Source of the DNA: an uncultured Verrucomicrobia subdivision 3 bacterium
GTDB lineage: Bacteria > Verrucomicrobiota > Verrucomicrobiia > Limisphaerales > UBA11358
Assembly (NCBI GenBank): GCA_903820285.1
Contig: CAIJGS010000040.1
Location: forward strand, 1-38,190
DNA: 38,190 bases
Direction of reading: 5' to 3'
The stretch's first letter is position 1, and every line of letters starts with the position of its first letter. The notes beneath the pieces were generated by a model that was given only the letters and a program-made list of their open reading frames with translations, was not told where the DNA came from and searched no databases. Position numbers and translations under genes: made by a program. Below, piece after piece: positions 1-38,190 of the stretch.

Positions 1-56
1 GACGGCATACGAGATCGAGTAATGTGACTGGAGTTCAGACGTGTGCTCTCCGATCT
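1..56 (+). other. Residual Illumina i7 adapter (assembly artefact)
   Basis: Bases 1-15 match the inner part of the P7 flow-cell primer. Bases 16-23 (CGAGTAAT) are the i7 index in adapter orientation, i.e. ATTACTCG, the D701 index. Bases 24-56 are the TruSeq read-2 primer ending in CGATCT. One T is missing from the usual GCTCTTCCGATCT end (here GCTCTCCGATCT). This is not genomic sequence, and any ORF running through it is false in its first codons. Confidence 0.97.
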
Positions 57-154
57 ATTTTTGGTTCCTGTTCGCGGGCTATTGCCTGCTTATACCGCTT
101 TTCCTAGATATGATCATCACGGGTTGCCTCGGCCCGGGACATGGTTTTCTATGA
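57..154 (+). CDS. Possible 3' end of a hydrophobic protein, truncated by the contig start
   Basis: Read in the frame beginning at base 59, the sequence gives a strongly hydrophobic stretch (FWFLFAGYCLLIPLFL and onward) ending at a TGA at 152-154. This would suit the last membrane helix of a protein whose beginning lies off the contig. A second frame, open to base 243, gives a non-hydrophobic, Cys/His/Pro-rich peptide and looks spurious. With only about 30 codons the call is weak. It is supported mainly by the similar small membrane proteins that follow on the same strand. Confidence 0.25.
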
Positions 155-255
155 CCTGCAGGGGCGGCCTCCTCCCATGCTATGCATCTTCAAATCACAC
201 CATTCAGCCATCTTCAATACACCGCACTTGGGAAGCAGAGTGAGTACTGGCTTTT

Positions 256-474
256 ATGTGGGGCATGGGACACGTATTCTTTATGCTGTTCCTGGCAATG
301 GCCATTGTCACTCCCATCAGTATCGTGATCGTAGCGATGTTTGATGCCGACCTGACCAAAGCGCGCGCTTTGGATTTGATTGAGTCCTCCATTGGGGCGG
401 CATTACTCATTTCGGGCATTGGGTTCCCCGTCCGTCAATATGCAGCCAAAAAAGGGGAAGTTCATCCTTCATAG
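256..474 (+). CDS. Small predicted two-helix membrane protein
   Basis: This 72-residue protein has two hydrophobic segments, roughly residues 4-27 (HVFFMLFLAMAIVTPISIVI) and 45-57 (IGAALLISGIGF). A charged loop (DADLTKARALDLIESS) separates them, and the tail is short and basic (RQYAAKKGEVHPS). That pattern suits a small inner-membrane protein. I do not recognise the family. No convincing Shine-Dalgarno sequence precedes the ATG, and the next upstream in-frame stop is at 241. A competing 71-residue frame on the other strand lacks this membrane-like composition. The gene lies in a run of small hydrophobic ORFs near the contig end. Confidence 0.5.
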   Translation: MWGMGHVFFMLFLAMAIVTPISIVIVAMFDADLTKARALDLIESSIGAALLISGIGFPVRQYAAKKGEVHPS

Positions 475-644
475 GAGACGAGGTCAGTAGGCTCTAATTT
501 CATTCCCCTGTTCCATGGTAGCCGTGACCAATGCCTCTCTGCGTATCTCCTCCCCCTCCGCGACTCTGCGTTTATTCCCTGCCCCGCCCGGAAGCCTCAG
601 ACTTGGACTTTGCCACCTAACAGGCTATCCTCCACCATTAACAC

Positions 645-923
645 ATGGCTAAAGGCAACGATAAAAATTACGTCTCCGTCTGGTTCTGGCTGTTTGCCAT
701 GCTGGTCATGGCGCTGCCGTGTATCGGCGTGGTGATGATCATCATTTGGGCATTCACCGGCGAAAACGAGTCCCGCAAGAATTACTTCCGCGCCCTGATT
801 ATCTCGTTCCTCCTGATGGCCGCCATCTGGATCGCGCTCATGATGGTCGGCCTGTCACCGGTGATCATGAAAACCTTGGCGGCCTGGATTCAGCACGTGC
901 AAAAAACCGTGGGGCATTGGTGA
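645..923 (+). CDS. Small predicted two-helix membrane protein
   Basis: The 92-residue product starts with a short charged leader (MAKGNDKNY). It has one hydrophobic stretch at about residues 11-37 (VSVWFWLFAMLVMALPCIGV and on), a polar loop (TGENESRKNYFR) and a second helix at about 50-72 (LIISFLLMAAIWIALMMVGL). The C-terminus is amphipathic (MKTLAAWIQHVQKTV). This alternation of charge and hydrophobicity is typical of real small membrane proteins. The family is not recognised. It stands about 170 bases after the previous small membrane gene, so the two need not be co-transcribed. No strong ribosome-binding site is visible. Confidence 0.6.
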   Translation: MAKGNDKNYVSVWFWLFAMLVMALPCIGVVMIIIWAFTGENESRKNYFRALIISFLLMAAIWIALMMVGLSPVIMKTLAAWIQHVQKTVGHW

Positions 924-1228
924 TTTTTTGATGGCTTAGATTGGCCATTATTTCGTTCACCAGCAGTCAGCCACAAAACCGAATTGGTTCACGTTGCGGC
1001 GATACAGCCGAATGCCATTCGGCGCTACGGGCGATTGGTTCGCGATGCACCCAGTCTCAACTGTACATTCGCAAAGACAAATGGGCTTGGGAGCAATTTC
1101 ATAACAGCTGTCACTTGCCGCCCGCCCCAGGCAAATTATCTTCACTGGTCGGCGGTGAGATTGCTCACTTTCCCAAGGCTATAACCTAGCGGGCCTTCAC
1201 CCCTAAACGGGGCACGGCAAAGGCCGCT
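924..1228. other. Intergenic stretch, no gene recognised
   Basis: About 305 bases separate the converging small membrane gene and the 168-residue minus-strand gene. Open frames here (for example 941-1189 on plus) have irregular composition, rich in Cys, Ser and Gln, and are probably chance. The last 40 bases are G+C rich with short complementary blocks around GGCCGCTTCAGGCC, which could form a weak hairpin beyond the stop of the minus-strand gene. Confidence 0.4.
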
Positions 1229-1735
1229 TCAGGCCGCCCCGCCCAATTGCAACCGGGTATCATTTTCCAGCGCGACCTTGAGGTTCGGCCAGTTGGCGGC
1301 GTTCATGTCGTTGAACGCGTTCAAATAGACGGCCACAACTTCGTGGGGATATTTGCCGAGCAGGAGGTCGATGGCGGGCTTGAGCTTGGCGTCGTCCATT
1401 TCGCCGGGGAGATCTTCCACCACGCCTTTTTCGTGCGCGATGCCGAGGGCGTTCAGAAAATCCACCAGCATGGCCTGCTGCTTCTGCACCAGCCAGGCGC
1501 GGATGAAGGCGCCGGCGGCGGGGTCGAGATTCGGCTTCGTCAGCGCCGAAAGCATTGTCGTATGGCGCTCGGCCCGGGGCTGGCGTTCCAGGAAGACGGG
1601 GCGGACGTGCTTGGCTTCCGCCACGGCGGCGAGCGCGGCTTTGTACGCCGGTTTGTCCGATTCAAAGATGAAGGAAAGAATGTCGCTGGCCAGCGCGGGC
1701 GACATGAAACCGAGGAGTTCGTGTGACTTAAGCAT
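1229..1735 (-). CDS. Hypothetical protein downstream of lpxI
   Basis: This 168-residue protein is soluble, probably all-helical and Ala/Leu rich. It has no signal peptide, no membrane segment and no motif I recognise. Landmarks are a start with MLKSHELLGFMSPALASDIL, a central HVRPVFLERQPRAERH and a C-terminal half with KYPHEVVAVYLNAFNDM. The coding character is clear and the opposite-strand frames look like shadows. The ATG lies 12 bases after the lpxI stop, so the two are probably co-transcribed. The position hints at a role connected with lipid A or envelope work, but nothing in the protein itself shows it. Confidence 0.8.
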   Translation of the reverse strand: MLKSHELLGFMSPALASDILSFIFESDKPAYKAALAAVAEAKHVRPVFLERQPRAERHTTMLSALTKPNLDPAAGAFIRAWLVQKQQAMLVDFLNALGIAHEKGVVEDLPGEMDDAKLKPAIDLLLGKYPHEVVAVYLNAFNDMNAANWPNLKVALENDTRLQLGGAA

Positions 1736-1747
1736 ATGTTAAAGTAT

Positions 1748-2569
1748 TCAACCGATGGTGGTGACGGCAATTTTGTTTTTTTGGGCCAGCGCGTCGCAGG
1801 CCTCGCGTTCCAACAGGAGTGACTTGCCGGATTCAAGGGCGAGCACCGCAATGCGGGCGGCGGCACAGACTTCAAACGTCTGGGCGCCGATGCATGGGAT
1901 GTCGAAGCGCATGTCGTGGTTGCACTTGGCCACTTTTACGGCGACCGCGCCGCCGTCTTTGCCGGCGAGTTCGCCGCCCCGGGCGAGACATTTGTCGGTG
2001 CCTTCAAAGCCTTCCACGGCGAGGACGGTGCCGTTTTTGACCACGACGAGCTGGCCGATTTCCAGCCGGGAAATTTCCTTGGCGATGCGAAATCCGTATT
2101 CCACATCCGCCTGCTGGGCGGGGGAAAGCTTGGGCCCCAGCGCAAAACCGGTCGCCGGCATGAGCGGCGCGAGCCAGGGAGTGGCGTCAATGAGTTCCAC
2201 GCCGTCTTTCTTCAATTCATTGGCGATGGCGCCGAAAATGGTGTGGGCGTTCTTTTCCTTCAGGCGCATCAGCACGCCGAGGGCACGGAGGTCGGGGCGG
2301 AGATCAAAGAGATTCTTGGGTGCGACCTGGCCGGCCATGACACATTGGGTGACGCCGCGGTCCGTGAAAGTGCCGATCATTTTGCCGAGCTGGCCGACCT
2401 TGAGCCAGACGATGTCATCCACGAGGCCCGCCAGCGCGGGGTCGGTCTCGCCTTCGACGGCGGTGCAGACAATGCGGCGCACGCCGGCGGCTCGGGCGAG
2501 CCGGGCAAATTCGAGCGGCAGCGTGCGGCTGCCGGCAATCAGACCGATGGATTCGAGCGCAAGATTCAT
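1748..2569 (-). CDS. lpxI: UDP-2,3-diacylglucosamine pyrophosphatase LpxI
   Basis: LpxI hydrolyses UDP-2,3-diacylglucosamine to lipid X and UMP, the fourth step of lipid A synthesis, in organisms that lack LpxH. The 273-residue length is that of the family (DUF1009). Recognisable blocks are the N-terminal GLIAGSRTLPLEFARLARAAG-like segment, KNLFDLRPD in the middle, DATPWLAPLMP, and the C-terminal half with VEGFEGTDKC, KCNHDMRFDIPCIG and LLLEREACDALA. No signal peptide is present, in keeping with a cytosolic, peripherally membrane-bound enzyme. Its usual partners (lpxA, fabZ, lpxB) are not in the window. Presence of lpxI indicates a lipid-A-bearing outer membrane, which fits the type II secretion system further along. 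Confidence 0.93.
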   Translation of the reverse strand: MNLALESIGLIAGSRTLPLEFARLARAAGVRRIVCTAVEGETDPALAGLVDDIVWLKVGQLGKMIGTFTDRGVTQCVMAGQVAPKNLFDLRPDLRALGVLMRLKEKNAHTIFGAIANELKKDGVELIDATPWLAPLMPATGFALGPKLSPAQQADVEYGFRIAKEISRLEIGQLVVVKNGTVLAVEGFEGTDKCLARGGELAGKDGGAVAVKVAKCNHDMRFDIPCIGAQTFEVCAAARIAVLALESGKSLLLEREACDALAQKNKIAVTTIG

Positions 2570-2651
2570 GCGATTCGGGAGAGGGATTCTAGCGGGTTAC
2601 CCGCCAGAAGCCAGCCGTAACGTGAGCAATGGTGATGCGCGTATTGTCGAA

Positions 2652-2667
2652 GACCGGTGCTCCGGTC
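2652..2667 (-). terminator. Short hairpin at the end of the multihaem cytochrome gene
   Basis: GACCGG and CCGGTC form a 6-bp stem around a 4-base loop, overlapping the stop codon of the cytochrome gene. On the minus strand it is followed by TTCGACAATACG, which is not a T-run. This is a weak terminator candidate. A second small hairpin (GCGGGT T ACCCGC) lies about 50 bases beyond, before lpxI. Confidence 0.25.
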
Positions 2668-4402
2668 AGATTTTGGGATCGGACTCCTCGTCCGGCAGGC
2701 GTTCGAGGGGATGTTCCTCCTCCTGCCAGTGTTCGGACACGCGGCCATCCAGGCAGGCGGGGTTCAGCGGATAGACATCGGGATCGAACATGACGTGGTA
2801 GAAATGCCAGACCACAATGGCCAGGCAGGCGAGCACGGCTTCGTAGTAATGTATGGTGAGGGCCACATCCACAACCCAGCGCGGCAGAAATTCGGTGACA
2901 TCAATTTTCATCCAGATGACGATGCCGGTGACGCCCATGATGATGGTGCCCCAGATCACCGCCCAATACTCCATTTTCTCAACATAGCCAAACCGGCCAA
3001 TGGGCGGCTTGGTGCGGCGCCAGCCGGCGAGATAGCCAACGGTGGCGATCAGGTCACTCACGTCCTGATGCACGGGCAGCAAATCGAGCGCGAGCCGGCG
3101 GCCTTCCCGGGTGGAAAGGATGTAAATCAGATGATAGAGTCCGACCAGGAGCAGGGTCATGCCGCTGATCCGGTGGGTCCAGCGCCGGAACGGTTCATTG
3201 GAGCCCAGCAGATGGGCAATCCAGGAATCAGAATATTTCAGGGCAAAGCCGGTGAGGGCCAGCACAATAAAACTGCCGGCGAGCAGCGCGTGCTGCCAGC
3301 GCTGCGTGAGGGTCATGCGGGTGATGGGCCGTTTGCGGGTCTGGAAACGGAAGGCCACTTTGCGTGCAAAGATCAGGCCGTTATGGACCACCATGCCGGT
3401 GATCACGCCGAAGATCAGGAGGAGATAAACCTGCCGCACCCAGCCGTTGATTTTGCCACCCACCCCGTCGCCGCCATTGGTGGTGGTGCCGTCCACGTGA
3501 ATTTTGCCGAACGAAAAATTTTCATTCGCGCCGCGATGACACTTGCCACAGGTGTCCACCAGATGAATCCGGTTGATCGTGGAGTTGGTATCGGACGAGG
3601 GCAGGATTTTGTGAAAGCCGTGGCAGCTCGCACAATCAGCGGCAACGGTGGATCCGTATTGCGCCGCAAGGCCGTGATAACTGTTAAAGAAAGTGGCCAC
3701 GCGGTCGGCGGGCAGATTGAACTTGGTGTTGATACGCTCCGAAGAATGGCACTTGGCGCAGACCGTTTCGGAAATCGACATTGGCGAACTGGTCTTAAGC
3801 GATTGGATTTTATGTTCCGAATGGCAATCCGTGCACGTGGGGGCTTCGCGAAACCCGGAGGCGGTGGCCCGACCATGCACGCTCACCGCCACATCGGCGG
3901 CTTCCTTGTCATGACAGGCGCCGCAGGTGGCCGCCTGCTTGGTGAAGTACAGCGGCGAAGCGGGCGACGAAGGCGGCAGGATGCCGTGATTGCCATGGCA
4001 GTCCTGACAGGTGGCCGCGGCGACCTGCCCCGCCTTGGCGGCGAGGCCATGCACGCTGGCACCGTAGCTGTGGGATTGGGTGGCGTGACAGCGGGCGCAA
4101 TCCACCAGAGCGAGCGGGCGATTGTCATCCGGATGTTTCGACGTCACGTCCGCGTGGCAGCTGATGCAGGCATTCGTGTGATGAACGGAGCCGGCCAGCT
4201 TGGTGACGTCCACAAAATAAGAGGTGACCTTGCCGGCGGCATTGGTCACGGTGAGCGTGTTGTCTCCGTGGCACTCCAGGCAGTCCGCATCCGTCATCGG
4301 TTTCGCGGCGGCGGAGAAACCCAGCGCCAGCAGGACCAGCAACAGAGTTGTCCGCAACCACGTGAACCGCGAAATAGATTTCAGATGAGGATGAGCTTTC
4401 AT
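2666..4402 (-). CDS. Nonahaem c-type / dihaem b-type cytochrome, CbcL-like quinol oxidase
   Basis: The 578-residue protein joins an N-terminal multihaem domain to a cytochrome b domain. Counting from the ATG at 4402, a signal or anchor segment at about residues 14-33 is followed by nine CXXCH sites at 41, 79, 102, 132, 160, 190, 215, 257 and 285. Then come five membrane helices (about 323-346, 369-389, 407-429, 477-498, 514-537) containing histidines at 340, 371, 410, 424, 518 and 533/536 that could bind two b haems. In Geobacter, CbcL has this same layout of nine c haems plus a HydC/FdnI-type b domain. It takes electrons from menaquinol toward low-potential extracellular acceptors. The role here is inferred from architecture. 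An ATG at 4435 would add 11 residues; 4402 gives the more typical signal peptide. A monohaem cytochrome c lies upstream. Confidence 0.85.
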   Translation of the reverse strand: MKAHPHLKSISRFTWLRTTLLLVLLALGFSAAAKPMTDADCLECHGDNTLTVTNAAGKVTSYFVDVTKLAGSVHHTNACISCHADVTSKHPDDNRPLALVDCARCHATQSHSYGASVHGLAAKAGQVAAATCQDCHGNHGILPPSSPASPLYFTKQAATCGACHDKEAADVAVSVHGRATASGFREAPTCTDCHSEHKIQSLKTSSPMSISETVCAKCHSSERINTKFNLPADRVATFFNSYHGLAAQYGSTVAADCASCHGFHKILPSSDTNSTINRIHLVDTCGKCHRGANENFSFGKIHVDGTTTNGGDGVGGKINGWVRQVYLLLIFGVITGMVVHNGLIFARKVAFRFQTRKRPITRMTLTQRWQHALLAGSFIVLALTGFALKYSDSWIAHLLGSNEPFRRWTHRISGMTLLLVGLYHLIYILSTREGRRLALDLLPVHQDVSDLIATVGYLAGWRRTKPPIGRFGYVEKMEYWAVIWGTIIMGVTGIVIWMKIDVTEFLPRWVVDVALTIHYYEAVLACLAIVVWHFYHVMFDPDVYPLNPACLDGRVSEHWQEEEHPLERLPDEESDPKI

Positions 4403-4532
4403 TACAACAGACCAGACCGGGGAACGATGAACCATGACAGGTGCGGGAATTCTTTATGCCCGGCAGCAAACAACCGGCAATGCGATGGCGGGAAACGGGC
4501 GATCCAGACTGGAGCTTCGGAAAATCATGACT

Positions 4533-4550
4533 GTGGTACGGCCGTACCAC
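4533..4550. promoter_or_regulatory. Perfect 18-bp palindrome between the two cytochrome genes
   Basis: GTGGTACGGCCGTACCAC is identical to its own reverse complement. It lies in the 209-base gap between the monohaem cytochrome c stop (4612) and the CbcL-like start (4402). It could be an operator for a dimeric regulator of the multihaem gene, or a hairpin in a shared transcript affecting the expression ratio. No T-run follows it, so a classic terminator is less likely. Function is inference. Confidence 0.45.
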
Positions 4551-4611
4551 CGCCCGGAAATACCGGCGCTGCCAGCCCCCTGGACCGCCCGCCCAACCCT
4601 AACCCAAAAGT

Positions 4612-4941
4612 TTACTTCTTAAAGGCGCGCATGTAGGCGATGAGCGCCTTGATGTCGTCGTCCGCGAGGCCCTCGGCAGGTTTCATCAAGGTCTTGCCGT
4701 TTTCGTCCTTGAGCCCTTCTTTGATGGCCTTGGTGGCGGCGTCATCCTTCAGATCCGCCTGAACCTTGGCGTCGGTATAATCTTTCGCGCCGAGGCGCTT
4801 GCCCATTTTGGTGTCGCCCTTGCCATCCGTGCCGTGGCACTTGGCGCAGGCATCTTCGTAGTTGGCCTTGGCACCGGCCGCGCGGACGGACAGGGTGGCC
4901 GCCGCGAGACAGGCAATACCGGCGAGTAACATTTTTTTCAT
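4612..4941 (-). CDS. Periplasmic monohaem cytochrome c (class I)
   Basis: The 109-residue precursor has a Sec signal peptide (MKKMLLAGIACLAAATLSVRA), one haem site CAKCH at residues 32-36 and a likely axial Met at 86 (TLMKPAEGL). The C-terminal helix DDDIKALIAYMRAFKK is standard for the family. The mature protein of about 85 residues is a small soluble electron carrier. It is encoded upstream of, and in the same direction as, the nonahaem-b protein. Shuttling electrons to or from that protein, or to a terminal reductase, is a reasonable inference. The 209-base gap with a palindrome means it may be transcribed separately. Confidence 0.92.
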   Translation of the reverse strand: MKKMLLAGIACLAAATLSVRAAGAKANYEDACAKCHGTDGKGDTKMGKRLGAKDYTDAKVQADLKDDAATKAIKEGLKDENGKTLMKPAEGLADDDIKALIAYMRAFKK

Positions 4942-5158
4942 GATTCAGCCTATGGTTGTTGGTTAAACCAATTGATCGGGCGGACGGACCGGTTCAAAAA
5001 AATTACATCCAGCCTGCCCCCAGGACCGGGATTGGTTATTGTGTTGGTTATTAACAAACCAAATATATGGCCCAACTAAACCGGAAGCTTTTCTAATATT
5101 GTCAATGTCACGTACTGGGTTGCCATGCCTGCATGCACCAAATCAAAGGAACCGACAA

Positions 5159-6010
5159 TCAACCTTTTGCCTCTGCATCCTGCAAATCTTTCAGCGTTTT
5201 GCCCTCCTTGGTTTTCCAGTCTACACGCCCATTCGCAGCCCTTCCTTGGACGACACCAGCGGCGGTAGAAGGTGACGCAAATACGTAGTCTTGGGCAAAG
5301 ACAAATATATCGCCATCGGCTTTCAGTACGCCATTTTCCACCAGTGCGGACCGCAATTCTTTAAGGTAAGCATGACATGATGGAACCTCTGTTTTAACTG
5401 CGCCACTCCCAGCGCGCACCACAAATCCATCTTGTGTTTCCAAGCCTTGCGCCTTAATGCCCTTACTAGTTATGAATAGTTGTTTCGCTTTAGTCTGCAC
5501 CGCAGTTGTTGCAGTAAAAACACTCAATCCAAGGATTGGAAAACAGAGAAGCATTTCCCCAAGGAATCCTTCTGCATCCGCCATATCAGCTTCGGACAAT
5601 GACGGCAAGGTAGGGGCATTGCCATTATCCAATAAACAGCGCTTTGCCAAACCGGCCAAGTCAATCAAACGTGACTCGATAAACTGTACATGAGCCTTGT
5701 TCAAATTGTCATCCTTACTGGTGAAAGCCACACAACTGGTCCAAAAATCTTTTTTGGATGCATGCTGTTCGAGCCGGGGTTTAATTGGGTCTCCTTCCCC
5801 GACGTATATTCGCGGCAAGCCAGATTCTTCTGGCGGACCAACGAGCACATAAACACCGGTCCGGGTCAATTCGCGACGGGCCTTTGCTTCGCTTATAAGT
5901 GCGCGCGGTATGACTATGCCAGCCCCGCTCCAATTTGACTTTTCAATTGTGCGCAATCCATCGGGATCACCCCCGGGAAGAAAAATTTTGATCGAATAAG
6001 GCTTATTCAT
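5159..6010 (-). CDS. GIY-YIG nuclease-like protein with C-terminal DUF4357
   Basis: The 283-residue protein (counting from the ATG at 6010) has a GIY-YIG core: GVYVLVG and RIYVGEG supply the two motif strands. An Arg in KPRLEQH and a Glu in FIESRLI match the usual catalytic positions. The C-terminus, FASPSTAAGVVQGRAANGRV followed by DWKTKEGKTLKDLQD, is a DUF4357 domain, commonly attached to this nuclease type. Such proteins occur near mobile and defence genes, but their role is not settled. Local G+C is low (23 of 60 in row 5461-5520), suggesting acquisition. An in-frame start at 6046 would add 12 residues with no evident family match. It stands alone, about 220 bases from the cytochrome c gene. 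Confidence 0.8.
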   Translation of the reverse strand: MNKPYSIKIFLPGGDPDGLRTIEKSNWSGAGIVIPRALISEAKARRELTRTGVYVLVGPPEESGLPRIYVGEGDPIKPRLEQHASKKDFWTSCVAFTSKDDNLNKAHVQFIESRLIDLAGLAKRCLLDNGNAPTLPSLSEADMADAEGFLGEMLLCFPILGLSVFTATTAVQTKAKQLFITSKGIKAQGLETQDGFVVRAGSGAVKTEVPSCHAYLKELRSALVENGVLKADGDIFVFAQDYVFASPSTAAGVVQGRAANGRVDWKTKEGKTLKDLQDAEAKG

Positions 6011-6138
6011 TGGCTGACATTTTTTCTTGGCCTCGGAACCAATCATGGCAAAGGAAATAATGTCGGCAAAAGCATGTAGCGAAGGGAGGCATTGGGAAAG
6101 CGGAAAATGCCGTTTAAAAATTTGGCCCGTTTGGCCTC

Positions 6139-6237
6139 AACCCCTTTGGGGTTGTATTCAAAATGCCGGTTGCGCAGGGCAGCCCTGCACAGGCAATTTT
6201 GGGCCGGCGGACTGAACCGCGAATGGGTTCAAGCCGG
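6139..6237. repeat. Cluster of three hairpins downstream of the M13 peptidase gene
   Basis: Three inverted repeats sit in the 236-base gap between the GIY-YIG gene and the peptidase stop. They are AACCCC/GGGGTT with loop TTT (6139-6153), GCAGGGC/GCCCTGC around one base (6174-6188), and CCGGC...GAACC with GGTTC...GCCGG (6204-6237), the last with an asymmetric internal loop. The last lies 10 bases after the peptidase stop on the minus strand and may terminate it, although no T-run follows. Confidence 0.4.
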
Positions 6238-6246
6238 TCAGCTAGT

Positions 6247-8325
6247 CTACCACACCCTCACTTGCTGCTCCGCCGACCGCCACATGGGCTGGCCGGGTTT
6301 GACACCAAAGGCCGCATGGAAATCAGGAATGTTCGATAGCGGGCCGTTAACGCGCCATTTGGCGGGGGCGTGAACATCGCTGAGCAGGTGGTCGCGCAGG
6401 TGTTCGATGCGGTCCTGGTAGAGCCAGCCGAGGGTGTAGCCGAGGAAGTAGCGTTGCAGGGGGCTCAAGCCGGCGATGGGCTGGCCGGCCTGATATTGCG
6501 CGGTCTTTTTGAAGGCGTCGAGGCCGAGCAGGAGGCCGCCGTAGTCGGCGAGATTTTCGCCGAGGCTGGCGGCGCCGTTGATGTGCAAGCCGGGGATGGG
6601 TTCGTAAACATTGAACTGGGCAACCATGACTTTGGTGCGTTTTTGGAAACTCTTGGCGTCGGCGGGAGTCCACCAGTCGTGGAGATTGCCGGCGGGGTCG
6701 AATTGGCGGCCTTCATCGTCGAAGCCATGAGTGATTTCATGGCCGATGGTGGAGGCGGCGGCGTAACCGTAAATGACGGCATCGTCGAGGTCGGTGTCTT
6801 TCACGCCGGGCACGGTGAAGATGGCGGCGGGGAGGACGATCTCGTTGTTGGCGGGATTGTAGTAGGCGTTATAGGTCTGCGGGGTCATGTCCCATTCGGT
6901 GCGGTCCACGGGTTTGCCGAATTTGGAAACCATGTCGTGAAAATGCCAGCGCGAGGCGTTCAGCATATTCTCGCAATAGGAGTTGGTGCTGATGACCATG
7001 GTGGAATAATCCTTCCATTTGTCAGGGTAGCCGACCTTGGCGGTGATTTTGGCGAGCTTGGCCTGAGCCTTGGCCTTGGTCTCGGGGCTCATCCAGTCGA
7101 GGCGTTCGATGCGTTCGTGGTAGGCGCCGCGAATGGCTTCAACGAGCCCGACGTAGCGGGCCTTGGTGGCCGGCGGGAAATAGTCGGCCACAAAGATTTT
7201 GCCCAGGAGCATGCCCATGGTGCCGCCTTGGGCGTCGAGCACGCGTTTCCAACGGGGCCGCTGCTCCTGCTGGCCGGAGAGCACCTTGCCGTGGAAGGCG
7301 AAGTCTTCGGCCTCCCACTTCTCATCCAGACATTCGGCATAGGAGGAAACGAGTTCGAGCCGCAAGTAATCCTGCAACAGCGGCACCGGGGTTTTCTTGA
7401 GCAGACGGTTGAGGCCTTTGAAAAATTCAGGCTGGCCGACGATGACATTCGTGGCGGGCAAAGACAGTGCGGCGAGGCGCTGGTCCCAATCAATCAACGG
7501 GGTGTAGCCGGTGGTCAGCTTGGCGGGTGCCATTTTGTTATAGTTTTTCTCGGGGTCGCGGAGGTCTTCGAGTTTGCGGGATACTTTGGCGAGGGCGGTT
7601 TCGAAGGCCATGATTTGGTCGGCCCGTTTCGCGGCGTCAGCTTCTGATCGGCCGAGAAGTTTCAACATGCGGGTGACGTGCGCAACGTATTCTTTGCGAA
7701 TGTGGGCGATCCCGGCCTCGGGGTTGAAATAAAAATCGCGATCGGGCAGGCCGATTCCGCCCTGCGAAATGTGGACGGACATGAGGTCACTCGCTTTTTC
7801 ATCCTGGTCCACGGAGACATCGCAGAAGGTTTCGACTTCGATTTCGCGGAAGCGGAAGGAGACATCGAGGACGTCAGCGAGGGTTTTGATGGCATCAATG
7901 GCCGCGAGCTCGGATTTCAGGGGCGACAGTCCGGCGGCATTGGCGCGGGGCACATCCATGGCGGCGATCCAGAAATCGCCAATTTTCTGGCGGTCGCTGC
8001 CGGGTGGCGGCGAGTTCTTGGCGGCGGATTCGTTGATCGTGCGCAGCTTCACATAGAGTTCCTCATCCACGAGATTGCCAATGCCCCAGCCGGCTTCGGC
8101 GGCGGGGATGGGATGGCTGGCAAGCCAGGCGCCATTGGCGAATTGGAAAAAGTCCGCGCCGGGATCCACCGAGCGATCAAGATTGGTGACGAGAATATCC
8201 ATGGAAGCGGGAGGGAGGGAAATGGGTTCAGCCGAAACGGAAGCGGGTGCCAAGGCCAGCGGCAACGCAGCGAGTGCGCCCGCAAAAAGACTACGCAAGG
8301 CCATGCGGCCGGATGATCGATTCAT
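6247..8325 (-). CDS. M13 (neprilysin/PepO-like) zinc metallopeptidase, secreted
   Basis: M13 peptidases cleave oligopeptides with a single catalytic zinc. The 692-residue length is typical. A signal peptide (MNRSSGRMALRSLFAGAL and on to SVSA) precedes a mature start with the family's VDPGADFFQFANGAW block. The catalytic HEITH is at residues 529-533, the third zinc ligand is the Glu of ENLADYGG at about 590, and the substrate-binding NAYY is at 486-489. The chain ends with the usual VW dipeptide. A TTG 18 bases upstream opens the same frame, but the ATG at 8325 puts the basic end of the signal peptide first. It is likely periplasmic or secreted, and is divergent from the GH115 gene. Confidence 0.95.
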   Translation of the reverse strand: MNRSSGRMALRSLFAGALAALPLALAPASVSAEPISLPPASMDILVTNLDRSVDPGADFFQFANGAWLASHPIPAAEAGWGIGNLVDEELYVKLRTINESAAKNSPPPGSDRQKIGDFWIAAMDVPRANAAGLSPLKSELAAIDAIKTLADVLDVSFRFREIEVETFCDVSVDQDEKASDLMSVHISQGGIGLPDRDFYFNPEAGIAHIRKEYVAHVTRMLKLLGRSEADAAKRADQIMAFETALAKVSRKLEDLRDPEKNYNKMAPAKLTTGYTPLIDWDQRLAALSLPATNVIVGQPEFFKGLNRLLKKTPVPLLQDYLRLELVSSYAECLDEKWEAEDFAFHGKVLSGQQEQRPRWKRVLDAQGGTMGMLLGKIFVADYFPPATKARYVGLVEAIRGAYHERIERLDWMSPETKAKAQAKLAKITAKVGYPDKWKDYSTMVISTNSYCENMLNASRWHFHDMVSKFGKPVDRTEWDMTPQTYNAYYNPANNEIVLPAAIFTVPGVKDTDLDDAVIYGYAAASTIGHEITHGFDDEGRQFDPAGNLHDWWTPADAKSFQKRTKVMVAQFNVYEPIPGLHINGAASLGENLADYGGLLLGLDAFKKTAQYQAGQPIAGLSPLQRYFLGYTLGWLYQDRIEHLRDHLLSDVHAPAKWRVNGPLSNIPDFHAAFGVKPGQPMWRSAEQQVRVW

Positions 8326-8566
8326 AATGAATTGGTTGTCCAAGTCAACCGGGGCGGCGGATCAACCATGAAACGCTGCTCCCGACCGGCACTTCCTATG
8401 GTGCCGGCATGTCCCGGACGGCCATGACGGTAAGCCAAACTTGGCCGGGTGTCACTTCCTTCTTGCGTGGGAGAATACCTCCGTGTGCCATAGTATATTT
8501 TGGAGGCCGACTGGTTGTTGATTTCGCCCACCCCGCCTGCAACAATCATCACAGACAAAATAACCC

Positions 8567-11530
8567 ATGAATAAAACCGGTTTCGCCACCCGCCTCCTCG
8601 CGGTTGCCCTGCTCGCCCTATTACCGCTCACCAGCTTGGCCGCCAGTCTGACCGTGGATTTCAACAACCCGCCGGCCACGGATGTCTGGCTGCTCGCCCA
8701 TGGCCAGACCGCCGTCCCGCTCCTCGTTGAAACCAACTCCCCGCCCGCCGTCCTCCGCGCCGCCAACGACCTCGCCCAAGACATCGCCCGCGTCACCGGC
8801 AAATCGCCCACCGTCGAAAACACCCCCGCCGCCACCTCCGCCAATCTCGTCATCATCGGCACCCTCGGTCAAAGCCCGCTGCTCGACCGACTCGCCGCCG
8901 CCGGCAAACTCGCCACCAAGGGTGTCGCCGGCCAGTGGGAAAGTTATGTCTTGCAACTTGTGGACCACCCGCTCCCCGGCGTGGACCGTGCCCTCGTCAT
9001 CGCCGGCAGCGACCGTCGCGGCACCATCTTTGGCATCTACGATCTCTCCGCCCGCATCGGCGTTTCGCCTTGGTATTGGTGGGCCGATGTCCCCGTCACC
9101 CATCGTGACTCTGTAGCCCTGCGCGGCGATCTGTTTCAGCAAGGCCCGCCCGCCGTGAAATATCGCGGCATCTTCCTCAACGACGAAGACTGGGGCCTCC
9201 GCCCCTGGGCCACCCAAACCCTCGAACCCGAAAACGGCAACATCGGTCCCAAGACCTACGCGCATTTATTTGAACTTCTCCTGCGTCTTCATGCCAACTA
9301 TCTCTGGCCCGCCATGCACCCTGGCACCCTCGCCTTCAATCATTTTCCCGAGAACAAAAAAATCGCCGACGCCTATGGCATCGTCATGGGCTCCTCCCAT
9401 TGCGAACAGATGCTCTGCGACAACGTCAGCGAATGGGACGAGAAAAAATATGGCGACTACAACTTCGTTACCAATCCCTCCGGCGTCCTGAAATACTGGG
9501 CTCAGCGCGTCCATGACAATGGCGCCTACGAAAACATTTATACCGTCGGCATGCGCGGCATTCACGATGGCGGCATGCCCGGCGGCGGCACCACCCGCGA
9601 AAAAGCCGCCCGGCTACACGACATCATTTCCCATCAGCGCGACCTCCTCACCCAAGGCGTAAACTCGGACGTCGCCCGCGTGCCGCAAATTTTCTGCCCC
9701 TACAAGGAAGTGCTCGAACTCTACCGGCTCGCACCCAATATTCCAGACGACATCACCCTCGTCTGGCCCGATGACAACTACGGCTACGTCCGCCAGTTCT
9801 CCAGCCCCGCCGAACGCGCCCGCTCCGGCGGCGGCGGCGTGTATTATCACATCTCCTATTGGGGCGCGCCTTACGATTATCTCTGGCTCGACACCACCGC
9901 CCCCGCCCTCATCGCCGAGGAAATGACCAAGGCCTATGCCTACGGCGCCAACCGCGTCTGGATTCTCAATGTCGGCGACCTAAAGCCCGGCGAAATCGGC
10001 GCCGAATTTTTCCTCAACCTCGGCTGGAATCCCTCCGCCTGGAATGGTGTCAACACCGATGAAATGCTCACGCGCCAGTTCACCCGCGATTTCGGTCCCG
10101 AGCTTGCCCCCGAAATCGTTTCCATCCTCGATGAATATTACCGCCTCAATTTCTCCCGCAAGCCCGAGCACATGGGCATCGACCCCAAGAACCGTTTCCT
10201 CAAGCAATCCCCCTTCTCCTCCACCTTGAATGGCGATGAAACCCTCCGCCGCGTGGTCGCCTGGCGCACCCTCGTGAATCGCGTGGCCGCCCTGGTCAAC
10301 CATGTGCCCGTCCCCGCGCGCGATGCCTTCTTTGAATTCATCGGCTATCCCGTCCGCACCGCCTGCGCCGCCAACGTAAAAGCCCTCGCCATCGCTAATT
10401 TTGACGCCGCCAACGCCCAGGGCCGCATCATGAATCCCGAATGGAACCAGATCGCCGGGCAAGCCCAGACGAAAATCGACACGCTCACCAAGGCGTACAA
10501 CGAAACCCTCGCCGCCGGCAAATGGCGCGGCATGATGTCCGCCCAACCCCGCAAGCTTGCCACCTTCAATCCACCGTCTCTGCCGCCGCAACCGGATTAT
10601 CCCTGGTGCCCCGCGCGCCTCGGCGTCGTGGTCGAAGGCACGCCCACCGCTCATTTGGCCAGTGACACCAATACCCCCTGCCCTGCCCTGCCTGAATTCA
10701 CCTACCCGCTGTCGCCCACCGCCTTCGTGGATGTTTTCAACGCCGGCACCGCCCCCATGAAATGGTCCGTCGAAAGCGATGAACCTTGGATTCACTTTAC
10801 CCCTGCCAGCGGTGCCGCCGATGCCCGCGTGCAAGTCACCATCGATTGGGCCCATGCCCCGCAAACCGGCGAAGCCCATGGCACACTGCACATCTTCGCT
10901 CCCGGCCAGAACCATCTCATTCCCGTGAATATTTTCCACGCCGCCACCGCCGACATCGTGGCCAATACGGATTTCATGGAATCCGCCAACCGCGTCATCC
11001 TCCAAGCCACCCACGTCAGCCAAGCCATTCCCGGCCGCGATGCCCAATGGCGCGCCATCCCCGGCCTCGGCTACAACGGCGCCGCCATGAGCGTCTTCCC
11101 CGTCACCACCGCCGTCCGCACCGAACCCGCCAAAATCATCGCCGAATCGCCCTGCCTCACCTATCGCCTCTGGCTCCGCCACCCCGGTGACTGGTCAGTC
11201 ACCCTGCGCACGCTCCCGACCTTTTCCGTCGAAACCGGCCAACCCCAACGCTACGCCATCGCCTTCGACGACGCCCCGCCGCAAATCGTCGCCCTCCCGA
11301 CCAGCCTCAGTGAAAACGATCCCAAGTGGCAGGAAAACGTCCTGCGCAACGCCGCCCTCACCACCAGTCACCATAACATTACGCAACCCGGCGCCCACAC
11401 CCTGAAAATCCGGATGGTCGACCCCGGCCTCGTCCTCGACGCCATCGCCGCCGAAAACCACCCCGCCCAACCCCTCGGCTACACCTGGCCCGACGAAACC
11501 CGCATCGCCATCACGACAGCGGCAAAGTAA
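8567..11530 (+). CDS. GH115 family alpha-glucuronidase, secreted
   Basis: GH115 enzymes remove (4-O-methyl-)glucuronic acid side chains from xylan. The 987-residue protein has a signal peptide (MNKTGFATRLLAVALLALLP and on to LAA). An N-terminal alpha/beta domain ends in RRGTIFGIYDLSARIGVSPW at about 151-169. The catalytic barrel opens with KYRGIFLNDEDWGLRPWA at about 198 and includes LHANYLWPAMHPG, VGMRGIHDGGMPGG and VWPDDNYGYVRQF (about 399-411), then HISYWGAPYDYLWLDTT. The C-terminal third has beta-sandwich segments (WSVESDEPWIHFTPASG) of the kind that close GH115 proteins. Substrate specificity cannot be read from sequence alone. It is a single gene, divergent from the M13 peptidase and followed directly by a hairpin repeat. 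Confidence 0.93.
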   Translation: MNKTGFATRLLAVALLALLPLTSLAASLTVDFNNPPATDVWLLAHGQTAVPLLVETNSPPAVLRAANDLAQDIARVTGKSPTVENTPAATSANLVIIGTLGQSPLLDRLAAAGKLATKGVAGQWESYVLQLVDHPLPGVDRALVIAGSDRRGTIFGIYDLSARIGVSPWYWWADVPVTHRDSVALRGDLFQQGPPAVKYRGIFLNDEDWGLRPWATQTLEPENGNIGPKTYAHLFELLLRLHANYLWPAMHPGTLAFNHFPENKKIADAYGIVMGSSHCEQMLCDNVSEWDEKKYGDYNFVTNPSGVLKYWAQRVHDNGAYENIYTVGMRGIHDGGMPGGGTTREKAARLHDIISHQRDLLTQGVNSDVARVPQIFCPYKEVLELYRLAPNIPDDITLVWPDDNYGYVRQFSSPAERARSGGGGVYYHISYWGAPYDYLWLDTTAPALIAEEMTKAYAYGANRVWILNVGDLKPGEIGAEFFLNLGWNPSAWNGVNTDEMLTRQFTRDFGPELAPEIVSILDEYYRLNFSRKPEHMGIDPKNRFLKQSPFSSTLNGDETLRRVVAWRTLVNRVAALVNHVPVPARDAFFEFIGYPVRTACAANVKALAIANFDAANAQGRIMNPEWNQIAGQAQTKIDTLTKAYNETLAAGKWRGMMSAQPRKLATFNPPSLPPQPDYPWCPARLGVVVEGTPTAHLASDTNTPCPALPEFTYPLSPTAFVDVFNAGTAPMKWSVESDEPWIHFTPASGAADARVQVTIDWAHAPQTGEAHGTLHIFAPGQNHLIPVNIFHAATADIVANTDFMESANRVILQATHVSQAIPGRDAQWRAIPGLGYNGAAMSVFPVTTAVRTEPAKIIAESPCLTYRLWLRHPGDWSVTLRTLPTFSVETGQPQRYAIAFDDAPPQIVALPTSLSENDPKWQENVLRNAALTTSHHNITQPGAHTLKIRMVDPGLVLDAIAAENHPAQPLGYTWPDETRIAITTAAK

Positions 11531-11622
11531 GCCCCCAATGTGGAGTGCGCAGTCATGCCTGCGCACTCCACACATTGGCGCCCTCTCCATTAAAGCTAGC
11601 CTGTGCCCTGTCAAAATTCTTG
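11531..11622. repeat. Hairpin-bearing intergenic repeat, copy A (probable GH115 terminator)
   Basis: Immediately after the GH115 stop, arms at 11535-11552 and 11559-11578 (CCAATGTG..GAGTGCGCAG against CTGCGCACTCCACACATTGG) form a stem of about 18 bp around a 6-base loop. There is one 2-base bulge. The flanks, GCCCCCAATGTGGAGTG on the left and GCGCCCTC..CCAT..AAGCT..CCTGTCAAAAT on the right, recur at 13032-13167 with different hairpins between them. It could terminate GH115 transcription, but looks like a member of a dispersed repeat family. Confidence 0.7.
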
Positions 11623-11664
11623 ATCCAAGGAAGTTGCTCCTAAATCAGCGCTCGTTTTGTGCGG

Positions 11665-11943
11665 TTACCACCAATCCCATCGCCAACGACGGCCAAAAGT
11701 TCCGACCATGTCATCATCGTGAAAGGCTACAGAAAATTCCCACCGGCCGATTAGCAAATCTTTCCGCCAAAAAACGAACCCCTTCGTCTGCTCGCGAGAA
11801 GTAACAGGCTGACCAATACTTGCGTAAACATCTTGCCGGCTCATACCAGATCCAATGCTATTCCATTTTCGGGGCGGTTGGCTGACGACAAAAATCAAAC
11901 AGACCAGTGCCAGGGCAAAAATAATCAAAAATGGCTTTTTCAT
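11665..11943 (-). CDS. Small envelope protein with SmpA/OmlA (BamE-like) fold, tentative
   Basis: From the ATG at 11943 the product is 92 residues. An N-terminal membrane segment or uncleaved signal (MKKPFLIIFALALVCLIFVV) is followed by GSGMSRQDVYASIGQPVTS, then strands with WRKDLLIGRWEFSVAFHDDDMV. The Gly-Met-Ser...Val...Gly-x-Pro pattern followed by an aromatic beta strand resembles the SmpA/OmlA fold seen in BamE and many unrelated small envelope proteins. No lipobox cysteine is present, so it is probably membrane-anchored by its N-terminal helix. A longer frame upstream (to 12051) is not signal-like and is rejected. It is the first of three low-G+C minus-strand genes wedged between two glycoside hydrolase genes. 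Confidence 0.6.
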   Translation of the reverse strand: MKKPFLIIFALALVCLIFVVSQPPRKWNSIGSGMSRQDVYASIGQPVTSREQTKGFVFWRKDLLIGRWEFSVAFHDDDMVGTFGRRWRWDWW

Positions 11944-12050
11944 GGAGCGCTCAATTGGCGTTCGGTAAAAAACTATGCCGCCACCGGCTCGCGCTGTTAA
12001 CCGCGACAGTAAAACGAACGGCGCATACGGATTGCGATGAACGGTGGGCA

Positions 12051-12374
12051 CTAAACCTTTTGTAATTCTTCATACTCAATCTCTGTCTCAACGCCGGAAT
12101 GAATCTCCCAGCAATGTCGCTCACCGTGAGCCTCGCCAAGCTCAACAATCGAGCGTGAAATACCACCTTGCTGAGTGGCTCGCTGGTAAATAAAGACGCT
12201 CACACTGCCAGCGGGGCAAATAAACTGGCGATAAAATGTGCCACCCAACTTGAAACGTCCACCAACCTGATACTCCAACCAGTCCGGCAATCTCGTGTAA
12301 ATATTAATGATCAGCTCCGTCACGTATGCTCGGAACTGCTCCTCAGTCTCATCGGCTGGGCTCTCAATAAACAT
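12051..12374 (-). CDS. Hypothetical protein, 107 residues
   Basis: This is a soluble, acidic protein of about 107 residues with no signal peptide and no family I recognise. Its N-terminus (MFIESPADETEEQFRAYVTE) looks helical. The middle (WLEYQVGGRFKLGGTFYRQF, then GSVSVFIYQRA) looks like beta strands, and the end is acidic (EIEYEELQKV). Base composition is clearly lower in G+C than in the neighbouring hydrolases. The 37-base gap to the next orphan upstream suggests a small operon. A role as partner of the neighbouring orphan is possible but unsupported. Confidence 0.55.
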   Translation of the reverse strand: MFIESPADETEEQFRAYVTELIINIYTRLPDWLEYQVGGRFKLGGTFYRQFICPAGSVSVFIYQRATQQGGISRSIVELGEAHGERHCWEIHSGVETEIEYEELQKV

Positions 12375-12411
12375 AATTAAGTTGAGCTATGCGAATGGTT
12401 GGTGAGCATGG

Positions 12412-12750
12412 TCATACGGGCTTCTCCGTAACCGCGAGTAAAATTCGCTCAATCTCTGTGACAAGCTCCAAACGGTCACGTGTCCGAAACTTGTAAATCG
12501 GATCGTCATAACTGCTCTCGAACATCACCAAGGTAAACTTTCCATACTTCAAGTCACCCTCTGGGAACCAGCCGACATGAAGGACTCGCTTGAAGTGGGC
12601 GTTTTCCATTAGAAGCATATCCTCTCGAAAATAACAACTATGCAAACCATCTGGAATGGCTTCGGCAACTGGGTCAATTTCATACAAACCATCGTTGCAA
12701 ACAACAGTCCAACCGGTTGGAATACGCAAAGGCTGTAACGAAATTTCCAT
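12412..12750 (-). CDS. Hypothetical protein, 112 residues
   Basis: The start is placed at the ATG at 12750 because TAGGAG lies about 11 bases upstream and the protein becomes regular from there (MEISLQPLRIPTGWTVVCND). The longer frame to 12852 begins with an unlikely Cys/Trp-rich stretch. Features include LYEIDPVAEAIPDG, CYFREDMLLM, VLHVGWFPEGDLKYGKFTLVM and a C-terminal helix (LELVTEIERILLAV). Short proteins of this style (LPLRIPxGW, then YxxDP, then EDLL) recur among small orphan or immunity-like genes as far as I recall, but I cannot name the family. Row 12601-12660 has 23 of 60 G+C, against 45 of 60 in row 13201-13260 of the adjacent fucosidase, so lateral origin is likely. Confidence 0.6.
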   Translation of the reverse strand: MEISLQPLRIPTGWTVVCNDGLYEIDPVAEAIPDGLHSCYFREDMLLMENAHFKRVLHVGWFPEGDLKYGKFTLVMFESSYDDPIYKFRTRDRLELVTEIERILLAVTEKPV

Positions 12751-13031
12751 GTATATGGGGTCTCCTAAAAAATATAGCCAGTAACAAAAGCAAATTGGGT
12801 CTCTGCTCTCCAGCGTAGAAGTGGACTGGCACCATTGGTCATGCTTACGCATTTTCCCGCGTGCGCCATGATTGTCAACGCCAGATTACCGTTGGCAATG
12901 CATGTTGTTCGCATCCTGATAACGCCCAACTATCCTGAACCATGGCATTGTTGCAAACCATAAGAAACTTCCAGACCGATCGACTCAACAACCCCGACGA
13001 TTTCTGTATCACCCTCGCCCGCCAAAAAATC

Positions 13032-13167
13032 GCCCCCATGTGGAGTGTGGCGACACGTCGCCGCTTTTGAACTGGGAGACATGTCTCCCAGTCCCGCCGC
13101 CCAGCCACGCCTGCGCCCTCCCCATCGCTCGTCATTCAAGCTGGACTCCCCCCTGTCAAAATCCTAA
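13032..13167. repeat. Hairpin-bearing intergenic repeat, copy B
   Basis: The left flank GCCCCCATGTGGAGTG and the right flank GCGCCCTCCCCAT...AAGCT...CCTGTCAAAATCCT match copy A at 11531-11622. The interior differs. Here it carries GGCGAC/GTCGCC (13049-13062) and a perfect 22-base palindrome (13071-13092) in place of copy A's single long hairpin. The repeat ends 17 bases before the GH29 start codon, so it lies within the likely leader of that gene. Confidence 0.7.
13071..13092. repeat. Perfect 22-base palindrome
   Basis: The sequence is ACTGGGAGACA followed directly by its reverse complement, with no spacer. It is a module within repeat copy B, about 95 bases upstream of the GH29 start. It could extrude as a cruciform, form a tight RNA hairpin, or bind a dimeric protein. 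Confidence 0.7.
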
Positions 13168-13184
13168 ATTTTCCCATCACTTTT

Positions 13185-14936
13185 ATGAGACACAAACTCC
13201 TCTGGCCCCTGCTCCTCGCCGCCGCCCTTCTCCGCTGTACCGCCCTCGCCGCCGAATCGCCCGATCCCTACGCCCATGAAACCGCCGCCCAGCGCGATGC
13301 CCGCATGCACTGGTGGCGCGAGGCCCGCTTCGGCATGTTCATCCACTGGGGCGTTTACTCCGTGCCCGCCGGCTTCTACCAGGGCAACCCCGTTCCCGGC
13401 ATCGGCGAATGGATCATGTGCACCGGCAAAATCCCCATGTCCGAATATCAAAAATTCGCGCAGAACTACAACCCCACCAATTACAACGCCGAAGCCTGGG
13501 TCCGCCTCGCCAAAGAAGCGGGCATGAAGTACATCGTCATCACCGCCAAACATCACGACGGCTTCGCCAACTTTGAAACCAAGGCCAGCCCCTGGAACAT
13601 TGTCCAGGCCACGCCCTACGGTAAAGATGTCCTCAAACCGCTCGCCGCCGCCTGCCGTAAATACGGAATGAAACTCGGCTTCTATTATTCGCAAGCCCAG
13701 GACTGGAATAACGGCGGCTCCGAATGCGCCGGCACCTGGGACCCCGCCCAGAAGCAGAACATGGATGACTACATCGACCGCATCGCCGTCCCGCAGATGA
13801 AAGAACTCCTCTCCAACTATGGCGAATTCCCCGCCGTCCTCTGGTGGGACACCTCCTGCGATATGAACAAGGAACGAGCCGACAAACTCATCGCCCTCCT
13901 CAAGCTCAAGCCCGGCATCATCCACAACAACCGCCTCGGCGGCGGCTACAATGGCGATACCGAGACCCCGGAACAATACATCCCCGCCACCGGTTACCCC
14001 GGCCGCGACTGGGAATCCTGCATGACCATGAATGACACTTGGGGTTACAAGAGTAATGACAACAACTGGAAGTCCACCGAAACCATCATCCGCAACCTCG
14101 TCGACATCGCCAGCAAAGGCGGCAACTATCTCCTCAACGTCGGCCCCACCAGCCTCGGCCAAATTCCCGACCCGAGCATTGAACGTCTGAAAGCCGTTGG
14201 CGCCTGGATGAAGGTCAATGGCGACGCCATTTACGCCACCACCGCCAGCCCCTTCAAACGTCTCCCTTGGGGCCGCTGCACCACCAAGCTGGAGGGTAAT
14301 GAAACCACCCTCTATCTCCACGTCTTCAACTGGCCCGCCAATGGCATCCTGCTCGTGCCCGGCCTGAATAACTCCGTGAAATCCGCCCGTCTCCTCGCCA
14401 CCGGCGCCAAACTCAAATTCACCGGCACCGCCGACGGCGTCGAAATCAAGCTCCCCGCCAGCGCGCCCGACCCCATCTCCTCCACCATCATCCTCAAAAT
14501 CAAAGGCACTCCCGATGTCACCGCCAGCGCGAGCATCAGCCAGCAGTCGGACGGCAGCGTCCAGCTCCTCGCCAGCGATGCCGACCTCCATGGCGGCCTC
14601 AAATATGAAGACGGCGGCGGCAAGGACAACATCGGCTATTGGACCAATCCCGCCGACACCGCCCAATGGACGTTCAAGCTCACCCAAGCCGGCAAGTTCA
14701 ACCTCACCGCCGACATCGCCTCCCTCGGCTCCGGCCAGTTCGAACTCAGCGTCGGCTCCCAAAAACTCACCGGCATCGCGCCGGACACGAAAGACTACAC
14801 CCGTTTCAAAACCATCCCACTGACCGGCACCCTGGATCTGCCCGCCGGCATCACCACCCTCACCGTCAAACCCGTCGCCACCGGCTGGGAACCGCTGAAC
14901 CTCCGCCGCCTGCAACTGGTTCCGGCAAAGGACTGA
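13185..14936 (+). CDS. GH29 alpha-L-fucosidase, secreted
   Basis: GH29 enzymes release alpha-linked L-fucose from glycans by a retaining mechanism. The 583-residue protein has a signal peptide (MRHKLLWPLLLAAALLRCTA and on). The catalytic barrel contains WWREARFGMFIHWGVYSVPA (about 43-62), YIVITAKHHDGFANF (about 116-130) and FPAVLWWDTSC. In that last motif Asp222 fits the nucleophile position. WESCMTMNDTWGY (about 276-288) and KGGNYLLNVGPTSLG (about 311-325) are family hallmarks. After a beta-sandwich, residues of about 465-583 form an extra domain resembling carbohydrate-binding modules (GYWTNPADTAQWTFKLTQAG, then an LNLRRLQL-like end). It lies downstream of repeat copy B with no clear Shine-Dalgarno sequence. 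Confidence 0.93.
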   Translation: MRHKLLWPLLLAAALLRCTALAAESPDPYAHETAAQRDARMHWWREARFGMFIHWGVYSVPAGFYQGNPVPGIGEWIMCTGKIPMSEYQKFAQNYNPTNYNAEAWVRLAKEAGMKYIVITAKHHDGFANFETKASPWNIVQATPYGKDVLKPLAAACRKYGMKLGFYYSQAQDWNNGGSECAGTWDPAQKQNMDDYIDRIAVPQMKELLSNYGEFPAVLWWDTSCDMNKERADKLIALLKLKPGIIHNNRLGGGYNGDTETPEQYIPATGYPGRDWESCMTMNDTWGYKSNDNNWKSTETIIRNLVDIASKGGNYLLNVGPTSLGQIPDPSIERLKAVGAWMKVNGDAIYATTASPFKRLPWGRCTTKLEGNETTLYLHVFNWPANGILLVPGLNNSVKSARLLATGAKLKFTGTADGVEIKLPASAPDPISSTIILKIKGTPDVTASASISQQSDGSVQLLASDADLHGGLKYEDGGGKDNIGYWTNPADTAQWTFKLTQAGKFNLTADIASLGSGQFELSVGSQKLTGIAPDTKDYTRFKTIPLTGTLDLPAGITTLTVKPVATGWEPLNLRRLQLVPAKD

Positions 14937-15030
14937 ACCACCATTCTTTCAGCCACGCCCAGGCCGTTCAAGGCCAGGCCAATGCATGGCGCGACTTGCC
15001 GAACCGGCCGGGTGCGTCTACATTGCCAGC

Positions 15031-15162
15031 GTGAAGTGGTTGACGAAACAGGAACAACTGGTTTTGACCGTTGTTATCGGCTTGCTACTGACGGGTTGGG
15101 CGGTTCGCACCTATCGCACCGCCCATCCGCCAGTTGAAGCCCGTCAGCCGGCCAAACCCTGA
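15031..15162 (+). CDS. Single-helix membrane peptide of 43 residues
   Basis: From a GTG at 15031 the frame reads VKWLTKQEQLVLTVV and on: a short basic head, one membrane helix (LVLTVVIGLLLTGWAV) and a soluble basic/proline tail (RTYRTAHPP to QPAKP). An in-frame ATG at 14986 would give 58 residues, but the added part (MARLAEPAGCVYIAS) is less regular. The stop at 15160-15162 is one base before the next gene's ATG (TGATATG), which suggests translational coupling. The helix and head resemble the N-terminus of small ComEA-like proteins, but no helix-hairpin-helix follows. Function unknown. Confidence 0.6.
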   Translation: MKWLTKQEQLVLTVVIGLLLTGWAVRTYRTAHPPVEARQPAKP

Positions 15163-15163
15163 T

Positions 15164-15607
15164 ATGCAAGAAGCGAACTTTGACGAAGTCCTGGAAAAGT
15201 TGCTGGCAACCGACAAGCGTTACCATCGCGATGCCTATTACTTTCTGCGCGAGGCCCTCGATTTCACCCAAAAGCTCGTCACCAAGGAAAGTCGCAGCGG
15301 CACCCGGCAGGCGCTCGGCCACCACGTCACCGTTCAGGAACTGCTCAGCGGCATCCGCCAGTTTGCGCTGGCGCAGTATGGTCCCATGGCCATTACGGTG
15401 CTGGACGAATGGGGCGTGAAAAATTGCAGTGATTTCGGGGAACTCGTTTTTAACATGATCGAAGCCGGGCTGCTGGCGAAAACCGAAAATGATTCCCGCG
15501 AAGATTTCAAGACGGGCTACGATTTCACGGAAGCCTTTCGCAAACCTTATTGGCCCGGCCACAAGCTGAAAGCCGACTCCGCCCCTCAGGTGGATGCCAA
15601 AAACTGA
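15164..15607 (+). CDS. Minf_1886 family protein
   Basis: This 147-residue soluble protein of unknown function belongs to a family I know from Verrucomicrobiota and relatives. Hallmarks are FDEVLEKLLATDKRYHRDAY, YFLREALDFTQKL, the HHVTVQELLSGIRQFALAQYG block and VLDEWGVKNCSDFGELVFNM, with a C-terminal FREDF-like segment (here SREDFKTGYDF) followed by EAFRKPYWPGHK. The ATG at 15164 was chosen because the family begins at the MQEANFDEVL residues. A frame opening at 15134 would overlap the upstream membrane peptide gene. Coupling to that peptide by a one-base gap suggests they work together. No catalytic residues are known to me. Confidence 0.85.
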   Translation: MQEANFDEVLEKLLATDKRYHRDAYYFLREALDFTQKLVTKESRSGTRQALGHHVTVQELLSGIRQFALAQYGPMAITVLDEWGVKNCSDFGELVFNMIEAGLLAKTENDSREDFKTGYDFTEAFRKPYWPGHKLKADSAPQVDAKN

Positions 15608-15647
15608 CGGCTAACGCCGCCAGGATTTTCCTTTGCCAAGCACAACC

Positions 15648-16979
15648 ATGCCTCCCGACATTGCCGCCAACCATATCCGCCGCCAGATTCCGGCCGGCGG
15701 ACTTTTTGCCGGGCTCGAATGGAAGATTTCCCCGGAACCCTTCGCGCTGGGTGAAACCATGGCGGCGGAACTGGATTCCCTCGGGCGGGTGCTCCTCCAA
15801 TTTTACCGCGCCGCCAACCTGCTCTACCGCAAAAGCGCCGAAGGCAAACAGCCGGAATGGGTCGCCCGCTGGCTGGATCAGGGCAAGCCCGCCAGCCTGA
15901 TCGAGCGGCAACGCTCGGCCGCCTTCAAAAGCGATGTTCCGCGCGTCATCCGCCCGGACATCCTGCTGACGGAAACCGGCTATGCCATCACCGAACTGGA
16001 CTCCGTCCCCGGCGGCATCGGCCTGACCGCGTGGCTCAATCAGACCTACTCGCAACCCGAAGTGGCCGGCGCCGCCAGCCGCGTCATCGGCGGCGGTGAT
16101 GGCATGATTCAGGGATTTGCCTCCATTTTTGGCGCGGCAAAAGATGTTCACCTGGTGGTGTCCGAAGAAGCCGCCACCTACCGGCCTGAAATGGCCTGGC
16201 TGGCGGAGCAGTTGAATTCGCGGGGCGGGGCCAAGTTCCACGTCCAGTCCGGCAACTTCACGGATTTCCAGCCCGGCGATGCCGTGTACCGTTTTTTTGA
16301 ACTGTTCGACCTCGCCCAGGTGCCGGCGGCCGAAACCATTTTTGCGCGGGCGGCGGAAAAAGAAATCCGCGTGACTCCGCCACCGAAACCGTTGTTTGAG
16401 GAGAAAATGCTGTTCGCCCTGCTGTGGAACCGCAACCTGCAACATTTCTGGCGGCAGGAACTGGGCGAAGCGTTTCTGACGCGACTCAAGAAAGCCGTGC
16501 CCTACACATGGCTGGTGGATCCCGCCCCGCTCCCGCCGCACGCGGCCATTCCCGAATTGAATCTCACCGACTGGCAGCAGCTCAAGGCCATGTCGCAAAA
16601 GGAACGCGATCTGATCCTGAAGGTGTCCGGCTTTTCGGAAAATGCCTGGGGCGCGCGCGGAGTTTTTCTGGGCAGCGATCTTTCACAGGCGGACTGGAGC
16701 GCGGCCGTGGATGCCGCGCTGGCCAGCTTCCCCACCTCGCCCAGCGTGCTGCAACGTTTTCACAAACCCGCGCAGGTCGAGGCGAAGTGGTTTGATTTTG
16801 CAAAAAACGAAGTGGTGCCCATGAAAGGCCGCGTGCGGCTATGCCCGTATTATTTTGTCTCCGGCGAAGGCGATGCCGCCCGCCCGCAGCTCGGCGGCGT
16901 GCTCGCAACTATTGTGCCCGCCGATAAGAAAATCGTGCATGGCATGACCGACGCGGTTTTGGCACCATGTGGCCCATGA
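15648..16979 (+). CDS. Conserved hypothetical protein, possibly ATP-grasp-related
   Basis: The start at the ATG 15648 gives 443 residues; a TTG five codons upstream is less likely. No signal peptide or membrane helix is present. Recognisable stretches are ILLTETGYAITELDSVPGGI with GLTAWLNQTY (about residues 105-135), VHLVVSEEAATYRPEM, LFEEKMLFALLWNRNLQHFW, and KERDLILKVSGFSENAWGAR followed by GVFLGSDL. The last resembles the nucleotide-binding strand-loop of circularly permuted ATP-grasp or glutathionylspermidine-synthase-like proteins, but I cannot confirm it. It ends in an ATGA overlap with the MarC-family gene, so the two are translated from one message. It begins 40 bases after Minf_1886. 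Confidence 0.75.
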   Translation: MPPDIAANHIRRQIPAGGLFAGLEWKISPEPFALGETMAAELDSLGRVLLQFYRAANLLYRKSAEGKQPEWVARWLDQGKPASLIERQRSAAFKSDVPRVIRPDILLTETGYAITELDSVPGGIGLTAWLNQTYSQPEVAGAASRVIGGGDGMIQGFASIFGAAKDVHLVVSEEAATYRPEMAWLAEQLNSRGGAKFHVQSGNFTDFQPGDAVYRFFELFDLAQVPAAETIFARAAEKEIRVTPPPKPLFEEKMLFALLWNRNLQHFWRQELGEAFLTRLKKAVPYTWLVDPAPLPPHAAIPELNLTDWQQLKAMSQKERDLILKVSGFSENAWGARGVFLGSDLSQADWSAAVDAALASFPTSPSVLQRFHKPAQVEAKWFDFAKNEVVPMKGRVRLCPYYFVSGEGDAARPQLGGVLATIVPADKKIVHGMTDAVLAPCGP

Positions 16980-17605
16980 GTCTGGCCGCCTATACCCTCC
17001 TTGCGGCGAGTTCGCTGTTCGTGATCGTAGACCCGCTGGCCGCCGTGCCAACGTTCATCGCGATGACGCCCAACGACTCGCCGGCGGAACGCACGCGCAT
17101 GGCCAAGATCGCCTGCCTGGTGATGACCGGAGTGCTGCTCTCCTTCGGCTTCGCCGGTCAGTGGATTTTCAAAGTGCTGGGCATTACTCTGCCCGCCTTT
17201 CAAATGGCCGCAAGCATCACACTGTTGCTGGTGGCGCTCGATATGTTGCGCGCCCAGCGCTCCCGGGTGCAGGAAACGAAAGAGGAAGCCTTGGCCGGCA
17301 CGGAAAAAACCGACATTGCGGTGACGCCGTTGGCTATTCCCATGCTCTCCGGGCCGGGCGCGATTTCCACGGTCATTCTGCTGCAATCGCAGGCCGTGGA
17401 CATTTGGCAAAACCTGGCCCTGATCGGCTGTATCCTACTGGTATCGCTCGTGAGCTACGGCATTCTGCGCATGGCCGCCCACGGCGCGAAACGCCTAAGC
17501 CCGATCGCCCTGCGCATCAGCACGCGCATCATGGGACTGTTGCTGGCTTCCATCGCGGTGCAATTCATGCTGAACGCCATCAAGGTGATCAAGGCGACGT
17601 GGTAA
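16976..17605 (+). CDS. MarC family (UPF0056) integral membrane protein
   Basis: MarC-type proteins are six-helix inner-membrane proteins of uncertain function; the old link to multiple antibiotic resistance was not upheld. The 209 residues show the family signatures SSLFVIVDPLAAVPTFIAMT near the N-terminus and TPLAIPMLSGPGAISTVILL at about residues 118-137. Both are half-repeat loops typical of the fold. The ATG at 16976 overlaps the previous stop as ATGA; another ATG lies three codons upstream (16967). The gene converges with the secretin gene, with a strong hairpin between them. Confidence 0.92.
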   Translation: MSLAAYTLLAASSLFVIVDPLAAVPTFIAMTPNDSPAERTRMAKIACLVMTGVLLSFGFAGQWIFKVLGITLPAFQMAASITLLLVALDMLRAQRSRVQETKEEALAGTEKTDIAVTPLAIPMLSGPGAISTVILLQSQAVDIWQNLALIGCILLVSLVSYGILRMAAHGAKRLSPIALRISTRIMGLLLASIAVQFMLNAIKVIKATW

Positions 17606-17609
17606 GATC

Positions 17610-17637
17610 GCCTTGCCTTGATGTTCCAAGGCAAGGC
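17610..17637. terminator. Bidirectional terminator hairpin between marC-like gene and gspD
   Basis: GCCTTGCCTTG (17610-17620) and CAAGGCAAGGC (17627-17637) form a perfect 11-bp stem with a 6-base loop. It lies in the 61-base gap between two convergent genes. No long T-run follows on either side, so termination strength is uncertain, but position and perfect pairing support a shared terminator. Confidence 0.65.
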
Positions 17638-17666
17638 TTCATTTCCGGCAGCGGTATTCCGTCAAA

Positions 17667-20489
17667 TTACGGCTTATCCAGATAATCCTTCAGCAGCGGC
17701 GATTGTTTGCCCACCCGTTCCTGTATGCTATGAGCATCCTCGGCCGAATGAATTACCGTCGGCTTCAGCAGCACAATCAGCTCCACTTCCTGCGTGGACT
17801 TGTCCTTCTTTTTAAACGCCCAGCCCAGACCGGGAATGTCACCGAGAAAAGGCGTCTTGCGCATGGTGTCGGAGATCTGTTTCTGGATGATGCCGCCAAT
17901 GAGCAGCGTCTGCCCGTTCTTGGCCGTCACTTCCGTGCGGAAATTATCCGTATCAAACACATCTGCGTTCAACACCTGGCCGCCGCTGTTGACGGTCGAG
18001 GATTCCGCATGAATCTTCAACTGCACTTCGCCATCGCTATTGATGTGCGGCGTCACTTCCAATATCACGCCCACATCCTTGTACTTGATCGTGTAGGAAG
18101 TGGAACCTACGGACGACACCTGGTTGTTGTCCGGCACCGGCACCTGCTGACCGACGAACAGTTTGCCAAGTTCGTTGTCATCAATGGTAATGCTCGGTTC
18201 ACCCAGTACGGTGGCCGACACATTCTTTTTCAGGAACTGAACGAGAAAATCAATGTTCAGCGTACTGGTGACCAGGCCGGAACGCAGGCTGGCCAGCGTT
18301 TCCACCACCGAGCTGCTGGAGCTGCTGGGCAGCGGCGTATTGGCCGTGGTCGTGCCGCCAAAGCCCTTCTGGTAGCTGCCGCTGGTGCTGGACATGAGCG
18401 AACTGTCGTAATCATCCCCGGAGAACACCTTGCTGCCGTCGGGCGACCAGCGGACGCCGAGCTTGTCCAGATAGTCAGCCGAAACCTGCACGATGCGCGC
18501 CTCGATCGTCACCTTGTCAGCGGCGGCGTCGAGATCCTCAATCAATTTCAACACCTGGGGAAAGAAATGCACGTTGGCTGAAACCAACAGGGCATTGCCG
18601 CGCAAATCAGCCACGCAACGGACGCGCCCCACCAGATCGCTCTCCGTCCGGGAGGAACTCGAGCGGCTGTCGCCGGAGGAGGATCGGCCGGAACCGTCAG
18701 TCTGCTGGCCGCCCAGCCAGGGATAATAGCCATCCGCCTTCACTTCCTGCTCCAGATCAAAACCAGTTTCGGAGGCGGTGGCTGGGGCTTGCTGCTGACC
18801 GTTGTTTTGCTGCGGATTATTTTGATTTTGCTGCGCCACCGGGCGCAAGGCCGGCGAACCGTTGCGGGCAAACAGGATGTTCAGATTGTTCGCCACGGTG
18901 TCGGACTTGGCGTATTTCAACCCCACGCGCAAGGTGCTCTCCCCGGCTTCGGAAGGCTGGTCGAGCTGCTTGAGCACGTCTTCAATCACCGCGAGGTTCT
19001 CCTTGGAGTTGGAGGTCACAATGATTGCATTGGAATAAGGCTCGCTCGTGATGCGCACCTTGCCATACAGGCGGCCCACATCGTGGTCCGCTGTGGAATT
19101 GTCGCCACCTTCGTCGTTAAAAAAGTCCCAATAATTCCGCTGCTGGGTCTTCTTGAGAAACAGTTCATTAAGCACGTCTTCGATATCGGTGGCGCTGACA
19201 TACTTGAGCGGATAAATCTTCGGCTCCAGGCTGCCATCAGCCACCGGTTCATCCAGTTCGTTGATCAATTTGGTGACGTTGGCCATGTCCGTCGGCGGTG
19301 CCTGCACAATCACCGCGTTGCGGCGGCGGTCGGAGACCACGCTCGTCTTATGGGCGTTGCCGGCGTCCGGCTGGCCGCCAAAGAAATACATGTAGCGTGA
19401 AGACGAGTTATTGCCCTGATTCTGGTTCAGGGATTGCAACTGCTTGGCCACATCCTCGGCATCGGCATTCTTGAGGATGAAGGTTTGCGTGGCCTTCTCC
19501 TGGGCATCGGTGGTATCCAGCGATTCCACCAGCCGCTGGATCGCGTCAAAGTCCACCTGGCTGGACAGCACGATGAGCGAGTTCGAACGGTCATCGGCCG
19601 CGATATCCAGCGTGCCTTTGCCATTGGATTTGCCGCCCATCTTCTGGTACAGCGGTTCCATCTCCTTGGCCAATTGATCCGCCGAAATGTTCTTCAATGG
19701 CAGCACGCGCACCGACACATCTTCGGGCCGGTCCGTGTCCAGGGCAGTGATCAATTCGCCGACCACGCGCAGGTTGTCATTGTAATCCGTAATCACCAAC
19801 CGGTTCATGCGCTCATCCACGTCCACTGAGGCGGTATCCGAAACGGCGGTCTTGATCCGGTCCTTCAAATCCGCCGCCTGGATATGGCTCAGCGGAAATA
19901 CTTTTACCAGCCGCTGCCGGCCCACCGGCAGATTGGTCAGCGAGCCGGACACCACTTCCGGACTCATCTTCGGTTCCTCGCCCGCCGGCACGATCAGGAT
20001 GGAATCCCGCAATTCGACCGCCGAAAAACCTTCCAGCGCCAGCGCGCGATACACCATGTTCACGGCTTCGCGCGGCGGAATCTTTTTGGAACTCATGATG
20101 GTCATCTGGCACTGCACGCGCGGATGCTTGATCACCGCCTTGCCGGTGGTCTGGCCGAGCCATTGCGCCACCATGTCCACATTGGCCCCCTGAAAACTCA
20201 ACTGGATGTCCTCCACGGCATTGGTTTTGCCCGCAGCGTTGGTGGAGGTCGTGAGCGTCTCGGAGGGCACCCACGGCCCGGTGCCGGCGCTTTTGGAGCC
20301 GGAATCAGACGAGGAAGAGGACGACCCGCTGTCCGGCATCACCATCCCACCCGGAAACCCGGGCGGAAAATTCCGCATCCGCATGCTTTGGGCCATGACG
20401 GGCACGGAAATGCCCAGCGCCAGCCCGGCTGTCAGGCCGGCCGACAACAGTTTTTTGGTCCCCGCGATATGATTGTTCTTTGCTTTCAT
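17667..20489 (-). CDS. gspD: Type II secretion system secretin GspD, extended form
   Basis: GspD forms the outer-membrane channel of the type II system. At 940 residues it is much longer than the usual 650-700. A signal peptide (about 1-34) is followed by a Gly/Pro/Ser segment with FPPGFPGG at 41-48. Next come an N0 domain (about 94-168) and what look like five N1/KH-type modules (about 195-252, 259-326, 334-414, 424-511 and 518-655). The last is split by a Gln/Asn/Ser-rich insert at 550-617. The secretin core (about 658-912) includes VLGEPSITIDDNELGKLFVG, YKDVGVILEVTPHI, NGQTLLIGGIIQK and PFLGDIPGLGWAF, ending in VELIVLLKPTVI. It is the last gene of the operon, overlapping the GspC-like gene by four bases. 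Confidence 0.95.
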   Translation of the reverse strand: MKAKNNHIAGTKKLLSAGLTAGLALGISVPVMAQSMRMRNFPPGFPGGMVMPDSGSSSSSSDSGSKSAGTGPWVPSETLTTSTNAAGKTNAVEDIQLSFQGANVDMVAQWLGQTTGKAVIKHPRVQCQMTIMSSKKIPPREAVNMVYRALALEGFSAVELRDSILIVPAGEEPKMSPEVVSGSLTNLPVGRQRLVKVFPLSHIQAADLKDRIKTAVSDTASVDVDERMNRLVITDYNDNLRVVGELITALDTDRPEDVSVRVLPLKNISADQLAKEMEPLYQKMGGKSNGKGTLDIAADDRSNSLIVLSSQVDFDAIQRLVESLDTTDAQEKATQTFILKNADAEDVAKQLQSLNQNQGNNSSSRYMYFFGGQPDAGNAHKTSVVSDRRRNAVIVQAPPTDMANVTKLINELDEPVADGSLEPKIYPLKYVSATDIEDVLNELFLKKTQQRNYWDFFNDEGGDNSTADHDVGRLYGKVRITSEPYSNAIIVTSNSKENLAVIEDVLKQLDQPSEAGESTLRVGLKYAKSDTVANNLNILFARNGSPALRPVAQQNQNNPQQNNGQQQAPATASETGFDLEQEVKADGYYPWLGGQQTDGSGRSSSGDSRSSSSRTESDLVGRVRCVADLRGNALLVSANVHFFPQVLKLIEDLDAAADKVTIEARIVQVSADYLDKLGVRWSPDGSKVFSGDDYDSSLMSSTSGSYQKGFGGTTTANTPLPSSSSSSVVETLASLRSGLVTSTLNIDFLVQFLKKNVSATVLGEPSITIDDNELGKLFVGQQVPVPDNNQVSSVGSTSYTIKYKDVGVILEVTPHINSDGEVQLKIHAESSTVNSGGQVLNADVFDTDNFRTEVTAKNGQTLLIGGIIQKQISDTMRKTPFLGDIPGLGWAFKKKDKSTQEVELIVLLKPTVIHSAEDAHSIQERVGKQSPLLKDYLDKP

Positions 20490-21472
20490 TTGGAGCTTCC
20501 GTTGGTTGTAGATAAAAGACTTTCCCCGCCGTAACCGTCAAAAATCATCAGTTCTTTCTGCTCGCCGCCCTGATCCACGAGCACGCGATTGATGCCAATG
20601 CGCACCAACTTGACCGCGCCCAGCGAATCCCCCGGTTTCACCAGCCCGGTCTGACCATCGGGACCGCGGATAAACGCCGTGTCCCCCGCAATGCCCATCA
20701 GGGCCATTGGCATGGGATGAAACACCGGTGCGAAAATTTCGCTGTTCACGATTTTATCCACGCGCGCCTGTGCTTCTGGCGACAGTTTCGGCCCCGCGCC
20801 ACCCGGACCGCCCATGCCGGGAAAACCGCCCGGGAACCCACCGGGAAAGCCGCCGCCGCCCGCCATCATCATGCCGCCAGGGCCGACGGCATGTTTTTTG
20901 GATTTCTTAACCACCCCGTTGGTGCCCGGGCCATTCGTTCCCGCCGCCAGCAGATTCGTGCCGCCCACAGCCACCGTTTGAGTGGACGTGAGTGTCGCCT
21001 CGGGCCCGGCTCCGTTAGTGGCGGTCGTTTTGACCACCACCGCTTGACCCGGCTGGTTCGAAGCCGTCACCGCTGCGGTCTCCACATTGGTAACCGTCCG
21101 CACCACCGGTCCATTGCTTCCCGCCAGCAATGCATTGGTTGGCCCCGGAGCCGAAGCCTGATTCGTCCCGGCCACCGCATTGGTTCCGGCCGAAATGGCA
21201 TTCGTCGCCTTGGTCCCATTGGTCCCATTACTTCCCGCCAAGGTTGCTCCATTGATGGTCAGCTTTCCCGCGAGCACCCCATTGCTGCCCGTAGGCGGCT
21301 GGTTCGTTTTCGCATCACCTGCCGGCGTATTGGTCACCAGCGTGGGAATGGCCGGTATGGTTGCCTTGGCCAGCGGATTGGCTTTAAACAGCGCCTGGCT
21401 GATCTGCCAGGCGATCAGGCCCATTAAAATGAGGACGACGATTCGCAGCCCTTGTTCAATCCGGTCACGCAT
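20486..21472 (-). CDS. GspC-like inner-membrane component with long low-complexity linker
   Basis: In type II systems GspC links the inner-membrane platform to the secretin. From the ATG at 21472 (AGGAGG seven bases upstream) the product is 328 residues. There is a membrane helix at about 9-27, then a Thr/Asn/Gly/Ala-rich linker at about 45-225 with many GTN/SNG triplets and an FPGGFPGGFPG run at 209-219. A compact domain at about 230-315 (EIFAPVFHPMPMALMGIAGD, then GLVKPGDSLGAVKLVRIGIN) resembles the HR domain of GspC/PilP. Position just before gspD and this layout support the call, though sequence similarity to known GspC is low. The start overlaps the gspM stop by eight bases. Confidence 0.7.
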   Translation of the reverse strand: MRDRIEQGLRIVVLILMGLIAWQISQALFKANPLAKATIPAIPTLVTNTPAGDAKTNQPPTGSNGVLAGKLTINGATLAGSNGTNGTKATNAISAGTNAVAGTNQASAPGPTNALLAGSNGPVVRTVTNVETAAVTASNQPGQAVVVKTTATNGAGPEATLTSTQTVAVGGTNLLAAGTNGPGTNGVVKKSKKHAVGPGGMMMAGGGGFPGGFPGGFPGMGGPGGAGPKLSPEAQARVDKIVNSEIFAPVFHPMPMALMGIAGDTAFIRGPDGQTGLVKPGDSLGAVKLVRIGINRVLVDQGGEQKELMIFDGYGGESLLSTTNGSSK

Positions 21473-22022
21473 GGGAGGCCTCCTGATTCTTCCACTGGTC
21501 AAAATCCAGCACGATCACCGTAATGTTTAATTTCATCATCCCGGGCCGCATGGGATCGCTGCTGATCTGCACCGAATCCACGAGCAGCGGAAAACCCAGC
21601 GTGGGCAGGCGTTGCAGAAACGCCATTACCGACGCCACCTGCCCGGCCCCTTCAAACTGAATCGTGGCCAGGGCTTTGTTCGCCGACCGCCCGGCGGATT
21701 CCCGCACGGGTCCCGGCTGCAAGCCGCCGCTCATGGCCGCCTTCTGGATGGCCGCCGTGGCATCTGCCACCAATGAATTCGTGGTGAGTGCCGCCGGATC
21801 AAAATGGAAATCATCCATCAGCTTCTTCACCACGGCTGACTGGTCGGCAAAGGGCTGCACTTCAATTTTCAGTTTCTGCCCCTGGGTAATGAGCTGGTTG
21901 TATTCCGTGCGCTTCTGGCCGAGCCAGCCCCAGGCTTTCCAGCCGCCAAACAGGGCGAGATAAATCGCGATGCCCACCGTCGCATAGCGGATGGTCCGTT
22001 TTTCACTTTGCGTCAAGGCCAT
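21465..22022 (-). CDS. gspM: GspM/PilO-like platform protein
   Basis: This 185-residue protein has a short cytoplasmic head, one membrane helix (about 13-29), a coiled-coil segment (KRTEYNQLITQGQKLKIEV) and a periplasmic ferredoxin-like domain. The domain has the PilO/GspM pattern (ALATIQFEGAGQVASVMAFL, QRLPTLGFPLLVDSVQIS, PGMMKLNITVIVLDF). GspM binds GspL and stabilises the inner-membrane platform. It follows gspL by three bases, the standard gene order. Confidence 0.85.
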   Translation of the reverse strand: MALTQSEKRTIRYATVGIAIYLALFGGWKAWGWLGQKRTEYNQLITQGQKLKIEVQPFADQSAVVKKLMDDFHFDPAALTTNSLVADATAAIQKAAMSGGLQPGPVRESAGRSANKALATIQFEGAGQVASVMAFLQRLPTLGFPLLVDSVQISSDPMRPGMMKLNITVIVLDFDQWKNQEASHA

Positions 22023-22025
22023 GGT

Positions 22026-23381
22026 TCAGGGGGTTGAGGGGTTGGGTTGGTTCGTGCCGGTGGCGGGCAGCTCCACCTTCTGCACCGGGCGTGCGCCGGC
22101 GGGTTTCCATTGCGCACTCATCCGGAAATTAACCTTCTGCCGGTCCGGCGTGGGCGTCTGTTCCTCCACGCTGATGGTGCTGAAAAAGCCGGAATCAATC
22201 AGCTTGCTCCGGAAATCCATGACCATCTGCGCATTTTGCAGGGATGCCTTGAGCGACATTTCCCCGTGCTGGTTCAGCGAAACCGAATCCACGTGCAACC
22301 CCGGCGGCGCCGACTTGGAAATGACGTACAAGGTATCCAGATATGGCGGCTGGTTGTGCTTAAACGATTGCAGAAAATCCAGCTCCGGATTTACCACCGC
22401 CGCAAACCGTTCCTTCTCCGCCTTGAAGGCCGCAATCTTGCGGGCCACCATCGGCCGGAACAAAATCGCCTCGGCATACGGCAGCAACAGGAGTAGCCCG
22501 AGGAGCACCGCGATGCGGGTGAGTATTGCGCGATTTTCCTGGAACGAGAAATGCAGGGCTTTGCGCGCGGGCTTGACCCGGGTCTGCAACCGCAAAATGG
22601 TTTTGTCCGCAGTCACCAGTTGCTTCAAGGCAACCGTCGTGGCACTGCTGCCCTCGCCGGCCGGCACCTCCAGCCGCCGGCAATCCGCCAGGCCGGACAG
22701 CCGGGCGGAAACCGCCTCCGTGCCCGGTCCCGAAATGAAAACCGTCCGCGTGCCCAACTCGGACACGGTTTTTTCTACCGCGCCATCCGGCGGCAGGATG
22801 CGGACCGTTACCGGCAGCCCCGCCTCGAACAGCACCAGTTCCAGCGCGTCCGCGCCTGCTTCCAGCACCACCACCGCCGCGCCGACCATCGGCACCTGGG
22901 TGTACCGCGCCAGCGCCGCCACTGTAAATTCCGGGGCCAGCCCCGCCGCCGTCAACAGCGCCGCATATTCCTCGGTCACCTCTTTGCGCACGGCTGCCAC
23001 CAGCACATCGCATTTCGTGGCGTCACTGGAAATCACCCGCCAGCCCCATGCCAGACCGTCCGGTGACAGGGGAAATTCGCTCTCAATCTGGAGGCGGAGC
23101 ACGCTCTCAAAATCATTTTGGGCCGCCGCCGGCACCGTGAGCCGCCGCAGCGAAACGCCTTGGGCCCCAATTCCGCAGACCGCCCGCACCGCCGGCTGCC
23201 AGCTTTTCCGGCCGATAAACGAGGTCAATGCGGCCACGGCCCGATCCCGGCTGGCCGTGGTGATTTTGCCATCCGCTCCGCGCTCCAGCGGCAGTTCCAG
23301 ACCGCCGGTGTCCCGCAGTACCTTGAGCGAGCGCCGCCCCAGCTCGACATATACCGGCGGTGAATTAAATAGTTCCCTCAT
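22026..23381 (-). CDS. gspL: GspL-like platform protein (PilM-type actin fold plus PilN-type domain)
   Basis: The 451-residue chain has a cytoplasmic actin-like region (about 10-260; VYVELGRRSLKVLRDTGG, LRRLTVPAAAQNDFESVLRL with QIESEFPL, CDVLVAAVRKEVTEEY). One membrane helix follows at about 287-308 and then a periplasmic ferredoxin-like domain (LHVDSVSLNQHGEMSLKASL; MDFRSKLIDSGFFSTISVEE). That is the GspL topology, equivalent to PilM fused to PilN. GspL recruits the GspE ATPase to the membrane. GAGAGG lies about eight bases before the ATG, which overlaps the gspK stop by four bases. Confidence 0.88.
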   Translation of the reverse strand: MRELFNSPPVYVELGRRSLKVLRDTGGLELPLERGADGKITTASRDRAVAALTSFIGRKSWQPAVRAVCGIGAQGVSLRRLTVPAAAQNDFESVLRLQIESEFPLSPDGLAWGWRVISSDATKCDVLVAAVRKEVTEEYAALLTAAGLAPEFTVAALARYTQVPMVGAAVVVLEAGADALELVLFEAGLPVTVRILPPDGAVEKTVSELGTRTVFISGPGTEAVSARLSGLADCRRLEVPAGEGSSATTVALKQLVTADKTILRLQTRVKPARKALHFSFQENRAILTRIAVLLGLLLLLPYAEAILFRPMVARKIAAFKAEKERFAAVVNPELDFLQSFKHNQPPYLDTLYVISKSAPPGLHVDSVSLNQHGEMSLKASLQNAQMVMDFRSKLIDSGFFSTISVEEQTPTPDRQKVNFRMSAQWKPAGARPVQKVELPATGTNQPNPSTP

Positions 23382-24718
23382 AGATCATCCTCTCGGTAGG
23401 AAAGCAGTTTCACGCCGTCCAGATTGATGCGCACAATTTCCTGAATGCGCTGGCGCGCGCCGGTCGATTTTACTCTGCCCTCGACCAGTATGCGGTAGGT
23501 CTCCGAACGGGTCGTAACCACCGGTGCCAGTTGCTTGAAAATATCCCGCGTCATGCCATCCACCTTGAACAGCCCGGCAGCATTGTCAAAAAATCCCGAG
23601 GACCGCCGGTAGCTAATGATGGCCTGCGCCAGGTTTTCGTCCACGCCGGGCAGACATTGCAGAACTTCCGCACTGGCAGTGTTAATGTTGATCGCGCCCG
23701 GCTGGGGACCGTCCCCACTCGTTGTGATATCATCCGCAATGTCCGCCAGTAAATTGACATTCACCACCGACCCGCCAGCAGCATCACCTGAGGAGTCGCC
23801 CGATGAGTTCCCCTGCCCGCGCGGAATCCCGCCATTCTGATTGTCCGGCGGAGTCACATCCAGCAGATCGGCAATACTGCTAAACCGGTTCTTGCTGCGA
23901 TATGTCACAATGGCATGGGCAATTTGCGGTGTAATGCCGTGCACCGTCGTCAGAGTCGTCTCATCCGCATTTTGCACATTCACCCGGCTTTCACCGGCGG
24001 CATTGACATTTTTCACGGCGGAATCCACCGTCAGGATCCCCGCCCAGCCCAGATCCTCCGTGGCTACGGAATCCGGATACTTCGGCGGACCGTCCTCGCT
24101 GTCATCCGCCACCAGCAAGCCATTCTGATGATTGTCCCGGCCATAAACCTGGTCGGGCGAGATGGTCCGCACCATGAGCAATTCCCGAATGGTTTGAAAC
24201 GCCCCCAGCCGGGGCATATACGGCGGCCGTAATGACATATAATAGTCCTTCTCCTGATCCGAACTGCCCTGGCCCCTCCAGCCAAGAATGGCCGCGGCAT
24301 TATCCGAGGTCAGCCCCTTGATCTTTTGCAACGTGTCCGAATCCACCGTGTTCAAATTCATGCGGCTCTCCTCGTCCGATACGCCATAAATGACGCCGCC
24401 GCCTTCATCGGTACGGCCGCGATGCATGATGGAATAGGTGCCGCGCCCGAAGGCGACTTCCTTGAAATCAGCGGCGGAATCATAAAACTCCCCGCTGTGA
24501 TTTTTCCGGGAATGACTGCGGTCCTGCGCATTTTTGTAAAGCAGCGCCTTTGCCTTCTCCACGCCCGCCAGCGCCAGATATCGGGCTTGTATTTTGTCCG
24601 CGTAATTTTTGCCAACCATCAGATCCATCCGCGCCGTATACAGCACGCCCACCACGACCAGCGACAGCAATGCCACACACCACAGCAGACCGATCAGGAT
24701 GGAAGCGCGATTCCTCAT
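23378..24718 (-). CDS. gspK: Type II secretion minor pseudopilin GspK
   Basis: GspK caps the pseudopilus tip with GspI and GspJ. From the ATG at 24718 (one base after the gspJ stop) it has 446 residues. The leader is very short, MRNRA, then SILIGLLWCVALLSLVVVGV as the pilin-like helix. Position +5 is Gly rather than Glu, as is usual for GspK. The large globular part carries three helix-hairpin-helix-like segments at about 120-148 (MNLNTVDSDTLQKIKGL), 245-287 (RVNVQNADETTLTTVHGI) and 342-387 (ININTASAEVLQCLPGVDEN). A Gly/Ser-rich insert precedes the third. A longer upstream frame (to 24796) overlaps gspJ and is rejected. Confidence 0.9.
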   Translation of the reverse strand: MRNRASILIGLLWCVALLSLVVVGVLYTARMDLMVGKNYADKIQARYLALAGVEKAKALLYKNAQDRSHSRKNHSGEFYDSAADFKEVAFGRGTYSIMHRGRTDEGGGVIYGVSDEESRMNLNTVDSDTLQKIKGLTSDNAAAILGWRGQGSSDQEKDYYMSLRPPYMPRLGAFQTIRELLMVRTISPDQVYGRDNHQNGLLVADDSEDGPPKYPDSVATEDLGWAGILTVDSAVKNVNAAGESRVNVQNADETTLTTVHGITPQIAHAIVTYRSKNRFSSIADLLDVTPPDNQNGGIPRGQGNSSGDSSGDAAGGSVVNVNLLADIADDITTSGDGPQPGAININTASAEVLQCLPGVDENLAQAIISYRRSSGFFDNAAGLFKVDGMTRDIFKQLAPVVTTRSETYRILVEGRVKSTGARQRIQEIVRINLDGVKLLSYREDDL

Positions 24719-24719
24719 C

Positions 24720-25538
24720 TCAGTTGGACCCTCCATCCGGCGTCGCCCCGCCCGTCCCACTGCCATCACTCGGGGCGGAAGCATTGGCATTGTCATTATT
24801 TGCCACTTCGGCCAGATTCAACCGTGCCACTGTTTTGAAAACCACCGGCGGTTCAATGGTCCTTTCGCCCGTCGCGGAATTCGTCTGGGATTTGGGATTG
24901 GAATCCAGCAGCAAGGTGATGCGCACGGCCTCGGGCATGCCCGTCAGGTTGGGCTGATCCTTCTGGGAATTCGCGGCTTTTTCCTGGCCTTTGACATCGC
25001 CCCACGTGTCGTACCAGTCCACCCCGTCCGAGTATTCGAACCGGACGCCCATGATGTCCCGCGCAATCTGTTCCTTGCCGCCGCCGGACAGCGGGTCGGG
25101 AGCCAATGTGGGATTCCGCCGCCGCCAAAGGCTGTACCGGCCCGTCTCCTCATTCTTCTCCACGTAATAACTCACGTCGCATAGATCGCCTTCCCGGGCA
25201 TGCCGGGGCGTATAATTATGCGTGGCAAAATCCAGGTTGTCCGCCTCCACCTGATCAATCGTCCGTTGCGTGCCCAGAAAGGCATAATCCTTGGACAGCG
25301 GGCAGGCCCCGCGCAGATCGGCCGAAATCAGCGCCACTGCCACGCGGGCGTTTTGCAGCAGGTCGGCCCGCGGCTCAATCATCTTTTTGCTAACCAGCCC
25401 CGCGTTCAGGCACAGATACGCGGCCACCAGAATCAGCGACATCAGGGCCGCGCTGATCATGATCTCAATCAACGTGAAAGCTGCGGCGGCCAAAGGCCTG
25501 CCGCCACTTTCATTCCGTGATTTGTCACCGATTCTCAT
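24720..25538 (-). CDS. gspJ: Type II secretion minor pseudopilin GspJ
   Basis: The 272-residue protein has a prepilin leader (MRIGDKSRNESGGRPLAAAA) and the class III cleavage motif A|FTLIE with the helix MISAALMSLILVAAYLCLNA. The C-terminal region is Ser/Gly/Asp rich (NANASAPSDGSGTGGATPDG). GspJ forms the tip trimer with GspI and GspK. The start at 25538 overlaps gspI as ATGA. The frame can be extended to 25751 but that part is antisense-like Gly/His-rich sequence over gspI. The residue before the cleavage site is Ala rather than the usual Gly. Confidence 0.9.
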   Translation of the reverse strand: MRIGDKSRNESGGRPLAAAAFTLIEIMISAALMSLILVAAYLCLNAGLVSKKMIEPRADLLQNARVAVALISADLRGACPLSKDYAFLGTQRTIDQVEADNLDFATHNYTPRHAREGDLCDVSYYVEKNEETGRYSLWRRRNPTLAPDPLSGGGKEQIARDIMGVRFEYSDGVDWYDTWGDVKGQEKAANSQKDQPNLTGMPEAVRITLLLDSNPKSQTNSATGERTIEPPVVFKTVARLNLAEVANNDNANASAPSDGSGTGGATPDGGSN

Positions 25539-25972
25539 TGAGTGCCGCTTTTCTTCTTCTTGGACTTGTCTTTGGTGCTGCTTTTGGCCGTCGTACTGTC
25601 GTCGCCCGTTTCGAACAGCATTGTTTTCAATTCGTAAATCATCTGGCCCGTGGCCGTGTTTTCCACCACCACCGAGACCTCGTGCAGGCCGGTGATGTCC
25701 GTGTCCGTCACCGTCTGTTTCCAGCGATACGCCGGCAAATCCGTGCCGCAATCGCCCGTCGTCTCGCCATTTTCCAAATCGCCCTCGGCCCGCAAGGTCT
25801 CAATCTGGCCACTCGCAAACAGCGCCGCCGTGGTCTGCCACTGCGATTCCTTGCTCGACTCCAGCGCCGTGGTGATGCCATGCGTCAGCCCCGCCAGCGC
25901 GATGCCCAGAATCAGCACCGCCACCATCACTTCAATCAGCGAAAATCCTGCGTTATGCCGGGGCCTGCCCAT
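25535..25972 (-). CDS. gspI: Type II secretion minor pseudopilin GspI
   Basis: This is a 145-residue prepilin with the leader MGRPRHNAG and a canonical cleavage motif G|FSLIEVMVAVLILGIALAG. The globular part ETLRAEGDLENGE...YRWKQTVTDTDITGLHEVSV matches the strand region that packs against GspJ and GspK. A Lys/Ser-rich tail (SSTKDKSKKKKSG) is an unusual ending, perhaps a flexible extension. It lies between gspH (10-base gap) and gspJ (4-base overlap). Confidence 0.9.
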   Translation of the reverse strand: MGRPRHNAGFSLIEVMVAVLILGIALAGLTHGITTALESSKESQWQTTAALFASGQIETLRAEGDLENGETTGDCGTDLPAYRWKQTVTDTDITGLHEVSVVVENTATGQMIYELKTMLFETGDDSTTAKSSTKDKSKKKKSGTQ

Positions 25973-25982
25973 TTGCCTTGCC

Positions 25983-26579
25983 TTATGGGGTCGTCGTCTC
26001 GGGTTTCGGCTCGATAATCCAGGCCCGCGCGGTGACCGGATTCAGCCGCAGTTTCAGCAAAAAACCCGACCGGTCGCGCAACTGGATCTCCGCCAGATCC
26101 GCCGTGCCATCCGAATAAAAAGCCACACTGTTCTCACTGTCCGCGCTGGCCGGGGTAACGGGGTCACTGGCCGGCGCGGCCGGCGCGGCCTGACTGTCAT
26201 CACCGGCGGTCAATTCCTCCGGGGAGGTGAATTGAATGGCAATCCGCTTATCCAGCTTGCCTTCGCTGCCATCCACATCTTTCAACGGCACAAAACTTTC
26301 GCGCCCCGCCACCATCACCCGCCGCTCCACCACAAAGCGACCTTCCGCGAGATCCAGCTTCACGCGGCAATCCTGGTTAAGCGTAATGGCGCGGCTCGAC
26401 GCCAGCGCAAACGCATCCAGCAATTTCCGGCTCGTGGACCGCAGCAGCGCATCCTCGAACGTGCCCTTCATTTCCGGGACGATCAGCGCGGTCAGCACGG
26501 CAATCAGCAGCACCACCACCATCATTTCCATGAGGGTGAAGGCGCGGCGAAGGCGCTGGCTGTGACCGGTGAAACGCAT
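25983..26579 (-). CDS. gspH: Type II secretion minor pseudopilin GspH
   Basis: The 198-residue prepilin starts MRFTGHSQRLRRA followed by FTLMEMMVVVLLIAVLTALI. Glu at +5 is present, but the residue before the cleavage site is Ala instead of Gly. The soluble part includes FALASSRAITLNQDCRVKLD and FVVERRVMVAGRESFVPLKD, typical of GspH/FimT folds, then an Ala/Pro/Asp-rich insert (SQAAPAAPASDPVTPASADS). The C-terminal strands contain VAFYSDGTADLAEIQLRDRS. It begins three bases after gspG ends. Confidence 0.9.
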   Translation of the reverse strand: MRFTGHSQRLRRAFTLMEMMVVVLLIAVLTALIVPEMKGTFEDALLRSTSRKLLDAFALASSRAITLNQDCRVKLDLAEGRFVVERRVMVAGRESFVPLKDVDGSEGKLDKRIAIQFTSPEELTAGDDSQAAPAAPASDPVTPASADSENSVAFYSDGTADLAEIQLRDRSGFLLKLRLNPVTARAWIIEPKPETTTP

Positions 26580-26582
26580 GGC

Positions 26583-27029
26583 TTACCAGTTGCCAATTTC
26601 CGTGCTGCCGCCATCGGTGGTTGCCGTGTTGGCGGCCCCCTGCGACCAGATGTCAAAGCTCGTCGGATGATGCGTGCCCGGAGATTTGTATTGGAACGGG
26701 TTGTTCCAAGGATCATCCCGCAACTGGGAGATGTACGGCCCGCGCCAGTTTTTGTCACCGTCCGCCGGCGCGGTCACCAAAACTTTCAGCCCCTCGTCCG
26801 TCGTGGGATAGCGGTCCATGTGGACATAGAACCGGTTTACGGCCGATTCCAGCTCGGCAATGTTCGCCTTGGCCGCGCTGATTTTCGCGTCAGTCGTGGT
26901 GCTCATGAACTGGGGAATGATGGACACCGCGAGGATGCCGATGATGATCACCACCACCATGATTTCGATCAGGGTGAAACCGCGTTCACCGCGGCGGGCA
27001 TAATTGGGGAGGATTGCTTTCGTATTCAT
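26583..27029 (-). CDS. gspG: Type II secretion major pseudopilin GspG
   Basis: GspG polymerises into the pseudopilus that pushes substrates through the secretin. The 148 residues show the leader MNTKAILPNYARRGERG, the cleavage motif G|FTLIEIMVVVIIIGILA, and the GspG-specific globular signature: YPTTDEGLKVLV, WRGPYI, LRDDPWNNPFQYKSPG and DIWSQGA. The DPWNNPF region and acidic C-terminus match the calcium-binding loop of the family. It lies 30 bases after gspF. Confidence 0.96.
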   Translation of the reverse strand: MNTKAILPNYARRGERGFTLIEIMVVVIIIGILAVSIIPQFMSTTTDAKISAAKANIAELESAVNRFYVHMDRYPTTDEGLKVLVTAPADGDKNWRGPYISQLRDDPWNNPFQYKSPGTHHPTSFDIWSQGAANTATTDGGSTEIGNW

Positions 27030-27059
27030 ATGACTTGGTTCGGGTAAAAATCAGTGAAA

Positions 27060-28298
27060 TCAGTGGATGGCATGGCTCATCTTGAAGATGGGCAGGAGTA
27101 TGGCGATAACCATGAAGCCGACAATCAGCCCCACCGCCAGAATCAGTGCCGGCGCGATCAGGGAAATCAAGGTCTTCGTCCGCGCGCGCATATGCCGTTC
27201 TTCGATGTCCGCCACCTTCAGCAGCATTTCATCCAGCCGGCCACTCTCCTCGCCCACGGCGATCATCTGCACCACCGCACGCGGAAAAACGCCCAGCGCC
27301 CGCAGCGGTGCCGCCAGCGAATCGCCGCCGCGCGTCTCTTCCGCCACCCGCGCAATCTGCGCTGCCAGCATCCGGTTGCCGATGGTCTGCTCCACAATCT
27401 TCAGCGCCGGCAACAGTGAAACGCCGCTGCGTACCAGCGTCCCCAGCGTCCGCGCAAAGCGGCCCAATGCTGCCGCCTGACAGACGGGCCCGATGAGCGG
27501 CAGCCGCAATTTCGCTTTATCCCAGAGCTCCGCTCCGGCCTCGGTTGATAGATATTTCCAGATGCCAGCCACCGCACCAATGACTCCGACTAGAATAATC
27601 AGCCAATGTTCCGCCAGCAGATGGCTTACTCCCAGCAAAATGACCGTTGGCAGCGGCAGTTCATGGCTCATTTCTTGCAACATGCTGAACAGGCGCGGCA
27701 ACACCACCGTTAGCAGAATCGTGACCGTCACCAGCCCAAAACCCAGTACAAACACCGGGTACGACACCGCCGTGACCACCTCGCCGCGCACTTCATCCTC
27801 ATGCTCGAGCAAATCCGCCAGATCGTTCATAACCTTCGGGAGTAACCCCGCCTCTTCACCCACGCGAATCATGCTGATATACAGCCGACTGAAAACCTTC
27901 GGATGCGCCTCCAACGCGGCGGAAAACAGTTCACCCTTGTTGACCGCCTCGCCAATCTGCCGCATCACCGCCCGGAAGGCTCCGCTTTCCTCGCCTTCCC
28001 CCAGACTCTCCAGCGCCTGCGGAATCGGAATGGCCGCCGCCAGCAGTGCGCCCATTTCCCGCGTGAATGCCGTCACTTCCTTGCGTTTGACCCGGCCTTC
28101 GGCGGGCGCTTCCGGCGCAGCCGGCTGGGCTGCGGCCACCTCCGTGGCCTTGGCCCGGCCCGCCACCGGTTCCAGCAACGAGGGACACAGCCCTCGGCTG
28201 CCCAGCTGTTGCAATGCCGAACGGCGGTCCTCGGCCTCGATCACTCCTTGAACGGCCGTTCCACTGCTCTCAATCGCCTGGTAACGAAACGCGTTCAT
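27060..28298 (-). CDS. gspF: Type II secretion inner-membrane platform protein GspF
   Basis: The 412-residue polytopic protein has the N-terminal FRYQAIESSGTAVQGVIEAE strand region and two copies of the GspF domain. The first has FTREMGALLAAAIPIPQALE with VFSRLYISMIRVGEEAGLLP; the second has FARTLGTLVRSGVSLLPALK with VVQMIAVGEESGRLDEMLLK. Membrane helices lie at the end of each (for example YPVFVLGFGLVTVTILLTVV, and the C-terminal ILAVGLIVGFMVIAILLPIF). GspF connects the ATPase to pseudopilin assembly. Its ATG overlaps the gspE stop (ATGA). The linker at about residues 50-72 is Ala/Pro-rich. Confidence 0.95.
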   Translation of the reverse strand: MNAFRYQAIESSGTAVQGVIEAEDRRSALQQLGSRGLCPSLLEPVAGRAKATEVAAAQPAAPEAPAEGRVKRKEVTAFTREMGALLAAAIPIPQALESLGEGEESGAFRAVMRQIGEAVNKGELFSAALEAHPKVFSRLYISMIRVGEEAGLLPKVMNDLADLLEHEDEVRGEVVTAVSYPVFVLGFGLVTVTILLTVVLPRLFSMLQEMSHELPLPTVILLGVSHLLAEHWLIILVGVIGAVAGIWKYLSTEAGAELWDKAKLRLPLIGPVCQAAALGRFARTLGTLVRSGVSLLPALKIVEQTIGNRMLAAQIARVAEETRGGDSLAAPLRALGVFPRAVVQMIAVGEESGRLDEMLLKVADIEERHMRARTKTLISLIAPALILAVGLIVGFMVIAILLPIFKMSHAIH

Positions 28299-29878
28299 TC
28301 CAATAAATCACCCGAGGACACGCGCAGGATTTCCTCCAGTGTTGTCATGCCGGCGGCTGCCTTTTCCAGCGCGTCCTGGTGCATCGTGACCATGGTCTTT
28401 TGCGCCGCGGCCTTTAACTCGGCGTTCGACCGCTTTTGCAGGATCAAATCACGCAATTCGTTGTTGATCGCCAGCAGTTCAAAAATGCCCACGCGACCGC
28501 GATAGCCTGTCCCGCGACACTCATCACATCCGGTGCCCTGAAATAATTCGGTGCTGATCTGCCCACCGCTGATGGCTTCCAATTGATGGCGCAACGCCGG
28601 CGCGGCCGGACTGGCTACCCGGCAGTGCGAACAGATCCGGCGCACCAGCCGCTGGGCCAGCACCCCTTCGAGCGAAGAGGAAACCAGAAACGGCTCGATG
28701 CCCATGTCCACGAGCCGCGTGACTGCCCCGGTGGCATCATTTGTATGCAGCGTGCTGAACACCTGATGGCCGGTCAATGCCGCGCGAATCGCGATTTCCG
28801 CGGTCTCCGAATCGCGGATTTCCCCCACCATCACCACATCCGGGTCCTGCCGCAAAATCGCCCGCAAACCCGTGGCAAAGGTGAAATTGCGCGTCGGCCG
28901 CACTGGAATCTGCGCCACGCCCGGCATTTCATATTCCACCGGATCTTCAATCGTCAGGATTTTCAGTTCCGGCCGGTAGATGCTTTGCAGAATCGAATAC
29001 AGTGTCGTCGTCTTGCCGCTGCCCGTCGGCCCCGTGGTGAGAAACAACCCATGCGGCTTCGCCACCAACCTGGATAGCGTCGTGGCACGAGCCGGATCCA
29101 GTCCCAGTTCTTCGAGCGTCTGTACGCGATTACTCTTTTCCAGCAGACGCATCACCAGGCTTTCGCCATAAATCGTGGGCATGGTGCCCACCCGGATATC
29201 CACCCGCGCCCCGCGATGATGAATCTGGATGTGCCCGTCCTGCGGCATGAACCGTTCCGCAATGTTCATGTCCGCCATGATCTTGATGCGCGAGACAATC
29301 GCCGCGTGCAACTGCCTCGGCGGCGGCGCGGTCTCCTGCAACAAACCGTCAATGCGGTAACGTAACTGTAAAAAATTCTCAAACGGCACGATATGAATGT
29401 CGCTCGCCCGCTCCTGGATGGCGGTGGAAACAATCAGGTTCACCAGATTCACCACCGTGGGCTCATTGGCCATCACCTCGATGTCATGGAGCGTCTTGCC
29501 TTCCCCGCCCACCGCCCGGCCTGCCGCCATCTTCTCGAGCATCTTCTCAACCGTCACCTGATAGCGTTCCGTGACCGTTTCAACAATTTCCTCGGCGGGA
29601 AAAACCTCTTCCACCACTTCCAAACCCGTCAGCAGGCGGATGTCATCAATCACCCGGGCATTCCCCGGCGTGGCCGTGGCAATATGCAGACAGCCATCCT
29701 GAATCTTGAGCGGGAGAACTTTGTGAAGCTTGACGAAGTCGGCCGGCAGCGCGCGCAGCAGCTCGGGCGAAACCGGAAACTTGGATGCGGCGACGCCGGA
29801 ACCTTGAACCGGCTCCAATTGTTGAATTTTTGGAGCAAAGTCCGTATCCACTTCCATACCTGCCTGATTGATTGCCAT
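28295..29878 (-). CDS. gspE: Type II secretion assembly ATPase GspE
   Basis: GspE is the cytoplasmic hexameric ATPase that powers pseudopilus assembly. The 527 residues include an N-terminal MshEN/GspE-N region (PELLRALPADFVKLHKVLPL), the N2 domain with SDIHIVPFENFLQLRYRIDG, and Walker A GPTGSGKT at about 283-290. The Asp box ILTIEDPVEY, Walker B PDVVMVGEIRD and His box TGHQVFSTLHTNDA follow. The zinc-binding tetracysteine pairs CSHC and CDEC are intact. The ATG at 29878 was chosen over a TTG four codons upstream. It is the first gene of the eleven-gene operon, with a long leader region and no clear Shine-Dalgarno sequence. Confidence 0.96.
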   Translation of the reverse strand: MAINQAGMEVDTDFAPKIQQLEPVQGSGVAASKFPVSPELLRALPADFVKLHKVLPLKIQDGCLHIATATPGNARVIDDIRLLTGLEVVEEVFPAEEIVETVTERYQVTVEKMLEKMAAGRAVGGEGKTLHDIEVMANEPTVVNLVNLIVSTAIQERASDIHIVPFENFLQLRYRIDGLLQETAPPPRQLHAAIVSRIKIMADMNIAERFMPQDGHIQIHHRGARVDIRVGTMPTIYGESLVMRLLEKSNRVQTLEELGLDPARATTLSRLVAKPHGLFLTTGPTGSGKTTTLYSILQSIYRPELKILTIEDPVEYEMPGVAQIPVRPTRNFTFATGLRAILRQDPDVVMVGEIRDSETAEIAIRAALTGHQVFSTLHTNDATGAVTRLVDMGIEPFLVSSSLEGVLAQRLVRRICSHCRVASPAAPALRHQLEAISGGQISTELFQGTGCDECRGTGYRGRVGIFELLAINNELRDLILQKRSNAELKAAAQKTMVTMHQDALEKAAAGMTTLEEILRVSSGDLLE

Positions 29879-30460
29879 GAATAATCCCAAGCTTGAACCC
29901 CGTCAACCATACATAGTTGCGCGGTTGATTCGACGCACAGTAACCCCGAGCGCCGGTGCAACACCATAAAAAACGTTCCGCGACCGCATTTATCCATCAA
30001 TAATCACCTGCCGTCTGACGAAACTAATCGGCCCGCCACTCATCATCTCATCGGCTACTACCACTTTTTCCGGCATTCGTTACGAGATCTTTTGACCACT
30101 GATGCAAAAAAAAGTTCAATCCCATTAATCGATAATGATTAAGCGGACGACAGTTAGCAGGAATAGACACCGTCAGCCATTATATCCTTTGAAATATTTT
30201 TGAGAAAATTCTTCCCGCCCCCGGCCTCGCGGGTCGGCCTGCAAAGATTACAGCCGCTTGCGCCCCAAACACCCCTCGCTTTGCCGATCACGACCGCTGC
30301 CGTCAACCATCGTCCTTCTAGTCGCGGCCGGCCAGATTCAGACGCATGTGAAACCGAGATGATCCACCTTTTAAGCCCCCAACCACGCAAACCCTTTTGA
30401 GGTCGGGAATTGTATTCTGCCATGCTTGCGCAGGCGGCCGCCTTCTTTTCCAAAGCTGTG
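29879..30460. other. Long intergenic region upstream of the type II secretion operon
   Basis: About 580 bases without a credible gene separate gspE from the sigma factor gene upstream. The operon promoter should lie here. On the minus strand a perfect TATAAT occurs at 30184-30179, about 300 bases before the gspE start, in an A+T-rich patch. The sequence 16 bases upstream (TTCTCA) is only a 4-of-6 match to the -35 box. A small inverted repeat TTAATC/GATTAA lies at 30125-30142. The half next to the sigma gene is G+C richer and shows nothing recognisable. Confidence 0.4.
30179..30184 (-). promoter_or_regulatory. Candidate -10 box upstream of gspE
   Basis: TATAAT on the minus strand lies in an A+T-rich patch within an otherwise G+C-rich genome. 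Its -35 partner is weak, and the implied leader to gspE would be about 300 bases. Single hexamers are easily found by chance, so this is only a candidate. Confidence 0.2.
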
Positions 30461-32089
30461 TCAAGCCACCTTAGATGATCCCCCTTTGCGCCGGCTGACC
30501 AGCCAGAGAATAAAGAACGGAATCATCCACAGCAGATTGATCCAGTGCCAGTGCCGGTTCACCGCCTGCGACCAGTGCAGTAACGGATTGGCTTCGATTA
30601 CCTGCCGGGCAAGCTCCGTATTGGCCTGCGCCGCCACGGCGTACTCGCCCAGGGCAAAGCCGTGTGCCAGCGCAAAATCTCCCGCCGCCGCGTTCCAGGC
30701 AAAGGTCAGGCACCCACCAAAGGCCTGCCACCCGATGATCAGCCCGCCAAACAATCCCCAGACCCCCACCGCAATCCCGCCCAGCACACAACCGCCCAGC
30801 GCGAGCCCGCCGATGGACAGCACGCCCACCGAAATCGCCCCCAGACTCACCGGCGCAATCGCCAAAGTCCCCATGGCAAACAGTCCCCCGATGGCACGCG
30901 CCCCCACAGCAATCCACGCTTTGACCGGTGGCCGCAGCATGGCAAAGCGGTCCCCCACCCGGATATGCACCAGCGGCAGCCCCAGCAAGGCAAGCGGACT
31001 GCGATATTCCCACGCCACCGGCGGCAAATTCCCGCCATGTTCGTTGGCCAGCTTTTGGGCCAGATAGGCATGGGCCTGCCGCCGGGATTTCAATCCCAGA
31101 TACAGTATGACCGGAAAAATCGTCAGCACAATGGCCGTGGCAAACACGCCGGACAAATAGGATCGGTCCGCCTGATGACGGGTGCACCACAGCATCACCG
31201 CCGCAAAGGGAATGCATACACCCAAAGTAATGAGCGCGATTTTGCGGTAGAGCGCCTTGATCCCCTGCCGCTCCGCCTCGGATTGCGCACCCGCCAGACT
31301 CATCCGGTAACCCAGATAATTCGGCAGAAAAACCATCACCGGCCCCAGCAAAACGCCGAACACGCCCATGATCCCCGCCGCTTTCGCCGTGGACCCGCCC
31401 TTCACCGCTGCGCCCACCGTGGCCGCCTTCGCCGAAAAACTCAGCGCCGGCAGCGCCGCCAGCACACCCACCGTGAACGCCTTGCCCGGATTCGTCCGCT
31501 CCAGCGCGCCTTCCACAAACAGCCGCACCTGCTCGTGCAATAATTTCCGCCCCCGCGAAAGCCGTTGCTTCACCGCGTCCTCGCTCAGCTCCAGACTTTC
31601 TGCGACCGCCTCAATCGATTTTTGTTCCCGATAAAACAGCACCAGCGGTTCCCGGTAGATTTCCGGAATCTTCTCCAGCGAACGCCAGAGAATGGCCTGT
31701 TCCTCCTGCGAAATCGTATACTCCACCGGCAACGGTTCCGCCGAATGGGATTCCGGCGCATCGTCGAGCGATTCCGCCTCGCGGGCCGGTTCGCGACCCT
31801 CGCGCCGCAGGAAATTGTTGATCCGATTGCGGGCAATGCCGCAGAGCCACGAGCGCAGCTTGTGCCGTTCCCGCAAATGGCCCAAATGATTCCACGCCGT
31901 GATAAACGTTTCCTGGGCCAGATCCTCGCTCTCGCCCAGACTGCCCGTCGCACTGTACGCGAGCGAACAGATCAACGATTGATACCGCGAAACAATCCGC
32001 TCGAACGCCTCGCGCTTCCCCGCCAGAGTATCGCGCACCAGCTCGGCGTCATTGTCAGTCACCACACTCATTCTTTTGGATGTCATCAT
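30461..32089 (-). CDS. ECF sigma factor fused to a C-terminal multi-helix membrane region
   Basis: The 542-residue protein begins with a complete ECF sigma-70. Region 2 (about 13-97) has LICSLAYSATGSLGESEDLA, QETFITAWNHL and LRSWLCGIARNRINNFLRRE; region 4 (about 124-185) has IPEIYREPLVLFYREQKSIE with ESLELSEDAVKQRLSRGRK. After it come several hydrophobic segments (about 203-220, 236-256, 283-301, 311-332). A Gly/Ala-rich stretch with a period of about six residues follows (about 395-455; GAISVGVLSIGGLALGG and similar). A final helix (about 517-532) ends in a basic tail. A membrane-bound sigma factor would carry its own sensor or tether. The signal and target genes are unknown. The type II operon lies downstream on the same strand. 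Confidence 0.85.
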   Translation of the reverse strand: MMTSKRMSVVTDNDAELVRDTLAGKREAFERIVSRYQSLICSLAYSATGSLGESEDLAQETFITAWNHLGHLRERHKLRSWLCGIARNRINNFLRREGREPAREAESLDDAPESHSAEPLPVEYTISQEEQAILWRSLEKIPEIYREPLVLFYREQKSIEAVAESLELSEDAVKQRLSRGRKLLHEQVRLFVEGALERTNPGKAFTVGVLAALPALSFSAKAATVGAAVKGGSTAKAAGIMGVFGVLLGPVMVFLPNYLGYRMSLAGAQSEAERQGIKALYRKIALITLGVCIPFAAVMLWCTRHQADRSYLSGVFATAIVLTIFPVILYLGLKSRRQAHAYLAQKLANEHGGNLPPVAWEYRSPLALLGLPLVHIRVGDRFAMLRPPVKAWIAVGARAIGGLFAMGTLAIAPVSLGAISVGVLSIGGLALGGCVLGGIAVGVWGLFGGLIIGWQAFGGCLTFAWNAAAGDFALAHGFALGEYAVAAQANTELARQVIEANPLLHWSQAVNRHWHWINLLWMIPFFILWLVSRRKGGSSKVA

Positions 32090-32145
32090 ATCGTCGCATG
32101 AGTGGCCCCAAAAGGCGAGCAGGTGACAAAGTTTTGGATTTTTTA

Positions 32146-32200
32146 AACAGAAGGGAACTAAGAAAACGAAGATTCTTCGTTGCCTTTGTTATCTCCTGTT
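32146..32200. repeat. 55-bp near-palindromic inverted repeat
   Basis: Arms of 27 bases (32146-32172 and 32174-32200) are separated by one base and pair at 21 of 27 positions. They begin AACAG and end AACGAAGA at the centre. It lies between the yggU stop and the sigma factor start. It may terminate the fkbp-yggU transcript, but no T-run follows on the minus strand. A+T-rich, AAG/AAC-rich inverted repeats like this are, as I recall, common between verrucomicrobial genes. Confidence 0.6.
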
Positions 32201-32247
32201 CAATCCCCCAGTGCTCTTTAGCGTTCAGCCTTCAGCCTTTTTCAATG

Positions 32248-32288
32248 GCTGTTGGGCATACGATGTTGGTTGGTGGATGTTCCCCCTG
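32248..32288. repeat. Degenerate TGTTGG-type repeat tract, copy 1
   Basis: The sequence has several TGTTGG/TGGATGTT units and ends GGATGTTCCCCCTG. A related tract lies at 37783-37840, ending GGATGTTTCCCTG. It is non-coding, beside the yggU stop. Confidence 0.4.
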
Positions 32289-32289
32289 C

Positions 32290-32580
32290 CTATAATAGCG
32301 AAGCGACCTCTTCCACCGTGAACCCATGCAACTTCACCGTCTTATGCCGCGAAGTCTGCCCGCGCAACAGTTCCACGCGATTCTTCGCGCAGCCCAGGTG
32401 CCCGGCCAGAAATTTCACCAGCGACTCGTTCGCCGCCGAATCCACCGGCGGCGCCGTCACCTTGATCTTCAGCTCATCGCCCAGCGCCTCGCCGATTTCA
32501 TTCGCGGAAGCGCGGGGCTGGAGCTTGATCGCCAGCAAGGTGCCACCCGGGGTGGCCCGCAAATACGTCGGCAGCGACAC
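32290..32580 (-). CDS. YggU/DUF167 family protein
   Basis: This 96-residue protein is of a widespread family of unknown function. The signature blocks are LLAIKLQPRASANEIG, LKIKVTAPPVDSAANESLVK, FLAGHLGCAKNRVELLRGQT and SRHKTVKLHG. The start is a GTG at 32580; no ATG lies closer to the family's N-terminus. It follows the FKBP gene by 18 bases and is probably co-transcribed. The fold is small alpha/beta, and an RNA-related role has been guessed in the literature but not shown. Confidence 0.92.
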   Translation of the reverse strand: MSLPTYLRATPGGTLLAIKLQPRASANEIGEALGDELKIKVTAPPVDSAANESLVKFLAGHLGCAKNRVELLRGQTSRHKTVKLHGFTVEEVASLL

Positions 32581-32598
32581 AGGCAGCGGACCGACCGG

Positions 32599-32931
32599 TC
32601 AGTTGATCGCCAGCAATTCCACTTCAAAAATCAGCGTGGCATTCGGCGGGATCGCGCCCGGATACCCGTCGCGACCATAGGCCAGCTCCGGCGGAATCGT
32701 CATCTTAACCTTGTCGCCAATTTTCATCGTCGCCACGCCGACATCCCAGCCCGTGATCACCTGGCCCGCGCCAAGCACGAACGCAAACGGCTCATCGCGA
32801 TCCACCGAGCTGTCGAACTTGCCGCCATCGGTAAAGGTGCCCGTGTAATGAACCGTCACCGTGTCGCCCTTTTTCGGGGCGGCGCCGGTGCCGGTGACAA
32901 TTTTCTCAATTTTTAATTCAGGTTTGGCCAT
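32599..32931 (-). CDS. FKBP-type peptidyl-prolyl cis-trans isomerase
   Basis: The 110-residue single-domain FKBP catalyses proline isomerisation in protein folding. Family motifs are [58 protein letters not shown] and [14 protein letters not shown]. The active-site Tyr, Phe, Asp, Val-Ile and Trp positions are kept. There is no signal peptide, so it is probably cytoplasmic. The ATG at 32931 fits the family start; a TTG two codons upstream is not needed. It leads a two-gene unit with yggU. Confidence 0.95.
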
Positions 32932-33265
32932 CCCCAATTTTCCGCAGGAAAGGCCGGGGCGTCAATGCTGGTTTGGGAGTTTTTGAAAATGATGGGATAG
33001 CGTGAAATCGCGAATGAAAATATTCCAAGCGAGTAGTTATCCCCAACCTCGACTCTCGCTGGCAAGGAAATTAATTATGCAACAAACAAAATAGCACATG
33101 AAGGGGTCGGTCAATAGTATTGCGCCATTATTTGACTCTTTAGCGTACGTGGCCATAAATGCCCGAACGGCCTGGCAGGCGTTGCCTTTAAAAATTCAAT
33201 CCTGACCAGAGTTCAGAATTTCACCGCCCCGATTTCAGCCAGCCAATCCAGCCATTGCTCATGAA
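32932..33265. other. Intergenic region, no gene recognised
   Basis: This stretch of about 330 A+T-rich bases lies between the SGNH hydrolase stop and the FKBP gene, which would need a promoter here. No credible gene, hairpin terminator or strong promoter pair stands out. An out-of-frame reading beyond the SGNH stop gives a short protein-like string (VHEQWLDWLAEIGAVKF) ending at about 33220, probably chance. Confidence 0.4.
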
Positions 33266-34027
33266 CTATTTGACCGGAAACCATTTCAGCAGTTCCGCCG
33301 CCACCAATTCATGCCCCTTCCGGTTGGGATGATTCACCTGTGCCATGATATCCCCCAGTTGACCGCCCGCGTGGACATAGTTTTGAAATTGCGCCAGGCT
33401 GTCCACCAGGCCGACGTGATATTCCGCCGCGAGACGCCGGATCAGTGCCGCGTGCTGGTTGAGCAGATCCTGCGGGTCATCCAGCCGGGCCGAAAGATCG
33501 CCCGTGGGCGTAAGCAGGATCACCTTGATGCCCTGCTTCATCGCGGCTTCAATCATCGTTCGCCAGGCCTTTTCGGAACGCGCCAGCCCAATGCGCCGGT
33601 CGTTCAAGGCATAATCAATGGTCACCACTTCGGGGCGCAGCGGGAGCACGTCGGTGGCAAACCGGGCCGCCCCCTGCTCCGAATCTTCGCCGCCAATGGC
33701 CGTCACAATCACATTGATGACCGCATGCGGATACCGGTCACACAACCCCTGATGCAACAAGTGCGGATAGGCGTCAAACGTATGCACGGCGGGCGTTTTG
33801 AAATAACCCGCCGGTACGCTATGCCCGTGGCAAACAATGTTGACGGTATGATTCTTCGGCCAGCTGGCGAACAGTTCGGCGGTGATTCCCGCCAGATAGG
33901 TCTGCGGGTCCGCCGCCGCCGGGGCGGTGACGGCTGGCGGTGTTGCCTGGCTTCGGCCGGTCGAAGCTCCGTTGGCAAACAGGCAGAAGGTTACCAGCAA
34001 CCAGCCGATGGTTTGATTGAGTTTCAT
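33266..34027 (-). CDS. SGNH/GDSL-type hydrolase, secreted
   Basis: SGNH hydrolases include carbohydrate esterases that remove acetyl or other acyl groups from polysaccharides. The 253-residue protein has a signal peptide (MKLNQTIGWLLVTFCLFANG and on). The block I serine is in IVCHGHSVPAGYF (about 65-77), block II/III contains IDYALNDRRIGLARSEKAW, and block V is VNHPNRKGHELVAAELL with the catalytic His. The Ser, Asn and His of the family are in place; the Gly of block II is less clear. It starts 48 bases after the GH106-like gene and on the same strand, so the two likely act on one glycan (inference). Substrate unknown. Confidence 0.87.
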   Translation of the reverse strand: MKLNQTIGWLLVTFCLFANGASTGRSQATPPAVTAPAAADPQTYLAGITAELFASWPKNHTVNIVCHGHSVPAGYFKTPAVHTFDAYPHLLHQGLCDRYPHAVINVIVTAIGGEDSEQGAARFATDVLPLRPEVVTIDYALNDRRIGLARSEKAWRTMIEAAMKQGIKVILLTPTGDLSARLDDPQDLLNQHAALIRRLAAEYHVGLVDSLAQFQNYVHAGGQLGDIMAQVNHPNRKGHELVAAELLKWFPVK

Positions 34028-34075
34028 GGTAAGATTGGCCGTTCAGACCGCAGTTCAAGGCATTGGGTAAACGGA

Positions 34076-37000
34076 TTATTCATGATCAGTGGTCAGAATG
34101 CTCACCGGCCCCAGCAACCCGGATGGAAGCAAAGGCGAATGGCTGGTGTAGCGGTTAACACTGGCCCACGTGAACCGTTTTTCCGCCGGCAACGACTGGT
34201 CGCCAATCAGCCGGTTGGGCCAAAGATTGGCCACCTCGATTTCCAGTTGATTGTCCCCTGCCCGAATGGCCTCACTGATATTGACGCGCCAGGGATAACA
34301 CCACACCACGCCGAGATCGCGGCCGTTCAGCCGCACCCGCGCCAGATTCTTCACCACCCCCAGGTCCAGATAGTATTTGCCGCCCGGGGTAATCGTGCCC
34401 GGTGCCACGGAAATGGTTTTCCGATAGACCGCCTTGCCGGAGTAAAATTTAATCCCTGGCTCCGCCCGCTTCGTCCAATCCGCCAGCGAATCAAACGTCA
34501 CCGCCGCCGGCCCGCCCCAGTGCGGATCAAAACTGACCTCCCACGGACCGGTCACCAGCTGACCGCCGCCCCGCACCAGCCAATCATTTTCCGGCGTGCG
34601 ATTAGTGATGTTGTTGCCCGCCTCCGAATATTCCACCCGTAGCTCCTTAACATGGCCATAGGCGGGGTCCCGGCCAAACTGCTCGCTGGTCACGACCAAA
34701 CCAAGCCGCCCGTCATGCACTTGCGCCGCAACCATGGCCGTCACATCCATTTCGGCAGCCCCATCGATGGCGGCATAAACTGCCTTGTTAATGTGCAACC
34801 GGCCTGGTGACGCTCCCACCGCTGGCAGCCCGATCAGTTCGGGAAAATTGTCGCCCTTTGCAACCGGCTGGGGCGCGATGGCCTTCCGAAAAATCACAAA
34901 GCACGATTGCTCCGGCTCAAACCGCATCGGCACCGTGGTGCGACCGTCCTGCCCGGTGAACTGCGGCAAATCGCGCGTCTCACCCGTCATTGGATCAAAC
35001 AATTCCGGCTGGCGTCCGCTCACCCGGAATGTGCAATTGGCCGTCTCCGTTCGGTCTTCCCGATTGGCCAGAAAGTAAATCTCGGCTTCCCCATCGTGCC
35101 GGTGAGTGAATCGGATCGGCCCGTCGGCCGTAAAATCCGGCGGTGTATCCATGCCCGCCAGCAGATTGGTCACCAGGGCAAAATCGCCGTATTGATCCAT
35201 CGGCTGCCGCTCCGAAGTCCGCCAGACCACGCGGCCTTTGCCCAGCCGGTGTTCAGTCACCGTTTTGCCATCGCAATCTCCCCAGATATCACGCGCGATT
35301 TGACGCACTTCGGTATCGCCTTTGGGATAATTTTCCAGACTGGGCGAGGTTACGGGCGGCGGCCCAAAGACCGTCGCCCCGGCACGCACAAGCTGTTCCA
35401 CTTTGCGCAACAAACCCGGCGTCATGGTCGTCCGGTCCGGCAGCACCAGCACCCGGTACGTCGTGCCACCGGGAAAAACCAGGTTGCCGTTTTTCACCGT
35501 GGCGCGTTCGCGCAATGTTTCCGGCGCGCAGCCGTCAAAATTGTAGCCCAAATGATCCGCCGGCGTCCCGGCCATGGCGGAGGGCGGTGGACGAAATACA
35601 AACGGCGCGCCCTCCGCCGCCAGGAAGCAGACATCCGCCACGGTCACCCCGCGTTGCAGCAGAAACTGGCAGCGCGCCAGGTATTCGTGATAAGCCGGCA
35701 CCATGTCCCACCAGGTCTCGGTGCGATCCCAATGCACGCCGTAAGGCCCCATCGTCATGCCCGGCCAACGGCCAGTCTCGGGCTGCGCCTGAAAGCGGTG
35801 AAAGTCGAGCCGGTTCACACCCTGGCAGAATGCCCAGTCACCCTGCTGTTTGAGCGCCGCCGGGTCCGCCTTCCAATCTTCCCCAGGCTCGCTCGTAAAG
35901 GCTTCGGCCGCCACCATCGGCCGGCCACAGGTGTGTGCAATCGACGCAGCTTCAATCACGCTGAACGCCGTGTCGTAACCGAGATGCCAGAACTCGCATT
36001 GCGGCACATCCGCCACCCGGCCCAGCGTCAGGTCGCCAGCCGGATTCAAATCGTAAGGCTCGAGCGAAAAGGTCAGTCCATGCCGATGGGCCAGTTCGGC
36101 CAGATGCCCCACATGATTGTCCACGGTCAGTTCCTGCGCCGTGTGCCGCAGATCCCACAGAAAGCGCTCTGACATGTCGCGACTGCCCACCAGCTTGCCT
36201 GCCAGCACCGGCAAATACGGCAGCGGATCGTAGCCCCGGCGGTGACGGAATTCGGCGCGAAATTGCGGCGACCAGTTCTGCGAGCTCATCTCCCAGCTGT
36301 CAAAATGCAACATCGTCAGCCCGGCGGCGGGATTGGTTCGCGGTCCGATTTTATCCAGCAATTTCTGCACGTAATCGGCAAAATGTGTGTCCAACGCCGC
36401 GCGATCAAACTTGCTGGTCTCGAACCCCAGACCGGGCAACGGCGAGGGCCGCGTCGTCTGCCCCGTGAGCGTGCGGCCCAGCCGCAGAATCGTCCAGTTC
36501 CCCGGCGGCACCTGCCAATCCAGCCGGCCATCGGCGGAAAGCCGGCGCGTCAAATCCCGCACCTCCCCGGTCGCAATGCACTCCGCCGGAGCCAATGGCG
36601 TCTCATCATGCGACGCCGTCAGAAATGCCTTTACCCCCGGCTGCGAGGAAAACGGGGCGCGATAATAGAGCGCCTTTTCATCCAGATCGGGAATCCGGTT
36701 CGTCCCCGTCGGCGTGGGAAAGGCCAGCACCGCCTCGTCCCGGTAAAACTCCCGCCATTGCTTTTTGAGCTCCGGCGTCAGGGTGCCCTCGCCGAAAAAC
36801 GGTTTGCGCGGCGCTGGCTGCGCCAGCCCGCCGGAAAAGTTCGCCGGTCCCGTGACATTCGTGGCGCTGGCCACCAGAACCTGCATTGCCAGGTCCGGCG
36901 TAATCCACGGACCGCCCGTGCCGCACCAGCCCGGACCGGACCCGAGCGCGATTTGCAAATTCCGCTGCTCCGCCTCGTGCACGGCGGCCACCACCAAATC

Positions 37001-37309
37001 CTGCCACTCCGGGCTCATGAATTTCACCGGCCCGCGCGGCAGCCCCAGATCCACTTCCAGAAAAATCCCGCCGCCGATCCCCGCCGCCTGCATCGCCGCC
37101 AAATCCGCCGTCATCCCCTCGCGCGTCAGATTGCCATCCATGAAATACCAATAAACCCACGGCCGCGCCGAGGCCGGCGGAGCGGCAAACCCATTGTCCA
37201 ACAAATCCCCCGCCATGGCATTCCCGGCTGGCCAGGCGCCCGCCAGCGCGACCTCAAATAACATGGACAATCCGAGTGCCTTAAAAAATGAATTGGGTAT
37301 TCTGCTCAT
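34076..37309 (-). CDS. GH106-like alpha-L-rhamnosidase, secreted
   Basis: GH106 enzymes cleave alpha-L-rhamnosyl linkages in pectins and other glycans. The 1077-residue protein has an N-terminal signal-like stretch (to about residue 34, AMAGD). The family opening RPWVYWYFMDGNLTREGMTA is at about 49-68, followed by AAGIGGGIFLEVDLGLPRG and IALGSGPGWCGTGGPWITP. Barrel segments include MLHFDSWEMSSQNWSPQFRA with EFRHRRGYDPLPYLP, and a VAAEAFTSEPGEDW motif. The C-terminal 150 residues form galactose-binding-like beta-sandwiches (FYSGKAVYRKTISV; YYLDLGVVKNLARVRLNGRD; NQLEIEVANLWPNRLIGDQS). Assignment is by overall likeness; rhamnose specificity is not proven. It is co-directional with the SGNH hydrolase gene 48 bases downstream. 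Confidence 0.85.
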   Translation of the reverse strand: MSRIPNSFFKALGLSMLFEVALAGAWPAGNAMAGDLLDNGFAAPPASARPWVYWYFMDGNLTREGMTADLAAMQAAGIGGGIFLEVDLGLPRGPVKFMSPEWQDLVVAAVHEAEQRNLQIALGSGPGWCGTGGPWITPDLAMQVLVASATNVTGPANFSGGLAQPAPRKPFFGEGTLTPELKKQWREFYRDEAVLAFPTPTGTNRIPDLDEKALYYRAPFSSQPGVKAFLTASHDETPLAPAECIATGEVRDLTRRLSADGRLDWQVPPGNWTILRLGRTLTGQTTRPSPLPGLGFETSKFDRAALDTHFADYVQKLLDKIGPRTNPAAGLTMLHFDSWEMSSQNWSPQFRAEFRHRRGYDPLPYLPVLAGKLVGSRDMSERFLWDLRHTAQELTVDNHVGHLAELAHRHGLTFSLEPYDLNPAGDLTLGRVADVPQCEFWHLGYDTAFSVIEAASIAHTCGRPMVAAEAFTSEPGEDWKADPAALKQQGDWAFCQGVNRLDFHRFQAQPETGRWPGMTMGPYGVHWDRTETWWDMVPAYHEYLARCQFLLQRGVTVADVCFLAAEGAPFVFRPPPSAMAGTPADHLGYNFDGCAPETLRERATVKNGNLVFPGGTTYRVLVLPDRTTMTPGLLRKVEQLVRAGATVFGPPPVTSPSLENYPKGDTEVRQIARDIWGDCDGKTVTEHRLGKGRVVWRTSERQPMDQYGDFALVTNLLAGMDTPPDFTADGPIRFTHRHDGEAEIYFLANREDRTETANCTFRVSGRQPELFDPMTGETRDLPQFTGQDGRTTVPMRFEPEQSCFVIFRKAIAPQPVAKGDNFPELIGLPAVGASPGRLHINKAVYAAIDGAAEMDVTAMVAAQVHDGRLGLVVTSEQFGRDPAYGHVKELRVEYSEAGNNITNRTPENDWLVRGGGQLVTGPWEVSFDPHWGGPAAVTFDSLADWTKRAEPGIKFYSGKAVYRKTISVAPGTITPGGKYYLDLGVVKNLARVRLNGRDLGVVWCYPWRVNISEAIRAGDNQLEIEVANLWPNRLIGDQSLPAEKRFTWASVNRYTSHSPLLPSGLLGPVSILTTDHE

Positions 37310-37865
37310 ATGTCAACCGGGGACTTGGTGCCTATTTTGCACCGTTGATGCCCTCCAGTCGACATTTTCCACCGTTGTTCCCCCCCAATTCCAAAATATT
37401 GAGGCGTTCCACTGGTGATTTGGACGTGAAGCAGGCGTTCCCAAGTATTGCCCGTTTTTGTCCGTGCCCACCCCCTCCGAACACCCCCGGAGTCAGAATC
37501 AGCCACCAAATGAAGCCATTTACCCTTCTCCACTCGCAATACTCCAACCGCGCCCCCACGCTCCCTCCCCATCTGCGTGCATCTGCGGTTAAAAATAATT
37601 GCGTCCAGCGTCACGCGGTTTTGATTAACACCCGGCCATTTACCGCCGGCCAAAACGAACCTTGGACCGCTAATGTCCACCTCGCCAAGCCATGATGAGC
37701 CAAGTGAAAATACACATTCCAACCCAGCCAACCAGCGCCAGCCAAACGCCCGCCACCGCTCCACGCGCCTCTTCCTCGGTCATTGGATGTTGGGCGTGGT
37801 GGCCGTCCGCACGGACTGTTGGTTGTCGGATGTTTCCCTGTTTTTATCATTAACCACCTAATCCC
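37310..37865. other. Intergenic region with short tandem repeats
   Basis: About 556 bases separate the rhamnosidase gene and the last, divergent gene. Open frames on both strands have irregular composition and are probably not genes. A 10-bp near-tandem repeat (ATCTGCGTGC then ATCTGCGGTT) lies at 37571-37590 and a TGTTGG-type tract at 37783-37840. Promoters for both flanking genes must be here, but none is convincing. Confidence 0.45.
37783..37840. repeat. Degenerate TGTTGG-type repeat tract, copy 2
   Basis: TTGGATGTTGGGCGTGG and GTTGGTTGTCGGATGTTTCCCTG flank a small hairpin (GTCCG CA CGGAC, 37805-37816). It ends 26 bases before the ATG of the terminal gene. It is similar in wording and ending to 32248-32288. 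Confidence 0.45.
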
Positions 37866-38190
37866 ATGAAACGCACCGGCAAAATCGCCCGCCTCCCGCA
37901 TCACCTCCGCAACCAGCTCAACCTGCGCCTCCACAACGGTGAATCCGGCGTGGACCTCATAAAGTGGTTAAACACCCTCCCCGAAGTCCAGGCCATCCTC
38001 GCCGAACATTTCAACGGCGTCCCCATCAGCCCCCAAAACCTCTCCGAATGGAACAACGGTGGCTTCCTCGACTGGCTCACCACCCAGGAACTCTTGGAAG
38101 ACGCCCGCGAATTCGCCGCCAACACCGCCGAACTCCCCGGCTTCACCGACGGCGAGCTCGCCAACGCCCTGGCCCACGCCATCACCGCCC
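37866..38190 (+). CDS. Conserved hypothetical protein, 3' end off the window
   Basis: This is 108 codons without a stop at the window edge. The protein opens MKRTGKIARLPHHLRNQLNL, continues RLHNGESGVDLIKWLNTLPE, and has HFNGVPISPQNLSEWNNGGF followed by LDWL. I recall this opening (KxARLPxxxRxQLNxRLxxGExG...NLSEWxxGG) as a family that recurs, often in many copies, in verrucomicrobial genomes. The helical NLSEW region looks like a DNA-binding helix pair reminiscent of phage small-terminase or Mu gp27-like proteins, but this is not established. It is the only plus-strand gene in the last 20 kb and is partial. Confidence 0.75.
   Translation, partial: MKRTGKIARLPHHLRNQLNLRLHNGESGVDLIKWLNTLPEVQAILAEHFNGVPISPQNLSEWNNGGFLDWLTTQELLEDAREFAANTAELPGFTDGELANALAHAITA

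Follow-up and report, generated by a model that had tools for sequence, protein, structure and literature searches.

Cytochromes of the CbcL/MtoC/MtrH type, according to the family description in PMC6295460, combine an N-terminal half bearing 3-23 CX2CH motifs (9 in CbcL) with six C-terminal transmembrane helices; four published homologues have five such helices and one has four. In Geobacter, CbcL acts at the beginning of the route by which electrons leave the cell. For Geobacter CbcL, the account in PMC9129911 gives nine bis-His haems, ten conserved extra histidines and no conserved methionine. The MtoC/MtrH/MtoD systems of Gallionella, Dechloromonas, Rhodoferax and Sideroxydans join a CbcL-type b/c cytochrome to a monohaem cytochrome and a porin-cytochrome conduit, and MtoD is characterized in PMC4412085 as a bis-His monohaem shuttle of the periplasm. 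Verrucomicrobial CbcL homologues were proposed in 2018, and verrucomicrobial porin-cytochrome conduits in 2017 and 2019 (PMC5615132, PMC6344600). He et al. reported a porin with at least 20 predicted transmembrane motifs, clustered with periplasmic multihaem proteins and, in several cases, with extracellular ones as well; CbcL- and ImcH-like genes are not mentioned in their cluster description (PMC5615132). The initial annotation of the DNA analysed here called the group rarely considered electroactive, which is fair, but proposals of the trait in Verrucomicrobia date back to 2017 (PMC5615132, PMC6344600). The general idea of verrucomicrobial electron export is thus already in print, and the protein described here, which we call CbcL9, is a further case. 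Our literature search, which reached few subscription papers, found no paper on extracellular electron transfer in Limisphaerales.

A nine-haem b/c cytochrome and its monohaem neighbour

The window, that is, the whole 38,190-nucleotide stretch analysed, is an entire contig (C40). It holds only two CXXCH-bearing frames of at least 60 amino acids, and the following features were assigned to them.

2666..4435, minus strand: CbcL9, a CbcL-like cytochrome b/c of 589 amino acids with nine CXXCH motifs and five C-terminal transmembrane helices (reading frame, motifs, Pfam, model, relatives)
3476..4309, minus strand: predicted periplasmic nine-haem c domain of CbcL9, residues about 43-320 (column conservation over 30 nine-haem rows, 47 rows in all)
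2669..3340, minus strand: predicted FdnI-fold di-haem b membrane domain of CbcL9, residues about 366-589
4612..4941, minus strand: monohaem class I cytochrome c of 109 amino acids (Pfam PF00034, conserved Met86)

The C-terminal part of CbcL9 matched PF01292 (48.6 bits against a cut-off of 30.1), and hydropathy delineated an N-terminal signal or anchor segment together with five transmembrane segments. The AlphaFold model likewise contained five long C-terminal helices, at residues 325-362, 376-400, 414-441, 484-508 and 519-550; the start codon may be Met1 or Met12. Since 7608 of 7999 scored candidates matched at E <= 1e-3, with 64-100% identity across at least 90% of the query among the 120 matches listed, a chance origin of the frame is excluded. 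A PDB chain named 'Cytochrome c' (28pb_A, 278 amino acids) matched the c domain at E 1.2e-9; a search of a plasmid collection yielded no named relative matching CbcL9. These results confirmed the initial annotation in describing nine CXXCH motifs and a five-helix, histidine-bearing cytochrome b in a single chain, with a monohaem cytochrome c encoded just upstream.

Column conservation identified nine distal histidines in the c domain (85, 101, 129, 150, 187, 208, 254, 275 and 313), eight of them kept in all 30 nine-haem rows and His101 in 90%. No conserved periplasmic methionine was detected in this alignment (30 nine-haem rows, 47 in all), and all nine c haems would be bis-His ligated. In the membrane domain, His 382, 421, 529 and 544 were invariant in 47/47 aligned relatives. 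A fold search with the predicted model assigned the FdnI fold, and the four residues aligned with His 18, 57, 155 and 169, the b-haem ligands of FdnI, which is the gamma subunit of formate dehydrogenase N from E. coli. CbcL9 thereby resembles FdnI in b-domain fold and histidine positions; unlike FdnI, which has no c haems, it carries nine, and no formate dehydrogenase partner was found.

The resemblance to Geobacter sulfurreducens CbcL, as far as published descriptions of that protein go, lies in nine c haems with conserved second-ligand histidines followed by an FdnI-like di-haem b domain in one chain. The CbcL-like layout claimed earlier held for arrangement, haem-ligand pattern, fold and gene company; it did not hold for helix number, which is six in CbcL and five here, a comparison made from published descriptions. 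Five helices, from hydropathy and the model, fall within the published range but are not the canonical six. CbcL9 differs from Geobacter CbcL further in lying beside a monohaem class I cytochrome, with no PpcA-like three-haem frame in the window (at least 60 amino acids), and in having an 11-haem CbcL-like paralogue in the same genome.

The phylogeny that the initial annotation had named as refuting did not appear in a b-domain tree with one representative each of FdnI and HyaC (both from E. coli) and none of Geobacter CbcL or the nitrite- and tetrathionate-linked families: CbcL9 stayed with b-type cytochromes that are either fused to a multihaem protein or have one encoded next to them, at a long distance from FdnI and HyaC. 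The tree comprised 131 rows; 16 of 146 candidates were left out as duplicates or fragments, and HyaC was put in although it scored below the profile cut-off. The CbcL9 clade was separate from the others in this tree, which holds no Geobacter CbcL sequence, with support of 100/100. Sequence and predicted fold agree with a quinol oxidase, or a quinone reductase, of the CbcL/MtoC/MtrH type, and CbcL9 is most likely a quinol:multihaem-cytochrome oxidoreductase of the inner membrane.

The monohaem gene has the same orientation as CbcL9 and lies upstream of it, with 176 bases between it and the longest CbcL9 frame. Its Met86 was present in 34/34 aligned rows, and His/Met ligation is therefore predicted, in contrast to the His/His ligation of MtoD. 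The protein is possibly a soluble electron shuttle. A perfect 18-base palindrome lies between the two genes (4533-4550). As a candidate regulator site it was rejected: its 16-base core had no second copy in the genome, even with 1 mismatch allowed, the palindrome was absent from the L077 locus described below at up to 3 mismatches, and an exact copy occurred in no fetched locus except pieces of the same contig.

A candidate outer-membrane conduit elsewhere in the genome

The initial annotation noted no porin-cytochrome conduit in the window, and this was upheld: within this genome the porin profile matched only on contig C353 (locus L077). The search of the rest of the genome, which it had also advised, uncovered a candidate conduit together with an ImcH-like protein.

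L077:15641-17101, minus strand: ImcH-like protein with transmembrane segments at 12, 51 and 100, CX3CH at 132 and six CX2CH motifs

The same contig encodes a monohaem cytochrome c (113 amino acids), the second CbcL-like protein with 11 haems, cytochromes with 4 and with 13 haems, what is predicted to be a large beta-barrel, and an outer cytochrome with 11 haems; no three-haem frame of at least 50 amino acids was found in L077. A PF03264 match had suggested a NapC/NrfH-like quinol oxidase, a reading overturned by the CX3CH motif. The hallmarks of ImcH listed in PMC6295460 (three N-terminal transmembrane helices, an atypical CX3CH and 5-9 CX2CH motifs, or 6-10 in its abstract) were all present in the C353 protein, so that the genome, like Geobacter, encodes an ImcH-like protein alongside a CbcL-like one.

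The barrel model reached a pLDDT of 86.9, and 28 long strands were counted in this prediction, against a criterion of 20 or more. The porin matched nothing in Pfam, nor any PDB sequence significantly, and fold searches returned many large barrels at one level; we therefore describe it only as a large outer-membrane barrel and not as an MtrB homologue. Its sole NCBIfam match, a phage tail tube family over residues 390-471, was rejected at 20.9 bits against a cut-off of 60. The barrel gene is flanked by the genes for the 13-haem cytochrome, which was DmsE-like but below cut-off (147.2 against 192.2 bits), and the 11-haem cytochrome, which matched PF22113 at 54.2 bits (cut-off 30). Judged from gene content and models, C353 encodes a candidate porin-cytochrome conduit, with the cellular location of each part as predicted here. 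CbcL9 and C353 together thus resemble the MtoC/MtrH/MtoD systems in gene complement, but differ from them in a porin lacking a Pfam match and a 13-haem plug. Compared by description, the cluster also resembles that of He et al. in grouping a porin with multihaem proteins; the periplasmic partner in their cluster has eight haems, versus 13 on C353 (PMC5615132).

Gene neighbourhoods and co-occurrence across the order

CbcL9 is not adjacent to the conduit in this genome (C40 versus C353), and a 97%-identical relative (L003, genome G116) is likewise split, with CbcL9 on contig C119 and the cluster on C159. Monohaem genes of the same family as that beside CbcL9 also occur within the C353 and G116 clusters. 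In L125, a single contig whose CbcL9 is 63% identical, the genes run monohaem c, ImcH, CbcL9, hemA, 4-haem, NHL, 9-haem, porin and NHL, after which the contig stops within the first part of an 11-haem gene; an 11-haem CbcL-like gene is absent from this contig. Two further loci (L020, L023) showed the order CbcL9, hemA, 4-haem, NHL, multihaem and porin. Plug cytochromes in the fetched relatives' clusters carried 9 to 27 haems, and 2/7 fetched porin clusters (L132, L137) had no multihaem plug gene beside the barrel gene. The pair of 9-haem and 11-haem CbcL-like genes recurred in loci from Acidobacteriota, Ignavibacteriota and Planctomycetota, and a decahaem gene of DmsE/MtrA type, scoring above its NCBIfam cut-off, is found close to the CbcL-like gene of an acidobacterial locus (L052).

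We then quantified co-occurrence in 116 genomes sampled from the order, a quarter of which carried CbcL9 and 45% an ImcH-like gene. An ImcH-like gene was found in 27/29 genomes with CbcL9 versus 25/87 without (Fisher p 5e-10) and in 13/13 porin genomes versus 39/103 without porin (p 1e-5), whereas the C353-type porin occurred in 9/29 CbcL9 genomes versus 4/87 (p 4e-4); all three p values ignore kinship. The porin family was accordingly absent from 20/29 CbcL9 genomes, and CbcL9 from 4/13 porin genomes. Orthologues of CbcL9 were defined by at least 50% identity, giving 29 of 35 matches (the one in G074 a fragment), the other six being other cytochromes of the wider family; the 13 porin genomes were counted from 14 matches, leaving out G051, which matched over 80 residues only. 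The near group of loci numbered 46, with an intact CbcL9 gene in 44. Among the 44 genomes of named loci, 43 had an ImcH-like gene, a count that takes in G159, represented by a fragment of 85 residues, and G155, whose gene is split in two. The C353-type porin was absent from 28/44 of these (16 counted from 17 matches, leaving out G138 with 79 residues), including L004 and L041, which follow L003 as the two closest in the tree.

Proposed role, alternatives and significance

Collectively, we favour, with a probability of roughly 0.66, an outward route from CbcL9 through the C353 conduit to an extracellular acceptor. The two b haems of CbcL9 would take electrons from menaquinol and pass them along its nine periplasmic c haems, all bis-His. 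CbcL9 would then hand them to the conduit, directly or via the neighbouring monohaem cytochrome as shuttle, and the conduit, made up of the 4-haem and 13-haem cytochromes, the predicted barrel and the 11-haem outer cytochrome, would reduce an extracellular acceptor, humic quinones or Fe(III), once oxygen runs out. Quinol as the donor, the outward direction, the final acceptor, the shuttle and the pairing of CbcL9 with C353 in this genome are each presumed, on the basis of an incomplete assembly. Several observations speak against this route: the separation of CbcL9 from the conduit here and in G116, the many CbcL9 genomes that lack the porin family, the porin genomes that lack CbcL9, the L125 contig devoid of an 11-haem CbcL-like gene, the two porin clusters with no plug gene next to the barrel gene, and the oxidases described below.

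Alternatively, CbcL9 and the monohaem protein could feed a cbb3 or other haem-copper oxidase in place of bc1 or ACIII, with no extracellular step. The genome encodes several haem-copper oxidases, one of them a clear cbb3 above cut-off, and an ACIII-like locus, so that aerobic respiration is the evident mode of the organism; moreover, the adjoining monohaem protein belongs to the His/Met class I cytochromes, most CbcL9 genomes lack the C353-type porin family, and in the porin-free L004 genome a monohaem gene directly precedes CbcL9, whose longest frame starts 3 bases on. Nine bis-His haems are, however, of low potential and poorly matched to feeding an oxidase. The nearly constant company of ImcH-like genes (27/29; 43/44), the syntenic placement among genes for multihaem, NHL and porin proteins and the presence of related monohaem genes in the C353 and G116 clusters likewise make this reading rather unlikely. 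We regard inward, Mto-like uptake as improbable, in which Fe(II) or reduced humics would supply the electrons with which CbcL9 reduces quinone, while the monohaem protein would act like the periplasmic shuttle MtoD (PMC4412085). MtoC is a CbcL homologue, the family has been implicated in both directions and, in Gallionella capsiferriformans, mtoC is found together with mtoA, mtoB and mtoD, as outlined in PMC6295460; yet ImcH proteins, in the same account, have so far been implicated in quinol oxidation only, MtoD is bis-His where the protein here conserves a methionine, and the organism appears from its genome to degrade polysaccharides, with GH115 and GH106 encoded in the window.

That CbcL9 might instead serve as the gamma subunit of a formate dehydrogenase or hydrogenase is suggested by its FdnI fold, the name 'formate dehydrogenase gamma subunit' given to many listed relatives and a TIGR01583 match; the latter scored 63.2 bits, below the cut-off of 115.85. 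The nine fused c haems and the distance from FdnI and HyaC in the tree argue against it, and the partners were missing: in the 91% complete assembly no formate dehydrogenase or NiFe hydrogenase was found, the sole PF00384 match being NuoG-like. We consider this role extremely improbable. The PF00384 search did miss a molybdopterin-like protein of ACIII type on contig C277, seen by its TAT-variant domain, and degenerate members of that family can therefore escape it. The search for a reductase partner, also raised by the initial annotation, gave no convincing NrfA in the assembly either; two partial PF02335 matches were rejected, one on C89 with eight CXXCH motifs and a TPR-like tail and one on C277 with five, within the ACIII-like locus.

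Tentatively, the outward reading may extend to an electron-export module spread over much of the order, comprising an ImcH-like protein, a 9- and 11-haem CbcL-like pair with differently tuned potentials, His/Met monohaem shuttles and sometimes a barrel with a 9-27-haem plug, through which facultative polysaccharide degraders might respire humics or minerals. The gene set specifies in what order the electron carriers would act, precisely enough to be tested, and the ImcH/CbcL pair can serve to track down organisms of this sort, these quinone oxidoreductases being described as among the best metagenome markers for the trait (PMC12977616). If outward transfer through CbcL9 is correct, sugar-degrading Verrucomicrobia could oxidize plant polymers to completion in the absence of oxygen, with humic substances as the acceptor, and carbon would be diverted from fermentation and methanogenesis, an idea put forward by He et al. 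in 2017 (PMC5615132).

Kinship and setting of CbcL9

The nine-haem b/c cytochrome encoded in the window (CbcL9) very probably belongs to the CbcL/MtoC/MtrH kind, a family in which most members have six TM motifs and a few have five or four (PMC6295460). Its nearest named relative, from Verrucomicrobia subdivision 3 (locus L003), is 97% identical. In a b-domain tree of 131 rows, with FdnI and HyaC of E. coli as outgroups but no CbcL from a named Geobacter, the 49 near nine-haem proteins, whether titled as verrucomicrobial or lacking a title or name, formed one clade (bootstrap/SH-aLRT 100/100), separate from a clade of 33 eleven-haem proteins (91/82). FdnI and HyaC lay outside on very long branches, owing to which the root is unsure. 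The placement among formate-linked cytochromes b that the initial annotation named as contrary evidence was thus not observed, CbcL9 falling far from FdnI in a tree whose deep branches are mostly weak (bootstrap 24-57 on five). Side-by-side pairs of b/c cytochromes recur in loci of Ignavibacteriota, Acidobacteriota and Planctomycetota. In two acidobacterial loci (L052, L055), a CbcL-like gene lies a few genes away from a 10-haem gene, the L052 product of which scores 266.8 bits as a DmsE-type decahaem protein (cut-off 192.2); the haem-free 860-920-aa protein encoded between them had no Pfam match.

The window comprises all of contig C40 of the focal assembly (5.25 Mb, 395 contigs, 90.8% complete), where the genes for CbcL9 and a monohaem cytochrome c have the following neighbors:

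Downstream of the pair: LpxI gene
Upstream of the pair, 5159-6046 (-): DUF4357 protein (PF14267, 74.9 bits; phrog_12629, E 8.4e-75)
Upstream of the pair: M13 peptidase
Upstream of the pair: GH115 protein
Farther along: type II secretion genes and GH106 rhamnosidase

The polysaccharide-degrading lifestyle considered initially is in keeping with this content (GH115, GH106 and type II secretion). The DUF4357 gene separates the monohaem cytochrome and M13 peptidase genes, which adjoin without it in the 97% relative; this looks like an insertion in the focal genome or a loss in the relative. A perfect 18-base palindrome (4533-4550), unique in the genome and absent from the fetched relatives, occupies the gap between the monohaem cytochrome and CbcL9 genes.

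A candidate conduit on a second contig

A search for cytochrome b561 domains showed that contig C353 carries another CbcL-like gene. Of the contig's 21,266 bases, 20,000 were read (locus L077), and the gene lies there in a cluster encoded on a single strand:

113-aa monohaem cytochrome, of the same family as that of the window
486-aa ImcH-like protein, with three TM segments, one CX3CH and six CX2CH
CbcL11, a b/c cytochrome of 742 aa bearing 11 CXXCH
L077:11830-12960 (-), hemA (369.2 bits, cut-off 209.55)
4-haem protein
NHL-repeat protein
13-haem protein
676-aa haem-free protein, porin candidate
11-haem protein with an MtrC/MtrF-type domain match (Pfam)

The search of the rest of the genome that the initial annotation had proposed therefore yields a candidate porin-cytochrome cluster. 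Paired-CXXCH domains (E <= 0.001) numbered ten on C353 and one on C40, with none on any other contig of the focal genome. The 486-aa protein carries the published ImcH hallmark (PMC6295460); within its protein cluster, CX3CH was present in 23 of 24 members and three TM segments in 21. The 676-aa protein, one of a family of 97 among the 7999 candidates scored, matched nothing in Pfam and had no significant sequence match in the PDB. In its predicted structure (pLDDT 86.9, pTM 0.74), a barrel, we counted 28 long strands, and its fold matches include MtrB, yet no higher than other large barrels.

Linkage and distribution in relatives

In one relative (G092, locus L125), a single contig carries genes for a monohaem cytochrome c, ImcH, CbcL9 (63% identical), hemA, 4-haem, NHL, 9-haem, porin and NHL proteins and the start of an 11-haem gene, with no 11-haem CbcL-like gene. 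Two further loci (L020, L023) share the order CbcL9, hemA, 4-haem, NHL, multihaem and porin. The flanks of the 44 near loci in which the CbcL9 gene is intact extended about 8 kb at most, and often less, which makes the counts lower bounds: CbcL11 lay within 3 kb in at least 31, hemA within 4 kb in at least 11, and, within 8 kb, an ImcH-like gene in at least 13, a monohaem cytochrome relative in at least 13 and a porin in at least 5.

On C353 of the focal genome, hemA comes after the CbcL11 gene, and CbcL9 is elsewhere. The 97% relative (G116) is likewise split, with CbcL9 and the monohaem cytochrome c on one contig (C119, 100,459 bases) and the candidate conduit on another (C159, 114,730 bases), the latter encoding monohaem c, ImcH (98.6% identical), CbcL11 (96.8%), hemA, 4-haem (44%), 13-haem (55%), porin (40.6%), NHL and 11-haem (75%) proteins. 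The simplest reading is that CbcL9 departed from the conduit cluster in the focal lineage. Inner-membrane parts are 97-99% identical between the two genomes, as compared at loci L077 and L147, far above the outer parts, which, judging from sequence, may have changed fast or been exchanged.

Seven porin clusters were fetched from relatives; in five of them the barrel gene comes after a multihaem gene with 9 to 27 motifs, and in the other two (L132, L137) no such gene precedes it. Very large multihaem proteins adjoin the conduit in relatives at L132:1606-5583 (-), L137:13494-17492 (+) and L134:9935-12460 (-); they include proteins of about 1330 aa with 23 haems and four TM segments, as well as a plug cytochrome enlarged to 27 haems. 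Some CbcL9 loci are adjoined by other large multihaem secreted proteins (cluster c4; also L005:6456-8963 (+)), secreted-looking and mostly with 8-9 haems, one with PKD domains; none was found in the C353 cluster. The glutamyl-tRNA reductase gene hemA lies within or beside the cytochrome cluster at L077, L005, L006, L007, L009, L010, L014, L015, L020, L023, L024, L046, L125, L130, L138 and L147, which may couple haem supply to haem demand.

Across 116 genomes of the order, excluding partial matches, 29 had a nine-haem orthologue (one a fragment), 52 an ImcH-like gene and 13 a C353-type porin. Without correction for kinship, the ImcH-like gene was associated with the nine-haem gene (27/29 versus 25/87 genomes; Fisher p 5e-10) and with the porin (13/13 versus 39/103; p 1e-5), and the porin with the nine-haem gene (9/29 versus 4/87; p 4e-4); 20 of the 29 carriers had no such porin. 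Among the 44 named-locus genomes, all picked for the nine-haem gene, 43 had an ImcH-like match and 16 a C353-type porin. Of three other genomes of the focal genus, two had an ImcH-like gene and none had CbcL9 or the porin.

Alternative partners and direction of electron flow

Four haem-copper oxidase matches were found in the focal genome:

C126: cbb3 oxidase (1244.4 bits, cut-off 1080)
C124: cytochrome c oxidase subunit I, below cut-off (568.9 of 670.75)
C277: CcoN-like protein, far below cut-off, in an ACIII-like locus
C269, L100:811-3123 (+): 770-aa haem-copper oxidase-family protein (PF00115, 207.9 bits)

Given these oxidases, cbb3 included, the cell can probably respire oxygen. The C269 protein, with no NCBIfam name and no adjoining cytochrome c frame, is possibly, at a guess, a quinol-dependent NO reductase. 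The sole PF00384 match in the assembly is NuoG-like (430.6 bits, cut-off 470.05) and lies in a nuo-like locus, and searches of the assembly returned no NiFe hydrogenase and no convincing NrfA candidate. C89 encodes a protein of 738 aa (L097:7537-9753 (+)) that has eight CXXCH and whose C-terminal part is TPR-like. None of the soluble-acceptor reductases searched for in the assembly explains CbcL9, and we put at about two in three the probability that it serves in extracellular electron transfer.

CbcL9 is a known kind of protein in a phylum already proposed for this process. Zhong and Shi (2018) listed, for Verrucomicrobia, four homologues in the CbcL family and one of ImcH (PMC6295460). For six Verrucomicrobia genomes from Trout Bog, He et al. 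(2017) proposed a porin-multihaem conduit whose periplasmic partners have eight haems, together with electron transfer to humics (PMC5615132), a proposal later extended by He et al. (2019; PMC6344600). Our literature search, in sources covered in part, found no published description of this arrangement of ImcH, CbcL9, CbcL11, monohaem cytochrome and barrel, or of how widely it occurs in the order.

Electron flow is more likely outward than inward, since the gene content resembles that of a heterotroph and the partner is ImcH-like. FdnI has its quinone site on the cytoplasmic side. If that of CbcL9 were placed alike, electrons would exit toward the periplasm without pumping, and their exit may even cost membrane potential. 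Such an arrangement would suit low-potential acceptors, the role found genetically for CbcL (PMC9129911).
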